Shown here: in pieces, positions 1 to 64,000 of the stretch
Numbering within the stretch: position 1 is the first letter of the stretch
Layout of the letters: every line of letters starts with the position of its first letter
From: Paracidovorax wautersii
GTDB taxonomy: Bacteria; Pseudomonadota; Gammaproteobacteria; Burkholderiales; Burkholderiaceae_C
NCBI RefSeq assembly: GCF_031453675.1
Contig: NZ_JAVIZX010000001.1
Span: forward strand, 3,246,001 to 3,310,000
Length of the DNA: 64,000 nt
Direction: 5' to 3'
Program-made: the position numbers and the translations under genes
The notes under the pieces: generated by a model
Seen by the model: only the letters and a program-made list of their open reading frames with translations
What the model was told of the DNA's origin: nothing
Databases searched by the model: none

Positions 1-273
1 CCGACGGTGATCTACGGCATGGGCGAGAAGTTCGACGGCAACCTGCGCCGGCGGGACCTGCAGACCGACACGCCCTGGAACACCTACACGCGGGGCGGCC
101 TGCCGCCGACGCCTATCGCCCTGCCGGGCAAGGCCTCGCTGCTGGCAGCGGTGCAGCCGGAGCAGACCAAGGCGCTGTATTTCGTGTCGCGCGGCGATGG
201 CACCAGCCATTTCAGCCCCACGCTGGACGAACACAACCGGGCCGTCAACCGCTACCAGCGCGGCGGCCCATGA
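1..273 (+). CDS. mltG: Endolytic murein transglycosylase MltG, C-terminal part
   Basis: The window opens inside this gene, so only about the last 90 residues are visible, in the frame that stops with TGA at 271-273. MltG is an inner-membrane lytic transglycosylase that cuts nascent peptidoglycan strands and limits their length. The residues [14 protein letters not shown] and the ending with [20 protein letters not shown] are typical of the YceG/MltG C-terminus. The order mltG-tmk-holB is conserved in proteobacteria and supports the call. The catalytic glutamate lies upstream of the window and cannot be checked. Confidence 0.93.
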
Positions 274-338
274 CGGGACGCGCGCAGACGGCGGCCCCTC
301 TCTTTCATTCACCGGAACCCACAGGAACAGGAACGTCG

Positions 339-1025
339 ATGGCATTGGAGCAAGCACCCGCCGAGCGCGGGCTGTTCATCACGTTCGAAGGCATCGACGG
401 TGCGGGCAAGTCCTCGCACATCGACGGGCTGGCGCATGCCTTGCGGGCCGCGGGCCGCACCGTGGTCGTCACGCGCGAGCCCGGCGGAACGCCGCTGGCC
501 GAAAAGCTGCGCACGCTGCTGCTGCACGACGCCATGGACCCGCTGACCGAGGCGCTGCTCATCTTCGCCGGCCGGCGCGACCACCTGCGCTGCGTGATCG
601 AGCCGGCCCTGGCCCGTGGCGAGGTCGTGCTGTGCGACCGCTTCACCGACGCCACCTTCGCCTACCAGGGGGCCGGCCGGGGCTTCGACACCGTCGCGCT
701 GCTGGACCTGGAGCGCATGGCCCAGACCGGCCTGGGCCCGCAGCCCAGCCCGATGCGCAACCCCGATCTCACCCTGTGGTTCGACCTGCCCCCGGCCGTG
801 GCCGCGCAGCGGCTGGCGGGCGCGCGGGTGCCCGACCGCTTCGAGGCCCAGCCGGTGGCATTCTTCGCCCGTGTGGCGCAGGGCTATGCCGACCGCGCCG
901 CCGTCGCGCCCCAGCGGTTCGCCCGGCTGGACGCCGCCCAGCCCCGGGAGGCCGTGTGGGCGCAACTGGCCGACGTGCTGGTACAGCGGGGCTGGCTGGT
1001 ACCGGCTGCCGGGGCGCCGGCATGA
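339..1025 (+). CDS. tmk: Thymidylate kinase
   Basis: This 228-residue enzyme phosphorylates dTMP to dTDP with ATP in the cytoplasm, a step in dTTP synthesis. The P-loop is [11 protein letters not shown] near residues 15-25, the DR(F/Y) signature appears as [12 protein letters not shown], and a short lid region with RVPDRFEAQ follows. An in-frame ATG exists at 270, but ATG 339 follows an AGGAACAGGAA ribosome-binding stretch and gives a length close to the family's usual 205-215. The 3' end overlaps holB in an ATGA, which indicates translational coupling. Confidence 0.96.
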
Positions 1026-2041
1026 GCGACGCTGCCGCATTGGCGGAGCAGCCCGTAGCGCCCTGGATCGCGGCGCAGCGCGACCAGCTGCTGGCCCAGC
1101 GAGGCCATGCCTGGCTGCTGCAGGGGCCTTCCGGATTGGGCCAGTACCGCCTGGCTCTGGAACTGGTGCGCGCCTGGCTGTGCGAGGCGCCCACGCCCCA
1201 CGGCGCCTGCGGCCACTGCACCAGTTGCCACGCCATCGACGTGCGTGCCCATGCCGACCTGTGCGTGCTCATGCCCGAGACGCAGATGGTCGCGCTGGGC
1301 TGGCCGCTGCCCGAGAAGGCACAGGCCGAGATCGACGACAAGAAGCGCAAGCCCAGCCGCGAGATCCGGGTGGAGGCCATGCGCGATGCGGTGGAGTTCG
1401 CGCAGCGCACGTCGGCCCGCGGCCGCGGCAAGGCGGTGCTGGTCTATCCCGCCGAGCAGATGAACCACGTCACCGCCAACGCGCTGCTGAAGACGCTGGA
1501 GGAGCCGCCCGGCGACGTGCGCTTCGTGTTGGCGACCGAGGCGGCCCACCAGCTGCTGCCCACCATCCGCAGCCGTTGCCTGGGCCACACCATGGTCTGG
1601 CCGCAGCCCCCGGCCATGCATGCGTGGCTGGCGGGGCAGGGCGTGGCGCAGGATGCAGCGCAGGCCTTGCTGCGTGCAGCCGGCGGCCGGCCCGACGATG
1701 CGCTGGCCCTGGCGCGCGCGGGCCGCAGCCCGCAGGCCTGGGCCCAGCTGCCCAAGGCCGTTGCGCGCGGCGATGTCTCGGCCCTGGCCGATATGGCGCC
1801 TGCCGAGGCGGTCGACGCGCTGCAGAAGCTGTGCCACGATCTGCTGGCCCGCCGCGTGGGCGCGCCGCCGCGCTACTTCGCCGAGGCCGACCTGCCCGAA
1901 CCGCCCGGCGTCGCCCCGCTCACACGCTGGGCCCGCGCGCTGGCCAAGGAGGCCCGCACCGCGGAGCATCCGTTCAATGCCGGCCTCATGCTGGAGTCGC
2001 TTGTGGCCCAGGCGCGAAACGCCCTACACTCGCGCCATTAG
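1022..2041 (+). CDS. holB: DNA polymerase III delta-prime subunit
   Basis: HolB is a 339-residue clamp-loader subunit that helps load the beta sliding clamp during replication. It has an AAA+ fold with a degenerate P-loop (GPSGLGQY, glutamine where an ATP-binding lysine would be), as expected because delta-prime does not hydrolyse ATP. A four-cysteine zinc module follows (C-X8-C-X2-C-X2-C, about residues 58-75), then the motif [12 protein letters not shown] and the SRC motif (TIRSRC). It starts inside the tmk stop codon (ATGA), in the usual mltG-tmk-holB order. Confidence 0.95.
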
Positions 2042-2056
2042 CCCTTTCGCAGACCC

Positions 2057-2416
2057 ATGAGCAGTCCCTCCACAGCGCCCCGTCCCAGCGTCATGCAGCT
2101 GGCCATCAAGGAAAAGGCGGCCCTGTATGCGGCATACATTCCGTTCTTTGCCGAAGGCGGCATCTTCGTGCCCACGCCGCGCGAGTACAAACTGGGCGAC
2201 GACGTCTACGTGCTGCTGACCTTGCCCGAAGACCCGCAGCGCTACCCCGTGGCCGGCCGTGTGGCCTGGGTCACCCCGGCCCGCGCGGCCGGCAACCGTA
2301 CGCAGGGCGTGGGCATCCAGTTCCCCAAGGACGAGAAGTCCCGCCTGCTCAAGCACAAGATCGAAGAGATCCTGGGCGCTGCGCTGGCTTCCGAACGCCC
2401 CACCCAGACCATCTGA
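2057..2416 (+). CDS. pilZ: Type IV pilus assembly protein PilZ (PilZ domain)
   Basis: This 119-residue protein is a single PilZ domain. It starts 16 bases after holB. As recalled, Pseudomonas aeruginosa has the same order (mltG, tmk, holB, pilZ, tatD), so this is the pilus-biogenesis PilZ rather than a generic c-di-GMP receptor. The N-terminus lacks the RxxxR c-di-GMP-binding motif and begins RPSVMQLAIKEKAALYAAYI, as PilZ-type proteins do; the beta-barrel segment includes AGRVAWVTP and GVGIQFP. It is inferred to act with the PilB/PilF machinery in twitching motility. Confidence 0.9.
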   Translation: MSSPSTAPRPSVMQLAIKEKAALYAAYIPFFAEGGIFVPTPREYKLGDDVYVLLTLPEDPQRYPVAGRVAWVTPARAAGNRTQGVGIQFPKDEKSRLLKHKIEEILGAALASERPTQTI

Positions 2417-2453
2417 CCGATCCCCGGTATTCTTGGGGGCTGGCCGATTTGCT

Positions 2454-2482
2454 GCCGAACGGTGATGCCGGTCGGCTTTTTC
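2454..2482 (+). terminator. Probable intrinsic terminator after pilZ
   Basis: An imperfect hairpin (GCCGAACGG pairing with CCGGTCGGC around TGATG) is followed by TTTTTC. It lies 38 bases past the pilZ stop and 117 bases before the TatD-family gene, so it could end the tmk-holB-pilZ transcript. The stem has a mismatch. Confidence 0.45.
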
Positions 2483-2598
2483 GTTTCTCAGAGGCCCTGG
2501 CGATACGGCTCGGACGTGGTTCAGCGCAGCTGGCCCTGGCCTGGGTCTGCAGCCCGTTGGCCGCCGATGTTTTTGTTGTCTTCCGAATACTTTCGCGC

Positions 2599-3411
2599 AT
2601 GTTCACCGATTCCCACTGCCACCTTAACGATCCCAGCCTGCTGCCCCGACTGTCCGAGATCCGGGATGCGATGGCGGCCGCGCAGGTGGACCGGGCGCTG
2701 TGCATCTGCACGACGATGGAAGAGTTCGGCGCCGTGCAGGGTCTGGCCACGGCCCATGACAACTTCTGGGCCACGGTCGGCGTGCACCCGGACAACGAGG
2801 GGGTGACCGAGCCCTCCGTGCAGGATCTGCTGGACGGCGCAGCGCTGCCGCGCGTGGTGGCCATCGGCGAGACGGGGCTGGACTACTACGGCATGGAAGA
2901 CCGCAAGGGGGGCCGCAGCATCGCCGACCTGGAGTGGCAGCGCGAGCGCTTCCGCACGCACATCCGCGCAGCGCGCACGGCCCGCAAGCCGCTGGTGATC
3001 CACACCCGCAGCGCCTCGGACGACACCTTGGCCATCCTGCGCGAAGAGGGCGAGGACGGCGCGGGCAACCGCGCCGGCGGCGTGTTCCATTGCTTCACCG
3101 AAACGGCCGAGGTGGCGCGGGCGGCACTCGACCTGGGCTACTACATCTCGTTCTCGGGCATCCTCACCTTCAAGAATGCGCAGGATCTGCGTGACGTCGC
3201 CGCCTTCGTGCCGCTGGACCGCATGCTCATCGAGACCGACAGCCCCTACCTTGCGCCCGTGCCCTACAGGGGCAAGACGAACACACCGGCATACGTGCCC
3301 TTCGTTGCGCAGCAAATTGCCACGGTGCGCGGCTTGTCGGTGGAGGCCATCGCCTCGGCCACCAGCCGCAACTTCGACGATCTGTTTCTGCAGGAAGGCA
3401 AGACGCCATGA
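2599..3411 (+). CDS. TatD-family metal-dependent deoxyribonuclease (YcfH-like)
   Basis: The protein has 270 residues, the usual TatD length. Visible metal ligands are the N-terminal DSHCHL, the glutamate in GETGLDYY, the histidines in VIHTR and VFHCF, and the aspartate in [10 protein letters not shown]. TatD proteins are TIM-barrel hydrolases with 3'-5' DNase activity, and the holB-linked member corresponds to E. coli YcfH. The frame is open far upstream, but ATG 2599 lies directly before the conserved FTDSHCHL. Its stop overlaps the start of the ankyrin gene. Confidence 0.93.
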
Positions 3412-4097
3412 CGATGCAACGACGCCGGGCCCTGGCCTGGCTCGCCCTGGTGGGCGTAGAGGGCGGCACGACCGGCTGCGCCCACGCAGGCGCCTACGAC
3501 GAATACTTCACGGCCATCGTGCGCGACCAGGGCGATGCCATCACGGCGCTGCTGCGCCGCGGTTTCGATCCCAACACCCGTGACGCCAAAGGCCAGGTGG
3601 GCCTGACGCTCGCACTCAGCCTGGAATCCATGTCGGCCTTCCAGGCCATCCTGCAGGCCCGCGGCGTGCAGGTGGAAGCGCGCAATGCACAGGACGAGAG
3701 CGCCCTCATGATGGCCGCCATCAAGGGCAACCTGCCCGCGGCGCGCGCCCTCATCGCCAAGGACGCCGACGTCAACAAGACCGGCTGGACGCCGCTGCAC
3801 TACGCCGCGTCGTGCATCACGGACAACGCGCCGGCCATGATCACCTTGCTGCTGGAAAACCATGCCTACATCGACGCCGGCTCGCCCAATGGCACCACGC
3901 CGCTGATGATGGCCGTGCGCTACGGCACGGGCGACGCGGCCCGCCTGCTGGTGCGCGAGGGCGCCGATCCCACACTCAAGAACCAGCTGGGGCTGACGGC
4001 AGCCGACTTCGCGCGCCAGGCGCAGCGGCAGGACATGGTGGACCTGGTGACCGCCGCCGCCCGGCAGCGCCAGCCGGCCGCCCGCAGCACCTGGTGA
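3408..4097 (+). CDS. Secreted ankyrin-repeat protein
   Basis: The 229-residue product starts in an ATGA overlap with the TatD-family gene. Residues 1 to about 27 look like a signal peptide ([16 protein letters not shown] and so on, ending near CAHA), possibly a lipoprotein, because a cysteine follows TTG. At least four ankyrin repeats follow (for example [31 protein letters not shown]). Ankyrin repeats bind other proteins. The partner is unknown, and a periplasmic location is inferred from the leader. The C-terminus is basic and short. Confidence 0.85.
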
Positions 4098-4128
4098 GGG
4101 CAGGGTGCGCACCGCTTGCGCACCTCAA

Positions 4129-4224
4129 TTGTAAAAAATTGATAGCAGCTTGCGCTTTCCAGAAGGGTGTTTGAGGCCTCTGGAAACCGCAAAAGCAGCC
4201 TGGACAAGCGCCGGCTGCTATGTT
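4129..4224. repeat. Inverted pair of element A repeats between convergent genes
   Basis: Two diverged copies of the element A hairpin repeat face each other. The left copy begins AAAAATTGATAGCAGC; the right copy, read on the minus strand, begins AAAAACATAGCAGCC. The pair fills the gap between the converging ankyrin gene and msbA, where it could act as a two-way terminator or mRNA 3' end. Other copies are described at 48553-48606. Confidence 0.6.
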
Positions 4225-4226
4225 TT

Positions 4227-5903
4227 TCAGTGGACGTTGGAGCGCGCCTGCAGCCGGGCGTACAGCCCGCCGCTGGCCATCAGCTCGGCGTGCGAGCCCT
4301 GTTCGGCGATGCGACCCCGCTCCATCACCACCACGCGGTCGGCATGCTCGATGGTGGACAGGCGGTGGGCGATCACCAGCGTCGTGCGCCCGCGCATCAG
4401 CCGCTGCAGGGCTTCCTGCACCAGCCGCTCGGACTCGGTATCCAGCGCCGACGTGGCCTCGTCGAGAATGAGGATGGGCGCGTCCTTGTACAGCGCGCGG
4501 GCGATGGCCAGGCGCTGGCGCTGCCCGCCCGACAGCTGCGTCGCGTTGTGCCCCACCACCGTGTGCATGCCCTGCGGCAGCGACGCCACGTGCGCCGCCA
4601 GGTTGGCCGCATCCAGGCAGGCCTGGATCCGCGCTTCGTCGACGGGTGCGCCCAGGGCCACGTTGGCGGCGATGGTGTCGTTGAACATCACCACGTCCTG
4701 GCTGACCATGGCGAACTGCGCGCGCAGGCAGCCCAGGTCCCATTGTTCGATGGCCACGCCGTCGAGCAGAATCTCCCCCGACGTCGGCTGTAGGAAGCGG
4801 GGCAGCAGGTTGACCAGCGTGGTCTTGCCGGCGCCTGACGGCCCGACCAAGGCCACGATTTCGCCGGGGCGGATGTCCAGCCCGATGGCGTCCAGAGCCG
4901 GCGCCTGGTCGGCCTCGAAGGCCACCGTCACGCCGCGCAGGCTCAGGGCGCCCTCGGCACGCGCCACACGGTGGCTGCCGCTGTCTTCCGCTCGCGTATC
5001 GCCCAGCAGCGCTAGGCCGCGCTCCAGCGCCGCCACGCCGCGCGTGATGGGGTTGGCCACGTCCGCCAGGCGGCGGATGGGCGCCACCAGCATCAGCATG
5101 GCCGCGATGAAGGAGGCGAAGCCGCCGACCGTCACGTCCTTGGTGCCCGCGCCCTGGCTTTGCCACAGCGCGATGCAGATCACTGCCGACAGGGCGCCGG
5201 CCGCCAGCAGCTGCGTGAGCGGCGTCATGGCAGCCGAGGCGATGGTCGACTTGATAGCCAGGCGGCGCAGGCTGTGGCTGAGCTGGGCGAAGCGTTGGGC
5301 CTGGCCCTCCTGCGCCCCGTGCAGCCGCACCATGCGGTGGGCCAGCACGTTCTCTTCCACCACATAGGCGAGGTCGTCGGTGGCCTGCTGGCTGCTTTTC
5401 GTCAGTCCGTACAACCGGCGCGACAAGGTCTTCATGATCCAGCCCACGCCGGGCACCATCACGGCCACGATCAGCGTCAGCTGCCAGTTCAGGTACAGCA
5501 GATAGCCCAGCAGGGCGATCAGGGTGAAGCCATCGCGCGAGAGTCCGAGGAGCGCCTGCACCAGCGACTGGAACCCGGTTTGCACTTCGTACACCACGGT
5601 GTTGGACAGCGCGCTCGCAGACTGCTTGCCGAACAGATTCATCTCGGCCGCCAGCAGCCGCTGGAACAGCGCCTCGCGCAGCTTGAGCATGCCCTCGTTG
5701 GCGATGCGCGCCAGCGCGTACTGGCCGGAGAACTGCGCCAGCCCGCGCACGATGAACACACCGATGATGGCGAGCGGGACCATCCACAGCTTCAGGGAAC
5801 CCTCGGTGAACCCCTGGTCGAGCAGGGGCTTTAGCAGGGCGGGGATCAGCGGTTCGGTGATCGCCGCGACCAGCGTGGCACACACGGCGATGGTCCAGGC
5901 CAA
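4227..5903 (-). CDS. msbA: Lipid A export ABC transporter MsbA (5' end uncertain)
   Basis: This half-transporter flips core-lipid A across the inner membrane. The transmembrane domain carries the MsbA-like ALLKPLLDQGF after helix 1. The ATPase domain shows Walker A GPSGAGKT, signature LSGGQRQR, Walker B ILILDEATSALDTESER and switch IAHRLSTIEHAD. The listed start is the only usual in-frame start codon (TTG at 5903), giving 558 residues, but it cuts off the elbow helix. Homology visibly continues upstream ([17 protein letters not shown]) with no ATG, GTG or TTG. ATG 6015 would join the frame if one base of the G5 run at 5978-5982 were removed, giving about 595-610 residues. Confidence 0.9.
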   Translation of the reverse strand: MAWTIAVCATLVAAITEPLIPALLKPLLDQGFTEGSLKLWMVPLAIIGVFIVRGLAQFSGQYALARIANEGMLKLREALFQRLLAAEMNLFGKQSASALSNTVVYEVQTGFQSLVQALLGLSRDGFTLIALLGYLLYLNWQLTLIVAVMVPGVGWIMKTLSRRLYGLTKSSQQATDDLAYVVEENVLAHRMVRLHGAQEGQAQRFAQLSHSLRRLAIKSTIASAAMTPLTQLLAAGALSAVICIALWQSQGAGTKDVTVGGFASFIAAMLMLVAPIRRLADVANPITRGVAALERGLALLGDTRAEDSGSHRVARAEGALSLRGVTVAFEADQAPALDAIGLDIRPGEIVALVGPSGAGKTTLVNLLPRFLQPTSGEILLDGVAIEQWDLGCLRAQFAMVSQDVVMFNDTIAANVALGAPVDEARIQACLDAANLAAHVASLPQGMHTVVGHNATQLSGGQRQRLAIARALYKDAPILILDEATSALDTESERLVQEALQRLMRGRTTLVIAHRLSTIEHADRVVVMERGRIAEQGSHAELMASGGLYARLQARSNVH

Positions 5904-6138
5904 CCGCTGGTGCCCGAAGTAAACGTGCAGGCGGCGAATGCGCTGCAGCAGGGAAAGAGATGCGGTGGAACCCGCCTGGGGGCTGCTGCGCAGCGCTATG
6001 ATTCGGGGATTGCATGAGAGGCGGATTCTACGTTTCGGCTATTGCAGCTCAGCACAGTTTGTCACAGGCCGGCCTAGGCTATGTGTAACATGCAGGGCTC
6101 CTGTTACCGGCCTTTGTACGGTTATTCGATGGTTACCA

Positions 6139-7464
6139 ATGACTATTGACCGAACTCCCTCATTTCCCTCTCTCTCCACCGTGCTTCCGCACCTGTCCCG
6201 ACGGCACGCCGTCACGGCCCTTGCCGCCAGCTCCGCACTGCCTGCCTTGGCGCAGTTCCGCGTCGAGATCAAGGGTGTCGGCCTGACGCAGCTGCCGATC
6301 GCCATCGCGCCGTTCCGCGGCGAGGCGCAATCACCGCAGAAGATCTCCGCCATCGTGCAGGCCGACCTGGAGCGCAGCGGCCAGTTCGTCGGCGTGGACG
6401 CATCGGATGCGCAGCTCGACGAATCCTCCCGCCCCGACGTCGCCCTGTGGCGGCAGAAGAAGGCCGATTCGCTGGCCTCCGGCAGCGTCAGCCGCCTGGC
6501 GGACGGACGCTACGACGTCCGCTTTCGCCTGTGGGACGTCGTCAAGGGCCAGGACCTGGGAGGGCAGAGCTTCGTGGTCACCCAGGCCGACCTGCGCCTG
6601 GTGGCCCACCGCATCGCCGACTTCATCTACGAAAAGCTCACTGGCGAGCGCGGTGTGTTCTCCACCCGGATCGCCTATGTGACCAAGGCCGGCAGCCGCT
6701 ACAGCCTGTGGGTGGCGGATGCCGACGGCGAGAACGCGCAGTCCGCGCTGTCCAGCCCCGAGCCCATCATCTCGCCCGCCTGGTCGCCTACGGGCGGCCA
6801 GCTGGCCTACGTGTCGTTCGAGTCCCGCAAGCCGGTCGTGTACGTGCACGACGTGTCCACGGGACGGCGCCGGCTGATCGCCAACTTCCGCGGCTCCAAC
6901 AGCGCGCCCGCCTGGTCGCCCGACGGCCGCACGCTGGCCGTGACGCTCAGCCGCGACGGTGGCTCGCAGCTCTACACCATCGACGCCAACGGCGGCGAGC
7001 CCCGCCGCCTGATGCAGAGCGGAGGCATCGACACCGAGCCGGTGTTCTCCAGCGACGGCCGAAGCATCTACTTCGTCAGCGACCGCGGCGGCGCACCCCA
7101 AATCTACAAGGTCGGCACCAGCGGCGGCGGTGCCGAGCGCGTGACCTTCACCGGTTCCTACAACATCTCGCCCAGTATCAGCCCCGACGGCCAGTGGTTG
7201 GCCTACATCTCCCGGGTGGGCGGTGCCTTCAAGCTCCACGTAATGGACCTGAAGTCCGGCACGGTGACCGCCGTGACGGACACGACGCGTGATGAAAACC
7301 CCAGCTTCGCACCCAACAGCCGGCTGATCGTCTATGCCACCCAGCAGCAAGGCCGTGAGGCCCTCATGACCACCACGCTGGACGGCAAGATCAAGGCACG
7401 GCTGGCCGGTCAGAGTGGAGACATCCGGGAACCCGACTGGGGCCCGTTCCAGAAACAGCAGTGA
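6139..7464 (+). CDS. tolB: Tol-Pal system beta-propeller protein TolB
   Basis: TolB is the periplasmic component of the Tol-Pal complex and binds Pal, helping outer-membrane constriction at division. The 441-residue product has a leader containing [19 protein letters not shown] (a twin arginine is present, so Tat export is possible). An N-terminal alpha/beta domain follows, then WD40-like propeller blades with repeated [25 protein letters not shown] and [12 protein letters not shown] units. ATG 6139 gives the leader immediately. tolQ, tolR and tolA are not next to it: msbA is divergent upstream. tolB, pal and cpoB run in series. Confidence 0.95.
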
Positions 7465-7515
7465 GCCCAGAAACCTTTTTTGCTTTTTGAATACCAAGTC
7501 GACAGGAGAAGTTAA

Positions 7516-8058
7516 ATGATGAATTCGAAGTTCAAGCGCGCGTCCCTCGCCCTCACCATGGTCGCCCTGATGGCCGGCTGCAGCTCCGGCGTCAAGCTGG
7601 AAGACACGCCCGTCGAGGACAAGGGTGCAACGTCCACCAATGCGGGCGCAAATGCCGGCGGCACCAGCCAAAGCGGCGTGGCTCCCGTGGACCTGAGCCA
7701 GTCGGCCCGCGACGGCCAAGGCCCCGTGGGCGTGGCGCGCATCGTGTACTTCGACTACGACAGCTACGTCATCAAGCCTGAAGCCCAGTCGGTCATCGAC
7801 GCCCATGCCCGCTTCATCAAGGCCGTGCCCAGCCGCAAGGTCATGATCGAAGGCCACACCGACGACCGCGGTGGCCGCGAGTACAACCTGGCCCTGGGCC
7901 AGAAGCGTGCCGAGGCCGTGCGCCGCGCGCTGGGCCTGCTGGGCGTGCAGGACAGCCAGATGGAAGCCGTGAGCTTCGGCAAGGAAAAGCCGGCCGTGCA
8001 AGGCAGCTCGGAAGATGCCTACGCGCAAAACCGCCGCGCTGAACTGTCCTACCGTTGA
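7516..8058 (+). CDS. pal: Peptidoglycan-associated lipoprotein Pal
   Basis: This 180-residue outer-membrane lipoprotein anchors the membrane to peptidoglycan. The lipobox LMAGC lies near residues 19-23 after a short leader, a glycine/alanine-rich linker follows, and the OmpA-like domain carries VYFDYDSYVI, EGHTDDRGGREYN and ALGQKRAEAVRRAL, which include the diaminopimelate-binding residues. A strong AGGAGA precedes the ATG at 7516; a second ATG directly follows. The stop overlaps the cpoB start. Confidence 0.96.
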   Translation: MMNSKFKRASLALTMVALMAGCSSGVKLEDTPVEDKGATSTNAGANAGGTSQSGVAPVDLSQSARDGQGPVGVARIVYFDYDSYVIKPEAQSVIDAHARFIKAVPSRKVMIEGHTDDRGGREYNLALGQKRAEAVRRALGLLGVQDSQMEAVSFGKEKPAVQGSSEDAYAQNRRAELSYR

Positions 8059-8831
8059 TGAGCGCTCGCATTCTCTCTCGCCACCATGCGATTGCCGCCC
8101 TGGCAGTCGCCGTGTTCGCCTGCTGGGCGCCTGCGAGCCAGGCCGCCTTGTTCGAGGATGACGAGGCACGCCGCGCCATCCTCGAGCTGCGCCAGCGCGT
8201 CGATGCCTTGCAGCAGTCGGGCCAGCGTTCCGGAGATGAGACCTCCCAGCTGCGCCGCAGCCTCCTCGACCTGCAAACGCAGATCGAGGCGCTGCGCGTG
8301 GAGCAGGCCAATCTCCGCGGACAGAACGAACAGCTGCGCAAGGATGTGAGCGACCTGCAGAGCCGCCAGAAGGACATCGCACAGGGTATGGACGAACGCC
8401 TGCGCCGGTTCGAACCCTTGAAGGTGAACGTGGATGGGCGCGAGTTCCAGGCGGACCCGGCCGAGAAGCGCGACTTCGAAGCCGCGTTGGCGGTCTTCCG
8501 CACGGGTGCTTTCGGCGACTCCGTGCCGCTGTTCACCAACTTCGTGCGGCAGTATCCGTCCAGCGGCTACGTGCCCTCGGCGCGGTTCTGGCTGGGCAAT
8601 GCGCAGTACGCGACCCGCGACTACAAGGAAGCCATCAACAACTTCCGTTCCTTGCTGTCCGCGGCGCCCGACCACGCGCGCGCTCCCGAAGCGGCACTGT
8701 CGATCGCCAATTGCCAGATCGAGCTGAAGGACACCCGCGGCGCCCGCAAGACGCTGGAAGATCTGCTCAAGGCCTATCCGCAGTCCGAGGCCGCTGCCGC
8801 TGCCAAGGAGCGCCTGTCGCGTCTGAAGTGA
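8058..8831 (+). CDS. cpoB: Cell division coordinator CpoB (YbgF)
   Basis: CpoB is periplasmic and links peptidoglycan synthesis with Tol-driven outer-membrane constriction. The 257-residue protein has a signal peptide ending near ASQA, a coiled coil over about residues 35-110 (ELRQRVDALQQ, LRRSLLDLQTQIEALRVEQ), and C-terminal TPR repeats beginning with FEAALAVFRTGAFGDSVPLF. The ATG uses the last base of the pal TGA, so the two are translationally coupled. Its stop overlaps the tcdA start. Confidence 0.94.
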   Translation: MSARILSRHHAIAALAVAVFACWAPASQAALFEDDEARRAILELRQRVDALQQSGQRSGDETSQLRRSLLDLQTQIEALRVEQANLRGQNEQLRKDVSDLQSRQKDIAQGMDERLRRFEPLKVNVDGREFQADPAEKRDFEAALAVFRTGAFGDSVPLFTNFVRQYPSSGYVPSARFWLGNAQYATRDYKEAINNFRSLLSAAPDHARAPEAALSIANCQIELKDTRGARKTLEDLLKAYPQSEAAAAAKERLSRLK

Positions 8832-9634
8832 CAAGCACCTTACCCCCGGCCGATGCACAAGCCAGCGAATCCGCTGGCTTTTTCGATCCGGAGCGCCGCT
8901 TCGGTGGTCTGGCACGCCTGTATGGCGTGGAAGGCGCCGCGCGCATCCGTAGGGCCCATGTGGCCGTGATCGGAATCGGCGGCGTGGGCTCGTGGGCCGT
9001 GGAAGCGCTGGCCCGCAGTGGCGTGGAGCACCTCACGCTCATCGACATGGACCATGTCGCCGAGTCCAACGTCAACCGCCAGATCCACGCGACCACCGAC
9101 ACGCTCGGCCAAGCCAAGATCGACGCCATGCGTGACCGCATCCGCCTCATCAACCCGGATTGCGTGGTGCACTGCGTCGACGATTTCGTCACCGAGTCCA
9201 ATTGGCCGGCCGTGCTGCCCCCGCCCGTGGACGCCGTCATCGACGCCTGCGACCAGGTGCGCGCCAAGGTCGCGATGGCAGCGTGGAGCCTCCGTACCAA
9301 GACGCCGTTCATCGCCGTAGGCGCCGCCGGCGGCAAGCGCTGGGCCCACAAGGTGGATATCGACGACCTGTCGCAGACCACGCATGACCCGCTGCTCGCT
9401 CAAGTTCGCTACCGGTTGCGCAAACAGCATGGTGCGCCCAAGGAAGGCAAGGCGATCAAAGTCGCTTGCGTTTTCAGCCGCGAGGCCGTCGCGGCGCCGC
9501 ATGCCTCCTGCCAGATCGACGCGGGGGATGGCACGCTGAACTGTCATGGTTACGGCTCCGTCGTCTCGGTGACCGCCACTTTCGGCCAGTGTGCAGCGGG
9601 CTGGGTGTTCGATCGCTTGGCCGGAGCGCGGTAA
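8828..9634 (+). CDS. tcdA: tRNA threonylcarbamoyladenosine dehydratase TcdA (CsdL)
   Basis: TcdA is an E1-like enzyme that cyclises t6A37 of tRNAs in an ATP-dependent dehydration. The 268-residue product has the conserved RFGGLARLYG, the nucleotide-binding GIGGVGSWAVEALARSGV, LIDMDHVAESNVNRQIHA and the DACDQVRAK segment. The GTG start at 8828 overlaps the cpoB stop. The next in-frame start (GTG about 8929) would remove RFGG, so 8828 is preferred. A terminator-like hairpin is encoded within residues 11-19. Confidence 0.93.
   Translation: MTSTLPPADAQASESAGFFDPERRFGGLARLYGVEGAARIRRAHVAVIGIGGVGSWAVEALARSGVEHLTLIDMDHVAESNVNRQIHATTDTLGQAKIDAMRDRIRLINPDCVVHCVDDFVTESNWPAVLPPPVDAVIDACDQVRAKVAMAAWSLRTKTPFIAVGAAGGKRWAHKVDIDDLSQTTHDPLLAQVRYRLRKQHGAPKEGKAIKVACVFSREAVAAPHASCQIDAGDGTLNCHGYGSVVSVTATFGQCAAGWVFDRLAGAR
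8859..8884 (+). terminator. Terminator-like hairpin inside the 5' coding region of tcdA
   Basis: A perfect nine-base stem (AAGCCAGCG with CGCTGGCTT, loop AATC) runs straight into TTTTTC. By sequence it is a canonical intrinsic terminator, yet it lies about 30 bases inside the tcdA frame. It may end most tolB-pal-cpoB transcripts or attenuate tcdA. Confidence 0.6.
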
Positions 9635-9642
9635 AAGCACGC

Positions 9643-9648
9643 TATACT
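9643..9648 (+). promoter_or_regulatory. Candidate -10 box for tRNA-Lys
   Basis: TATACT lies 38 bases before the mature tRNA-Lys. A weak TTGGCC at 9617-9622 is the best upstream -35 match, at a longer than ideal spacing of about 20 bases. The call rests on position and the near-consensus -10. Confidence 0.35.
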
Positions 9649-9685
9649 CACAGGCTTTGCTGCAGCACGAAAGTGCTGATGCAGT

Positions 9686-9761
9686 GGGACGTTAGCTCAG
9701 TTGGTAGAGCAGCGGACTTTTAATCCGTTGGTCACTGGTTCGACCCCAGTACGTCCTACCA
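9686..9761 (+). tRNA. tRNA-Lys (anticodon TTT)
   Basis: The 76-base cloverleaf folds with acceptor GGGACGT against ACGTCCT (first pair G-T), D-arm TAGCTCAGTTGGTAGAGCA, anticodon loop CTTTTAA and T-loop GGTTCGACCCC. The terminal CCA is encoded at 9759-9761. A rho-independent terminator follows ten bases later, so it is a single-gene unit. Confidence 0.98.
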
Positions 9762-9770
9762 CTCTCTTCA

Positions 9771-9800
9771 AAAAGCCGCTTCTTCAAGCGGCTTTTTTCT
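9771..9800 (+). terminator. Intrinsic terminator of tRNA-Lys
   Basis: Stem AAAAGCCGCTT with AAGCGGCTTTT around CTTC, then a T-rich tail (TTTTTTCTTTT overall). It begins ten bases after the tRNA CCA end. Confidence 0.9.
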
Positions 9801-9947
9801 TTTCCGCTGAGAAGATGCGTCCTGGGCCTGAAGCGGATGGGTTCGCCGGCAGCGACTCGGTGCGGGCGATGAGGTGTTTGCGGTACAGGTGCGCCAACCG
9901 CGCCTTTTTGCCCGATCATGCAGCCGTCGAGATAACGGAGGAGTGCA

Positions 9948-10127
9948 ATGGACGAGGCGATTTATCTCAAGCTCAAAGGCATCGTGATCCGGGATTTGGT
10001 GGCGGACCCCCGTCGCGAGCACTTTCACGAAAAGGAACTGGCTACGGAGGGGCTGACAACCGAGTACCGGCGGGCGGTGGAGGAGGTGCTGGAAGAGCTT
10101 GCCGCCGCGCGGCGCGCGCGAAGTTGA
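9948..10127 (+). CDS. Small hypothetical protein, 59 residues
   Basis: A short open frame starts at ATG 9948, four bases after a strong GGAGGAG (9937-9943), and stops with TGA at 10125-10127. The product begins MDEAIYLKLKGIVIRDL and ends EEVLEELAAARRARS. It is rich in charged residues and probably helical, with no signal peptide or membrane segment. I do not recognise a family. It stands alone between the tRNA-Lys terminator and the convergent DedA-rhodanese gene. The good ribosome-binding site and protein-like composition argue that it is real. Confidence 0.65.
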   Translation: MDEAIYLKLKGIVIRDLVADPRREHFHEKELATEGLTTEYRRAVEEVLEELAAARRARS

Positions 10128-10272
10128 CGGCCTGAGGTATGGTGACGGTGTGGGGGACCACGCGGCTTGCGCTCGGCCCGTCTGCCATGCGCAGATGCTT
10201 GCGGTCTGCTACTTTCTCTGGCGGGAAAGGGTGACCCGCATTGTTCGCAGGCTGCTTCTTATGGTTGGAATT

Positions 10273-11226
10273 TCAGGCGGAAGCGGCTTCAGCAATCGTC
10301 CCGCTGCTCTCGATGGCCAGTCCGGCCTGGCGCCAAGCCTCCAGCCCTCCCTGCAGGGGTTGGACGACCTGGAAACCCGCGCGTTTCAGCTGGCTGGAAA
10401 CAATCACGGCGGACGCTTCTGCTGGGCAGTCGCAGTAGACGATGATCTGCGTCGTGCGGTGGGGACTGTTCATCGCGGACGCCCACTGCGAGGCGTCGAA
10501 TCGCTGTGCGCCTGGGATGCGTTCGCGCTCCCAGAGCGCTGGCTTGCGAACGTCCAGAACGATGTGGGGTTTCTTGGAGTCCAGTAGGTTTTGCAGTTCG
10601 GCCACCGCAATGCGGGGCACTAGCATCTGCCGCCTGATTGTCAGTCGCGACCAGAATTTGCGTGCGATGTAGACCGCCAAGCCCGCCAGGAGAAGTGCCA
10701 CGCCCCACTTTCCGAGCGCTTGCAGCGTGTCCAACGCGGATTCCATCGCGGAGGAGAAGATCCAACCGAGGGCCAGGCCCACGCTTGCCCACAGTGCCGC
10801 ACCGGCTGCGTCATAAGCCAGAAACGCTGCAGTCCGTACCCGCATCGTGCCCGCCATGGCGGTGGCGATCGATGCAAACCCGGGAATGAACTTCGCGACC
10901 AAAAGCGACTTCGCGCCCCAGCGGTCAAACAGGTTCTCGGTTTGGGCGACACAGGTATCCGGCGTCAGGGAGAGCTTGCACATCAGCCGCAGCACGCGGC
11001 TGCCGTACCGGCTGCCCGCCAGATACCACGCGTAGTCCGCGATGAGGCATGCGCCCACCGTCGATGCCAGAAGCAGGGGTGCGGACAGTTCGCCCTTGGC
11101 AGCCAGTGAACCGGCCACCATCAGGACCGGGAAGGCCGGAATCGGCACGCCCAACTGTTCCACCAGCACCCAGCCAAAAATGAGCAGAACGCCATAGCTG
11201 GCGAGCAGGGTGAAGAGGTAGTCCAA
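10273..11226 (-). CDS. DedA-family membrane protein fused to a rhodanese domain
   Basis: The 317-residue protein has an N-terminal DedA/VTT domain (about residues 1-200) with GVPIPAFPVLMVAGSLAA, FGWVLVEQLG and AKFIPGFASIATAMAG, and several hydrophobic helices including a last one near 172-190. A C-terminal rhodanese domain (about 215-310) has HIVLDVRKP and IVYCDCPAEASA. DedA proteins are linked to membrane-potential maintenance and lipid carrier recycling; rhodaneses transfer sulfane sulfur. The rhodanese loop carries two cysteines (CDC) and lacks the usual Gly/Arg pattern. Function of the fusion is unknown. Confidence 0.87.
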   Translation of the reverse strand: MDYLFTLLASYGVLLIFGWVLVEQLGVPIPAFPVLMVAGSLAAKGELSAPLLLASTVGACLIADYAWYLAGSRYGSRVLRLMCKLSLTPDTCVAQTENLFDRWGAKSLLVAKFIPGFASIATAMAGTMRVRTAAFLAYDAAGAALWASVGLALGWIFSSAMESALDTLQALGKWGVALLLAGLAVYIARKFWSRLTIRRQMLVPRIAVAELQNLLDSKKPHIVLDVRKPALWERERIPGAQRFDASQWASAMNSPHRTTQIIVYCDCPAEASAVIVSSQLKRAGFQVVQPLQGGLEAWRQAGLAIESSGTIAEAASA

Positions 11227-11787
<561 letters not shown>

Positions 11788-11851
11788 GGAAGCCCGCAAT
11801 TGTAGCAGCGCTTTGGGGCGTTTTCTTGCTCCGACGCGCCGGGTCCGCAAT

Positions 11852-12784
11852 TTAGTTCGCGCCGGGCCGTGCGGCGGCGCCACTGGTTTGCACCATCTTC
11901 ATGGCGGAGCCGATGAGCGCGGAGACCTCGGTCATGTTGCTCGGCACGATCAGCGTCGTGGTCGCGTCGGAGGCGACTTGGCTATAAGCCTCGACGGCCT
12001 TCTCGGCCACCTTGAGTTGCACGGCCTGCTCGCCGCCGGGCTGGCGGATGGCAGCGGCCACGCGCTCGATGGCCTGGGCCGTCGCTTCGGCCACGGCAGT
12101 GATGGAGGCGGCCTCACCCTGTGCGTTGTTGATCTGGGCCTGCTTTTCGCCCTCAGAGCGGGCGATGAAGGCTTCGCGCTCGCCAGTGGCGATGTTGATC
12201 TGTTCCTGGCGGCGGCCTTCGGAGGCGGCGATCAGGGCGCGCTTCTCGCGCTCGGCGGTGATCTGTGCCTGCATGGCGCGCAGGATCTCGTTGGGCGGTG
12301 TCAGGTCCTTGATCTCGTAGCGCAGCACCTTCACGCCCCAGTTCAGCGCGGCCTCGTCGATGGCGGACACCACCTGCGCGTTGATCATGTCGCGTTCTTC
12401 GAAGGTCTTGTCCAGTTCGAGCTTGCCGATCACGCTGCGCAGCGAGGTCTGCGCCAGCTGCGTGACGGCCATGATGTAGTTGCTGGAGCCGTAGCTGGCG
12501 CGCATGGGATCGGTGACCTGGAAGTACAGGATGCCGTCCACCTGCAGTTGCGTGTTGTCGCGTGTGATGCAGACCTGGCTGGGCACATCCAGCGGGATTT
12601 CCTTGAGGCTGTGCTTGTACGCCACGCGGTCCACGAAGGGCACCAGGAAGTTCAGGCCGGGCGTCAGCGTGCCGGCGTACTTGCCCAGGCGCTCCTTCAC
12701 CCAGGCGTTCTGCTGGGGCACGACCTTCACCGACCGGGCGATGAAGATGGCGGCGATCACGAAAAGAATGATGGCGATTTCCAT
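11852..12784 (-). CDS. SPFH/stomatin-like membrane protein (paraslipin, QmcA-like)
   Basis: The 310-residue protein has one N-terminal membrane segment (IAIILFVIAAIFIARSV), a Band 7/SPFH domain (VVPQQNAWVKERLGKY, LEIPLDVPSQVCITRDN-type strand, LDKTFEERDMIN) and a long charged coiled coil rich in EREK, EGRRQEQ and EGEKQAQ. SPFH proteins form oligomeric membrane microdomains and act with membrane proteases. ATG 12784 is used because an earlier in-frame TTG adds only five poor residues. The partner nfeD gene lies directly upstream, the usual pair. Confidence 0.92.
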   Translation of the reverse strand: MEIAIILFVIAAIFIARSVKVVPQQNAWVKERLGKYAGTLTPGLNFLVPFVDRVAYKHSLKEIPLDVPSQVCITRDNTQLQVDGILYFQVTDPMRASYGSSNYIMAVTQLAQTSLRSVIGKLELDKTFEERDMINAQVVSAIDEAALNWGVKVLRYEIKDLTPPNEILRAMQAQITAEREKRALIAASEGRRQEQINIATGEREAFIARSEGEKQAQINNAQGEAASITAVAEATAQAIERVAAAIRQPGGEQAVQLKVAEKAVEAYSQVASDATTTLIVPSNMTEVSALIGSAMKMVQTSGAAARPGAN

Positions 12785-12907
12785 GGTGTGTCTCGTCAAT
12801 GGTTGAAGAACCGGGGAGGGCCGCCGCGCAGATGCAGACGGCCTGGAGTGAGTGGCTTGCGAGAGTCCCGATGCGCTCCGCAGAGCGCGCGGGCCGTTCG
12901 CGCCCTC

Positions 12908-13333
12908 TCAGAGTTTGTCGACCAGCAACCGGTTACCGATGACTTCCGCCACCCGGTGCAGGCCGGGCGATGGCGCATTGCCGGGGCGGTGGACCACGGT
13001 CCATTGCGCACCCCGGTAGCGCACCTGGGCCGTGCCGTCGGCGTTCCACGCGTCCACCTGCACGGACTCGCCCACGTCCAGGTTCACGTCGCGGTTGCTG
13101 GAAGCCGGCTGCGCGGCCGAACGGCGCCTGCGCAGCAGGTGCAGTCCGATGACCCCTGCGGAGCCCAGTACCGCTGCCGAGATCAATTGGACTGTGAGCT
13201 GCGCACCGGCATGTGCCGCCAGCGCGCCCGCTGCCAGGCCGATGGCCAGCATGAGCAGGTAGAACGTGCCCGTCAGCAGCTCTGCCACCACGATGCCCCC
13301 AGCCAGCAGCCACCAGATGGTGGATTCCTCCAT
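12908..13333 (-). CDS. NfeD-family membrane protein
   Basis: The 141-residue protein has two or three hydrophobic segments (WWLLAGGIVVAELLTGTFYL, LIGLAAGALAAHAG-like, VQLISAAVLGSAGVIGLHLL) and a C-terminal OB-fold beta-barrel (VGESVQVDAWNADGTAQVRYRG). NfeD proteins accompany SPFH proteins, here the gene 123 bases downstream. The start ATG at 13333 has AAAGGAG upstream; the frame is open for 13 more codons with a poor sequence. It is divergent from the decarboxylase gene. Confidence 0.91.
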   Translation of the reverse strand: MEESTIWWLLAGGIVVAELLTGTFYLLMLAIGLAAGALAAHAGAQLTVQLISAAVLGSAGVIGLHLLRRRRSAAQPASSNRDVNLDVGESVQVDAWNADGTAQVRYRGAQWTVVHRPGNAPSPGLHRVAEVIGNRLLVDKL

Positions 13334-13469
13334 AGCGCGACGCTCCTTTTTGTTGTGTGTAGTGCACCACATTCTGGGACAAAAAGGTGGGGGTTCAAAG
13401 GCGTGACAACGTTATTCCTTACACTTCGCGGCTGTTTGTTTTTTTGGCCGGTTTGCTCGGAGGCTGCGC

Positions 13470-15857
13470 ATGAAATTTCGCTTTCCCATCGTCATCATCG
13501 ACGAGGACTATCGTTCCGAGAACACTTCGGGCCTGGGCATCCGCGCTCTGGCGCAGGCTATCGAGTCGGAAGGCTTCGAAGTGCTCGGCGTCACCAGCTA
13601 TGGCGACCTGACGCAGTTCGCGCAGCAGCAAAGCCGTGCCAGTGCCTTCATCCTGTCGATCGACGATGAGGAGTTCACGCTGGGTTCGGGCCTGGACCCG
13701 GTGGTGCTGAGCCTGCGCAAGTTCATTGCCGAGGTGCGCCGCAAGAACACCGATGTGCCGATCTACGTGCACGGCGAGACCAAGACCGCGCGCCACCTGC
13801 CCAACGACATCCTGCGCGAGCTGCACGGCTTCATCCACATGTTCGAGGACACGCCGGAGTTCGTGGCCAAGCACATCATCCGCGAGGCCAAGAGCTATCT
13901 GGAGGGTGTGCAGCCGCCGTTCTTCAAGGCGCTGCTGGACTACGCCGAAGACGGCTCCTACAGCTGGCACTGCCCGGGCCACTCCGGTGGGGTCGCCTTC
14001 CTCAAAAGCCCTGTGGGGCAGATGTTCCACCAGTTCTTCGGCGAGAACATGCTGCGCGCCGACGTGTGCAACGCCGTGGAGGAACTGGGCCAGCTGCTGG
14101 ACCACAACGGCGCCATCGGCGAATCGGAGCGCAACGCGGCGCGCATCTTCAATGCCGACCATTGCTTCTTTGTGACCAACGGCACCAGCACTTCCAACAA
14201 GATGGTGTGGCACCACACGGTGGCGCCTGGCGATGTGGTGGTGGTGGACCGCAACTGCCACAAGTCCATCCTGCACTCGATCATCATGACCGGGGCGATT
14301 CCGGTGTTCCTGAAGCCGACGCGCAACCACTTCGGCATCATCGGGCCCATCCCGAAGAGCGAATTCGAGCGCGACGCCATCGAGGCCAAGATCCGCGCCA
14401 ACCCGCTGCTCAAGGGGGTGGATGCCGCCACCGTGAAGCCGCGCGTGCTCACGATCACCCAGTCCACGTACGACGGCGTGCTCTACAACACCGAGACCAT
14501 CAAGGGCATGCTCGACGGCTACGTCGACAACCTGCATTTCGACGAGGCCTGGCTGCCGCACGCGGCCTTCCACCCGTTCTATGGCAGCTACCATGCCATG
14601 GGCAAGAAGCGCGCGCGGCCGCAGCATTCGGTGGTGTACGCGACCCAGTCCATCCACAAGCTGTTGGCGGGCATCAGCCAGGCGAGCCACGTGCTGGTGC
14701 AGGACTCGCAGACCGTGAAGCTCGACCGCCCGCTGTTCAACGAGGCGTACCTGATGCACACCTCGACCAGCCCGCAGTACAGCATCATCGCCAGCTGCGA
14801 CGTGGCCGCTGCCATGATGGAGCCGCCCGGCGGCACCGCGCTGGTGGAAGAGAGCCTGCTGGAAGCCCTGGACTTCCGCCGCGCCATGCGCAAGGTGGAG
14901 GAAGAGTTCGGCAAGGACGACTGGTGGTTCAAGGTCTGGGGCCCGGACAAGCTGGCCGACGAGGGCGTGGGCCGCGCGGAGGACTGGATCATCCGCGGCG
15001 ACGGCAAGGGCAAGAAGAACGCGCCCAGCAAGTGGCACGGCTTCGGCGCGCTGGCCGACGGCTTCAACATGCTGGATCCGATCAAGTCGACCATCGTCAC
15101 GCCGGGCCTGAATCTGGACGGCAAGTTCGACAAGACCGGCATTCCCGCGTCCATCGTGACCAAGTACCTGGCCGAGCATGGCGTGGTGGTGGAGAAGACG
15201 GGGCTCTACAGCTTCTTCATCATGTTCACCATCGGCATCACCAAGGGCCGCTGGAACACGCTGCTGGCGGCGCTGCAGCAGTTCAAAGACGACTACGAGC
15301 GCAACCAGCCCATGTGGCGCATCCTTCCCGAGTTCTGCCAGCAGCACAAGCGCTACGAGCGCATGGGCCTGAAGGACCTGTGCCAGCACGTGCACGAGCT
15401 GTACGCCAAGTACGACATCGCGCGCCTGACGACCGAGATGTACCTCTCGGACCTGACGCCCGCGATGAAGCCGAGCGACGCCTATGCCCACATCGCGCAC
15501 CGCAAGACCGAGCGCGTGGAGATCGACCAGCTGGAAGGCCGCATCACCACCAGCCTGATCACGCCGTACCCACCGGGCATCCCGCTGCTGATTCCGGGCG
15601 AGGTCTTCAATAAGAAGATCGTCGACTACCTGAAGTTCGCACGCGAGTTCGCCAAGCTGTGCCCGGGCTTCGAGACCGACATCCACGGCCTAGTGGAGAT
15701 CGAGGACGACAACGGCCACGTGCGCTACTACGCCGACTGCGTGGCGAACACCGTGCAGTCCAAGGCCGTGGCCGCCGGCAAGGGCCGCAAGAACGCGCCC
15801 AAGGCCGAAGACATCGTGCAGGTGGGCAGCGACGGCCCGTTTGGCCGCAAGGTGTGA
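13470..15857 (+). CDS. Lysine/arginine/ornithine decarboxylase (PLP fold type III-like, basic amino acid family)
   Basis: This 795-residue enzyme removes the carboxyl group of a basic amino acid to give a polyamine, using pyridoxal phosphate. It has the N-terminal wing domain (residues 1 to about 130), the PLP domain with SWHCPGHSGG, FFVTNGTSTSNK, HFDEAWLPHAAFHP and the lysine of TQSIHKLLAG (Lys397), and a C-terminal domain with YPPGIPLLIPGE. These motifs are shared by CadA/LdcC, AdiA and SpeF/SpeC enzymes. Length and motifs do not decide between lysine, arginine and ornithine. CGGAGG precedes the start. No antiporter gene is adjacent, so an acid-resistance pair is not evident. Confidence 0.9.
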   Translation: MKFRFPIVIIDEDYRSENTSGLGIRALAQAIESEGFEVLGVTSYGDLTQFAQQQSRASAFILSIDDEEFTLGSGLDPVVLSLRKFIAEVRRKNTDVPIYVHGETKTARHLPNDILRELHGFIHMFEDTPEFVAKHIIREAKSYLEGVQPPFFKALLDYAEDGSYSWHCPGHSGGVAFLKSPVGQMFHQFFGENMLRADVCNAVEELGQLLDHNGAIGESERNAARIFNADHCFFVTNGTSTSNKMVWHHTVAPGDVVVVDRNCHKSILHSIIMTGAIPVFLKPTRNHFGIIGPIPKSEFERDAIEAKIRANPLLKGVDAATVKPRVLTITQSTYDGVLYNTETIKGMLDGYVDNLHFDEAWLPHAAFHPFYGSYHAMGKKRARPQHSVVYATQSIHKLLAGISQASHVLVQDSQTVKLDRPLFNEAYLMHTSTSPQYSIIASCDVAAAMMEPPGGTALVEESLLEALDFRRAMRKVEEEFGKDDWWFKVWGPDKLADEGVGRAEDWIIRGDGKGKKNAPSKWHGFGALADGFNMLDPIKSTIVTPGLNLDGKFDKTGIPASIVTKYLAEHGVVVEKTGLYSFFIMFTIGITKGRWNTLLAALQQFKDDYERNQPMWRILPEFCQQHKRYERMGLKDLCQHVHELYAKYDIARLTTEMYLSDLTPAMKPSDAYAHIAHRKTERVEIDQLEGRITTSLITPYPPGIPLLIPGEVFNKKIVDYLKFAREFAKLCPGFETDIHGLVEIEDDNGHVRYYADCVANTVQSKAVAAGKGRKNAPKAEDIVQVGSDGPFGRKV

Positions 15858-15911
15858 TCTGAGCGGCTGAGGAGAGGGCGAGCGAGCTCTCTGCGCAACC
15901 CATCCCACCGC

Positions 15912-15950
15912 AAAGCCCGGCATGCCCACAGGTGTGCCGGGCTTTGCTTT
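15912..15950 (+). terminator. Intrinsic terminator after the decarboxylase gene
   Basis: Stem AAAGCCCGGCA with TGCCGGGCTTT around a 12-base loop, followed by GCTTTT. It is 54 bases past the decarboxylase stop and faces the convergent ligase gene. Confidence 0.8.
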
Positions 15951-15971
15951 TGCTGGCCGCTCAGCGACCGC

Positions 15972-16871
15972 TCAGCGACCGCTCGGCGGCATGTCTTCGC
16001 GCACGCGCAGGTAGCTGGCGAAGCGCGGCAGGCCGCTGCCTTCATGGACGCCGCGGTAGCGGTAGGTGACCCAGGCGCCCACGGGAGGCGGGTTGCGCCG
16101 ATCGGCATCGCTGAAACCGGTGCCCAGCCGGAAGCGCTGGCCCTGCGGCGTTTCCACCAGCAGTGCGCCCATCTGGCCGGCGTGGCGGCCCTGGCCGGGG
16201 AGGTGGTCGATGACGCGGGCCTCGGCGTCATCGTGCGTCTTGACCTTGAGGAGATCGTCGCTGCGCCCGCTGCGGTACGGCGCGCTGCCTCGGTGCAGCA
16301 TCAGGCCTTCGCCGCCGGCCCGCACCGTGCGGCGCAGCAGCGCCTGCAGTTCTGCATCGGTGGCTACGCGGCGCTGCTCTACGGCCTGCACCCAGGGCTG
16401 ACCGATGCGCTGGGCGGTGGCCTGCAAGGCCGGCAGGCGCTCGTCGAAGGTGCCGCCGTGCCCTGGTAGATCGAACACCATGAAGCGCATCTGGCGCCAG
16501 GCGGCGTCATCCGGTTGCTGCTGGCGTGCCGTGGACTGCGCGTGGCCGAAGCGGTTGCGGCCGGCCCAGAGTTCGCCGTCGAGCGGGATGCCGGGCCAGC
16601 CCTGTGTGAACCATGCCGGGGCCTGGATGGCTTCGCCGCCGCGGGTGCGCAGTTCTCGGCCATTCCAGAAGCCGCGCACGCCGTCGTACTTCTCGCTCAC
16701 CCAGTAGTCGGCCAGCGGCACGCCGGGGCGGTAGACATTGGCCAGCCACACTGCAGGGGGCGGCGCGGGCGCCGCCGCCGGTGAAACGCCCGGCTGTGCG
16801 CTGGCCGGCCCGGACGCAAGAACGGCGCACGCTGCCTGGATCAGGAGGGTGCGCCGTTGCATGGTGCTCAT
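15972..16871 (-). CDS. Secreted ATP-dependent DNA ligase (LigE type)
   Basis: The 299-residue protein begins with a leader (MQRRTLLIQAACAVLASG, cleavage near ASAQ) and then an adenylation domain. Motif I is EKYDGVRG with nucleophile Lys61; the others are IPLDGELW, MVFDLPGHGG, GGEGLMLHRG and LLKVKTHDD. A short OB domain ends with VTYRYRG. LigE proteins are minimal periplasmic ligases thought to repair incoming or extracellular DNA, for example in natural competence. The stop codon sits in an 11-base tandem duplication (TCAGCGACCGC twice, from 15961). An element A repeat abuts the start codon. Confidence 0.9.
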   Translation of the reverse strand: MSTMQRRTLLIQAACAVLASGPASAQPGVSPAAAPAPPPAVWLANVYRPGVPLADYWVSEKYDGVRGFWNGRELRTRGGEAIQAPAWFTQGWPGIPLDGELWAGRNRFGHAQSTARQQQPDDAAWRQMRFMVFDLPGHGGTFDERLPALQATAQRIGQPWVQAVEQRRVATDAELQALLRRTVRAGGEGLMLHRGSAPYRSGRSDDLLKVKTHDDAEARVIDHLPGQGRHAGQMGALLVETPQGQRFRLGTGFSDADRRNPPPVGAWVTYRYRGVHEGSGLPRFASYLRVREDMPPSGR

Positions 16872-16872
16872 C

Positions 16873-16915
16873 TATTGATAGCTGTATGCGCTTGCTGGAT
16901 AAGCGCTAGAGGCCG
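16873..16915. repeat. Element A hairpin repeat
   Basis: TATTGATAGCTGTATGCGCTT, then GCTGGATAAGCGCTAGAGGCC: the inner stem GCGCTT/AAGCGC is intact. It lies two bases upstream of the ligase start codon and within the 110-base gap before fabI, so it would be in the 5' leader of the ligase mRNA. Confidence 0.75.
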
Positions 16916-16982
16916 ATTCGACTCATATCTTTGTGAGGCGCCCACGGATGGTAGCGCAGGCGCAGCCTCGCCGTATCGTCGA

Positions 16983-17780
16983 TCAGGCCAGGTTGGCGCT
17001 GTCGCGGCTGATGCCGCCGGTCTGGCTGAAGCCGCCGTCCACATACATGATCTCGGCCGTCACGCCGCTGGCCAGGTCGGACAGCAGGAAGGCGGCGGCA
17101 TTGCCCACGTCCTCGATCGTCACGTTGCGGCGCAGGGGCGAGGCGTCGGCCACGGTGCCCAGCAGCTTGCCGAAGTCCTTGATGCCGCTGGCGGCCAGGG
17201 TCTTGATGGGGCCGGCGCTGATGCCGTTGGCGCGCATGCCCTTGGGGCCGAGCGATTCGGCCAGGTAGCGCACGCTGGCTTCGAGGCTGGCCTTGGCCAG
17301 GCCCATGGTGTTGTAGTTGGGCACCGTGCGCAGGGCACCCAGGTAGCTCAGCGTCAGCACGGCGGCCTTGTCGTTCAGGTAGGGCAGGGCCGCCTTGGCC
17401 ATGGCCGGGAAGCTGTAGGCGCTGATGTCGTGGGCGATGCGGAACGACTCGCGCGACAGGCCTTCCAGGAAGTCGCCGGCGATGGCCTCGCGCGGCGCGA
17501 AGCCGATGCTGTGCACGAAACCGTCGAACTTCGGCCAGGTCTGGGACAGGTCGGCGAACATGCGTTCGATCTGCTCGTCGCTCGCCACATCGCAGTCGAA
17601 GACCAGCTTGGAGTCGAATTCGGCGGCGAAGTCGGTGATGCGGTCCTTGAAGCGCTCACCCACGTAGCTGAAGGCCAGCTCGGCCCCTTGTGCATGGCAG
17701 GCCTTGGCGATGCCGTACGCGATGGAGCGATTGGACAGCACGCCCGTGATGAGCAGCTTCTTGCCGGTCAGGAAACCCAT
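16983..17780 (-). CDS. fabI: Enoyl-[acyl-carrier-protein] reductase (NADH) FabI
   Basis: FabI carries out the last reductive step of type II fatty acid elongation. The 265-residue short-chain dehydrogenase has the FabI form of the dinucleotide motif ([17 protein letters not shown]), [10 protein letters not shown] and the catalytic YNTMGLAK (Tyr-X6-Lys), with [13 protein letters not shown] near the substrate loop. ATG 17780 follows GGAG. It is divergent from yejA, with about 100 bases for both promoters. Confidence 0.97.
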
Positions 17781-17882
17781 TTGTTGTTCTCCAGTGAAAT
17801 GCGGTAGGGATGGCGCCGGGCGCGGTGGCGGGAAATTCCCTGCCAGCGCTGGCATGCCGCCGCCGTGGTGCAGAATTGTCGC

Positions 17883-19697
17883 ATGCGGTTCTGGACGATC
17901 TGTCTGCTGTGGGGGGGCTTGCTGGGAGCGGCGCCGGCTTGGGCCGCCCATGGCTATGCGCTCTGGGGGGACCTGAAGTACCCGCCCGGTTTTTCGCACT
18001 TCGATTACGTGAAGCCCGACGCGCCCAAGGGCGGCGAACTGCGCATGGTGAGCAACCTGCGCTACTCGACCTTCGACAAGTACAACCCCTTCACGATGAA
18101 GGGCTCGCCGCCGGCCTACCTGTCCGACCTGCTGTTCGAGAGCCTGCTGGCCGGCTCCATGGACGAGACCGCCTCCGGCTACGGCCTGCTCGCCGAGGAC
18201 GTGGAGGTGCCCGCGGACCGGCTCAGCGCCACCTTCCGGCTGCGGGCCGAGGCGCGCTTTCATGACGGCAGCCCGGTCGAGGCCGCTGATGTGAAGTACA
18301 CCTACGAGACGCTGGTCGGACCCTACGCCGCGCCCGGCTACGCCACGCTGCTGCAGGAAGTGGCCGGCGTCGATGTGATCGACCGGCGGACCGTGCGCTT
18401 TCGCTTCAAGCAGGCCAACCGCGAGCTGCCGCTCACGGTGGGCGGCCTGCCCATCTTCAGCCGCGCCTGGGGCCGGCAGGCGGACGGCAAGGCCAAGCGC
18501 TTCGACGAGATCGTGACCGATGTGCCCATCGGCAGCGGGCCGTACCGGATCGGCCCGGTGGCCTTCGGGCGCGACATCACCTATGTGCGCGACCCGGACT
18601 ACTGGGGCCGCGACCTGAACGTGAACCGCGGCGCGTACAACTTCGACCGCATCACCGTCAAGCTGTACAAGGACAACACCGCCCGGCTGGAAGCCGTCAA
18701 GGCCGGCGAGTTCGATTTCATGACTGTGTACTCGGCCGGCGACTGGGCGCGCCGCATCGACGGCAAGCTGTTCAAGCAGGGCGTGCTGGTCAAGAAAGAA
18801 CTGGCCCACCGCCTGCCCGCAGGGTTCCAGAGCTACGTGCTCAACACCCGCCGGCCCATGCTCCGGGACCCGCGGGTGCGCGAGGCGCTGGGGCTGGCCA
18901 TCGACTATGAGTGGATGAACCGCCAGATGTTCTATGGCGGCTATCCGCGCGTCACGGACCTCTTCGGCAACACCGATTGCCAGGCCACGGGCACGCCCAG
19001 CCCGCAAGAGATGGCGCTGCTGGAGCCGTGGCGCGGCAAGGTGCCCGATGCGGTCTTCGGTCCCATGTACCAGCCGCCGGTTTCCGAAGGCGAGGGGCAT
19101 TCCCTGCGCGACAACCTGCGCCGCGCGCGCCAGCTGCTCGCCGACGCGGGCTGGACCTACCGCGAAGGCGCCTTGCGCAACGCCCAGGGCCAGCCCATGG
19201 TGCTGGAATATCTGGACAGCAAGGAGGGCGGCACCCGCACCATCACACCGTGGATGCGCAACCTGGAGAAGCTGGGCATCACGCTGCGCTTCGCCGCCGT
19301 GGACTTCGCGCTGTACATGCAGCGCATGGACAAGTTCGACTTCGACATGATCACCCTCAACTACCCGGGGACGTACAACCCCGGCCAGGACATGCAGGAG
19401 CTGTTCGGCAGCAAACGGGTCGACGTGGAAGGCAGCAGCAACCATGCCGGGGTGAAGAGCCCGGCCGTGGATGCGTTGGTGAACGCGCTCACCCGCGCGA
19501 ACTCCAAGGACGAGCTGGTCCCCGCCTGCCGCGCCCTGGACCGCGTGATCATGCACAGCCACTACCTCATTCCCCAGTGGCGGCTGTCGGCGCATCGCAT
19601 CGTCTACAACCAGCAGCGCCTGGCCTACCATGCGCCCATGCCGCCGTATGCCAAGGCCGAGGAATGGACCATGGCCTATTGGTGGAGCCTGAAGTGA
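17883..19697 (+). CDS. yejA: Peptide ABC transporter, substrate-binding protein YejA
   Basis: This 604-residue periplasmic protein delivers peptides to YejBEF; in enterobacteria the system also imports microcin C. A clear signal peptide ([21 protein letters not shown]) starts the protein. The solute-binding family 5 pattern includes [45 protein letters not shown] and [11 protein letters not shown]. An upstream in-frame ATG would add six residues before the leader. An element B repeat separates it from yejB. Confidence 0.93.
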
Positions 19698-19700
19698 GAC

Positions 19701-19815
19701 ACCCGCCTGAAGCGCTGCGCGCTTTTCCCCCGCTCTCGCCGTGCTGTGCACTGCGGGCAGGGAGACGCCGCCGGTGGCCTGGCGAAGCCCGTTCCACGGC
19801 GTCTGCTGGCATGGC
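19701..19815. repeat. Element B repeat between yejA and yejB
   Basis: It has the order GAAGCGCTGCGCGC, a C-rich run, a hairpin region, a G-rich run, then GACGCCGCCGGTGGCCTGGCG and TTCCACGGCGTCTGCTGGC. It is the plus-orientation form, closest to the copy at 53373. It splits the yej operon with about 220 untranslated bases. Confidence 0.75.
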
Positions 19816-19918
19816 TTGCTCCGCAGCCATCGGACGGGTGATGCCGCGCCGGTTTCAGCGGGCGTGGGTGGCGCACGCCGCCGTGGGGTATCGCAGCCTG
19901 AAAGCTCCTGACTGACCC

Positions 19919-20959
19919 ATGCTCGCCTACATCGCCAAACGCCTGCTGCTCATGCTGCCCACCCTGCTGGGTGTGCTGCTGCTGACCTTCGTGGTGATCC
20001 AGTTCGTGCCCGGCGGCCCGGTGGAGCAGTACCTGGCCGAGGCGCGTACCGCGGCGGGCAAGGGGGGCGGGGGCGGGTTGGAGTCCGGCGGCATGAGCTA
20101 CCGGGGCGACCAGGGCGTGGACCCGAAGCGGCTTGCGCAGATCAAGGCGCTGTACGGCTTCGACAAGCCGGCGCACGAGCGCTTCTTCCAGATGCTGGCG
20201 CAGTTCGCGCGCTTCGACCTGGGCCAGAGCTTCTTCCAGAACAAGGCCGTGTGGGACCTGGTCAAGGAGAAGCTGCCGGTGTCCATCAGCCTGGGGCTGT
20301 GGACCTTCTTCATCAGCTATCTGGTGGCCGTGCCGCTGGGCGTGGCGAAGGCGGTGCGCGCCGGCACACGCTTCGACCTGGTGACCACGCTGATCATTCT
20401 GGTGGGCTATGCCATCCCGGGCTTCGTGCTGGGCGTGGCGCTGCTGGTGGTCTTCGGCGGGCAACTGCAGTGGTTCCCGCTGCGCGGCCTGGTCTCGTCC
20501 AACTGGGAGCAGCTCAGCTGGGGCGCGCGCATCGTCGACTACCTCTGGCACATCACGCTGCCGGTGACGGCGATGGTGGCGGGCAGCTTCGCCGTGACGG
20601 CCATGCTGACCAAGAACGCCTTCCTGGAAGAGATCCGCAAGCAGTACGTGCTGACGGCGCGGGCCAAGGGCTTGTCGGAGCGGCAGGTGCTGTGGAAGCA
20701 TGTGTTCCGCAATGCGCTGATTCCCATCATCACGGGCTTTCCGGCGGCCTTCATCGGCGCGTTCTTCACGGGCTCGCTGCTGATCGAGACGCTGTTCTCG
20801 CTCGACGGCCTGGGTCTGCTCAGCTACGAGAGCGTGATCCGCCGCGACTATCCCGTGGTGTTGGGCACGCTCTACCTGTTCACGCTGATCGGTCTGGTCA
20901 CCAAGCTCATCAGCGACCTCTGCTATGTGTGGGTCGATCCCCGCGTGAAGTTCGACTGA
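19919..20959 (+). CDS. yejB: Peptide ABC transporter permease YejB
   Basis: The 346-residue inner-membrane protein has the N-terminal DppB-like segment ([36 protein letters not shown]), six hydrophobic helices, and the permease EAA loop near [21 protein letters not shown] YejB-typical insert rich in glycine ([17 protein letters not shown]) follows the first helix. It pairs with YejE, whose gene starts four bases after its stop. Confidence 0.94.
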
Positions 20960-20963
20960 ACGC

Positions 20964-22061
20964 ATGAGTACCTCCTCCATCGAACTGTCCTCGCCAGCGG
21001 CCGTGCCTGCGCCCGCAGGCCCTGCAGCCGCAGGGGCACCCGTGTCGCTCTCGCCTTCGCGCCGCGCCTGGCTGCGCTTCAAGCGCAACCGCCTCGGCTT
21101 CTGGAGCCTGGTGATCTTCTGCGTGCTGGTGGTCATCAGCCTGGGGGCCGAGCTGGTGAGCAACGACCGGCCGCTCATCGTGCGCTACGAGGGGCAGACC
21201 TACTTTCCGCTGCTCAAGACCTACCCCGAGACGACCTTCGGCGGCGACTTCGACACGCCCACCGACTACCTGGACCCGTTCATCCAGGAGCGTCTGCGTG
21301 CGGGCAGCAACTGGGCGCTGTACACGTTCAACACGTACGGCCCCAACACGCTGAACTACTTCGCCAAGTCGCCCAACCCGTCCGCGCCCACATTGGACAA
21401 CTGGCTGGGCACGGACGACCGGGGCCGTGACATGGTGGCGCAACTGCTCTACGGCTTTCGGGTGAGCGTGCTGTTCGGGCTGGCGCTGACCTTCACCGGC
21501 GTGCTGCTGGGGGTGATCACCGGCGCCATCCAGGGCTTCTTCGGGGGCCGGACCGACCTGGCCTTCCAGCGCTTCATCGAGATCTGGGGCTCCATGCCCG
21601 AGCTGTACCTGCTCATCATCTTCAGCGCGCTGTTCTCGCCCAGCCTGGCGCTGCTGCTCATCTTGCTGAGCCTGTTCGGCTGGATGGGGCTGTCGGACTA
21701 CGTGCGGGCCGAGTTCCTGCGCAACCGGCAGCTCGACTACGTGAAGGCCGCGCGCGCCCTGGGGGTGCCCAACGGGCAGATCATCTGGCGCCACATCCTG
21801 CCCAACAGCATGACGCCGGTGGTCACCTTCCTGCCGTTCCGCATGAGCGCGGCCATCCTGTCGCTCACCTCGCTCGACTTTCTCGGCCTGGGCGTGCCAC
21901 CCGGAACGCCCAGCCTGGGCGAACTGCTCAGCCAGGGCAAGAACAACATCGATGCGTGGTGGATCTCGCTGAGCACGTTTGCCGTGCTGGTCACCACGCT
22001 GCTGCTGCTCACCTTCATGGGTGACGCGCTGCGCGACGCGCTGGATCCGAGGAAGCAATGA
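20964..22061 (+). CDS. yejE: Peptide ABC transporter permease YejE
   Basis: The 365-residue permease forms the channel with YejB. It has a cytoplasmic N-terminus, the OppC-like segment SPSRRAWLRFKRNRLGFWSL, a periplasmic region with YPETTFGGDFDTPTDYLDP, then LGTDDRGRDMVAQLLYGFRV and the EAA loop (YVKAARALGVPNGQIIWRHI). It starts four bases after yejB and is followed 88 bases later by yejF. Confidence 0.95.
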   Translation: MSTSSIELSSPAAVPAPAGPAAAGAPVSLSPSRRAWLRFKRNRLGFWSLVIFCVLVVISLGAELVSNDRPLIVRYEGQTYFPLLKTYPETTFGGDFDTPTDYLDPFIQERLRAGSNWALYTFNTYGPNTLNYFAKSPNPSAPTLDNWLGTDDRGRDMVAQLLYGFRVSVLFGLALTFTGVLLGVITGAIQGFFGGRTDLAFQRFIEIWGSMPELYLLIIFSALFSPSLALLLILLSLFGWMGLSDYVRAEFLRNRQLDYVKAARALGVPNGQIIWRHILPNSMTPVVTFLPFRMSAAILSLTSLDFLGLGVPPGTPSLGELLSQGKNNIDAWWISLSTFAVLVTTLLLLTFMGDALRDALDPRKQ

Positions 22062-22149
22062 GCGCCATTTGGAGTCGCCGCGCCCCGGCTGGTGCCGCGC
22101 CTTGCCGGTACGCAACGGGCCCCGCTTGCCCGCAGAAAACCATCCAGCC

Positions 22150-23811
22150 ATGAGCATCGGACCTTCCTCTTCGCCCTCTGCTGCGCCGCTGCTGCGTGTC
22201 GAGGACCTGCGCGTGCGCTTCGGCTCCAAGGAGGTCGTCCACGGCGTGGGCTTCGAGATCGCCGCTGGCGAGAAGCTGGCGCTGGTCGGCGAGTCCGGCT
22301 CCGGCAAGACCATCACCGCACTGTCGCTGCTGCGGCTGGCGGGCGATGCCGAGCTGTCCGGCCGCGCCCTGATGGGGGGGCGGGATCTGCTGCAGCTGTC
22401 CGAGCGCGAACTGCGCGGCGTGCGCGGGGGCGACATCGCCATGGTCTTCCAGGAGCCCATGACGGCGCTCAATCCGCTGATGCCCGTGGGCAACCAGATT
22501 GCCGAGGTGTTGCAGCTGAAACAGGCGCTGACGCGCTCCCAGTCTGCGCAAGCAGCTATTGAATTGTTAGCAAAGACGGGCATTCCCGAGCCGGCGCGCC
22601 GGGCCCGCGCGTTTCCGCACCAGCTGTCGGGCGGACAGCGCCAGCGCGCTGTGATCGCCATGGCCCTGGCCAGCCGGCCGCGCCTGCTGCTGGCCGACGA
22701 ACCCACGACGGCACTGGACGTGACCCTGCGCGGCCAGATCCTGGACCTGCTGTCCGACCTGCAGCGTGAAACGGGCATGGCCGTGCTGTTGATCACCCAC
22801 GACCTGAACCTGGTGCGCCGCTTCGCCGACCGCGTGGCCGTGATGGAGCAGGGCGTGCTGGTGGAGCAGGGGCCCGTGGCGCAGGTGTTCGGTGCACCGC
22901 GCCATGCCTACACCCGGCGCCTGATCGGCAGCGTGCCGCGGCGCGACGTGGTCGAGGCGGATGCTGCGGCGTCGGGCGCGGTCGCCGAGCCCGTGGCCCG
23001 GGCGCAGAACCTGCGGGTGGCCTATGCCACGCCGCTGCCGGGCCTGCGCGGCTGGTTCCAGAAGGGCGAGTTCGTGGCGGTCAAGGGCGCGGACCTGTCC
23101 ATTGCGCCTGCGCGCACGCTCGGCGTGGTGGGCGAGTCCGGCTCGGGCAAGTCCACGCTGGCGCAGGCGCTGCTGGGCTTGCTGCCGTCCACGGGCGGGC
23201 TGCAGATCGCGGGCCAGGCCTGGCAGACGCCGGCCACCCGCAACACTGCCGCCAACCAGGCGCTGCGCCGCCGCGTGCAGGTGGTGTTCCAGGACCCGTT
23301 CTCGTCGCTGTCGCCCCGGCTCACCGTGGAAGAGATCGTGGGCGAGGGCCTGCGGGTGCACGACCGCGGACTCGACGCCGCGCAGCGCCGCCAGCGCGTG
23401 GAAGCCGCGCTGGCCGACGTAGGGCTGGCCGAGGCGCAGTTCCCCGGTCTGCTGTCGCGGTATCCGCATGAGTTCTCGGGCGGGCAACGCCAGCGCCTGG
23501 CCATCGCGCGGGCCCTGATCGTCGAACCCCAGCTGCTGGTGCTGGACGAGCCCACCAGCGCGCTGGACGTCACCATCCAGCAGCAGGTGCTGGCATTGCT
23601 GCAGCGGCTGCAGAAAGAGCGCGCGCTGTCGTACCTGCTGATCACCCACGACGTGGCCGTGATCCGCGCCATGGCGCACGATGTCATCGTGATGAAGGAT
23701 GGCGAGGTGCTGGAGGCTGGCACCGTGGTCCAGGTACTGGAGGCGCCGCAGCACCCCTATACCCAGCGGCTGGTGGCTGCCGCCGGGCTGCCCGAAGACG
23801 CCGCGGTCTGA
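22150..23811 (+). CDS. yejF: Peptide ABC transporter, double ATPase YejF
   Basis: The 553-residue protein has two ATPase domains. The first has Walker [17 protein letters not shown] and LLLADEPTTALD; the second has GESGSGKS, FSGGQRQR and LLVLDEPTSALD. Oligopeptide-binding C-terminal motifs (RHAYTRRLIGSVP, QHPYTQRLVAA) follow each. It powers YejBE. Between the first Q-loop and the signature, a TA-rich stretch (22548-22575, read SAQAAIELLAK) matches half of element A and is read in frame. Confidence 0.95.
   Translation: MSIGPSSSPSAAPLLRVEDLRVRFGSKEVVHGVGFEIAAGEKLALVGESGSGKTITALSLLRLAGDAELSGRALMGGRDLLQLSERELRGVRGGDIAMVFQEPMTALNPLMPVGNQIAEVLQLKQALTRSQSAQAAIELLAKTGIPEPARRARAFPHQLSGGQRQRAVIAMALASRPRLLLADEPTTALDVTLRGQILDLLSDLQRETGMAVLLITHDLNLVRRFADRVAVMEQGVLVEQGPVAQVFGAPRHAYTRRLIGSVPRRDVVEADAAASGAVAEPVARAQNLRVAYATPLPGLRGWFQKGEFVAVKGADLSIAPARTLGVVGESGSGKSTLAQALLGLLPSTGGLQIAGQAWQTPATRNTAANQALRRRVQVVFQDPFSSLSPRLTVEEIVGEGLRVHDRGLDAAQRRQRVEAALADVGLAEAQFPGLLSRYPHEFSGGQRQRLAIARALIVEPQLLVLDEPTSALDVTIQQQVLALLQRLQKERALSYLLITHDVAVIRAMAHDVIVMKDGEVLEAGTVVQVLEAPQHPYTQRLVAAAGLPEDAAV
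22548..22575. repeat. Partial element A repeat inside yejF
   Basis: GCGCAAGCAGCTATTGAATTG followed by TTAGC resembles the AGCTATT half of element A and is locally AT-rich in a GC-rich gene. It is translated in frame. Only one arm is recognisable, so chance resemblance cannot be excluded. Confidence 0.4.
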
Positions 23812-23864
23812 TCCGCTGGCGGCGGCGGTCAGACCGTACCGAGCGCGGTGGGTAATCCGCCCGG

Positions 23865-24281
23865 TCAGGCGTAGGTGTCTAGCTGCTGGCCCAGGCCGGC
23901 GCCGTCGCGGCCTTTTGCCGCAGGGACGGCGCCGTCAGCGGTTTCTGGCGTCTGCTGCTCCTGAGCCTTCGCCGCGCGCTCCGCTGCATGCTGTTCGCGG
24001 ACCTCCTGAGCCTGGCGCTGCCGATCCACCTGCTCCTGCTGCTTTTGCTGCTGAATGGCCTGGATCTGCTGCTGGACCGCCTGGATCTGCTGCTGCAGCA
24101 TCTTCGTCTTCTGCTCGCGCACCTTGGCGTCGAGGCTCTGGTCGGTCACCGTCTGCTTGAGCTCATCGGTCAGCTCGCGCAGGCGCTTTTGCAACGCGGC
24201 GGTGTCGCTGCTGCCGGCGGCACTGCCGCTCCCGAGGACCGAGGATGTGGAGGACGAAGAGGATGAGCGGGAGACTTGCAT
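23865..24281 (-). CDS. FlxA-like coiled-coil protein
   Basis: The 138-residue protein begins MQVSRSSSSSS with a serine-rich head, then a glutamine-rich coiled coil (LQKRLRELTDELKQTV, KMLQQQIQAVQQQIQAIQQQ). This resembles the FlxA-like family, whose E. coli member is a flagellar-regulon gene. There is no signal peptide or membrane segment. An in-frame start further upstream would add 37 unlikely residues. It is divergent from the hydrolase gene. Function is unknown. Confidence 0.78.
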   Translation of the reverse strand: MQVSRSSSSSSTSSVLGSGSAAGSSDTAALQKRLRELTDELKQTVTDQSLDAKVREQKTKMLQQQIQAVQQQIQAIQQQKQQEQVDRQRQAQEVREQHAAERAAKAQEQQTPETADGAVPAAKGRDGAGLGQQLDTYA

Positions 24282-24414
24282 GCCTGCGTTATCGGCATCC
24301 GGCGGAAAAAATGAAGCGCCACGAATCCTGACCGCGTGCAGCGCCCGCGACCGGGCTCCCCCGCAGGTCGCGCAGGCCGCGCAGGTCGCCATCCAGGCTT
24401 CTTATGATCGGTAT

Positions 24415-25353
24415 ATGACGCACGCTTCCTCTTCCGCCGCTGGCGCGGCGCCCCTGTTCCCCGGTTTTGTCTCCCACCGCATTCCTGCGGCCGAAGGCGT
24501 GCACCTGCACGCGGTGGTGGGCGGTGAGGGGCCGCCGCTGCTGCTGGTCCACGGCCATCCGCAGACCCACGCCATTTGGCACAAAGTGGCCCCGGTGCTG
24601 GCCCGCCATTTCACCCTGGTGCTGGTCGATCTGCGCGGCTATGGCGATTCCGCGAAGCCGGCGGGCGAGGCCGACCATGCGAACTACAGCAAGCGCACGA
24701 TGGCGGCGGACCTGGTCGCCGTGATGCGCCATCTGGGCCATGAGCGCTTTTCGGTGCTGGCGCATGACCGCGGTGCGCGGGTGGCGCACCGGCTGGGGCT
24801 GGACCACGCCGATGCCGTCGAGCGCATGGTGCTGCTGGACATCGCCCCGACCCTGGCGATGTACGAGCAGACCAGCGACGCCTTTGCCCGCGCCTACTGG
24901 CACTGGTTCTTCCTGATCCAGCCGGCTCCGCTGGCCGAGCGATTGATCGAGGCCGACCCCGCCGGTTATGTGCGCGATGTGATGGGGCGGCGCAGCGCGG
25001 GACTCGCGCCCTTCGATCCGCGCGCGCTGGCCGAGTACCAGCGCTGCCTGGCGCTGCCCGGCACGGCCCACGGCATCTGCGAGGACTACCGTGCCGCCGC
25101 CGGCATCGACCTGGTGCACGACCGGGCCGACCGCGACGCGGGCCGCCATCTGCGCGTGCCCCTGCTGGTGCTGTGGGGTGCGCAGGGCGTGGTGCACCAG
25201 TGCTTTGTGCCGCTGGCCGAGTGGCAGCGCGTGGCGACCGACGTACGCGGCCATCCGCTGCCCTGCGGCCATTACGTGGCCGAAGAAGCGCCGCAGGCGC
25301 TGCTGGATGCGGCGCTGCCGTTTCTGCGGGGGCAGGCCACCGCGCAGGGGTGA
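24415..25353 (+). CDS. Alpha/beta hydrolase, haloacetate (fluoroacetate) dehalogenase-like
   Basis: The 312-residue protein has the oxyanion motif VHGHPQTHAIWH and the nucleophile elbow AHDRGARVAHR with aspartate (Asp118) instead of serine. The acid is probably Asp142 (LLDIAPT) and the base His286 (CGHYVAEEAP). YWHWFFLIQPAPLAE (His163-Trp164) matches the pair that holds the halide in the Rhodopseudomonas fluoroacetate dehalogenase, as recalled; EDYR follows. Asp nucleophiles occur in dehalogenases and epoxide hydrolases; His-Trp favours the former. There is no signal peptide. Confidence 0.82.
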   Translation: MTHASSSAAGAAPLFPGFVSHRIPAAEGVHLHAVVGGEGPPLLLVHGHPQTHAIWHKVAPVLARHFTLVLVDLRGYGDSAKPAGEADHANYSKRTMAADLVAVMRHLGHERFSVLAHDRGARVAHRLGLDHADAVERMVLLDIAPTLAMYEQTSDAFARAYWHWFFLIQPAPLAERLIEADPAGYVRDVMGRRSAGLAPFDPRALAEYQRCLALPGTAHGICEDYRAAAGIDLVHDRADRDAGRHLRVPLLVLWGAQGVVHQCFVPLAEWQRVATDVRGHPLPCGHYVAEEAPQALLDAALPFLRGQATAQG

Positions 25354-25414
25354 GGGCCGCGGCAGCGGCACGCCGCGCTGTCGGCGCGCCGCACGCTACA
25401 GCCAAGATTGAACG

Positions 25415-25465
25415 AAATGAGGCTCCAGCGCTTATCCTGTCAGCGCAGGCAGCTATATTATTGGT
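25415..25465. repeat. Element A repeat at the end of the enoyl-CoA hydratase gene
   Basis: AAATGAGGCTCCAGCGCTTAT, then CCTGTCAGCGCAGGCAGCTATATTATT. The TAA stop of the minus-strand hydratase gene (25458-25460) lies inside the AT-rich end, so the repeat supplies the stop codon and the 3' untranslated hairpin. Confidence 0.7.
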
Positions 25466-26237
25466 AGCGAGCGTCGCGTTTTTCGAGGAAGGCCGCGATG
25501 CCTTCGCCCGCATTCGGATGCTGCAGATTGCGCACGAACTGGTCGCGCTCCGCGGCCAACTGCTCGGTCAGCGTGCGGTAGGGCGCATCGCTCAGCAGCT
25601 CCTTAATGCTTGCCAGGGCGTTCGGCGCGCGGTCGTTGAGCCGCTGGGCCAGGGCCAGCGCGTCGCTCAGCGCGTGGCCGGGGTCGGCCACGCGGTTGAC
25701 GATGCCGAGCGCGTGCAGGCGGGCCGGCTCCAGCCGCTCGCCGAACAGCAGGATCTCAGACGCCAGCTGCCGCGGCAGCGTGCGGCCCAGGTGCCAGGAG
25801 GCGCCGCCATCGGGCGACATGCCGATGTTGCTGTACGCCATCACGAAGACCGCGTTGCGCGCCGCCACCACCAGGTCGCAGGCCAATGCGAGCGAGAAGC
25901 CGGCCCCCGCCGCTGCGCCTTCCACCGCGGCGATCACGGGCTTGGGATAGGTGCGGATGGTTTCGATCCAGTTGTGCAGCGCTTCCACGCCCTGGGCCTG
26001 TGCCTCGGCGCCGTCCTGCCGGCGCGCCAGCAGGCTCTGCAGGTTGCCGCCCGCGCTGAAGGCGCCGTCCGCGCCGGTGATGACCACGCTGCGCACTTCG
26101 TCACTGCGCTCGGCCACGCTCAGCGCCTCGATGCCGGCCGCGTAGATCGCCGGGTCGAAGGCGTTGCGCGCCTCCGGGTGGCGGATGGTCAGGATCAGGG
26201 TCTTGCCCTGGCTGGTGCTCAAGAGTTCGGCAGGCAT
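25458..26237 (-). CDS. Enoyl-CoA hydratase/isomerase family protein
   Basis: The 259-residue crotonase-fold enzyme has both oxyanion-hole segments (AFSAGGNLQSLL and AAVEGAAAGAGFSLALACDLV) and the C-terminal AFLEKRDARY. It probably hydrates or isomerises an acyl-CoA. Its neighbour upstream on the same strand is a 3-hydroxyacyl-CoA dehydrogenase, so the two could carry successive beta-oxidation-type steps, for example of aromatic-derived acyl-CoAs. The glutamate pair of classic hydratases is not complete (MSPDGGASWHL), so the exact reaction is open. Confidence 0.86.
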   Translation of the reverse strand: MPAELLSTSQGKTLILTIRHPEARNAFDPAIYAAGIEALSVAERSDEVRSVVITGADGAFSAGGNLQSLLARRQDGAEAQAQGVEALHNWIETIRTYPKPVIAAVEGAAAGAGFSLALACDLVVAARNAVFVMAYSNIGMSPDGGASWHLGRTLPRQLASEILLFGERLEPARLHALGIVNRVADPGHALSDALALAQRLNDRAPNALASIKELLSDAPYRTLTEQLAAERDQFVRNLQHPNAGEGIAAFLEKRDARYQ

Positions 26238-26343
26238 GGCGGCAAGAAGATGAAGAGGTGGGGCAAGGAAAAGAAGGGGGAGGGTGCCGCGCCCGGTGGA
26301 CGGGGCGTGGGCGTGCGGCGCAATCGCGCGCCAGGCGCTGGCT

Positions 26344-27864
26344 TCAGTCTTCCACGTGCGTCAGGCTCAGGCCGATGGCTCCGCGGCGGCGCAGCCAGGG
26401 GCTGGGCCGGTAGCGCGTGTCGCCGTAGACGGTCTGCATGTTGAACAGCACTTCGAGGATGTTGGTCGGGCCCCAGCGGTCGCCCATGGCCAGGGGGCCC
26501 AGCGGATAGCCCAGGCCCAGGGTGACGGCCGTCTCCAGATCCTTCGGGCTGCAGATGCCCTGCTGGCAGATATCGCTGGCGATGTTGACGATGGTCGCCA
26601 CCACGCGCTGGGTGACGAAGCCGCCGCTGTCGCGCACCACGCTCACCGCCTTGCCGTCGCGGGCGAAGAGGGCATGGGCCGCGTCGCGGATGTCGCGGCG
26701 TGTGGCCGGGTTGGTCGCCAGCACGCGGCGTTTGGTGGCCGCGTCGTCGATCAGCATGTCGATGCCGATGGTGCGCGCGGGGTCCAGCCGCTCAACCACG
26801 GCCACCGTGGTCACGTCGAAACCCAGCGGCGCCACCAGCGTGATGGCGTGCGGGGAGGGCGATTGCCCGGTTTCGATGGTGGCGCCCAGGTCCTTGAGCA
26901 ACTGGTACAGCTCCGCCCGGCGGGAAGCGCGCGGCGACACCCAGACCGGCGGCATCTCGCTGACCTGCGGCACCGGCGGTTCCGGAGCTACCTGCGCAGC
27001 GCCGTCCACATAGCGGTAGAAGCCCTCGCCGACCTTCTTGCCGAGCATGCCGCCCGCCAGCCGCTGGGCCGTGATCACGCTGGGCCGGAAGCGCGGCTCC
27101 TCGTAGTACTGGTGGTAGATCGACTCCATGACGGGGTGCGACACGTCCAGCGCCGTCAGATCCATCAGCTCGAAGGGGCCGAGCTTGAAGCCGACCTGGT
27201 CGCGCAGGATGCGGTCCACCGTGGCGAAGTCCGCCACGCCCTCGCTGACGATGCGCAGCGCCTCGGTGCCGAAGCCGCGCCCCGCATGGTTGACGATGAA
27301 GCCCGGCGTGTCCTGCGCGGCCACGGGCGTGTGCCCCATCAGCCGTGCGAAGGCAGCCAGCCGGTCGCACACCTCGGGCGCTGTCTTGAGGCCGGCTATG
27401 ACCTCCACGACCTTCATCAAGGGCACCGGATTGAAGAAGTGAAACCCCGCGAAACGCTCAGGTTTCTGTAGCGCTGCACCCACTGCCGTAATGGACAGGG
27501 ACGAGGTATTGCTTGCCAATATGGCATTCGTCGTGACAATAGCTTCCAACTGCCGGAACAAGGTCTGCTTGGCCTCCAGCCGCTCGACGATGGCTTCGAT
27601 CACCAGATCGCAGGGTGCCAGCGCATCGATGGAAGACACGGCAGACAGGCGCTCGCTCCAGGCAGCGACCTGCGCTGCGTCGATGCGGCCTTTGTCCGAC
27701 AGACGCAGCCACTGTTGGTGAATATGGTGGCGTGCAGCTTCTGCTGCGCCTGGCTGATTGTCGAGAAGGAGAACCTGGCTGCCCGCCTGGGCTGCGATCT
27801 GGGCAATGCCCCGGCCCATGGCACCGGTGCCCACGATGCCGACAATGGTGAAAGGCTGATTCAT
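26344..27864 (-). CDS. 3-hydroxyacyl-CoA dehydrogenase (PaaH-like)
   Basis: The 506-residue protein begins with an NAD-binding fold (VGIVGTGAMGRGIAQIAAQAG) and the catalytic HFFNPVPLMKVVEV with NTSSLSITA. A C-terminal HAD domain follows (DTPGFIVNHAGRGFGTEAL, GPFELMDLTALDVSH) and a second diverged copy near the end (LGLGYPLGPLAMGDRWG). The double C-terminal layout matches PaaH/PaaC-type enzymes, which act on phenylacetate catabolites, but other substrates are possible. It is divergent from the FimV-like gene with only 37 bases between starts. Confidence 0.9.
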   Translation of the reverse strand: MNQPFTIVGIVGTGAMGRGIAQIAAQAGSQVLLLDNQPGAAEAARHHIHQQWLRLSDKGRIDAAQVAAWSERLSAVSSIDALAPCDLVIEAIVERLEAKQTLFRQLEAIVTTNAILASNTSSLSITAVGAALQKPERFAGFHFFNPVPLMKVVEVIAGLKTAPEVCDRLAAFARLMGHTPVAAQDTPGFIVNHAGRGFGTEALRIVSEGVADFATVDRILRDQVGFKLGPFELMDLTALDVSHPVMESIYHQYYEEPRFRPSVITAQRLAGGMLGKKVGEGFYRYVDGAAQVAPEPPVPQVSEMPPVWVSPRASRRAELYQLLKDLGATIETGQSPSPHAITLVAPLGFDVTTVAVVERLDPARTIGIDMLIDDAATKRRVLATNPATRRDIRDAAHALFARDGKAVSVVRDSGGFVTQRVVATIVNIASDICQQGICSPKDLETAVTLGLGYPLGPLAMGDRWGPTNILEVLFNMQTVYGDTRYRPSPWLRRRGAIGLSLTHVED

Positions 27865-27901
27865 GGGACGTCATTATGGCGGCGCCTTTAGGGAGGGACT
27901 T

Positions 27902-30262
27902 ATGTGCCAGAATGAGGCGCGCAGAAATGAAACTATTGTGAAGATAAGTAACGCCATCGTGGGTGCGAGCCTGTCGGTCGCCGCCTGCAGCGCCGCCGCC
28001 CTGTCCCTGGGCAATAGCCGCGGCTCGGTGGTGTTGGGTGCGCCGATCGACCTGTCCTTCGAGGTGGGCACCGACCCCGGTTCCAACGTCGCCTCTTCCT
28101 GCGTGTCCGCCAAGCTGGTCTCCGGCGGCACTCCCATTCCCGACTCCAGAATCACGATCACCCCGGTCGACGGGGGCCGCTCGCCCACGGTGCGCGTGCG
28201 GTCAACCGTCCCGGCCGACGAACCCGTGCTGACGGCCACGCTGACGGCGGGCTGCAACGGTCCCGTCACCCGCACGTACACCTTTCTGGCCGATCTGCCG
28301 GGCACCCCGCCGGCCGCCAACCGCCCGGTCGACATCGCGCAACTGTCCCCTGCCAGCCCGGCCGGCACGGCCCGTTCCGGCCTGGCGGACCGAAACACCG
28401 GGGCGCCTTCGGGACCCACCCGGTCCACGCCGCGCGACGGGGCCGCCACCGCCGCAGTGGAGTCGCCTTCCGCGCCCGTCCGGGCTGCCCGTCCCCGCGC
28501 CGAGGCGGCCGGCACGGCGCCCCGGCCGCCGCGCCAACCGGCAAGCGCCCCGCGTGCCTCTGTCCCTGCCTTGGAACCCAAGCCGCGCCTGGTCATGGTG
28601 CCCCTGGAAGAGTGGCTCGACGCGCCGCTGCCCTTGCGCTCCACGGCCGAACTGCCTGCCGTGCCGGATCCGTCCGGCGGCACGCAGCGGGCCGAGGCGG
28701 CCGCGCTGTGGAAGGCCTTGAACGCGACACCGGAGGAAGCGCGCGATGCGGCGGCCCGGCTGGCCAAGCTGGAGGCCGACGGTGCCGCGCAGCGCTCGCG
28801 TGGCGCCCAAGACCGCGCCGCCGTGGCCGATCTGCAGCAGCGCCTGGATGCGGCGGAGTCGGAGCGCTTCCCCGCCCTGGTCGTGTACGGCCTGCTGGCG
28901 CTGCTGGTTCTGGCGCTCGGCCTGCTCGTGTGGGTTTGGAGCCGTGCGCGCCGCAGTGTAGAGCAGGCCTGGCAGCACTCCGTGGCCGTCACCGCCGAAG
29001 CCCACGCCCACGGCGGCATGGCCATGCACGGCCCGGACGACACGGACGATTTGCACACCAAGCCGCAGCCTGCCGATGCCTGGGCCCGCGATGCCTTCCC
29101 TGCCGTGGCGCCTGCGCTGGCGTCCGCCGTGGTGGCCCCGCCAACGCCCGTGCCCCGCCCGCCGGTGGCGGAGCCGCCCGCGCGCATTCCCGATGCGGTT
29201 CACCTGCCGGAACTGACGGAAGAGTTCGGCCACCTGGGCCATGCCCCCGTGGCCGCGGTCGCAGCGCCGGCGCCTGCAACCGCTGCTGCGCCCCGGCACA
29301 TCGTGCACCCCGAGGAGCTGTTCGATATCCAGCAGCAGGCGGAATTCTTCGTGTCGGTGGGCGAGCACGACCAGGCGATCGAGGTACTGCGGCAGCACAT
29401 CGCCGACCACGGCAGCACGTCGCCATTCGCCTACCTGGAGTTGCTGCGCCTGTTCCATACCCTCAGCCGCGCCGACAGCTTCCAGCAGCTGCGGGCGCAG
29501 TTCCAGCAGCATTTCAATGCCCGCGTTCCGGAGTTCGCGTCGTTCCATCGCACAGGCCGCACGCTGGAGGACTACCCCGAGGCGCTCGCCGCCGTCGAGG
29601 CGCAGTGGTCCGCGACCGATGTGATCGACATCATCGAGGGATTCATCTTCCGCAGGCCAGAGGGCGCGCCGGTCGAGCCTTTCGACATGGCCGCGTATGA
29701 CGATCTGCTGCTGCTGCTGGCCATCGCGCAGACCACCCCCGCCAACCACCGCGGCCTGCCGCCGCCGCGCCCGCGCACAACGCCGTTGGGTGCCGGACCG
29801 TCGGCGGCTTTCGCCGGTGCCGCAGTGGCCCCTGTGGCGGCCGCTGCCGCAGCCGCCGTTGCGGGTAGCAGCGTGCGGGAAGCCGATCCGTTCGCGCCGC
29901 CGTCGCTGCTGGATACGGGCGACCTGGCCATGATGCCCTTCGACGATGCGGTGCCGATGGCACCCCCCGTGCGCGCGGGTACGGGCAAGCCCCTGCAGGC
30001 GCCCTCGCTGGATTCGCTGATGGGCGACCTCACGCTCGAATCGCTGCCGGGCGCACTATCGCAGCGTCCGGCTTTCTCGGAGTCTGCACTCGACCTGGAT
30101 CTGTCCGACCCTCCACCGCTGACGCTGAGTGACCTTCCTCCGTTGCCGGTGACGGCTCCTCCCGCACCCGATGAGCCCCTGGGTTTCGGTTTGGACGACG
30201 ACAAGCTCGAAGTGCGGCTGGAGATGGAAAAGCTCAACAAGCGCAACACCGACGGGCAGTGA
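27902..30262 (+). CDS. FimV-like membrane protein
   Basis: The 786-residue protein has an N-terminal hydrophobic leader (VGASLSVAACSAAALSLG), a beta-rich FimV-type domain, a long proline/alanine linker, and a short coiled coil. A single membrane helix (VVYGLLALLVLALGLLVWVW, about residues 326-345) precedes a cytoplasmic part with a TPR-like segment (LFDIQQQAEFFVSVGEHDQA, about 473-520). This layout is that of FimV/TspA proteins, which organise polar type IV pili and motility. ATG 27902 is chosen for the GGGAGGG before it; GTG 27938 would give a shorter leader. A terminator follows. Confidence 0.82.
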   Translation: MCQNEARRNETIVKISNAIVGASLSVAACSAAALSLGNSRGSVVLGAPIDLSFEVGTDPGSNVASSCVSAKLVSGGTPIPDSRITITPVDGGRSPTVRVRSTVPADEPVLTATLTAGCNGPVTRTYTFLADLPGTPPAANRPVDIAQLSPASPAGTARSGLADRNTGAPSGPTRSTPRDGAATAAVESPSAPVRAARPRAEAAGTAPRPPRQPASAPRASVPALEPKPRLVMVPLEEWLDAPLPLRSTAELPAVPDPSGGTQRAEAAALWKALNATPEEARDAAARLAKLEADGAAQRSRGAQDRAAVADLQQRLDAAESERFPALVVYGLLALLVLALGLLVWVWSRARRSVEQAWQHSVAVTAEAHAHGGMAMHGPDDTDDLHTKPQPADAWARDAFPAVAPALASAVVAPPTPVPRPPVAEPPARIPDAVHLPELTEEFGHLGHAPVAAVAAPAPATAAAPRHIVHPEELFDIQQQAEFFVSVGEHDQAIEVLRQHIADHGSTSPFAYLELLRLFHTLSRADSFQQLRAQFQQHFNARVPEFASFHRTGRTLEDYPEALAAVEAQWSATDVIDIIEGFIFRRPEGAPVEPFDMAAYDDLLLLLAIAQTTPANHRGLPPPRPRTTPLGAGPSAAFAGAAVAPVAAAAAAAVAGSSVREADPFAPPSLLDTGDLAMMPFDDAVPMAPPVRAGTGKPLQAPSLDSLMGDLTLESLPGALSQRPAFSESALDLDLSDPPPLTLSDLPPLPVTAPPAPDEPLGFGLDDDKLEVRLEMEKLNKRNTDGQ

Positions 30263-30304
30263 GCGCGGCGCGCAGGCCGCGCCCGCGCAAGCCACCATGA
30301 AAGA

Positions 30305-30327
30305 AGGGCCCTCGGGCCCTTTTTTTG
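30305..30327 (+). terminator. Intrinsic terminator after the FimV-like gene
   Basis: Stem AAGGGCCC with GGGCCCTT and a run of seven T. It lies 42 bases past the stop, facing thiE. Confidence 0.88.
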
Positions 30328-30373
30328 TTGTGGAGGCGGCGCAGCCGCCGGCAGTGCGTTGCTGCTGTGCCGC

Positions 30374-31333
30374 TCAGGTGGGGCGGCCGTGCCGCGTGTG
30401 CTGCGCCAGCGCCTGCATCAGCTCTTGCGCAGCCTCTTCGGGTTGTGCTGCGTTGACGATCGCTCGCACCACGGCGATGGAGCCCGCGCCGGAGGCCAGC
30501 ACCTCCGGAAACTGCTCCCGTCCGATGCCGCCGATGGCCACCTGCGGGTAATGGCGCATCAGGCGCGCATAGGCCTTGAGCCGGGCCGTGCCCTGCGGGA
30601 CCGTGGCCATCTTCTTGAGCGTGGTGGGGAACACAGCACCCATGGCGATGTAGCTCGGGCTGGCACGGTCGGCGCGCACCATCTCGGCATAGCCGTGCGT
30701 GCTCACGCCCAGGCGCAGGCCCGCATCGCGGATGGCAGCCAGTTCGTCAGGGCGCAAAGCGTCCAGGTCTTCCTGGCCCAGGTGCACGCCGTAGGCGCCA
30801 GCGGCGATGGCCTGTTGCCAATGGTCGTTGATGAACAACAGGGCGCTGGTGCCTTGCACTGCCTGCACGGCGGCGGCCACTTCGCGCTCCACGGCCTGCG
30901 CGTCGGTGGATTTGAAGCGCAGCTGCACCGTGGGGACGCCGGCGCGGGCCATGCGGCCGACCCACTCGGCATCGGGCAGCACGGCGTACATGCCCAGTGC
31001 GTCGGGGCATGCAGGAAACGGCTGCGCTGCGGGGCGAGGCTGCAGGCCGAAATCTTCGGGCGCATCAGGCCAGAGGGTGGGGTCGAAGCGGCCGCTGCGC
31101 CGGGTTTGCGCGGCCCAGGCATGGGCGAGCGTCTGCGCGTCGTGGGCAATGAAGCCCAGCGCGCTGCAGGCCTGCAGCGCGGCGCGGTAGACCGCATCGC
31201 CGCCTTGTGGCGCCGGGGCCGGCTGCGGCGGGAAGTCGGCATAGTCGCCGCCGTGCGCGTCCAGGATGGCCTGGGCCATGGCCTCGACGGAAGCGTCCGC
31301 TGGTGCGGCGTCGGAGCAGTGCGGCTCAGCCAT
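30374..31333 (-). CDS. thiE: Thiamine-phosphate synthase ThiE with N-terminal extension
   Basis: ThiE joins the pyrimidine and thiazole phosphates to give thiamine monophosphate. The C-terminal 200 residues are typical: [61 protein letters not shown] and VAIGGIG. The protein has 319 residues, about 100 more than usual; the extension (up to about residue 120) has an alanine-rich part and [19 protein letters not shown] and no family I recognise. It overlaps thiG by eight bases, in the order thiO-thiS-thiG-thiE. Confidence 0.92.
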
Positions 31334-32147
31334 GGCTGTGGTGCCAGAAAGGGGTGCCGAGCACGGGCGTGCTGGGCTGGGCCGTGTCCTGCGCGGCCAT
31401 GGCACCTGCGGTGCGCGCGGCGCGGCCGGCGGCCACGGCGTCGGCGAACGCACCCGCCATGGCGACGGGATCGGTAGCCAGGGCCACGGCGGTGTTCAGC
31501 AGCACACCGTCATAACCCCATTCCATTACCTGGCACGCGTGCGAGGGCAGGCCCAGGCCGGCATCGACGAGCAGGGGCACATCGAGGCGGTCCCGCAGCA
31601 GTTGCAGCGCATACGGGTTGACGGGGCCGCGGCCGGTGCCGATGGGTGCGGCCCAGGGCATCACGGCCTGGCAGCCCACGTCCACCAGCCGCTGGCACAG
31701 CACCAGGTCTTCCGTGCAGTAGGGCAGCACCTGGAAGCCGTCGCGGATCAGCTGGGAGGCGGCGTCCACCAGGTTCAGCGTGTCGGGCTGCAGGGTGTAG
31801 TCGTCGCCGATGAGTTCGAGCTTGATCCACGGGGTGTTGAACACCTCGCGCGCCATCTGGGCCGTGGTGATGGCCTCCTGCACGCTGTGGCAACCGGCGG
31901 TGTTGGGCAGCACGGGCACGTTGAGCCGCTTGAGCAGTTCCCAGAAGCTGGCGCCGGTCTCGGCGGCATTGTGGCCCTGGCGGCGCAGCGAGGCCGTGAC
32001 CATGGCAGGCCGGGCGCGCTGCACGGCGGCTTCGAGCACGCTGGGCGAGGGGTAGCGGGCCGTGCCCAGCAGCAGGCGGCTCTGGAAGGTCTGGCCGTAG
32101 AGCACCAGCGCGTCGCTGGCGGCGGGAGAGGGGGCAGTGGAGGACAT
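31326..32147 (-). CDS. thiG: Thiazole synthase ThiG
   Basis: ThiG condenses deoxyxylulose phosphate, dehydroglycine and the sulfur from ThiS-thiocarboxylate into the thiazole phosphate. The 273-residue TIM-barrel has [44 protein letters not shown] and [11 protein letters not shown]. The catalytic lysine is in IKLEL. The gene is 18 bases after thiS. Confidence 0.96.
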
Positions 32148-32165
32148 GGAAGGGAAGGGGGGGCT

Positions 32166-32363
32166 TCAGCCGCCGGTGACCGGGGCGATGATTTCGATCC
32201 TGTCGCCGTCCTGCAGCGGGTGCACGGCGTACCGGGTGTTGGGGACGAACTGCAGGTTCACGGCCACGGCGAAGGGGGGCTTGGCACCCTGGTGCGCCAC
32301 GGCGTCGGCCACGGTGGCACTGCCCTGCAGCTCGACGGGAGTCTGGTTGATGAAGATGTTCAT
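32166..32363 (-). CDS. thiS: Sulfur carrier protein ThiS
   Basis: A 65-residue ubiquitin-like protein ending in the GG needed for C-terminal thiocarboxylation (EIIAPVTGG). It begins MNIFINQTPVEL and hands sulfur to ThiG. ATG 32363 overlaps the thiO stop (ATGA). ThiF, the adenylating partner, is not in the window. Confidence 0.95.
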   Translation of the reverse strand: MNIFINQTPVELQGSATVADAVAHQGAKPPFAVAVNLQFVPNTRYAVHPLQDGDRIEIIAPVTGG

Positions 32364-33487
32364 GGACTGGTAGTTGCGGCCTCGGCTGCGCCTTGCAACT
32401 GCAATGCGAGGTCGAAGCGCGGCGCGAGGGGGGATTGTCCCGTGTTCAGGCATTGCATCACAACATCGAGCAGGGCCGGCGCGATCATGAAGCCATGGCG
32501 GTACAGGCCGTTCACCTCCAGCACGCGGTCGGTCACCTGGCGCACGGCAGGCAGGTTGTCGGGCAGCGTGGGGCGGCACTGCGTGGCGATCTCCAGGATG
32601 CGCGCCTCGGCAAAGCCGGTGTGCACCGCGTAGGCCGCGCTCAGCAGCTCGAGCGTGGAGCGCACGCTGGCGGGCGAGAGGTCATCGGATTCGATCTCGG
32701 TCGCGCCAATGACGAAGACGTGGTCCTGCTTGGGGGCGATGTAGATCGGGTAGCGCGGGTGCACCACGCGCGTGGGGCGCTGCAGCGTCACCTCGGGCGC
32801 ATGCAGGCGCACAACCTCGCCGCGCACGCCGCGGAGCTGGGGCCACTGGCCGCGCGCCCCCAGGCCCCGGCAGTCGATCACCCAGTCGGGCTGGCCCGTG
32901 GTGCCGGGCGCGAAGTCTTCGGGGCTGCGGGCGCTGTGCCAATGCGCGCGCACCTTGAGCTGCGCCATGGTGCGTTCCAGCGCGGTGAGCAACTGGCGGT
33001 TGTCGAGCTGGCCTTCGCCCGGCAGGTACAGGCCCTGGTGAAAGCGGTTCGCGGCCGTGGGCTCCAGCGTGGCGACGCCGTCGCTGTCCAGCACCTGCAG
33101 CGCGGGCAGGTCGGGCACGACGGTCTGCGTGCGCTCCAGCGTGCCGCGCAGGCGGGCGGCGTCGCCCGCGTCCTGCCGGTGCCAGAGGATCAGGGTGCCG
33201 TTCTGCTGGAAGTACACCGGCTCCACCAGCTGCGCGAGCAGCTGGGGCCAGCGGTTGAGTGCGTACTGGCCCATGCGCACCACGCCGGGCTCGGTCACCG
33301 CGGATTCGGCCAGCGGCGCCAGCATGGCGGCGGCGATGCGGGCGGCGGCGCCCTGTGCGTCGGGGCCACCGGCTTCGTAGACGTCGACGGAATGGCCCGC
33401 GCGGGCCAGCTCGATGGCCAGCAGCCGGCCCATGAGGCCGGCACCCAGGATGGCGATGGAGGAGGGAGAAGAAGAAAGAAGAGGCAT
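32360..33487 (-). CDS. thiO: Glycine oxidase ThiO
   Basis: ThiO oxidises glycine to the imine used by ThiG. The 375-residue FAD enzyme starts with MPLLSSSPSSIAILGAGLMG and has the Rossmann motif GAGLMGRLLAIELARAGH. It also has WVIDCRGLGARG and the C-terminal GLYRHGFMIAPAL. It is the first gene of the thiOSGE operon, whose leader is the TPP riboswitch at 33549-33699. The frame is open far upstream, but this ATG gives the FAD motif at the expected place. Confidence 0.94.
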   Translation of the reverse strand: MPLLSSSPSSIAILGAGLMGRLLAIELARAGHSVDVYEAGGPDAQGAAARIAAAMLAPLAESAVTEPGVVRMGQYALNRWPQLLAQLVEPVYFQQNGTLILWHRQDAGDAARLRGTLERTQTVVPDLPALQVLDSDGVATLEPTAANRFHQGLYLPGEGQLDNRQLLTALERTMAQLKVRAHWHSARSPEDFAPGTTGQPDWVIDCRGLGARGQWPQLRGVRGEVVRLHAPEVTLQRPTRVVHPRYPIYIAPKQDHVFVIGATEIESDDLSPASVRSTLELLSAAYAVHTGFAEARILEIATQCRPTLPDNLPAVRQVTDRVLEVNGLYRHGFMIAPALLDVVMQCLNTGQSPLAPRFDLALQLQGAAEAATTSP

Positions 33488-33548
33488 CGGGTCCGCCGTG
33501 TCTTGTCTGCAAGCCAACAAAGGGACAAAACGGGTGATGCCGATCCAT

Positions 33549-33699
33549 GAAACTCCCCACGCCAGCATGACCTGGATCGGGTAGCGGGGCCGGGTGGAAG
33601 GTGTGCCTGCGCAGGCGGCAGGTGCCTTCCGGAAAGCCCCAGGGTATTTCTCAGTCGCCGGCCGGCAGCACCGTGGCTGCGGCGGGACACCCCTGTTTC
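33549..33699 (-). promoter_or_regulatory. TPP riboswitch upstream of thiO
   Basis: On the minus strand the leader shows AGGGGTGTCC, then ACTGAGAAATACCC, and later ACCCGATCCAGG, TCATGCTGGCGTGGGGAG. These are the conserved pyrimidine- and pyrophosphate-sensing parts of the TPP riboswitch. P1 is GAAAC with GTTTC. Between the ACCC of P2 and the 3' half there is an extra helix of about 60 bases (GGGGC and GGAAGG paired with CCTTCC and GCCCC). It should shut off thiOSGE when TPP is abundant. Confidence 0.9.
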
Positions 33700-33815
33700 G
33701 TCCGTGAGCGGGATTACAGCACAGGGCCCAAGACCCTGGTGTTGATCTGGTGCAGGGGTTGGGCGCAGGGCGCGCGACGCCGGCGGGCCGGCCGACATCC
33801 CGGATAATTTTTGCC

Positions 33816-34670
33816 ATGACCGAAAACAACCAGCATTCGTCGCCGGCCCACCGGCGCTACGCCCGTGTGCTTTCCATCGCGGGCTCCGACAGCGGCGGCG
33901 GCGCGGGCATCCAGGCCGACCTCAAGACCTTCAGCGCGCTGGGCTGCTACGGCATGACGGCCATCACCGCCATCACGGCGCAGAACACGCAGGGCGTGAG
34001 CGGCATCCACGGCATTCCGCCGCAGATGCTGAAGGCCCAGATCGATGCGGTGGTGCAGGACATCGGCGTGGACGCCGTCAAAATCGGCATGCTGCACTCG
34101 CCCGCGGTGGTGCAGGTGGTGGCCGATGCCATCCGCGAATACAACCTGCCGCACGTGGTGCTCGACCCGGTGATGGTAGCCACCAGCGGCGACCGGCTGA
34201 TCGCCGCCGAGACGGTGGGCACGCTGGTGCAGGAACTCTTTCCGCTGGCCACGCTGGTCACGCCCAACCTGGACGAGGCCGGCTGGCTGCTGGAGCGCCG
34301 CATCGACGGCGAGGCCGCGCTGGACGCGGCGGCAGAAGGCCTGCTGGCGCTGGGCGCGCGGGCCGTGCTGCTCAAGGGCGGCCACCTGCCCGGCGACTGG
34401 GTCATCGACGTGCTGGCGGATGGCAAGGGCCTGCGCCACCGTCTGCAGTCCGCCCGCATCGCCACGCACAACGGGCACGGCACGGGGTGCACGCTGTCGT
34501 CGGCCGTGGCTTCGTTCCTGGCGCTGGGGGAGCCGCTGCAGCAGGCGGTGGAAAAGGGCCGGGCCTACATCCTGGGCGCCATCGCGGCCGGCGCCGATGT
34601 GCGCACGGGCCGGGGGCACGGCCCGCTCAACCACGGCTATGCGCCCGTGGCCCAGCGGGTGTTCGGCTGA
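33816..34670 (+). CDS. thiD: Hydroxymethylpyrimidine/phosphomethylpyrimidine kinase ThiD
   Basis: ThiD phosphorylates HMP and then HMP-phosphate. The 284-residue ribokinase-fold protein has SIAGSDSGGGAGIQADLKTF, GCYGMTAITAITAQNT, VVLDPVMVATSGDRLI and the anion-hole motif NGHGTGCTLSSAVAS. ATG 33816 is used; an upstream in-frame ATG gives an unlikely extension. It is divergent from thiOSGE, and the TPP riboswitch belongs to the other strand. Confidence 0.94.
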   Translation: MTENNQHSSPAHRRYARVLSIAGSDSGGGAGIQADLKTFSALGCYGMTAITAITAQNTQGVSGIHGIPPQMLKAQIDAVVQDIGVDAVKIGMLHSPAVVQVVADAIREYNLPHVVLDPVMVATSGDRLIAAETVGTLVQELFPLATLVTPNLDEAGWLLERRIDGEAALDAAAEGLLALGARAVLLKGGHLPGDWVIDVLADGKGLRHRLQSARIATHNGHGTGCTLSSAVASFLALGEPLQQAVEKGRAYILGAIAAGADVRTGRGHGPLNHGYAPVAQRVFG

Positions 34671-34718
34671 CGGCTACTACATCCCTTCAAGCCGCCTCGG
34701 CCGGGGCGGCTGAAGGTG

Positions 34719-35228
34719 CTACCAACCCCAGGCCAGGCTGCGGGCGACCCAGCCCTTCTGGCCGCCCTCGCGCTGCACGTGGGCCCAGGTGCCCGACTTC
34801 TTCAGCGTGCGCACCACTTCGTGCTGCTGCAGTTTGCCCACCACCCGGTGGCTGGGGCCGGGGCCGGCCCGCAGATTGGCCGTGCGGGCGGTGACCACCA
34901 TGTGCGGGGTCTTGCTGGTGAGCGGCGCATAGACCCAGCCGAGCGGCTCTTCATAATCGCGCACCTTGAGCCAGTTGCCCTTGCGCTGCGTCACGCGCAG
35001 CGGGTAGCCGTCGCTCAGTTCCCACAGCGTGGCCGAGCGCGTCGAAGGCGTCTCGCGCACGTTGACGGACGAGCCCTTGATGCTCACGTACTGCTGGGCC
35101 TGCGCGGCGCCGGCGGTCAGCAGCAGCAACAGGCTGGCCGCGATGCCTGCAGCGGCCGTGGTGAACGCGCGGCCGGCGCGTGGGAGGCGGGGGATCAAGG
35201 GCTGGGGGCGGGGAAGGGTGGCTGACAC
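34719..35228 (-). CDS. Exported SH3-domain protein
   Basis: The 169-residue protein has an N-terminal leader (FTTAAAGIAASLLLLL, ending near AAQAQ) and two bacterial SH3 (SH3_3) repeats: VSIKGSSVNVRETPSTRSA and TARTANLRAGPGPSHRV, each with the NxRxxPS-type turn. Such domains bind cell wall or surface polymers. GTG 35228 follows GAGAGGAG and gives the leader a basic start; a longer frame is open upstream. Confidence 0.75.
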   Translation of the reverse strand: MSATLPRPQPLIPRLPRAGRAFTTAAAGIAASLLLLLTAGAAQAQQYVSIKGSSVNVRETPSTRSATLWELSDGYPLRVTQRKGNWLKVRDYEEPLGWVYAPLTSKTPHMVVTARTANLRAGPGPSHRVVGKLQQHEVVRTLKKSGTWAHVQREGGQKGWVARSLAWGW

Positions 35229-35365
35229 GCTGCGGGTACTCCTCTCGGTCGATGGAAAAAATGAGAGGGGTGGACGGCTGCGGGGGAGCGAAGTTCCGGC
35301 CAATGTGTCGGGGATGACCCGGGGCCTGCCCTGATCCACCCGGTGGTCGCGCCGGAATGCATCAA

Positions 35366-35463
35366 AAATATGAGCTGCCTGCGCTGGCTGCCAAAGGGAT
35401 TCGGGCACAAATGACCTTGGAAGCCATTGTGGCCGAGCGCCTCCAGCTATTATTTTTAATATT
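35366..35463. repeat. Inverted pair of diverged element A repeats
   Basis: A left copy (CATCAAAAATATGAGCTGCC, TGCGCTGGC) faces a right copy (GAGCGCCTCCAGCTATTATT). It lies 15 bases past the cytX stop and upstream of the SH3 gene, so it may end the cytX message. The inner stems are degenerate. Confidence 0.55.
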
Positions 35464-35477
35464 GCAGCCGGCGACCG

Positions 35478-36752
35478 TCAGGCACGCCGCGAACGCGTGG
35501 CCCAGGCCAGCGCAAAGCAGAGGGCCAGCGTGGGCAGCGCCGAGCCGGCACCGGCCCACACGCGCGGCAGCAGGTGGTAGAACGCGATGCCCGACAGCCA
35601 CAGCGCCACCGGCAGCCACTCCACGCGCGATGCGCGCTGCAGCAGGGCGGGGGCCGACACGCCGAACGCCAGCCGCCCCAGGATCACGCCGAACAGCGGC
35701 ACGAACACCGAACTGAGCAGCAGCAGGAACGGCTCCAGGCTGTGCATGGGCAGCACCAGCGCCAGCGCCGTGCACACCGCCGCCACGGCCAGGCCCCATT
35801 GGCGGATGCTCCAGCGCGGCAGCAGGCTGTGGGCCGACACGGCGCCGGAATAGGTGTCGCCATAGGCGTTGTCCACCTCGTCGATGAGGATCAGCGACAG
35901 CGCGATCAGCCCGCCCTGCGCCAGCAGCAGCGCGGTCACCAGATCCTGGCTGGGCAGCGTCAGCGCCACCAGCACGCCCAGCGTGTAGCACCAGATATTG
36001 GCCAGCGCATAGCCCAGCCAGGTGCCGCGCAAGGCCGCGCCGCCGCTTCTGCCGTGGCGCGCGTAGTCGGCCACCAGCGGCAGCCACGAGATGGGCATGG
36101 CGATCACCAGATCCAGCGCGGGCATCACGCCCATGCCGCCGGCGCCCTGGCGCTGCCACAGCTGCGCAAAGCCCTGCGCATGCGCCAGCGACAGGAACTG
36201 CCAGCTCAGCCACAGCAGCGACAGCACGACGAGCGGCAGCGCCACGCGCGCGATCACCCGGCGCACCAGCTGCACCATCGAGCCGCTGATGAGCGCCATC
36301 ACCACCGCGCCCCACAGCAGCGTGGCCGCCACGGGCCACCAGGCCGCGGCCATGGCGCCGGACTGGCGGCCGATGGCCACCGTCGCGTCGCGCATCACCA
36401 CCAGCTCGAACGTGCCCCAGCCGATGAGCTGCACGATGTTGAGCACGATGGGCAGACTGGCGAAAGAGCGTCCGTAGACCGCATGCATCAGCCCGGCGCT
36501 GGCCAGGCCGCTGTCGCAGCCCAGCTTGGCCACCCAGCCCAGCAGGCCGGCGCCGACGAGCGAGCCGAACACGATGGCGGCGAGCGCCTCCTGCGTGCCC
36601 AACGCTGGCATGAGATAGGCCCCCACCTGCATGACCAGCAGGCCCACGCCCAGGCTGAACCACAGCGAGGCATGGTCGTGCCACTGGAACACGCGCCGCT
36701 CGGCGGGCACCGGTGCAAGCGCGTCGTTGGCGATGGGGGAGGAGGGGGACAT
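35478..36752 (-). CDS. cytX: Hydroxymethylpyrimidine permease CytX (NCS1 family)
   Basis: The 424-residue protein has about twelve hydrophobic helices and the NCS1 pattern SLWFSLGVGLLVMQVGAYL, GCDSGLASAGLMHAVYG and LPLVADYARHG. CytX-type permeases are found under TPP riboswitches and are thought to import HMP for thiamine salvage; the riboswitch at 36839-36942 supports this over cytosine transport. ATG 36752 gives a normal N-terminus (MSPSSPIANDALAPV). Confidence 0.9.
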   Translation of the reverse strand: MSPSSPIANDALAPVPAERRVFQWHDHASLWFSLGVGLLVMQVGAYLMPALGTQEALAAIVFGSLVGAGLLGWVAKLGCDSGLASAGLMHAVYGRSFASLPIVLNIVQLIGWGTFELVVMRDATVAIGRQSGAMAAAWWPVAATLLWGAVVMALISGSMVQLVRRVIARVALPLVVLSLLWLSWQFLSLAHAQGFAQLWQRQGAGGMGVMPALDLVIAMPISWLPLVADYARHGRSGGAALRGTWLGYALANIWCYTLGVLVALTLPSQDLVTALLLAQGGLIALSLILIDEVDNAYGDTYSGAVSAHSLLPRWSIRQWGLAVAAVCTALALVLPMHSLEPFLLLLSSVFVPLFGVILGRLAFGVSAPALLQRASRVEWLPVALWLSGIAFYHLLPRVWAGAGSALPTLALCFALAWATRSRRA

Positions 36753-36838
36753 GCGGGCTCCGTGGCAGAAACGACAGAGCAGGGGCCGCACGCGCCAGGC
36801 AGCGCCAGGGGAGTGGGCGGCGGCATGGCATGGTGGAC

Positions 36839-36942
36839 AGCTTCCCTGCGCGAGGATGATCTCGGGCCCACGCGTATCGGAGCGTGGGAACAGGTTCGAA
36901 GGGTGTGATCTCAGCCCTGCATTTGCAGGACACCCCTAGCTT
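36839..36942 (-). promoter_or_regulatory. TPP riboswitch upstream of cytX
   Basis: On the minus strand the order is AGCTAGGGGTGTCC, a P3 hairpin, GGCTGAGATCACACCC, TTCGAACCTG, then GAGATCATCCTCGCGCAGGGA and AGCT. All conserved TPP elements are present, and P1 is AGCT with AGCT. An extra hairpin (CCCACGC with GCGTGGG) is inserted after GAACCTG. It lies 87 bases before the cytX start. Confidence 0.9.
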
Positions 36943-37097
36943 GTGCCGCCTTGCGGCAGCGGCGCGCATTGTGCCATGCACCTGCGGCAGCTTGGCGCCT
37001 ATCAGTCCGCTGCGGTTTCAGGCAGCCTGGCGACGACCCTGATCCTGATCCTGAACTTAAAGCCGTACAGCCAGGTCTCGTCGATGCCGCTGCGGCG

Positions 37098-38028
37098 AGC
37101 ATTTGCAGCGATGTCGGGGGCCAGCACGCGGGGATCGCGTGGGAGCCTGGAGATGTTGGTCTTTTAGGGCTGTAGCGCTTTGGGGTTGGGTGGAGGGCGG
37201 TTCGCTGTTTTGATGTTGCCGGGGTTTTGCTTTCCGGGGCCGGGGTGTGCGCCCGGCGGCGCACTCACTTTCTTTTGCTTCGCCAAAAGAAAGTAAGCAA
37301 AGAAAAGGCGACCCGAAGTCCGTGACCCCCATCGCCGTTGGCGACCGGGGCAACCTGCGATGCTCGCGCGGCGGGGGCCGCCGTGGAACTCACTGCGCTG
37401 CGTTGCAGCTCCGTTCAGACAGCCACGGCGAGTCAGAGCACGAAGCCTGCGTGTCCTGCGGCACGCAGGCGCCCCCGCCGCGCTGTGCTTCTCGGCACGG
37501 CCACACGGGCAGGGGACGACTCGGGCCGTCGCTGCGCTCGGCCCTGGATGGGGGAGTGCGGGCGCACTGCGCAGGCGCGCAGCGCCGCGAAGGCCGGGTC
37601 AAGCGAAGCAAAGACCCGTGTCGTTCCCTCGCCCTTCTGTATGCGCCGAGGAGCACAGGGCGCGGGGCGGGCGGGTGTGCCGCAGGACACGCCCGCTTCG
37701 TGATCTGACTCGCCGTGGTTGTCCGAGCGGAGCGCGCCAGCGCGCAGCGAGTTCCACGGCGCCGCCCCGTGACCGAGCACCGCAGGTTGCCCACAGCGCA
37801 GCGGAGGGACGCAGACAGCAGGGTCGCCTTTCTATTGGGTACTTTTCTTTGGCGAAGCAAAGAAAAGCACCTCGCCCGCCGGGGCGAGACCCGGCCCGGG
37901 GAAGCAGCGCCTCAGCAGCCGCTCAAAAGAAAAGAAAGACGGTGCATCTTTCAAAAGCACAAAAAAGAGGGCGCCAAAGGGGTGGCGGTCTTTCGCGCAA
38001 GCCCGGGCGACGGCAAGCATTTGCAGCG
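37098..38028. repeat. Thirteen-base direct repeat flanking the palindromic region
   Basis: AGCATTTGCAGCG occurs at 37098-37110 and again at 38016-38028 in the same direction, bracketing the large palindrome with over 100 bases to spare on each side. It could be an insertion scar or part of the repeat family. Confidence 0.45.
37263..37885. repeat. Large imperfect palindrome, about 620 bp, in a gene-free kilobase
   Basis: Left arm 37263 to about 37530 and right arm about 37605-37885 are inverted copies of each other. Landmarks of the left arm (AAAGAAAAGGCGACCC, GGCAACCTGCGATGCTCG, GCCGTGGAACTC, CCACGGCGAGTCAGA, GTGTCCTGCGGCAC) recur on the other strand of the right arm in the same order. Each end carries a perfect short hairpin (TTTCTTTTG with CAAAAGAAA; CTTTTCTTTG with CAAAGAAAAG). 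No convincing gene lies between 36943 and 38095. Confidence 0.85.
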
Positions 38029-38095
38029 CCGATGGGAGCGTGCTTGAACGGGGTGGTCAGCGAGGCATGGGGGACGTCCCCTCCGCCCCAGGTCG

Positions 38096-39211
38096 TCAGT
38101 GCGTGGCGGGCGATGCCACGCCCAGCCGTTCGTGCAGGCGCGTGCTGGTGGTCGTGTACTGCAGCGCGACCGGCGCCTCCGCCACGCGCTCGGCGGCGGC
38201 GAAGGCGGCCAGCGTGGCCTCGTGGAAGCCGCACAGGATGAGCTTGCGCTTGCCCGGGTAGGTGTTGATGTCGCCCACGGCATAGATGCCGGGCACGCTG
38301 GTGGCGAAGGTGGCCGTGTCCACCACCAGTTGCTTGCGTTCGATGTCCAGGCCCCAGTCGGCCACGGGCCCCAGTCGCGGCGAGATGCCCAAATAGACGA
38401 AGAGCCGGTCGAGCGGAAGGCGCTGCGCAGCGCCTTCGGTGTCGGTCAGGTGCAGTGCCTGCAGCGGCCCGCCTGCGGGCGCATCCACCCCGGTGATCTG
38501 CGCGGCAATCACGCGGATGCGGCCTTCGTCGCGCAGGGGCTGCAGGCGTGCCAGCACCTCGGGTGCCGCCTGGAAGGCATCGCGGCGGTGCAGCAGCGAC
38601 ACGCTGGCGGGGGCGCCGTCACCCTGGCGCTCGGCACAGGCAATGGCGGCAGCCACGGCGGCTTCTTCGCCGCCGTGCACGACGACGTGCCGGCCTGCCA
38701 CCACGGGGGCGCTGGCGGCGTCATCGATGGCGGGGTGGTAGAGCACCTGCGTGCCCACGAAGGCCTCGATGCCCTCCGCCTTGACGGTGCGCGGCACGAA
38801 GGCGCCCACGCCGGCGGCGATGAAGACGTTGCGCGCCAGCAGCGTGGTGCCGGTGGTGGTGCTCAGCAGCACGCGGCCATCACCCGGCTGCACGGCCAGG
38901 GTGCTGACCTGCTGGCCCAGGTGGCGCTGCGGCGCGAAGGGAAGGATCTGGCGCTCCAGGCGCTGCACCAGCTCGCGGCCGGTGCAGACGTCCACGCCGG
39001 GAATGTCGTAGATGGGCTTGTCGGGGTACAGCTCGGCGCACTGGCCGCCCACGTGGGGCAGGGCGTCGATGAGGTGCGCAGCCATGCCTTGCAGGCCCAG
39101 CTGGAACACCTGCCACAGGCCTACGGGCCCGGCGCCGATGACGACGGCGTCCGTCTCGATGGGATGATGCTGCGTGGAGGGAGTCACGGCAACGGACGCT
39201 GATGGCGCCAT
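38096..39211 (-). CDS. Ferredoxin-NADP+ reductase (thioredoxin reductase-like)
   Basis: The 371-residue protein has an FAD motif ([19 protein letters not shown]), an NADPH-binding region ([19 protein letters not shown]) and the C-terminal [23 protein letters not shown]. The paired redox cysteines of thioredoxin reductase are absent, so it belongs to the ferredoxin/flavodoxin reductase group of this fold. The ferredoxin gene fdxA lies just upstream on the same strand, so they probably form an electron-transfer pair. Confidence 0.9.
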
Positions 39212-39239
39212 CAGGCCCGATGCAGGCAGCGGCGGCGCA

Positions 39240-39372
39240 TGCCATCACCACAGCCCAGCCCCGCACACGCCGCGCAAGGGCCGCCCCGCCGCGCTGGCGT
39301 TGCCCCGCTTCCGGCCAGCGCAACGCCGCCAGAGAAGGGGAGAGCGGCGAAGCCGCTCGGGGGGCTGTTCTC
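39240..39372. repeat. Element B repeat between fdxA and the reductase gene
   Basis: GCAAGGGCCGCCCCGCCGC, then GAGAAGGGGAGAGCGGCGAA and CCGCTCGGGGGG: the minus orientation form of element B with a diverged hairpin. It occupies the intergenic space of a two-gene unit. Confidence 0.65.
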
Positions 39373-39374
39373 CA

Positions 39375-39701
39375 TCACGAGCGGATCAGGTCGGCCACCT
39401 TGCCGGGCTTGCCGTTCCACTCGTCGGCGTCAGGCAGCGCGGCCTTGCGCTTGGTGATGCTCTTGAACTGCGGCGACAGCTCGGCGTTGATCTTGATGAA
39501 AGCCACCTGGTCTGCGGGCAGGTCTTCCTCGGCGAAGATGGCATTGGCCGGGCACTCGGGAATGCACACGGCGCAGTCGATGCACTCGTCAGGGTCGATG
39601 ACCAGGAAGTTGGGGCCTTCGCGGAAGCAGTCCACGGGGCACACGTCCACGCAATCCGTGTACTTGCACTTGATGCAGTTCTCTGAAACGACGTGAGTCA
39701 T
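39375..39701 (-). CDS. fdxA: 7Fe ferredoxin FdxA
   Basis: The 108-residue protein has the seven-iron pattern: [19 protein letters not shown] near the start and [16 protein letters not shown] for the second cluster, with the long C-terminal tail. It carries electrons at low potential. The reductase gene downstream is its likely partner. Confidence 0.95.
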
Positions 39702-39806
39702 GAGATGAGGATGTCTTTGTAATCGGGGGTAACCTGCAATTTTAGGCCGTTTCGCAGAGGGGGCCGCCGGCCCGTCCCCTGCGGTGGCGTGGGATCGTGA
39801 TTCGCG

Positions 39807-41177
39807 TCAATTCACCAGCACCGCACCGGCCGTCTTGTGGCTGGCCGTGTCCACCAGAATCAGCGAGCCCAGCACGCGGGCCTGCGTGAAAGGCGCCGCC
39901 GGCAGCGCTTCCTGCAGCACCAGTTCGACATGGCCGATGGCATTGGGATCGAGCTGCGTGGCGTCTTCCTCGGCCAGGGTGTTGATATCGAGGCGGTGCA
40001 CGATGCGCTTGACCTTGGCCTTCACCCAGCGGTGGCCGTGCAGCGCCCAGTACACGCGGCCGGCCACAAGCGCCTCGTCGTCCATCCAGGCCACGGTGGT
40101 GCGCAGTTCGCGCTGGCCGGGCCAGGGCGCGACGGGCGCGGGCGTATCGAAGTCGTCTTCGGCCGTGGCCGACGGGGCACCCGGTGCTGCCAGGATCCAG
40201 TCGCCGCGCGATACGTCGACCTCGCGGTCCAGCACGATGCCGGCGCTGGTGCCGGCGGGCACGTCGCCCGGGCGGCGGGCGTGGTCCAGCACCTGGGCCA
40301 CGGTGGCCAGCTGGCCGCTCGGGAAGACCTGCACGGCCGTGCCGGGCGCGAATTTGCCTGCGGCCACACGGCCCCAGAACACGCGGCGGCCTTGCGAGGT
40401 GTCGGCGGACGAAGAGAACTTCTCCACCCACTGCACCGGGAAGGCCACGGGCAGCGCCACATCGGCGGGCGTGTTGGGCAGCAGCTCCAGGATCTGCAGG
40501 AGGCTGGGGCCTTCGTAGCCGCACCAGCCGGGCGCCGCGTCCACCACGTTGAAGCCCTTGAGGGCCGACACGGGCACCGTGGCGCGCACGGCAATGCGGG
40601 CGGCGTGGGCGAACTTCTCCAGCGCCGCGCGGATGTGCGCGAAGGCCAGGGCCGGGTCTTCGACCGCGTCCAGCTTGTTCACGGCGAACACCAGCGAGGG
40701 CACACGCAGCAGGTTGACCAGCAACGAGTGGCGGCGTGTCTGCGGCAGCAGCGCGAGCTGCGGGTTCTTCCAGTCGAGCTTGGTGGCGTCGACCAGCACC
40801 ACGGCGGCGTCGGCGCTGCTGGCGGCGGTGACCATGTTGCGCGTGTACTGCTCATGGCCCGGCGCGTCGCCGATGATGAACTTGCGCGTTTCGGTAGCGA
40901 AATAGCGATAGGCCACGTCGATGGTGATGCCTTGCTCGCGCTCGGCGCTGAGGCCGTCGGTCAGCAGGGCCAGGTCGGTCTCGCCACCGCGCTGCACGCC
41001 GGCCAGGTGGTCCTGCAGCACCGCACGGCTGTCCACCAGCAGGCGGCCGATCAGCGTGCTCTTGCCGTCATCCACCGAACCGCAGGTGATGAACTTCAGA
41101 GCCGATTGGTGGTCGTTTTGGCCTGCAGCGCTCGTGGTGCTTGCGCTGGTAGCTATTGAATTGGTAGTGGTTGTCAT
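39807..41177 (-). CDS. cysN: Sulfate adenylyltransferase, large subunit CysN
   Basis: CysN is a GTPase that, with CysD, forms APS from ATP and sulfate. The 456-residue protein has G1 GSVDDGKST, G3 DAPGHEQY and G4 NKLD, and an EF-Tu-like C-terminal half. There is no fused CysC kinase. The first 20 or so residues (SIATSASTTSAAGQND) are encoded by an element A repeat at 41125-41166. Confidence 0.95.
   Translation of the reverse strand: MTTTTNSIATSASTTSAAGQNDHQSALKFITCGSVDDGKSTLIGRLLVDSRAVLQDHLAGVQRGGETDLALLTDGLSAEREQGITIDVAYRYFATETRKFIIGDAPGHEQYTRNMVTAASSADAAVVLVDATKLDWKNPQLALLPQTRRHSLLVNLLRVPSLVFAVNKLDAVEDPALAFAHIRAALEKFAHAARIAVRATVPVSALKGFNVVDAAPGWCGYEGPSLLQILELLPNTPADVALPVAFPVQWVEKFSSSADTSQGRRVFWGRVAAGKFAPGTAVQVFPSGQLATVAQVLDHARRPGDVPAGTSAGIVLDREVDVSRGDWILAAPGAPSATAEDDFDTPAPVAPWPGQRELRTTVAWMDDEALVAGRVYWALHGHRWVKAKVKRIVHRLDINTLAEEDATQLDPNAIGHVELVLQEALPAAPFTQARVLGSLILVDTASHKTAGAVLVN
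41125..41166. repeat. Element A repeat forming the 5' end of cysN
   Basis: On the minus strand AATTCAATAGCTACCAGCG, CAAGCACCACGAGCGCTGCAGGCC: an element A copy read as protein in the N-terminal extension of CysN. It matches the copy in the DUF934 gene in strand and phase. Confidence 0.7.
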
Positions 41178-41199
41178 GGAACTCTCTCAGTCACCCGAA

Positions 41200-41335
41200 G
41201 GTGCGTTGAAACCGGCGCGGTCCAGGCGAGGACCGCCGTGCAAGGGCCGCCCCGCCGCACTGGCGGTGTCCCCCTTCCCGCGCTGCGCAGCAGCGCGAGA
41301 GAAGGGGGAAGGCGCGCAGCGCCACAGGGGGATGC
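41200..41335. repeat. Element B repeat between cysD and cysN
   Basis: AAGGGCCGCCCCGCCGCAC, TGTCCCCCTTCCCGCGCTG, GAGAGAAGGGGGAAGGCGCG, CAGCGCCACAGGGGG: minus-orientation form. It lies in the roughly 160-base gap of the cys operon and would be transcribed with it. Confidence 0.8.
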
Positions 41336-41338
41336 ACA

Positions 41339-42271
41339 TCAAAAGTACCCGTCTTTCTTGCGCTTCTCCATGGAAGCATCCGATGTCTTGTCGTCCATGC
41401 GCGTGGCGCCGCGTTCGCTCACGTCGGCAGCCAGGGTCTCGATGACGATGTCGGCCGCCGTGGCCGCCGTGCTCTCCACGGGGGCCGTACAGGTGATGTC
41501 GCCCACGGTGCGAAAGCGCACGTCGCGCGTTTCTACCTGCTCGCCATCGCGCGGCGGGGTGAGCTCGGTCACCGGCATCAGCAGGCCCTTGCGTTCGACC
41601 ACCTGGCGCTTGTGCGTGTAGTACAGCGAGGGCAGGCCGATTTGCTCGCGCTCGATGTACTGCCACACGTCCAACTCGGTCCAGTTGCTGATGGGGAACA
41701 CGCGGAAGTGCTCGCCGGGCGCCAGGCGCGTGTTGAACAGCGTCCACAGCTCGGGCCGCTGGGCCTTGGGCTGCCATTGGCCGAAGCTGTCGCGGTGCGA
41801 AAAGATGCGCTCCTTGGCGCGGGCCTTTTCCTCGTCGCGGCGGGCGCCGCCGATGAGGGCGTCGAAGCGGAACTCCTCGATGGCTTCCAGCAGCGTGACC
41901 GACTGGTGCACGTTGCGCGATTCGCCGGGGTGCGCCAGGCGCACGGTGCCGCGGGCCATCGAATCCTCGACATTGCGTACGATGAGATCGGCGCCCAGCT
42001 CCTTCGCGCGGAAGTCACGGAAGTCCGTCACCTCGGGGAAGTTGTGGCCCGTGTCGATCATCAGCAGCGGGTAGGGAATGCGGCCCACGCCGAACGCCTT
42101 CTCGGCGCACTTGAGCATCACCAGTGAGTCCTTGCCGCCGGAAAACAGCAGGGTGGGCCGCTCGAAGGCGGCGGCGACCTCGCGCAGAATGAAGATGGTT
42201 TCTTCTTCCAGTGCGTCCAGGTGGCGGTTGCTGAGCTGGCTCAGCACATGGGGTTCGGTGCGGGCGTTCAT
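41339..42271 (-). CDS. cysD: Sulfate adenylyltransferase, small subunit CysD
   Basis: The 310-residue catalytic subunit has the PP-loop LFSGGKDSLVMLK, IDTGHNFPEVTDFRD, GGARRDEEKARAKERIFS and the end MEKRKKDGYF. It adenylates sulfate with help from the CysN GTPase. It directly follows the DUF934 gene (35 bases), where a cysH gene would often be expected. Confidence 0.96.
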   Translation of the reverse strand: MNARTEPHVLSQLSNRHLDALEEETIFILREVAAAFERPTLLFSGGKDSLVMLKCAEKAFGVGRIPYPLLMIDTGHNFPEVTDFRDFRAKELGADLIVRNVEDSMARGTVRLAHPGESRNVHQSVTLLEAIEEFRFDALIGGARRDEEKARAKERIFSHRDSFGQWQPKAQRPELWTLFNTRLAPGEHFRVFPISNWTELDVWQYIEREQIGLPSLYYTHKRQVVERKGLLMPVTELTPPRDGEQVETRDVRFRTVGDITCTAPVESTAATAADIVIETLAADVSERGATRMDDKTSDASMEKRKKDGYF

Positions 42272-42306
42272 GCGCGGTCTCGTGGTGATCTCGGGGGCGT
42301 TCTCGG

Positions 42307-42687
42307 TCAGGCAGCGTCGCGGAAGTGCGGCAGCGGGTGCGCCACGTCGCCCTGGTAGAACGCGTGGAAGCGATCGAACTGGCGCTGTGCGTCAGCTGCG
42401 TCCACGCCTTCGCGCAGCACGGCCACGTCGAAGCCGCAGCGGGCCATCTGCACCAGCTGGTCGATGAGCACGTCGCCCGTGGCGCGGATCTCGCCGGTGA
42501 ACTTCAGGCGCTGGCGCAGCAGGCGCGCCTGGCTGTAGGCACGGCCATCGGTGAACTTGGGAAAGTGCAGGTCGATGCGCGTGACGCCGGTGAGGTCTTG
42601 CACCAGCGGATCGGCATCGTTGGCCAGTTCCAGAACGTTTTGGCCCTCTGCGCCCGTCGAATGGGCGCTGGCAGCTATTATTTTCAT
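42307..42687 (-). CDS. DUF934 protein of the sulfite reductase operon
   Basis: The 126-residue protein has the DUF934 pattern: IDLHFPKFTDGRAYSQARLLRQ, FTGEIRATGDVLIDQLVQM and CGFDVAVLREG. It always travels with siroheme sulfite reductases in proteobacteria and is thought to assist sulfite reduction. The start ATG at 42687 and first 14 or so residues (MKIIAASAHSTGAEGQ) come from an element A repeat. cysI lies 20 bases upstream. Confidence 0.88.
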   Translation of the reverse strand: MKIIAASAHSTGAEGQNVLELANDADPLVQDLTGVTRIDLHFPKFTDGRAYSQARLLRQRLKFTGEIRATGDVLIDQLVQMARCGFDVAVLREGVDAADAQRQFDRFHAFYQGDVAHPLPHFRDAA

Positions 42688-42690
42688 ATT
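42637..42690. repeat. Element A repeat forming the start of the DUF934 gene
   Basis: On the minus strand the copy reads AAAATAATAGCTGCCAGCG, CCCATTCGACGGGCGCAGAG, GGCCAAAACG. It contains the initiation codon and encodes the N-terminus in frame. Confidence 0.7.
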
Positions 42691-42707
42691 ATTTCGGTGG
42701 CGTGGGT

Positions 42708-44558
42708 TCAGGCGGTGGCTTCGGCGGCAGGGTGGCGCGCGGCGTTGCCGGCGGCCTTGAAGGGCTCGATGCCCACGCGGCGCACGGTGTCGATGAAGTG
42801 CTCGTATTTCTGGCCCTGCGCGGCGCGTGCCGCGTCGGCGGGCAGCAGCTGGCGCTGGTCGCGGTAGGTGGCGAGCAGCGCCTCGATGACGCCGGGCACC
42901 TCGGCCGCGCTGAACGACGGGCCGATGATCTTGCCCGGCTGGGCGGGGCCCGACAGGTCGGTGCCGTCGGCGCCGCCCAGCGTGATCTGGTACCACTCCT
43001 TGCCGTCCTTGTCGACGCCGAGGATGCCGATGTGGCCGCTGTGGTGGTGGCCGCAGCTGTTGATGCAGCCGCTGATGTGCAGGTCGATCTCGCCCAGGTC
43101 CCACAGCTCGTCCAGGTCCTGGTAGCGCTCGGTGATGGCCTCGGCGATCGGCAGCGACCGCGCGTTGGCCAGCGAGCAGAAGTCGCCGCCGGGGCAGGCG
43201 ATCATGTCGGTCAGCAGGCCGATGTTGGGCTGGGCCAGGCCCAGCGCCTTGGCGGCCTTGTACAGGGCGGGCAGCTGGTCGCGGCGCACCCAGGGCAGCA
43301 CCAGGTTCTGCTCGTGCGTCACGCGCAGCTCGCTGGCGGAGAAACGGTCGGCCAGGTCGGCCGCGGCTTCCATCTGCTCGGCCGTGGCGTCGCCCGGCGC
43401 GTAGCCCAGGCGCTTGAACGACAGCACCACGGCGCGCAGTTGCGGCAGGCGGTGCGGCAGCACGTTGCGGGTCAGCCATCGGCCGAAATTCCGGTCTTCC
43501 TCCGAGGCCGCGCGCAGCAGGGCGAGCGTCTCGGCCTCGGCATCGGCCGGCGACAGGTCGAGCGCGGGCTCCTGGAAGTTGGCCGCCACGCGGTCGTATT
43601 CGGCCTGCGTGATGGTGTGCGGGCCGCCTTCCACCTCGACGATCTGGCGGAACTCCTCGTTCACCTGGTCCACGTAGGTCTGGCCTTCGGACTTCACGAG
43701 GATCTTGATGCGCGCCTTCCACAGGTTGTCGCGGCGGCCGTAGCGGTTGTAGACGCGGATCACGGCTTCCAGGTAGTTCATGACCTGGTTCCACGGCAGG
43801 AACTCGCGCAGCACGGGGCTGATGACCGGGGTGCGGCCCATGCCGCCGCCCACGCGCACCTGAAAGCCCAGTTCGCCCGCATCGTTCTTCACCAGCTGCA
43901 GGCCGACGTCGTACCAGCCGAGGGCGGCGCGGTCTTCACGGGCGCCGTTGAGCGACACCTTGAACTTGCGCGGCAGGAAGGCGAACTCGGGGTGCAGCGT
44001 GCTCCACTGGCGCAGGATCTCGGCGAAGGGGCGCGGGTCGGCGATCTCGTCGGCGGCGATGCCAGCCAGCGCATCGCTGGTGATGTTGCGGATGCAGTTG
44101 CCGCTGGTCTGGATGCCGTGCAGCTGCACGCTGGCCAGCAGGTCCATCACGTCGGCGCTCTTGTCGAGCGGGATCCAGTTGTACTGCACGTTGGTGCGCG
44201 TGGTGAAGTGGCCGTAGCCGTACTTCAGGTGCGTGTTGATGCGGCGGCCGTCGGCCAGCGGGATGTCGCCCAGCTTCTCCTGCGTGGCCTGCGCTTCGGC
44301 CAGCAGGGCCGCGTCGGGCTGGTCGTATTCGCGGGCCACCTTGGCCAGCACGCGCAGCTGCGTGCTCGACAGCTCGCCGTAGGGCACGGCGACGCGCAGC
44401 ATGGGCGCGTAGCGCTGCACATACCAGCCATTCTGCAGGCGCAGGGGCTTGAACTCGTCGCCGGAGATCTTGCCGGCGTAGTAGCGTTCCAGCTGGTCGC
44501 GGTACTGGTCCGCCCGCAGGCGGATGAACTGTTTGTCGAACTCGGTGTATTGGTACAT
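42708..44558 (-). CDS. cysI: Siroheme sulfite (nitrite/sulfite) reductase CysI
   Basis: The 616-residue enzyme reduces sulfite to sulfide, using siroheme and a 4Fe-4S cluster. The cluster cysteines are in ACPGGDFCSLANARS (C-X5-C) and SGCINSCGHHHSG (C-X3-C). An N-terminal ferredoxin-like half precedes (YGYGHFTTRTNVQYNWIPL, TSGNCIRNIT). It starts the cys operon. ATG 44558 is chosen because homology begins at MYQYTEFDKQFI; the frame is open for 70 poor codons before it. It could also act on nitrite; the cys context favours sulfite. Confidence 0.94.
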   Translation of the reverse strand: MYQYTEFDKQFIRLRADQYRDQLERYYAGKISGDEFKPLRLQNGWYVQRYAPMLRVAVPYGELSSTQLRVLAKVAREYDQPDAALLAEAQATQEKLGDIPLADGRRINTHLKYGYGHFTTRTNVQYNWIPLDKSADVMDLLASVQLHGIQTSGNCIRNITSDALAGIAADEIADPRPFAEILRQWSTLHPEFAFLPRKFKVSLNGAREDRAALGWYDVGLQLVKNDAGELGFQVRVGGGMGRTPVISPVLREFLPWNQVMNYLEAVIRVYNRYGRRDNLWKARIKILVKSEGQTYVDQVNEEFRQIVEVEGGPHTITQAEYDRVAANFQEPALDLSPADAEAETLALLRAASEEDRNFGRWLTRNVLPHRLPQLRAVVLSFKRLGYAPGDATAEQMEAAADLADRFSASELRVTHEQNLVLPWVRRDQLPALYKAAKALGLAQPNIGLLTDMIACPGGDFCSLANARSLPIAEAITERYQDLDELWDLGEIDLHISGCINSCGHHHSGHIGILGVDKDGKEWYQITLGGADGTDLSGPAQPGKIIGPSFSAAEVPGVIEALLATYRDQRQLLPADAARAAQGQKYEHFIDTVRRVGIEPFKAAGNAARHPAAEATA

Positions 44559-44806
44559 GGTGGGGCGGGGCGTTGTCGGGTGACGCGCGGTCGTCTCAGA
44601 AAGCGTGGGGTAGCAGGCCGGTGGCCGCGCGCCGGGGCGCGCAGAAGCCAGCGCGGATTGGACCAGAACGGCTGCGCTCGTGCGCGGAGCGGCCCTGCAC
44701 GGCGCGGGCGGCGCGCAGCACCTGCCGCAGGCGGGTGCCGGAATGGTCGGAAGCGGCGTCGGACGCAATGGATCGCATGGGGTGCGACTGTAGAGGGCGT
44801 CCTTAT

Positions 44807-44833
44807 GGAAGCAAACTATTGTTTTGTGCTTCC
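44807..44833. promoter_or_regulatory. Candidate operator upstream of the cys operon
   Basis: GGAAGCA and TGCTTCC form an inverted repeat around a TA-rich centre (AACTATTGTTTTG), in the 404-base gap before cysI. It is a plausible binding site for the CysB-type regulator encoded at 61308, or for another LysR factor, but it is not the E. coli consensus. Confidence 0.4.
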
Positions 44834-44897
44834 TTTATGCAAGTTGAGTTATTTGCATTCGCCTGGCCCGTGTGGGAAGAAGGGAGCGGATGTCGGC

Positions 44898-44958
44898 CCC
44901 GGCGTATCAGCGTTGCAGATACGCCGGGTGCGACCGGGCTGGCCGGGCGCGGCCAGCC
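44898..44958 (-). terminator. Two hairpins after mnmC
   Basis: On the minus strand GGCTGGCC with GGCCAGCC lies five bases past the mnmC stop, then CCCGGCGTATC with GATACGCCGGG. Neither has a T tract, so they may stabilise the 3' end rather than terminate by themselves. Confidence 0.4.
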
Positions 44959-44962
44959 GCTC

Positions 44963-46882
44963 TCAAGCCGGTACAGCGAAGCGTTCGGTGCCGAGGGCGC
45001 GCGCCAGCCGGGCGTCCAGCGGCAGGGGTTCGTCGTGCAGGCGGGCCGCCAGCAGCTCTCCGCACAGCAGCGCCAGCGTGAGCCCGCGCGCCCCCATGGC
45101 CGTGGAGACCCACAGGCCGGGCAGGGCGAGGGCGTCCACCGGGCCGGTGATCGGCAGCCGGTCGCTGGAGGCGCAGCGCACGGCGGCCCAGTCGCGCACA
45201 GCGGGTTCGTCGGCGCCGCCGATGCCCTCGATCGCCCGGTGGAAAGTGGGCGCCAGTTGCTCGGCCATGGCGGGCAGCAGCTTGTGCAGCTTGGCCAGGT
45301 TGTCCCCGTGCGAGGCGCGGACTTCTTCGGGCAGCAGCGGCAGCCGGCTCTGGCCTCGCTCGAAGGTGGAGCCGGCGTGCCAGGCGTGGCCGCCCGGCAC
45401 AGGGATGTGCGGCACCAGGCTGCCGCTGCCATTGACGGGGAAGGGCGGCCAGCCCGCGCTATCTGCCGGCTGCAGTCCCCAGGACAACTGGCCGCGCAGA
45501 GGGCGCACTGTCCAGCGGTCGTCCAGTAGAGGCATGCTGCCCGGGCCGGCGGCCACGATGGCGTGCGAGGCGGTGGCCAGCACGGTGCCCTGGGCGTCGA
45601 GCGCCTGCCACAGGGGGGCGCCCGCGGCATCCGTGGTGCGACGCAGTGTGGCCACCCGGGCGCCTGGGTGCCAAGTGATGCGGGCCTGCGCCAAAAGCGA
45701 CTGCACCAGCCGTGCCGGGCGCACCCAGCCAGCGCGCACGTGCCAGCAGGCCGCCGTGTCGGCCGGCAGGCCGGCGCACTGCAGCGTGTCGGCATCTGCG
45801 CTGCGGCTCCAGTCGTTCCCGGGGCCGCTGCGCCATTCAGACGGCAGGCCGGGGTCGCCGTCCACGCGGTGCTCCAGCACGCCGCAGGGGCTCCAGTCCT
45901 CCCCGGACTGCAGCGCCGCCAGGGCCTGCAGGGTGGTGCGCACACCGTTGCGTGACAGCCTGGACAGCACGCTGTCGTCGCGCGAGACATGCGGTGCGAA
46001 CAGCCCGGCCGGCAGGCCCGAGGCGCCGGCTGCGGGCGCATTGCCCTGGTCCAGCACCTGCACCTGCCAGCCGCGGCGTGCCAGGCTGGCGGCCGCGGCG
46101 GCCCCGGCCAGCCCGGCGCCGATCACCAGGGCCTGCCCCGGCGCGGCAACGGCGACCGTGGGGGCCGCGTCGCGTGCGGTGCGGGGCTCCCAGCGCGGGT
46201 CGAAGATGGCCTGCAGGTTGTCGCGCTTGGGGGGCACCCCGGCCACTTTGCGCACCTCGAAGCCGCACTGCGCGAGGGCGTCCCGCACGGCGCGGGCGAT
46301 GGTCCAGGTGGCCAGGCGCGTGCCGCGCCGGCAGCAGCGCGCGACGGCCTTGAGCGTCTGCGGCTCCCAGATCTCGGGATTGCGCTGCGGGCTGAAGCCG
46401 TCCAGGTAGATGGAGTCCGCGGTGGGTGTCTGCTGGCGCAGCATGGCCTGGGCATCGCCCACATACAGCGTGAGCAGCACGCGGCCCTCCTCGAACGACA
46501 GGCGGTGCACGCCCGGCAGCAGGCCCCAGAACTGGTCGTGGAGTTGCTGCGCCAGCGCCAGCAGATGCGGGTGGGCGTGCGCCGCACGCAGCAGATCGGC
46601 CGGGCTCACGGGCCAGGCTTCGCAGGACATGAAATGCAGGATCAGCGGGCGCTGCGGGTCGTGCCGCCAGGCGTCCCAGGTCACCAGGAAGTTCAGCCCG
46701 AAGCCGAATCCGGTCTCCAGAATGCGCCATTGCGACTGCCCGGCCCACGCCGCAGGCAGGCCGCAGCCTTGCAGAAAAGTGTCTTGCGCCTGTTGCAGGC
46801 CGCCGTTTTCGCTGTGGTAGCGGTCTTGGAAGCGCGGGCTGTAGGGCGTGCCGTCTGGCATCCAGTCGATGGGTTCGGACAT
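44963..46882 (-). CDS. mnmC: Bifunctional tRNA mnm5s2U methyltransferase / FAD oxidoreductase MnmC
   Basis: MnmC completes the mnm5s2U modification of wobble uridines. The 639-residue protein has an N-terminal methyltransferase half (ILETGFGFGLNFLVTWDAW, SIYLDGFSPQRNPEIW) and a C-terminal FAD half (VIGAGLAGAAAAASLARRGW, LPAGLFAPHVSRDD, GLWVSTAMGARGLTLALL). Both halves look complete. Confidence 0.95.
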   Translation of the reverse strand: MSEPIDWMPDGTPYSPRFQDRYHSENGGLQQAQDTFLQGCGLPAAWAGQSQWRILETGFGFGLNFLVTWDAWRHDPQRPLILHFMSCEAWPVSPADLLRAAHAHPHLLALAQQLHDQFWGLLPGVHRLSFEEGRVLLTLYVGDAQAMLRQQTPTADSIYLDGFSPQRNPEIWEPQTLKAVARCCRRGTRLATWTIARAVRDALAQCGFEVRKVAGVPPKRDNLQAIFDPRWEPRTARDAAPTVAVAAPGQALVIGAGLAGAAAAASLARRGWQVQVLDQGNAPAAGASGLPAGLFAPHVSRDDSVLSRLSRNGVRTTLQALAALQSGEDWSPCGVLEHRVDGDPGLPSEWRSGPGNDWSRSADADTLQCAGLPADTAACWHVRAGWVRPARLVQSLLAQARITWHPGARVATLRRTTDAAGAPLWQALDAQGTVLATASHAIVAAGPGSMPLLDDRWTVRPLRGQLSWGLQPADSAGWPPFPVNGSGSLVPHIPVPGGHAWHAGSTFERGQSRLPLLPEEVRASHGDNLAKLHKLLPAMAEQLAPTFHRAIEGIGGADEPAVRDWAAVRCASSDRLPITGPVDALALPGLWVSTAMGARGLTLALLCGELLAARLHDEPLPLDARLARALGTERFAVPA

Positions 46883-46979
46883 AAGGCGCCGATTGTCCGC
46901 GCCCGCAGGAGGTGACCGGGCGAGCCGAACACGAAGGGTTGCGCGATGTCAGAGGGACTGCGCTACGCGTTGAGCGCGG

Positions 46980-47112
46980 CGCGAAAAACTGCGCGGCCCA
47001 GGCCAGCAGACGCCAAGCAAGGGCCGCCCCGCCGCGACGGCGTCGTCCCCCTTCCGCATCGCGCAGCGATGCCAGAGAAGGGGGAAGGCGCGCAGCGCCT
47101 CAGGGGGGTGCC
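46980..47112. repeat. Element B repeat between yggX and mnmC
   Basis: AAGGGCCGCCCCGCCGCGAC, GTCCCCCTTCCGCATCGCG, GAGAAGGGGGAAGGCGCGC, AGCGCCTCAGGGGG: minus form. It fills nearly the whole gap. Confidence 0.8.
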
Positions 47113-47116
47113 GTGA

Positions 47117-47389
47117 TCAAGCGCTCGGAGGCACGTAGCCCTGGGCGGCGTCGGCCCCATCGCCGAAGAAGTGCTGTTCCATCTGGCGTGCCAGGTACTG
47201 GCGGGCGCGGGCATCGGCCAGGTTCAGGCGGTTTTCGTTCACCAGCATCGTCTGGTGCTTGAGCCAGCCGGCCCAGGCTTCCTTGCTGACGCTTTCCCAG
47301 ATGCGCTTGCCCAGTTCACCGGGGTAGGGGGGAAAGTCCAGGCCTTCGGCTTCCTTGCCGAGCTTGATGCATTGAACGGTACGTGCCAT
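47117..47389 (-). CDS. yggX: Probable Fe(2+)-trafficking protein YggX
   Basis: The 90-residue protein begins [19 protein letters not shown] and has the family pattern [19 protein letters not shown] and [16 protein letters not shown]. YggX protects iron-sulfur clusters from oxidative damage. ATG 47389 matches the family start, although the frame is open upstream. It is divergent from sbp. Confidence 0.95.
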
Positions 47390-47437
47390 GAAAAGAACTT
47401 CCTGAATCGATGGGTTAGATGTTTTGGGTATTAAGAA

Positions 47438-47449
47438 CTGAAATTTCAG
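47438..47449. promoter_or_regulatory. Palindrome in the yggX-sbp divergent promoter region
   Basis: CTGAAATTTCAG is a perfect 12-base palindrome, extended to GAACTGAAATTTCAG with a near-match GTTC on the far side. It lies 84 bases before sbp and 49 before yggX. It may be an operator; no regulator can be assigned. Confidence 0.35.
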
Positions 47450-47532
47450 TAGTTCCAGTTTTGAAGAGCGACTTTCAGAATGCGTTGCATCGGTGGATTG
47501 CACCGGTTCACATCGACACCAGAAAGCCTCTC

Positions 47533-48552
47533 ATGAACGTTCGCCGTCACTTTATCAAGTTTCCCCTGGCTGCCGCCCTGATCAGCACCTTGGCCCTGAC
47601 GGCACTGCCGTCGTTCGGCCAGACCAAGCAGTTCCTGAACGTGTCGTACGACCCGACGCGCGAGCTGTACGTGGAATACAACCAGGCGTTCGGCAAGCAC
47701 TGGAAGGCCAAGACGGGGCAGGACGTGCAGTTCAAGCAGTCGCACGGCGGCTCGGGCAAGCAGGCCCGCTCGATCATCGACGGCATCGACGCCGATGTGG
47801 CCACGCTGGCCCTGGGCGGCGACATCGATGCGCTGGCCAAGCATGGTCTGCTGGCAGCCGACTGGCAAAAGCGCCTGCCGCACAACTCGGCGCCCTACAG
47901 CTCGACCATCGTCTTCCTGGTGAAGAAGGGCAACCCCAAGGGCCTGAAGGACTGGGACGACCTGATCAAGCCCGGCGTGCAGGTGATCACCCCCAACCCC
48001 AAAACCTCGGGCGGCGCCCGCTGGAACTACCTGGCCGCCTGGGAATTCGCCAAGCGCAAGTACGGCGGTGACGCCAAGGCCAAGGAATTCGTCGGCAACC
48101 TGTACAAGAACGTGCCGGTGCTGGACACGGGCGCGCGCGGCTCCACGATCACCTTCGTGCAGCGCGGCGTGGGCGACGTGCTGCTGGCCTGGGAAAACGA
48201 AGCCTTCCTGGCGCTGAAGGAATTCGGCCCCGAGAAGTTCGAGATCGTCGTGCCGTCGCTGTCCATCCTGGCCGAGCCCAGCGTGGCGGTGGTGGACAAG
48301 GTGGTGGACAAGAAGGGCTCCCGCGCCCTGGCCGAGGAATACCTGAAGTACCTGTATTCGGACGAAGGCCAGGACATTGCCGGCAAGAACTTCTACCGCC
48401 CGACCAGTGAGAAGGCCAAGGCCAAGTACGACAAGCAGTTCCCCAAGCTCACGCTGGTGACCATCGACCAGGCCTTTGGCGGCTGGACGAAGGCCGACAA
48501 GGACCATTTCGCCGATGGTGGCAGCTTCGACCAGATCTACACCAATAAGTAA
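47533..48552 (+). CDS. sbp: Sulfate ABC transporter, substrate-binding protein
   Basis: The 339-residue periplasmic protein binds sulfate or thiosulfate for the CysTWA transporter. The leader ([20 protein letters not shown]) precedes [13 protein letters not shown]-type strand with [28 protein letters not shown] and [14 protein letters not shown]. The permease genes cysT and cysW and ATPase cysA do not follow it here; an element A repeat and ssuE do. Confidence 0.95.
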
Positions 48553-48606
48553 TGAAAATAGGCTGTAGCGCTTATTGGATAAGCGCATGCAGCTATCATT
48601 AACGTA
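48553..48606. repeat. Element A repeat, the clearest copy
   Basis: GGCTGTAGCGCTTATTGG then ATAAGCGCATGCAGCTATCATT. The core stem GCGCTTAT/ATAAGCGC is perfect around TGG, and GCTG/CAGC extends it. It directly follows sbp and precedes ssuE. Confidence 0.85.
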
Positions 48607-48624
48607 GCAAAAGCAAGGCCCCGC

Positions 48625-49224
48625 ATGTCCGTCCTCCTGATCGCTGGCAGTCCCTCGGAGCGCTCCCGGTCCGCCGCGCTGCTGGACGCCGTGGCCCGGC
48701 GGCTGGCGCTGCGCGGGGCGCGCACCGAGCGGCTGGACGTGCGCAGCCTGCCGCCCCAGGCCTTGCTGTGGGCCGATGCCAGCCACCCGGACCTGGCCCG
48801 CGCGCAGCACCAGGTGGCGAGCGCCGACGTGGTGGTGGTCGCCACGCCGGTCTACAAGGCGGCCTACAGCGGGGTGCTCAAGGTGTTTCTCGACCTGCTG
48901 CCCCAGGCGGCCCTCAAGGGCAAGACGGTGCTGCCGCTGGCCACCGGCGGCAGCCCGCACCACATGCTGGCGCTCGACTATGCGCTGCGGCCCGTGCTGC
49001 AGTCGCTGGGCGCCAAGCACATTCTGCCCGGCATCTACGCCACCGATGCCCAGGTGGTGCTGACGCCGGAAGGCGCCAGCCAGGTGGGGGCGGAGGTGGC
49101 CCAGCGCATCGACGAAGCCGTACATCTTTTGGCCACCGAAACCCTGCGCGCCCCGGAGCCGGCCCCTGCGGCGGCGGGGCGGTTCTCGCCGGTGCACTTC
49201 TCGCAGGTGCGATGTAGCGTCTGA
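48625..49224 (+). CDS. ssuE: NADPH-dependent FMN reductase SsuE
   Basis: SsuE supplies reduced flavin to the monooxygenase SsuD. The 199-residue flavodoxin-fold protein has VLLIAGSPSERSRSAALL, VVVATPVYKAAYSGVLKVFL and ATGGSPHHMLALDYALRPVL, all typical of SsuE. It is the first gene of the sulfonate cluster. The C-terminal tail (AAAGRFSPVHFSQVRCSV) is basic and a little longer than usual. Confidence 0.94.
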   Translation: MSVLLIAGSPSERSRSAALLDAVARRLALRGARTERLDVRSLPPQALLWADASHPDLARAQHQVASADVVVVATPVYKAAYSGVLKVFLDLLPQAALKGKTVLPLATGGSPHHMLALDYALRPVLQSLGAKHILPGIYATDAQVVLTPEGASQVGAEVAQRIDEAVHLLATETLRAPEPAPAAAGRFSPVHFSQVRCSV

Positions 49225-49347
49225 TGCCGCGCGGCGCCCACCGGCGCGCGCGCTTTCCGCCTGACGTCTCCGTTCATTTTTTGATCGTCCGTGTTCGCAC
49301 GGGCAGGGCGCAGCTTTGTCTGGCCCCCTCCACCGGAAGGATTCCCG

Positions 49348-49530
49348 ATGCCGCACAGCCCCTCGACCTTCGCGCAGTTGCCCGACTCTGGCTCCGGCGA
49401 GGCCGCCGCCCCCGCGCCGGCCGGCAGCCCCTGGCTGCGTGCGCTGCGCGCCGTGGGCGTGGCGGCGCTGGTGATCGCTGCGCTGTTCGTCATCGCGGCC
49501 TTCCTTCTGCTGCCGGTCGTTCCCGCCTGA
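49348..49530 (+). CDS. Small single-pass membrane protein in the ssu cluster
   Basis: A 60-residue frame from ATG 49348, six bases after CCGGAAGG, encodes a polar N-terminus (MPHSPSTFAQLPDSG) and one strong hydrophobic helix near the end (VGVAALVIAALFVIAAFLLL). I know no family. It lies between ssuE and ssuA in the same direction. Confidence 0.6.
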   Translation: MPHSPSTFAQLPDSGSGEAAAPAPAGSPWLRALRAVGVAALVIAALFVIAAFLLLPVVPA

Positions 49531-49592
49531 GCGGACACGCCGGTTCACCGCCCTTCCTCGCTCTTCTTGCCTTTGCGGAAAGACACCACACC

Positions 49593-50600
49593 ATGACTTC
49601 GCCCTTCCTGCACTCCCTGGCCTCCGCCCCGCGGGGCGACGCCGTCCCCGTGTCCCGCCGCCGTGTGCTGGCCTCCGCTGCCGGCGCCGCTGCGGTGCTG
49701 GCCGCCGGCGGAGCCGCCTGGGCCCAGCCGAAGGGCGAGCGCGTGCTGCGCGTCGGCCACCAGAAGGGCTGGCTGTCGCTGCTCAAGGGACGCGGCACGC
49801 TGGAGAAGAGCCTGGCGCCGCTGGGCGTGAAGGTGACCTGGACGGAGTTCAATGCCGGCCCGGTGCAGCTGGAGGCACTGAACGTCGGCTCCATCGACTT
49901 CGGCGACGTGGGCGAGGCCCCGCCGATCTTTGCCCAGGCCGCGGGTGCGCCCCTGGTCTATGCGGGCGCCACCGTGCCGCGCCCGCAGCTGGAAGCGGTG
50001 ATCGTGCCCAAGGGCTCGCCCATCCGCAGCGTGGCCGACCTGAAGGGCAAGCGCGTGGCCTACAACAAGGGCTCCAACGTGCAGTACTTCCTGGTCAAGC
50101 TGCTGGAGAAGCACGGACTCAAGTACGCGGACGTGCAGTCCGTCTTCCTGGCGCCGCCCGATGCCCGGGCGGCTTTCGAGCGCGGTGCGGTGGACGCCTG
50201 GGTGATCTGGGACCCGTTCCTCGCTGCCGCGCAGAAGACGCTGGAGGCGCGCCTGCTGGCCGACGCCACGGGCGTGGTCAACAACCGTGCGTACTACTTC
50301 AGCTCGCGCGACTTCGCCACCAAGAACCCCGACGTGCTGCGCATCGCCGTCAAGGAGATCGATGCGGTGGACCAGTGGGTGTCGAAGAACAAGGGGGAGG
50401 CCGCGGCCGAGCTGTCTGCCGTGCTGGGGCTGGACCGGTCCATCACCGAGCTGTTCGTCGGCCGCGCAGGCTATGGCACGTCGGTGGTCACGCGCGAGAT
50501 CCTGGCCGAGCAGCAGGCGATCGCCGACACCTTCTTCGCGCTCAAGCTCATTCCGAAGCAGCTCAACCTGCTGCATGCGGCCCCGGTCGACCTGCTGTGA
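49593..50600 (+). CDS. ssuA: Sulfonate ABC transporter, substrate-binding protein (SsuA, first copy)
   Basis: The 335-residue protein has a Tat-type leader (SRRRVLASAAGAAAVLAAGG, ending AAWAQ) and the SsuA/NMT1 pattern: RVGHQKGWLSLLKGRGTLEK, WTEFNAGPVQLEALNVGSID, AWVIWDPFLAA. It captures alkanesulfonates in the periplasm. A second related gene lies at 53535. ssuD follows. Confidence 0.92.
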   Translation: MTSPFLHSLASAPRGDAVPVSRRRVLASAAGAAAVLAAGGAAWAQPKGERVLRVGHQKGWLSLLKGRGTLEKSLAPLGVKVTWTEFNAGPVQLEALNVGSIDFGDVGEAPPIFAQAAGAPLVYAGATVPRPQLEAVIVPKGSPIRSVADLKGKRVAYNKGSNVQYFLVKLLEKHGLKYADVQSVFLAPPDARAAFERGAVDAWVIWDPFLAAAQKTLEARLLADATGVVNNRAYYFSSRDFATKNPDVLRIAVKEIDAVDQWVSKNKGEAAAELSAVLGLDRSITELFVGRAGYGTSVVTREILAEQQAIADTFFALKLIPKQLNLLHAAPVDLL

Positions 50601-50611
50601 GAACGCACGCC

Positions 50612-50809
50612 ATGACCGCGCTCCTTCCCGGCTCTCTGCACCCACGCTTCGATCGCGTGCTGGCCGTGACCGCGGCCGCCTGGGGCCTTTCGTTGCCCTC
50701 GCCGCTGCCGGCGCACCGCGTTGCGCGTGCGCTGGGGGCGCGTCCTCCCGTGGCCCGCGTGCGCACCACCGCTGCCGCCCCCTTCAGCGGCTTCGCCATT
50801 TCCTACTGA
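50612..50809 (+). CDS. Possible small protein between ssuA and ssuD
   Basis: A 65-residue frame starts 11 bases after the ssuA stop and ends 28 bases before ssuD. Its product ([19 protein letters not shown] onward) is rich in Ala, Arg and Pro and resembles no family. The ribosome-binding site is weak. It may be spurious. Confidence 0.3.
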
Positions 50810-50837
50810 CCCGACGCACAGCGTCAGGAGACCGTCT

Positions 50838-52085
50838 ATGCAAGTGTTCTGGTTCATTCCTACCCACGGCGATAGCCGCTACCTGGGCACCGCCGAAGGT
50901 GGCCGGGCACTGTCGCACGACTATGTCAAGCAGGTCGCCGTGGCGGCCGACAGCCTGGGCTACGAGGGCGTGCTCATTCCCACGGGCCGCTCCTGCGAGG
51001 ACCCGTGGGTGATCGCCTCCAGCCTCATCGGCGAAACCAAGCGCCTGAAGTTCCTGGTGGCCGTGCGCCCGGGGCTGCACCAGCCCAGCCTGGCCGCGCG
51101 CATGGCGGCCAGCTTCGACCGCCTCAGCGGCGGGCGCCTGCTCATCAACCTGGTGACCGGCGGCGACCAGACCGAGCTGGAAGGCGACGGGGTGTTCCTG
51201 GACCACGCCGCGCGCTACGAGCAATCGGCCGAGTTCATCCGCATATGGCGCGAGATCCTGGCGCGCAGCCATGACGGCGGCACCTTCGATTACGAAGGCA
51301 AGCATCTCAGCGTGAAGGGCGCCAAGCAGCTGTTTCCGCCGCTGCAGAAGCCCTATCCCCCTGTGTACTTCGGTGGCTCGTCGGCCGCCGCGCACGATCT
51401 GGCGGCCGAGCAGGTCGATGCCTATCTGACCTGGGGCGAGCCCCCCGCCGAAGTGGCCAAGAAAGTCGCCGACGTGCGCGAGAAGGCGGCCCGCCATGGC
51501 CGCACGGTGAAGTTCGGCATCCGCCTGCATGTCATCGTGCGCGAGACCGATGCGGCAGCCTGGGCCGCCGCCGAAGACTTGATCAGCCGCGTGAAGGACG
51601 AGACGGTCGTGCAGGCGCAGGCCGTCTTCGCACGCATGGACTCCGAAGGCCAGCGCCGCATGGCCGCGCTGCACGCAAGGGCGAGAAACAAGGCTCCCAC
51701 GCTCGACGCTGGCGCGTCTTCGCTGCCCCCCGAGGGGGCTCAATCGCCTAGGGGCGGCCCGTCGGCGATTGGACGCTCCCGCGCCGATCTGGAAATCAGC
51801 CCCAACCTGTGGGCCGGCGTGGGCCTGGTGCGCGGCGGCGCGGGCACGGCCCTGGTGGGCGATCCGCAGACGGTGGCGGCACGCATCGAGGAGTACGCGG
51901 CCCTGGGCATCGACACCTTCGTGCTTTCGGGTTACCCGCACCTGGAAGAGGCGTACCGCTTCGCCGAGCTGGTGTTCCCCCTGCTGCCGCTGCGCGTGCA
52001 GGAACGGCTCACCGGCGGCCACGCCCTCGGGCCCTTCGGCGAGACCGTGGGCAACCAGTACGTGCCGCGCGCGGCCCAGAGCTGA
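50838..52085 (+). CDS. ssuD: FMNH2-dependent alkanesulfonate monooxygenase SsuD with internal insertion
   Basis: SsuD releases sulfite from alkanesulfonates using FMNH2 and O2. The TIM-barrel has [55 protein letters not shown] and [18 protein letters not shown]. At 415 residues it is about 34 longer than E. coli SsuD: residues about 281-312 ([17 protein letters not shown] and so on) are extra, read from a hairpin-rich repeat at 51675-51780. The insertion lies next to the mobile active-site loop region and before VRGGAG, whose arginine is functionally important in E. coli. Confidence 0.93.
51675..51780. repeat. Element C: hairpin-rich insertion read in frame in ssuD
   Basis: GCCCCCCGAGGGGGC is a perfect hairpin, and AATCGCC pairs with GGCGATT around GGGGCGGCCC. 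This layout resembles non-coding repeats of Comamonadaceae genomes. It keeps the ssuD frame with no stop. Confidence 0.65.
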
Positions 52086-52125
52086 ACGGCGGCAACGCCT
52101 CAACGAACAAGGAAAGAACGCACCC

Positions 52126-52503
52126 ATGGCCATCCACTCCATCAACCATGTGCAACTGGCTTTCCCGGCCGGCGCGGAAGGGCAGATCCGCACCTTCTAC
52201 GCCCAGCTGCTGGGCCTGACCGAACTGCGCCATGCGGCGACGGGACCGGCGCTGCACTTCGCGGCCGGCCCGCAGCGCATCGAACTGGTGCCCACGGAGC
52301 GCTGGGCGCCCGCGCCCGCGGCCTCGCACCTGGCTTTCGAGGTGGACAACCTGCCCGAGCTGCGCGGCCGCCTGTTGCAGGCCGAACTGCCGCTGGTGGA
52401 AAACCGCGCGCTGCCCGGCTACCTGCGCTTCTACGTCAAGGATCCGGCGGGCAACCAGCTGGAGTTCCTCGAGGCCGATACCGAGCAGGAGCTGCCCGTA
52501 TGA
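52126..52503 (+). CDS. VOC-family (glyoxalase-like) protein in the ssu cluster
   Basis: The 125-residue protein has the VOC layout: INHVQLAFPAGAEGQIRTFY, LHFAAGPQRIELVP, HLAFEVDNLPELRGRL and DPAGNQLEFLEAD. A metal-binding His/Glu set (His in NHVQL, His in SHLAFEV, Glu in LEFLE) is plausible. It sits between ssuD and ssuC and overlaps ssuC (ATGA). A role in sulfonate metabolism is inferred from context only. Confidence 0.85.
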   Translation: MAIHSINHVQLAFPAGAEGQIRTFYAQLLGLTELRHAATGPALHFAAGPQRIELVPTERWAPAPAASHLAFEVDNLPELRGRLLQAELPLVENRALPGYLRFYVKDPAGNQLEFLEADTEQELPV

Positions 52504-53372
52504 CCGCCAGCACTTCCGCGGGGACCGTGCGCGAGTTGCAGGTTTCCCCCGTGCCCGAGTCGCCGGACGGCCCTGCCAGCGGCGCGCTCGGCGTTGCCGC
52601 GTGGCAGGGGCTGGCCGCCGTGGGGCGTCGCCTGCTGCCCTGGCTGGTGCCGGTGGCGCTGATCGCCCTGTGGCAGGTGGCTTCGTCGCTGGGCTGGCTG
52701 TCCACGCGCGTGCTGCCCGCGCCGCTGGACGTGGTGAAGGCCGCCTGGACGCTGACGGAATCCGGCGAGCTGTGGACCCATGTGAAGGTGAGCGCCGGCC
52801 GCGCGCTGGCGGGGCTGGCCATCGGGGGCGGGCTGGGCCTGGTGCTGGGGCTGCTGACCGGATCGCTGCGCATCGCCGAGACGCTGCTCGACTCCACCAT
52901 CCAGATGGTGCGCAACATCCCGGCGCTGGCGCTGATTCCGCTGGTCATCCTGTGGTTCGGCATCGACGAGTCGGCCAAGCTGTTCCTCATCAGCGTGTCG
53001 GTGTTCTTTCCCATCTACCTGAACACCTTCCACGGCATCCGCAACGTCGACCCGCAGCTGATCGAGATGGGGCGCACCTATGGTCTGGGCCGCTGGCAGC
53101 TGTACCGGGACATCATCCTGCCCGGCGCGCTGTCGTCCATTCTGGTGGGGCTGCGTTTCTCGCTGGGCCTGATGTGGGTGATCCTGATCGTGGCCGAGAC
53201 CATTTCGGCGCAATCGGGCATCGGCTACCTGACCATGAACGCGCGGGAATTTTTGCAGACCGACATCGTGCTCGTCGGGATCCTGCTGTATGCGCTGCTG
53301 GGCAAGCTGGCCGACGTGTTCGCCCGGGCGCTCGAACACTGGTGGCTGCGGTGGCATCCCGGATACCAGTGA
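52500..53372 (+). CDS. ssuC: Sulfonate ABC transporter permease SsuC
   Basis: The 290-residue permease has six helices, RVLPAPLDVVKAAWTL, RNIPALALIPLVILWFG and the EAA loop near GRTYGLGRWQLYRDIILPGAL, all typical of SsuC. It begins in an ATGA overlap with the VOC gene. Confidence 0.95.
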   Translation: MTASTSAGTVRELQVSPVPESPDGPASGALGVAAWQGLAAVGRRLLPWLVPVALIALWQVASSLGWLSTRVLPAPLDVVKAAWTLTESGELWTHVKVSAGRALAGLAIGGGLGLVLGLLTGSLRIAETLLDSTIQMVRNIPALALIPLVILWFGIDESAKLFLISVSVFFPIYLNTFHGIRNVDPQLIEMGRTYGLGRWQLYRDIILPGALSSILVGLRFSLGLMWVILIVAETISAQSGIGYLTMNAREFLQTDIVLVGILLYALLGKLADVFARALEHWWLRWHPGYQ

Positions 53373-53500
53373 GCTACCCCCTGAGGCGCTGCGCGCCTTC
53401 CCCCTTCTCTCGACTCGCTGCGCGAGTCGGGAAGGGGGACGACGCCGGTGGCCTGGCGAAGCCAGTTCCACGGCGTCCGCTGGCATTGGGCCGCGCCGGT
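53373..53500. repeat. Element B repeat between ssuC and the second ssuA
   Basis: CCCCTGAGGCGCTGCGCGCC, CCCCCTTCTCTCGACTCGC, TGCGCGAGTCGGGAAGGGGG, GACGCCGGTGGCCTGGCGAA, TTCCACGGCGTCCGCTGGC. The stem CCCCCTTCTCTCGACTCGC with GCGAGTCGGGAAGGGGG is strong. It is plus form and transcribed within the ssu operon. Confidence 0.85.
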
Positions 53501-53534
53501 TTTTGAACGCATTGACCTGAATACAGGACCTGAT

Positions 53535-54491
53535 ATGACCTTGCATTTGAATCGTCGTACCGCGCTGGCCGCCATTGGCATGGCTGCGACAGGCATCGCT
53601 GCCGCACAGCCTGCTGCTTCCACCGTTCGCATCGGCTACCAGAAGTCGTCCACGCTGATCGCGGTGCTCAAGATCCAGGGCACGCTGGAAAAGCAGCTGG
53701 CACCGCTGGGCGTCAAACCCACTTGGCATGAGTTCACCAGCGGGCTGCCGCTACTGGAGGCGCTCAACCTCGACAACCTGGACTTCAGCGCCGACGTGGC
53801 CGACACCGTGCCGGTGTTCGCGCAGGCCGCCGGCGCGCAGCTCACCTTCGTGGCGCAGGAGGCGCCGTCGCCCACGGCCCAGGCCATTCTGGTGAAGGCG
53901 GATTCGCCGCTCAGGAGCGTGTCCGATCTGAAGGGCAAGAAGGTCGGGTTTGCCAAGGCGGCCGGCGCGCATTACCTGCTCATCGCTGCGCTGGAGAAGG
54001 CCGGGCTGTCGCTGGCCGATGTGCAATCGGCCTACCTCACGCCCGCCGATGGCCGCGCGGCGTTCGAGAAGGGCGCCATCGACGCCTGGGTGGTGTGGGA
54101 TCCGTTCCTCTCGGCCGCGCAGCGCCAGTCGGGTGCCCGCGTGCTGGCGGACGGCACGGGCCTGGCGTCGTACCAGCGCTATTACCTGGCCAGCAGCAAG
54201 TTCGCCAACGCGCGGGCCGACGTGCTGCGGGTGGTCTACGCCGAGCTGGAAAAGACCGGCAAGTGGGTCAAGCAGCACCCCAAGGACGCGGCAGCGCTCC
54301 TGGCTCCCGTGTGGGGCCTGGACGCTGCCACCATCGAGCAGGCCAATGGCCGCCGCAGCTATGCCGTGCGTCCGGTGCTGCAGGACAACCTGGGCGAGCA
54401 GCAGAAGATCGCCGATGCCTTCCTGGCTGAGAAGCTGCTGCCGCGCAAGGTGAACGCCGTGGATGTGCCCTTGTTCAAAACGGGGGCATGA
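53535..54491 (+). CDS. Sulfonate ABC transporter, substrate-binding protein (second SsuA-like)
   Basis: The 318-residue paralogue of the first SsuA has a leader ([21 protein letters not shown]), [43 protein letters not shown] and [13 protein letters not shown]. Its binding pocket region differs enough to suggest another sulfonate or a different affinity. ssuB follows four bases later. Confidence 0.92.
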
Positions 54492-54495
54492 CGCC

Positions 54496-55311
54496 ATGGG
54501 TACCACCACTGCCCCTGAAGCCGGCGGCGTGCGCCTGGAAGCGCGCGGCCTGCACAAGCGCTACGGCGCGCGCGACGTGCTGCGCAACACGCAGCTCACC
54601 GTGGAGCACGGCGAGTTCATCGCCATCGTCGGCCGCAGCGGCTGCGGCAAGAGCACCTTGCTGCGCCTGGTCGCCGGCCTGGAAGAGGCGAGCAGCGGCG
54701 CGCTCTACACCGACGGCCAGGCCGTCCACGGTTTGCACGGCGACACGCGCATCATGTTCCAGGAGGCGCGCCTGCTGCCCTGGCGCCGCGTGCTCGACAA
54801 CGTGACGCTGGGCCTGCCCAAGGCGCAGCGCGAACGCGGCCGCGAGGTGCTGGCCCAGGTCGGCCTGGCCGACCGCGAGAACGAGTGGCCGGCGCGCCTG
54901 TCCGGCGGCCAGCGCCAGCGCGTGGCCCTGGCGCGCGCCCTGGTGCACCAGCCGCGCCTGCTGCTGCTGGACGAGCCCCTGGGCGCGCTCGACGCGCTCA
55001 CCCGCATCGAGATGCACCGCCTGATCGAAGGCCTGTGGCAGCGCCACCGCTTCACGGCCTTGCTCGTCACCCACGACGTGCAGGAGGCGGTGGCCTTGGC
55101 CGACCGCGTGATCCTCATCGAGGACGGCCGCATCGCACTGGACGAACGCATCGCGCTGGCCCGCCCGCGCTCGCAGGGCGATGCCGCATTTGCCGCCATC
55201 GAAAAACGCATCCTCGACCGCGTGCTGCAAAAGCCCTCGGCCGATGCCGCGCCGCCACCCGGCGCCGGCTGGCCCGGCGTGCCCGCGCACGGACTGCGCT
55301 GGGCGGTCTGA
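54496..55311 (+). CDS. ssuB: Sulfonate ABC transporter ATPase SsuB
   Basis: The 271-residue ATPase has Walker [34 protein letters not shown] and [15 protein letters not shown]. It powers SsuC. ATG 54496 fits; an alternative upstream start would be in the spacer. Confidence 0.95.
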
Positions 55312-55393
55312 GCCGTCCTTGTTTGTTGAACGACCCGCTCCATCCCTTCCCGTTTCTGCCATCCCATCCACGGACTTCCAAAGGAGTTAAACC

Positions 55394-55609
55394 ATGTCCA
55401 TCCAAGCCATCAACGTGCGCAACCAGTTCAAGGGCAAGGTGCGCGAGATCGTCCGCGGCGACGTCGTGTCCGAAGTGGACGTCGAGACGCCCTGGGGCAT
55501 CGTCACGTCCGTCATCACCACCCGGTCGGTGGACGAACTGGGCCTGGACGTCGGCTCCGACGTCGTGGCGCTGGTGAAGTCCACCGAGGTGTCGATCGCC
55601 AAGCTCTGA
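55394..55609 (+). CDS. ssuF: Mop/TOBE molybdopterin-binding-like protein SsuF
   Basis: A 71-residue TOBE-domain protein (NQFKGKVREIVRG, VVSEVDVETPWG, VVALVKSTEVSIAKL) with a strong AAAGGAG ahead. Small Mop-like proteins called SsuF end the Pseudomonas putida ssuEADCBF operon; this is the same position. Its ligand is unproved. Confidence 0.86.
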   Translation: MSIQAINVRNQFKGKVREIVRGDVVSEVDVETPWGIVTSVITTRSVDELGLDVGSDVVALVKSTEVSIAKL

Positions 55610-55623
55610 GCGGTGGTTTCAGA

Positions 55624-55676
55624 TCAAAAAGGCCTGTAGCGCTTTTGGATAAAGCGCATGTAGCTATAAAAAATGT
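55624..55676. repeat. Element A repeat after ssuF
   Basis: GGCCTGTAGCGCTTTTGG, ATAAAGCGCATGTAGCTATAAA. The stem GCGCTTT/AAAGCGC differs from the 48553 copy by compensating changes. It lies before the ssu terminator. Confidence 0.85.
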
Positions 55677-55687
55677 AGTAATCGACC

Positions 55688-55716
55688 AAAGGCGGCCCGC
55701 GGGCCGCCTTTTTTTA
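55688..55716 (+). terminator. Intrinsic terminator of the ssu operon
   Basis: AAAGGCGGCCC and GGGCCGCCTTT form the stem, followed by a run of T. It is 79 bases past ssuF. Confidence 0.9.
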
Positions 55717-55766
55717 TTCCGCTAGTTATCGCAAGTGCGTTGCGTTAATGCGCATAGAATGGCAGC

Positions 55767-55993
55767 GTTGGTGCTCGCGGCGGCATTCGTCCCGCCGCAG
55801 TTCAACGGGAAGCAGGAAGGCCCTCGGACGCGCACGCGTTCGCAAGGCCCAGCCTGCGCTGCCCCCGCAACGGTCAGCGGACGGGTCGCCCTGGTGCGGC
55901 CCACCTCCATCCACACGCCACTGGGCGCCTGCCAAGGTGCCTGGGAAGGCTTTGGAGGGCGTTCCGTCAGCCCGGATACCGGCCAACGAGGTG
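55767..55993 (+). promoter_or_regulatory. Cobalamin riboswitch
   Basis: GTTGGTGCTCGCGG, ACGGGAAGCAGGAAGGCC, CTGCCCCCGCAACGGTCAGC, GCCACTGGGCGCCTGCC, TGGGAAGGC, and GTCAGCCCGGATACCGGCC are the conserved core parts of adenosylcobalamin riboswitches in correct order. It controls the receptor/ABC operon that follows, which should be off when B12 is plentiful. Confidence 0.95.
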
Positions 55994-56079
55994 GCGCCAG
56001 CGCACACAGCGCGGGCGTCGTGTGCCCATACGCCGGCGGGGAGGCCGGTGCGGGCGACTTTCGTGATTGAGTGGATCCG

Positions 56080-58290
56080 ATGATTCCATCCTGCTTTCCG
56101 CCGCTGCGCGTGCCTGCCTGGCCCGCGCCCCTTGCGTTCGCCCTGGCCGCCGCCTTTCCTGCCGCTGCGCAAACCCTGCCCACGGTCGTCGTGACCGGGG
56201 CGGCTCCGCCGGCGCCCACCACGCCGCTCGACCAGTCGGCCGACAGCGCATCGCGCCTGGGCCTCACGGTGCGCGAGACGCCCGCGTCCATCGACGTGGT
56301 GCCGGCCGAGGTGCTGGCCGAACGCGGCCTGCGCACGGTGACCGAGGCTGCGCAGGCCGCCGTCGGCGTGACGGCGGGGGACTTTCCGGCCGAGCCCAGC
56401 GCCTTCTCGATGCGCGGCTTTGCCAACAGCCAGATCAACACGCTGTACAACGGCATCAAGATCGGCCCGCCCAACATGACCTCGCGCGTGATGGACACGG
56501 CCAATCTGGAGCGCGTGGAATTCCTCAAGGGCGCGGCCTCGCTCATGTCGGGCGAGGGCGCCACCGGCGGCGCGGTCAACTTCGTCACCAAGGCGCCGCA
56601 CCGCGGGCCGGTGCGCACCGAAGTGAACACGGCCGTGGGCTCGTTCGGCGAGCGGCGCCTGTCGGTCGGCTCGGGCGGCACCACCGCCTGGCAAGATCTG
56701 GATTACCGCATCGACGCGAGCGCGTCCAACAGCGACGGCTTCGTGGACGACACCTGGCAGCGCAACCGGCACGTGTCGGGCGGGCTGGACTGGCGCGCGG
56801 CGCCGGGCGTCAAGCTCTTCATCGCGGGCGAGGCCAAGCGCGACGACGGCAGCAGCTACTGGGGCACGCCCCTGGTGTCGGCCAACGCGCCGGGCGTGCA
56901 GCCGCGGGGCGGCATCGTCTCAGGCACCTACACCTCCGGCTTCAACGGCAGCGCCCTGGGGCCGGTCGCCATCGATGGCCGCACCCTGCGCACCAACTAC
57001 AACGTGCAGGACAACCGCAACGAGGCGCGCGAGACCTGGCTGCGCGCCGGCGGCGAATGGCAGGCCAGCGATGCCGTCGTGCTGCGCACCCAGTTCTGGC
57101 GCTACACGGCCGACCGGACGTGGCTCAACAACGAGATCACCGCCTTCAACGCCGGCACGGGCCTGGTGGACCGCGAGCGCTTCTACGTCGCGCAGGACCA
57201 GACCAGCTGGGGCAACAAGACCGAATGGCAATGGGACGCGCGCGTGGCAGGCCTGGACAACCGCCTGGTGGCCGCCTTCGAGTACAGCGACCTCGACCTG
57301 GACCGGCCCGGCGCGGCCAACTTCCCGGGCGACAGCGTGAGCCTGGCGGACCCGCAGCGCGGCCGCTACGGCCTGCTGACCACGCAGCTGCAGACCACGC
57401 GCATCCGCAACACCGTGCTGGCGCTGGAAGACCGCCTGCGCCTCACGCCCACGGTGGCGCTGATCGGCGGGCTGCGCCAGGAGCGCATCGCGCTGGAGCG
57501 GTCGTCCGCCAACGCGGCGGGCGTGCAGCGCACGGGCTTCCCGTACGAGAAGACCTGGAATCCCACCACCGGCCGTGTGGGCCTGACCTGGGAAGCCGCA
57601 CCCGGCACCACGCTGTACGGCCAGTACGGCACGGCGGCCGATGTGGCGGCCAACAACATCTTTTTGTTGGGCGCCACGCAGCCGCTGGACCTGACGCGCA
57701 CCCGCAACGCCGAGGTGGGCGTCAAGCAGGCCTTCTGGCAGCAGCGCGGCGAATGGACGCTGGCCTTCTACGACACCGAGCGGCGCAACGTCTACGCCGC
57801 GCAGGGCGGTCAGCAGCTCGCGCAGGCGGGGGCGCTGAAATCCCGCGGGGCCGAGGCATCCGTGGCCCTGCGGCCGGATGCGCAGTGGAGCCTGTGGGGC
57901 AACCTGGCGCTCAACCGCGCGAGGTATGAGGGCTACAACCTGGGCAACGGCACCTCGCTGTCCGGCAACCGTCCGCCCAACGCGCCGCGCCTGGTCGCCA
58001 ATGCCGGGGTGGGCTACCGCTTCATGGCGGGCGTGCCCATGCAGGTGTCGGCCTCGGTGCGCCACGTGGGCGAGCGCTTCCACAGCGATGCCAACACCGT
58101 GCGCCTGAACGGCTACACCGTCTTCGACGCCGCGCTGGCCGTGGACGTGGCGCGCGATGTGCAGCTCACCCTGCGCGGCCGCAACCTGGGCAACCGCACC
58201 TATGCGGCCTGGGCCGATCCGTTCTACCCCGACCAGATCCTGCTGGGCGCGCCGCGCAGCTACGAACTGGCGCTGCGCTGGACACTCTGA
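56080..58290 (+). CDS. TonB-dependent receptor under a cobalamin riboswitch
   Basis: The 736-residue outer-membrane receptor has a signal peptide (to near AAFPAAAQ), a TonB-box-like TVVVTG, and a plug domain with SMRGFANSQINTLYNGIKI. The beta-barrel ends RSYELALRWTL. The plug looks like siderophore-type receptors (FhuE/FpvA group), but the riboswitch makes B12 or another corrinoid the likely substrate. ATG 56080 is chosen over GTG 56071. The ABC transporter genes follow at once. Confidence 0.9.
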   Translation: MIPSCFPPLRVPAWPAPLAFALAAAFPAAAQTLPTVVVTGAAPPAPTTPLDQSADSASRLGLTVRETPASIDVVPAEVLAERGLRTVTEAAQAAVGVTAGDFPAEPSAFSMRGFANSQINTLYNGIKIGPPNMTSRVMDTANLERVEFLKGAASLMSGEGATGGAVNFVTKAPHRGPVRTEVNTAVGSFGERRLSVGSGGTTAWQDLDYRIDASASNSDGFVDDTWQRNRHVSGGLDWRAAPGVKLFIAGEAKRDDGSSYWGTPLVSANAPGVQPRGGIVSGTYTSGFNGSALGPVAIDGRTLRTNYNVQDNRNEARETWLRAGGEWQASDAVVLRTQFWRYTADRTWLNNEITAFNAGTGLVDRERFYVAQDQTSWGNKTEWQWDARVAGLDNRLVAAFEYSDLDLDRPGAANFPGDSVSLADPQRGRYGLLTTQLQTTRIRNTVLALEDRLRLTPTVALIGGLRQERIALERSSANAAGVQRTGFPYEKTWNPTTGRVGLTWEAAPGTTLYGQYGTAADVAANNIFLLGATQPLDLTRTRNAEVGVKQAFWQQRGEWTLAFYDTERRNVYAAQGGQQLAQAGALKSRGAEASVALRPDAQWSLWGNLALNRARYEGYNLGNGTSLSGNRPPNAPRLVANAGVGYRFMAGVPMQVSASVRHVGERFHSDANTVRLNGYTVFDAALAVDVARDVQLTLRGRNLGNRTYAAWADPFYPDQILLGAPRSYELALRWTL

Positions 58291-58295
58291 CCGAC

Positions 58296-59138
58296 ATGCC
58301 CTTGGCCACCACCACTGCCACCGCTGCTGCAGCCCTGCGGGAAGGCCGCGCGGTACCCGCGCTGGGCGCTGTGCTGCAGCTGCAGGGCGCGGCCTTCGAG
58401 GTGGCGGGCGGCCGCACGCTGCTGGCGCCCACCGACGTGAGCGTTCAGCCCGGCGAATGCGTGGCGCTGGTGGGGCCCAACGGTGCGGGCAAGAGCACGC
58501 TGCTGCGGTTGCTGGCCGCGCGGCTGGCGCCGACGCGGGGCGCTGTGCGCGTGCTGGGCCAGAACCTGGCGGACTGGCCCGCCGCCGAGCGCGCGCGCCA
58601 TGTCGCGCTGCTGGGACAGGGCGATGCGGTGGAGCCCGGCCTGCGGGTGCAGGACTATGTGGCGTTCGGCCGCCTGCCGCACCAGCAGCGCGCCAGCCGG
58701 GCGCAGCACGCGCAGGCCGTGGCGCACGCATTGCACACCTGCAGCGCCACTGCGCTGGCCGCCCGCACGCTGGGCAGCCTGTCGGGCGGCGAGCGCCAGC
58801 GCGTGCACCTGGCGCGGGCCCTGGCGCAGGAGCCCGCGCTGCTGCTGCTGGACGAGCCCACCAACCACCTCGACCTGGCGGCACGCGCCGATCTGCTGGC
58901 GCTGGTGCGCGGCCTGGGAATCACCGTCATCGCGGCCCTGCACGAGCTGGGCCTGGTGCCGGGCTTCGCCACCCGCGCCTGGGTGCTGCACCAGGGGCAA
59001 CTGGTGGCCGATGGCCCGCCGGCCCAGGCGCTGAGTACCGAGCGCGTGGCGGCCGTCTTCGGCATGGAGTTGGTGCATGCGCACCATCCACGGCACGGCG
59101 GCACGCTGTGGGCCTTCGAGCGGGCGGCGTCGGCATGA
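58296..59138 (+). CDS. ABC importer ATPase, BtuD/FecE type
   Basis: The 280-residue protein has Walker [31 protein letters not shown] and AALHELGL. It is five bases after the receptor gene and overlaps the binding-protein gene. It probably powers corrinoid import with the permease at 60121. Confidence 0.92.
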   Translation: MPLATTTATAAAALREGRAVPALGAVLQLQGAAFEVAGGRTLLAPTDVSVQPGECVALVGPNGAGKSTLLRLLAARLAPTRGAVRVLGQNLADWPAAERARHVALLGQGDAVEPGLRVQDYVAFGRLPHQQRASRAQHAQAVAHALHTCSATALAARTLGSLSGGERQRVHLARALAQEPALLLLDEPTNHLDLAARADLLALVRGLGITVIAALHELGLVPGFATRAWVLHQGQLVADGPPAQALSTERVAAVFGMELVHAHHPRHGGTLWAFERAASA

Positions 59139-60124
59139 GGTTCCGTCTGCCTTCTTTCTACCGGCCTGCGGCCTGGCTGGTCGCAAGCCTGGTGGCGGCC
59201 GCAGCGGCCGCCAACGCCGCAACGGCCACGCCAGGCTTTCCCGTCAAGGTGAGCAATTGCGGCGAGCCGCTGCGCTTCGATGCGCCCCCGCGCCGCCTGG
59301 TGGTCCACGACCTCAACATGGCCGAGATGGTGATGGCGCTGGGCCTGCAGCCCAAGCTGGTGGGCGTCACCGGCATCACCGGCTGGTACAAGTCCAGCGC
59401 AGACTTCTGGAAGGCGCTGGGGCCTGTGCCCGAGCTGGCGCCCAAGTACCCCACACTGGAAAACCTGCTGGCGGTGCAGCCCGATCTGTTCTTCGCCGGC
59501 TGGTATTACGGCATGCAGCCGGGCGGCGGCGTCACCCCGGCCACGCTGGCGCGGCACGGCGTGGCCACACTGGTGCTGACCGAGAGCTGCGTGCACACCC
59601 GGGCCGACAAGCCCGAGGCCACGCTCGACCTGCTCTACGGCGACGTGCTGCGCCTAGGCGCCGTCTTCGGCCGGCGCGAACAGGCCGAGCAGCTGGTGGC
59701 CGGCTGGCGGGAGCGCGTGCGCGCCGCGGCGCAGCCGGCGCTGCCACGCCCACCGCGCGTGTTCGTCTACGACTCGGGCGAGGACAAGCCGTTCACGGCA
59801 GGCCGCGCCGCCATGCCGCATGCTCTCATCGCGGCCGCGGGCGGCGTGAACGCGCTGGGCGATCTGGCCATGGGCTGGGGCACCGCCTCGTGGGAGGCCG
59901 TGGCCGAGCGCGATCCGCAGTACGTCGTGCTGCTGGACTACCAGAACGGGCAGGGGCCCGAGCACCTGCGCCGCGTGCTGGAGGCGCATCCGGCGATGCG
60001 GCTCACGCAGGCCGTGCGCGAGCGTCGCTACATCGTGCTGCGCTATGCCGAGCTGACGCCCGGGCCTGCCAACATCGAAGCGATCGAGAAGATCGCCCGC
60101 GCGCTCAGGGGCACGGCGCCATGA
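59135..60124 (+). CDS. ABC importer substrate-binding protein, BtuF/FecB type
   Basis: The 329-residue periplasmic protein has a leader (to ANAAT), LRFDAPPRRLVVHDLNMAEM, PTLENLLAVQPDLFFAGWYY and a single long helix fold with YAELTPGPANIEAIEKIARA. It is class III binding-protein type. Corrinoid binding is inferred from the riboswitch. Both ends overlap neighbours (ATGA). Confidence 0.9.
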   Translation: MRFRLPSFYRPAAWLVASLVAAAAAANAATATPGFPVKVSNCGEPLRFDAPPRRLVVHDLNMAEMVMALGLQPKLVGVTGITGWYKSSADFWKALGPVPELAPKYPTLENLLAVQPDLFFAGWYYGMQPGGGVTPATLARHGVATLVLTESCVHTRADKPEATLDLLYGDVLRLGAVFGRREQAEQLVAGWRERVRAAAQPALPRPPRVFVYDSGEDKPFTAGRAAMPHALIAAAGGVNALGDLAMGWGTASWEAVAERDPQYVVLLDYQNGQGPEHLRRVLEAHPAMRLTQAVRERRYIVLRYAELTPGPANIEAIEKIARALRGTAP

Positions 60125-61131
60125 GGGCGCGTACCGTGGCGGCCGCCCTGGGCGGCGTGGCGCTGCTGGGCCTGCTGGCCGTGGCCTCGCTCAGCGTGGG
60201 GAGCAGCTCGGTGGGCTGGCGCGACGCGCTGGCCGGGCTGGCCGGCCCCTGGGCGGGCGCGCTGGGCCTGCCTGCCCCGGGTGAGATGGCCCAGGCCATC
60301 GTGCGCGAGCTGCGCCTGCCGCGCCTGCTGCTGGCATTGCTGGTGGGCGCGGCCCTGGCGGTGGTGGGCGGGCTGCTGCAGACCAGCACGCGCAACGACC
60401 TGGCGGACCCGTTTCTCTTCGGCCTGTCGTCCGGCGCGGCTGCCGCGGCGGTGGCCGTGCTGGGCTGGGCGGGCGAGGCACTGGGTCCCTGGACGCTGCC
60501 GGCGGCCACCTTCGCCGGGGCGCTGCTGGCCGCCGGCGCGGTGTTGCTGCTGGTGCACCGCGTGGGCACGCAGGGGCCGGCGCACATGGTGCTGGGCGGC
60601 CTGGCCATTTCCTTCCTGCTGGGCGCGGTGACGCACGTGCTGGTCTTCGCCGGGGACCAGCGTGCGGCGCATGCCGTGGTGTTCTGGTCGCTGGGTGGCC
60701 TGGGGCTGGCGCGGTGGGACAACCTCTGGCTGCCGCTGGCCGGCCTGCTGGTGGCCGCCGCCTTCGTGGCCCGCCGGCACCGGGCGCTCGACACGCTGCT
60801 GGCCGGCGACGACACCGCCCACAGCCTGGGCGTGGCGCCGCAGCGCCTGCGGCGCCACGTGTTCGTGGTGGCGGCCATCGCGACCGCCTGCTGCGTGGCG
60901 CTGAGCGGCGTCATCGGCTTCGTCGGGCTCATGGTGCCGCACCTGGCGCGCCGGCTGGCCGGGCCGCTGCACGCGCGCTTCGTGCCGCTGGCGGCCCTGC
61001 TGGGGGCGGCGCTGCTGGCAGGCAGCGATGTGGTGGCCCGCACGCTGCTGGGCGCGCAGGAGCTCCCGGTGGGCATCGTCACGGCGGGGCTGGGCGCCGT
61101 GTTCGTGATGCTGCTGCTGCGTCGGCACTGA
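60121..61131 (+). CDS. ABC importer permease, BtuC/FecCD type
   Basis: The 336-residue protein has about nine or ten helices, REL-RLPRLLLALLVGAALAVVG, LLQTSTRNDLADPFLFGLSSG and GFVGLMVPHLARRLAG, typical of FecCD/BtuC permeases. It closes the operon receptor-ATPase-binding protein-permease. Confidence 0.94.
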   Translation: MRARTVAAALGGVALLGLLAVASLSVGSSSVGWRDALAGLAGPWAGALGLPAPGEMAQAIVRELRLPRLLLALLVGAALAVVGGLLQTSTRNDLADPFLFGLSSGAAAAAVAVLGWAGEALGPWTLPAATFAGALLAAGAVLLLVHRVGTQGPAHMVLGGLAISFLLGAVTHVLVFAGDQRAAHAVVFWSLGGLGLARWDNLWLPLAGLLVAAAFVARRHRALDTLLAGDDTAHSLGVAPQRLRRHVFVVAAIATACCVALSGVIGFVGLMVPHLARRLAGPLHARFVPLAALLGAALLAGSDVVARTLLGAQELPVGIVTAGLGAVFVMLLLRRH

Positions 61132-61307
61132 GGCGCTGCTTTTCGCCCGCCGCGGCCGTCCAAAGATCTTTTTGGATGGAAGACATGGAAATTGATTCTT
61201 TGTCGTTTTGAAGCGCGGCTTCTAGGATCGCTGCAACTTATGCAGAAACCGATGCCTCCGCTGATCCCACGCTCCCCGGTTCGCCGTTCCAGCCGCCAGG
61301 TGACGCC

Positions 61308-62255
61308 ATGAACTTCCAGCAACTGCGCTCCGTGCGCGAGGCCGTGCGCTGCGGCTTCAACCTGACCGAAGTGGCGGCCATGCTCTACACCTCGCAGCCT
61401 GGCGTGAGCAGGCAGATCCGCGAGCTGGAAGAGGAACTGGGCGTGGAGATCTTCGTGCGCGCCGGCAAGCGCCTCACGGGGCTTACGCCGCCGGGCGAGA
61501 CGCTGCTGCCCATCGTCGAGCGCCTGCTGCTGGAGGCCGACAATCTGCGGCGTGCGGGGCACGACTTCAGTGCGGCGGAGCAAGGGCGGCTGCTGGTGGC
61601 GGCCACGCACTCGCAGGCGCGCTATGCGCTGCCGCACGTGGTGCGCGACTTCCGCAGCCTGTACCCGCAGGTCGCACTGCACCTGCACCAGGGATCGCCC
61701 CGGCAGGTGGCCGAGATGCTGCTCAAGGGCGAGGCCGACATCGGCGTGGCGACCGAGGCGCTGTCCGGCTACGACGGCCTGGTGACGCTGCCGTGCTACC
61801 GCTGGTCGCACAGCATCGTGGTGCCGCCGGAGCATCCGCTGCTCGACCTGCCGGAGCCCGTCACGCTGGAGCAGCTGGCGCGCTTTCCCATCATCACGTA
61901 CGAGCTGGGCTACACCGGCCGGGCGCACATCGACGAAGCCTTCGCGCGCGAAGGGCTGGCGCCCGAGGTGGTGCTCACGGCCATGGATGCCGACGTGATC
62001 AAGACCTATGTGGAACTGGGCATGGGCGTGGGCATCGTCGCGTCCATCGCCGTGGATGCGGAGCGCGACCGGCACCTGCGCATGCTGGATGCGCGGCACC
62101 TGTTCGAGGTGAACCTCACACGCCTCGCGCTACGCCGCGGCAGCTGGCTGCGCGGCTATGCCTACCGCTTCATCGAAAGCTTCGTGCCCACGCTCACGCG
62201 CGAGGTGGTCGAGAAGGCCATGGCTTCGCCGTCCACGCCGCTGGACGGCGGCTGA
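61308..62255 (+). CDS. CysB-type LysR regulator
   Basis: The 315-residue LysR-type regulator begins MNFQQLRSVREAVRCGFNL and has the CysB/Cbl pattern LYTSQPGVSRQIRELEEEL and LTPPGE. A sulfate or N-acetylserine-like inducer domain follows (ATHSQARYALP, AMDADVIKTYVELGMGVGI). It is probably the activator of the cys and ssu genes in this window. It is not overlapped with the B12 operon (176 bases). Confidence 0.92.
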   Translation: MNFQQLRSVREAVRCGFNLTEVAAMLYTSQPGVSRQIRELEEELGVEIFVRAGKRLTGLTPPGETLLPIVERLLLEADNLRRAGHDFSAAEQGRLLVAATHSQARYALPHVVRDFRSLYPQVALHLHQGSPRQVAEMLLKGEADIGVATEALSGYDGLVTLPCYRWSHSIVVPPEHPLLDLPEPVTLEQLARFPIITYELGYTGRAHIDEAFAREGLAPEVVLTAMDADVIKTYVELGMGVGIVASIAVDAERDRHLRMLDARHLFEVNLTRLALRRGSWLRGYAYRFIESFVPTLTREVVEKAMASPSTPLDGG

Positions 62256-62320
62256 GCGATCGCAGCTTTCCGCGTCTTGCACCGGTGCTGGGTGCCGGTT
62301 CTGCGGCCACAATGCGCCGC

Positions 62321-62773
62321 ATGGAACGCTTCACCATTTCGCTGGACGACGATCTGGCGCACGAGTTCGACCACCTGATCGCCGAGCGCGGCTATGGCAA
62401 CCGCTCGGAGGCCGTGCGCGACGTGCTGCGCGTGCACCTGGCCCGCCTGCGCGAGGGCCGCGACGCCGAAGGCCCCTGCGTGGCCAATCTCTCGTACGTC
62501 TACAACCACCACGAGCGCGAGCTGTCCGACCGGCTGGCGCGCCTGCAGCACGACCACCACGCGCTCACGCTGGCCACCACGCACGTGCACCTGGACTACG
62601 ATCAATGCATCGAGACCGTGCTGCTCAAGGGCCCGGCCAGCGAGGTGCGCCGCTTCGCCGACCGCCTCATGGCCGAGCGCGGCGTGCACCACGGGCAGCT
62701 CAATGTGGTGATGGTGAGCGCCACGGCCCATGGCGCCCCGGCCGGGCACGGCCATTCCCATACCCACGGCTGA
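62321..62773 (+). CDS. nikR: Nickel-responsive regulator NikR
   Basis: The 150-residue protein has a ribbon-helix-helix N-terminus (RFTISLDDDLAHEFDHLIAE, GNRSEAVRDVLR) and an ACT-like nickel domain with HDHHALTLATTHVHLDYDQC, whose histidines and cysteine match the E. coli ligands. The C-terminal tail is histidine-rich (GHGHSHTHG). ATG 62321 is preferred to the in-frame ATG 62312. It represses nickel uptake genes. Confidence 0.95.
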   Translation: MERFTISLDDDLAHEFDHLIAERGYGNRSEAVRDVLRVHLARLREGRDAEGPCVANLSYVYNHHERELSDRLARLQHDHHALTLATTHVHLDYDQCIETVLLKGPASEVRRFADRLMAERGVHHGQLNVVMVSATAHGAPAGHGHSHTHG

Positions 62774-62870
62774 CGCTCACGCTCCGCGGTTGACGTTCGC
62801 GATTGCGGCGGCGCGCACCACAGGCGGCCGCCGCATACGCCATTGGGCGTAGGCCGCGGTGCCTGTCTTG

Positions 62871-62897
62871 GTATGCAGTTTGCTTTTTTTTTCATAC
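62871..62897 (+). promoter_or_regulatory. Candidate NikR operator
   Basis: GTATG, 17 bases, CATAC: the half-sites match the E. coli NikR operator GTATGA-N16-TCATAC, but the gap is one base short. It ends 16 bases before the receptor's ATG and lies just past nikR. Confidence 0.6.
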
Positions 62898-62913
62898 GCA
62901 AAAAAGCCGCTGC

Positions 62914-64000
62914 ATGTTCACTCTTTCTCTTCTATCTCCCTTCTCGGCCCGTCTTCTCCGCACCCGCCTGGGGCGCGGCCTGTCTGTGCGGCCCCTGGCG
63001 CTTGCCAGTGCGCTGTGCGTTTGTATGGGCCATGTGGGTGCGCAAGGCGCCAGTGTGGAGCTGCCGGTGCCCAGCATGGGTGCAGTCGAGGTGAAGGGCC
63101 AGACGGTGCGCGGCGCGGCCGCGTCGTATTCGACCAGCACCTTCGAACAGCAGGAGATCCAGGATCAGCACATCAGCAAGCCCGAAGAGCTGCTGCGCAA
63201 GGTCCCCGGCATGAACGTGCAGGACTACCAGCTCTCCGGCGTGGGCAATGCCATCGTCATGCGCGGCTTCGGCGGCGGCGGCCACGGCGGCGATGTGGGC
63301 GTGGTGCTGGACGGCATTCCGCTGAACGAGGCGATGTCGCACGCCGACGGCTATGTGGACTTCAACGTCATCGTGCCGCTGGAAATCGACCGCTTCACGG
63401 TGTTCAAGGGCCCGGTGTCTGCGCTCTACGGCAACTTCAACCGCGCCGGCCTGATCGCGGTGGAGACGCGCAAGCATGGCGCCTACAAGGACGTGGATGT
63501 GAGCGTGGGATCCCACCGCACGCTGGACGCGCAGGCCGCGCTGGGGTTCGAGCTGGGCGAGGGCGAATCGCTGAACTTGGCGGCCCAGCATGCGCGCACC
63601 GAAGGGTTCCGCCCGCAGTCCGATGCCCGCCGGTCCACGCTGGCCGGGCGCTGGAGCAAGCAGGTCACGCCCGGGCTGGAAGTCGCCCTGTCCGGCCGGC
63701 TGCACGAGGCGGACGGCGACTCGCCCAGCTACATCACGGCCAGCCAGTTCGCGGCCGATCCCTACGGCAAGGACCCGCGCGCCATGAACGACGGCGCCAG
63801 CAAGCACTTCGCCACGCTGCGCGCCGATGTGCAGTACGCGCTGGCGCCCGAGGTGAAATGGCTCAGCTTCGCCTACACCACGCGGCAGGACTTCACCCGC
63901 TGGTTCAGCCGGCCCGTGGGCGGCGGTGCCTGGCGCCAGCGCGAGGAAACCTACGACCGCACGGTGTACGGCGCCGGCACCAGCCTGAACGGGCGCAGCA
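62914..64000 (+). CDS. TonB-dependent receptor, C-terminally cut by the window
   Basis: The frame from ATG 62914 is open to the end. The product has a signal peptide (RPLALASALCVCMGHVGAQ) and a plug domain with EVKGQTVRGAAASYSTSTFE, MRGFGGGGHGGDVGVVLDGI and KGPVSALYGNFNRAG. Next to nikR and behind a candidate NikR site, a role in nickel uptake is plausible. About half of the protein is seen. Confidence 0.88.
   Translation, partial: MFTLSLLSPFSARLLRTRLGRGLSVRPLALASALCVCMGHVGAQGASVELPVPSMGAVEVKGQTVRGAAASYSTSTFEQQEIQDQHISKPEELLRKVPGMNVQDYQLSGVGNAIVMRGFGGGGHGGDVGVVLDGIPLNEAMSHADGYVDFNVIVPLEIDRFTVFKGPVSALYGNFNRAGLIAVETRKHGAYKDVDVSVGSHRTLDAQAALGFELGEGESLNLAAQHARTEGFRPQSDARRSTLAGRWSKQVTPGLEVALSGRLHEADGDSPSYITASQFAADPYGKDPRAMNDGASKHFATLRADVQYALAPEVKWLSFAYTTRQDFTRWFSRPVGGGAWRQREETYDRTVYGAGTSLNGRS

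Follow-up and report, generated by a model that had tools for sequence, protein, structure and literature searches.

What kind of DNA is an imperfect palindrome of 672 bp lying between two bacterial genes, and which part of it has been conserved? The question is raised by a locus in a stretch of 64,000 nucleotides from Paracidovorax wautersii (hereafter the window), for which an initial annotation had described such a palindrome with capped ends. The palindrome is real and slightly longer than first described, extending over 37232-37903, where inverted repeats, self-alignment and the common ends of six genomic copies delimit an inverted pair of two structured units. The left unit (37232-37517, plus strand, read cap-first) has an alpha-type cap and a hybrid body, and the right unit (37619-37904, minus strand, cap-first) is of the beta type; both were placed by arm alignments and by matches to an arm profile (L028:5232-5530 and L028:5903-5612, respectively). 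Between them lies a variable centre (37518-37618) that aligns poorly among copies, and whose equivalent holds cargo at three Burkholderia loci. The landmarks of the arms do run in matching order, in three inverted blocks that are collinear across the entire element in self-alignment: 37232-37314 with 37821-37903 (83 nt, 71% complementary), 37348-37398 with 37742-37792 (51 nt, 82%) and 37408-37516 with 37625-37733 (109 nt, 79%). Both caps are perfect 10-bp A/T-rich pyrimidine/purine stems (37268-37277 with 37284-37293, and 37842-37851 with 37858-37867), outside which the element carries GC-rich inverted ends. The gene-free interval measures 1.3 kb (36792-38095) and is flanked by two minus-strand genes, 35478-36791 and 38096-39211; the gene-free flanks were thus slightly overstated at first, the gene on the right ending only ~190 bp from the element. 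Folded as RNA, the whole element gives z = -21.6 against shuffles, and the left arm alone, folded as single-stranded DNA, gives z = -3.67, with no shuffle reaching the fold quality of the element in either calculation.

Chance as the source of the similarity between the arms is excluded by a search for copies, as the initial annotation had proposed. The genome of the window, a single contig of 4.57 Mb, contains six copies, of which the other five are 77-84% identical to the window copy, and matches occur in 24 of 40 relatives and in all 17 genomes of the genus. Every copy in the window's genome combines one alpha-type with one beta-type arm body, while caps may be exchanged from one type to the other. 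Next to the left end of most of the copies in this genome (G000; L002-L006) lies a short repeat similar to AGCGCTTAT..GGTAAGCGC...AGCTATCATTTTTGAAT, which also occurs to the right of L006.

The conserved feature is the single arm, not the palindrome. RNAalifold and mutual information, applied to 41 non-redundant arms, revealed a fold within each arm of ~285 nt, in which a long stem encloses ~190 nt and is accompanied by an outer hairpin, the cap hairpin, an inner helix and a side hairpin. In a formal count on 35 arms, 59 pairs were 98.7% paired, a percentage that leans towards the fold, as the structure was derived from related arms. Stronger evidence is provided by two-sided changes, which affect 33 of the 59 pairs (299 cells) and yield a covariation score of 0.396 versus 0.04-0.11 for slid controls. 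In the left arm of the window (plus strand), the inner helix GCCGTGG/CCACGGC (37380-37429; helix 6) has both-side changes at four of six pairs, and the side hairpin CCTGCGTG/CACGCAGG (37446-37469; helix 9) at six of eight. Arm-to-arm pairing was considered as the conserved feature and dropped, because the arms diverge by 18-29% in the blocks while the pairs inside them hold. The large cruciform between the arms, suggested at the outset, is likewise not favored by the conservation, since compensatory change sits within each arm and not between arms. Single units from distant lineages have a similar layout with different sequence, as judged from minimum-energy folds, which carry no measure of covariation.

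The left cap hairpin CTTTCTTTTG-CTTCGC-CAAAAGAAAG (37268-37293, plus strand) has a perfect 10-bp stem that covaries across lineages; its loop bases TCGC (37280-37283) and the tail GCGA (37308-37311) form a pseudoknot (37280-37311), and between stem and tail lies the putative third strand CAAAGAAAAG (37298-37307), mirror-matched to the purine strand of the stem. The right cap (37824-37867, minus strand) contains the hairpin CTTTTCTTTG/CAAAGAAAAG (37842-37867), with the loop bases GCGA (37852-37855) and its pseudoknot partner TCGC (37824-37827). Across 69 caps from many lineages, the hairpin loop pairs with the downstream tail, and all five loop-tail pairs have changed on both sides, the outermost being mostly unpaired. 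Within the genus, the purine stretch between stem and tail tracks the stem at three stem positions that vary, with G accompanying C-G and A accompanying T-A. This three-way covariation is the pattern expected for a third strand along the pseudoknot stem, and the cap may be described as triplex-like.

The manner in which pairs switch bears on whether the fold matters as DNA or as RNA. Among covarying pairs of genus arms read cap-first, 1068 cells are Watson-Crick, 2 are G-T and 7 are A-C; on the opposite strand of the same arms, other pairs are chosen, with 33 G-T cells among them. As a control, RNase P of these genomes has 55 G-T versus 5 A-C cells over all pairs, and 5 G-T versus 70 Watson-Crick cells over covarying pairs only, which are few and make the control a small one. 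In low-GC solo units, G-U pairs amount to 3.4%, compared with 9.6% in shuffles. As the pairs switch almost without wobble intermediates, these counts argue with moderate strength that it is probably as DNA, or on both strands, that the fold matters. The argument is used cautiously because the test, once made strand-symmetric, had no power left, for RNase P as well as for the arms.

The unit is distributed widely. The cap is present in 35 of 398 Pseudomonadota genomes, and capped units of ~285-330 nt occur across the phylum either solo or as inverted pairs. Among the matches listed, the cross-lineage cap pattern was found in Burkholderia, Pasteurellaceae, Halopseudomonas, Silvimonas, Lysobacter, Rhodoferax and many gammaproteobacterial assemblies. 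In one Pseudomonas-like complete genome (G227), dispersed copies number at least 40. With gaps excluded, 13 of them that were sampled share 91% identity, and their outer flanks are unrelated; in at least one genome, therefore, the unit has spread. The suggestion of a repeat family or a remnant of a mobile element is supported by this dispersal, together with the six copies in the window's genome and the taxonomic spread. A replication or condensation site, also suggested, finds no such backing: the G227 copies are divided without bias between the strands of the replichores (19 versus 21, with the origin assumed at the contig start), and none of the tests pointed to such a site. A part of a phage or plasmid was rejected as well, as the element is nearly absent from plasmids (6 of 72,556 records, where the matches in Variovorax and Comamonas cover part of the arms and those in Pasteurella and Aeromonas just the cap) and had no match in a search of phage records. 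Cap matches also appear on assemblies titled Ruminococcus, Bacteroides and Bacteroidales (L128, L165, L166 and L179), which may reflect mis-titled bins or transfer.

In the genus, copies occupy orthologous places in different species, as defined by flanking genes. The neighbor genes of one such place, locus A, are present in all 17 species, and in ~15 of these a palindrome match, or a contig end, lies beside them; in one species (G009) the locus has only a mini-palindrome of ~50 bp built from the outer ends. In Burkholderia, one palindrome stands at the same place in more than 10 species. In a tree of 92 arms, nevertheless, the grouping mainly follows genome and arm type and does not follow locus. 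Because positions are orthologous yet the tree follows genome and arm type, the copies of the genus are inherited vertically in place and their sequences are homogenised between copies within genomes, presumably through gene conversion. Past the element ends, a few G009 and G010 copies have flanks with genuine inverted similarity, which is not a general property. At locus D of G009 (L045), for example, the inverted symmetry runs well over 50 bp past the element on each side (TCATTGAATAGTTTGCTATTGTTTTTGTAGTTGATT...), unlike in most copies.

The units are sited close to gene ends. With gene calls from a home-made caller, the genus has the element in 20 convergent gaps, 18 tandem gaps and 1 divergent gap, the corresponding numbers for the remaining gaps at these loci being 10, 117 and 35; by distinct locus, in the authors' own grouping, 10 of 19 were convergent versus 10 of 162 background gaps (p = 1e-6). 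At locus D, as read by eye, most species that lack the element have a terminator-like hairpin in a convergent gap, and where the element is present such a hairpin is apparently kept beside the palindrome. In G010, a CRISPR-like repeat array (GTTTCAATCCACGCGCCC...CGCGAC) lies between the two genes of locus D at the place where relatives have the palindrome (L279, G010:C29:8600-12600, at ~1050-1700), and traces of a similar repeat are found at locus D of G016.

The initial annotation had advised looking for associated proteins. The Y1 transposase domain (Y1_Tnp, PF01797, a profile that does not separate RAYT from IS200) is single-copy in 17 of 17 genomes of the genus and in 24 of 24 family members in the sample of relatives. 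In the phylum sample, it occurs in 30 of 35 unit-bearing genomes versus 183 of 363 others (p = 5.5e-5, uncorrected for phylogeny). These counts make a REPIN-like relation to a Y1 transposase plausible. Against it, no unit lies near any of the 16 Y1 loci examined; in addition, two genomes with units (G027 and G244) have no Y1 match, and G244 and G282 are family members in the phylum sample without Y1.

Compared with REP sequences and REPINs mobilised by RAYT (TnpA-REP), small hairpin repeats that presumably spread as single-stranded DNA, with REPINs as defined previously (PMC3116915), the element is likewise intergenic, non-coding and dispersed, occurs as solo hairpin-forming units and inverted doublets, shows compensatory changes in predicted single-stranded DNA hairpins, and, in family members of the sample of relatives, accompanies a single-copy Y1 transposase, although two clear carriers have no such match. 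However, REP units measure 20-40 bp (PMC3733652), GI REPINs have a spacing of 71 bp (PMC3116915) and REPINs adjoin their cognate RAYT genes, whereas the unit described here is about tenfold larger at ~285-330 nt, with a branched fold and a pseudoknotted cap, has few copies in the window's genome at old, common positions, and was not found beside the Y1 gene at the 16 loci. Because of unit size and the lack of RAYT adjacency, the element is not classed as a REPIN. MITE-like elements are non-autonomous and intergenic and have inverted ends, all of which the element shares; unlike them, it has a conserved fold inside each arm, and no parent transposon with the same ends was found. No target-site duplication was recognised at the G227 copies or in comparisons of filled and empty sites, where the boundaries of the element are fuzzy.

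Parts of the element have probably been catalogued, although as a whole it is little described. At either end of a Burkholderia palindrome, the Rfam family RF02421 (Bp1_684), reading outwards, covers part of the outer flank and the edge of the cap, with 59.9 bits against a gathering threshold of 44. In the window, it has no match even with E values of up to 5 allowed, and Rfam gave sub-threshold chance matches only. The family derives from a Burkholderia sRNA candidate, Bp1_Cand684, whose transcript was validated by RT-PCR primed with oligo(dT), by which strand and ends were not established (PMC3521395). At 113 nt, RF02421 misses the arm, the pairing of units and the other lineages. Pseudomonas fluorescens has two intergenic repeats, R200 of 320 bp and R26 of 352 bp, that match the solo units of G227 in size and copy number and may correspond to them, and the passages covering them describe no fold (PMC2718517). 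No account of the element as a whole, of its fold or of its distribution was found in the open-access literature, and a literature search with the motif was also empty.

The reading favored here, tentatively and with somewhat less than even confidence, is that of a very large REP/REPIN-like, non-autonomous element that would be handled as folded single-stranded DNA by an enzyme in trans. The element would consist of two inverted copies of a non-coding unit, ~285-330 bp long and widespread, and each copy, as single-stranded DNA, would adopt the conserved branched structure with its pseudoknotted, triplex-like cap. This folded strand, the presumed active form, would be recognised by a DNA-processing enzyme, for which a Y1/HUH transposase of the TnpA-REP kind is the best candidate, and the units would insert, or survive, mainly beside gene ends, to be retained by vertical inheritance and homogenised between copies. 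This reading draws on the covarying fold within the arm, the scarcity of wobbles, the covariation of the cap, the dispersal in G227, the solo and paired units, the occurrence of Y1 and the concerted evolution at conserved positions. Against it stand the Y1 loci without a unit nearby, the carriers without Y1, the absence of strand bias and target-site duplication, the small wobble control, the G-T cells of the opposite strand and the RT-PCR transcript of Burkholderia. The main rival, possible but rather unlikely, is a structured RNA, each unit acting after transcription as a 3'-UTR element or sRNA. RNA pseudoknots with a triple helix of U.A-U and C+.G-C triples are known, and the U/C-rich strand of the unit, read outward from the centre, could form such triples along the pseudoknot stem. 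The pseudoknot with its triplex-like covariation and the closeness of units to gene 3' ends would suit an RNA, as would the overlap of RF02421 with the outer flank and cap edge in Burkholderia and the RT-PCR validation of its candidate, which by its oligo(dT) priming does not fix strand or ends (PMC3521395). Wobble pairs, however, are almost absent at switching positions and G-U pairs fall below shuffles, whereas RNase P in the same genomes has 55 G-T versus 5 A-C over all pairs.

Less probable still is an old palindrome with no current function, maintained by template-switch hairpin correction and gene conversion between copies, a process that fits the Watson-Crick-only hairpins, the concerted evolution and the seeming collapse of locus A in G009 to its mini-palindrome; local hairpin correction would hardly produce the long-range helices, invariant loops and pseudoknot, and the architecture recurs in distant lineages with different sequence. 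A bidirectional transcription terminator or insulator between convergent genes would explain the convergent excess (10 of 19 distinct loci versus 10 of 162 background gaps) and the nearly empty divergent gaps, but this is very improbable, as about half of the sites are tandem, the caps have no G+C-rich stem followed by a U run, and, by eye, filled sites at locus D seem to retain terminator-like hairpins beside the palindrome while empty sites have ordinary ones.

Were the fold under selection as DNA, it would rank among the most elaborate selected single-stranded DNA structures in bacterial chromosomes, a pseudoknot and triplex-like contacts being otherwise familiar mainly from RNA. It would also bring together in one family the Burkholderia sRNA candidate, possibly the Pseudomonas intergenic repeats, and unannotated palindromes, which in draft genomes are often located at the ends of contigs, and it makes testable which enzyme reads the element, and whether it is read as RNA or DNA. 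A broader proposal, doubtful at present, would recognise a Pseudomonadota superfamily of large DNA-encoded folds, whose pseudoknotted triplex cap and branched arm would be selected as single-stranded DNA and handled by an enzyme, and whose inverted pairs would serve as long-lived chromosomal sites able to receive cargo genes, such as those of type VI effectors, at the centre.

In most Burkholderia palindromes, the centre measures only a few hundred bases, whereas at three loci (L100, L161 and L210) 2.1-3.2 kb separate the two caps and additional genes lie between them, those of L100 including a PAAR protein and a Tae4 amidase effector. Since the G+C content of this enclosed DNA is below that of the DNA around it, late gain of cargo at the centre appears likelier than loss. 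In another order-level relative (L115), the arms are ~1.2 kb apart with small ORFs between them. At L100, L161 and L210, a type VI PAAR and Tae4 effector cluster occupies the centre of a palindrome that is without such genes in related species.
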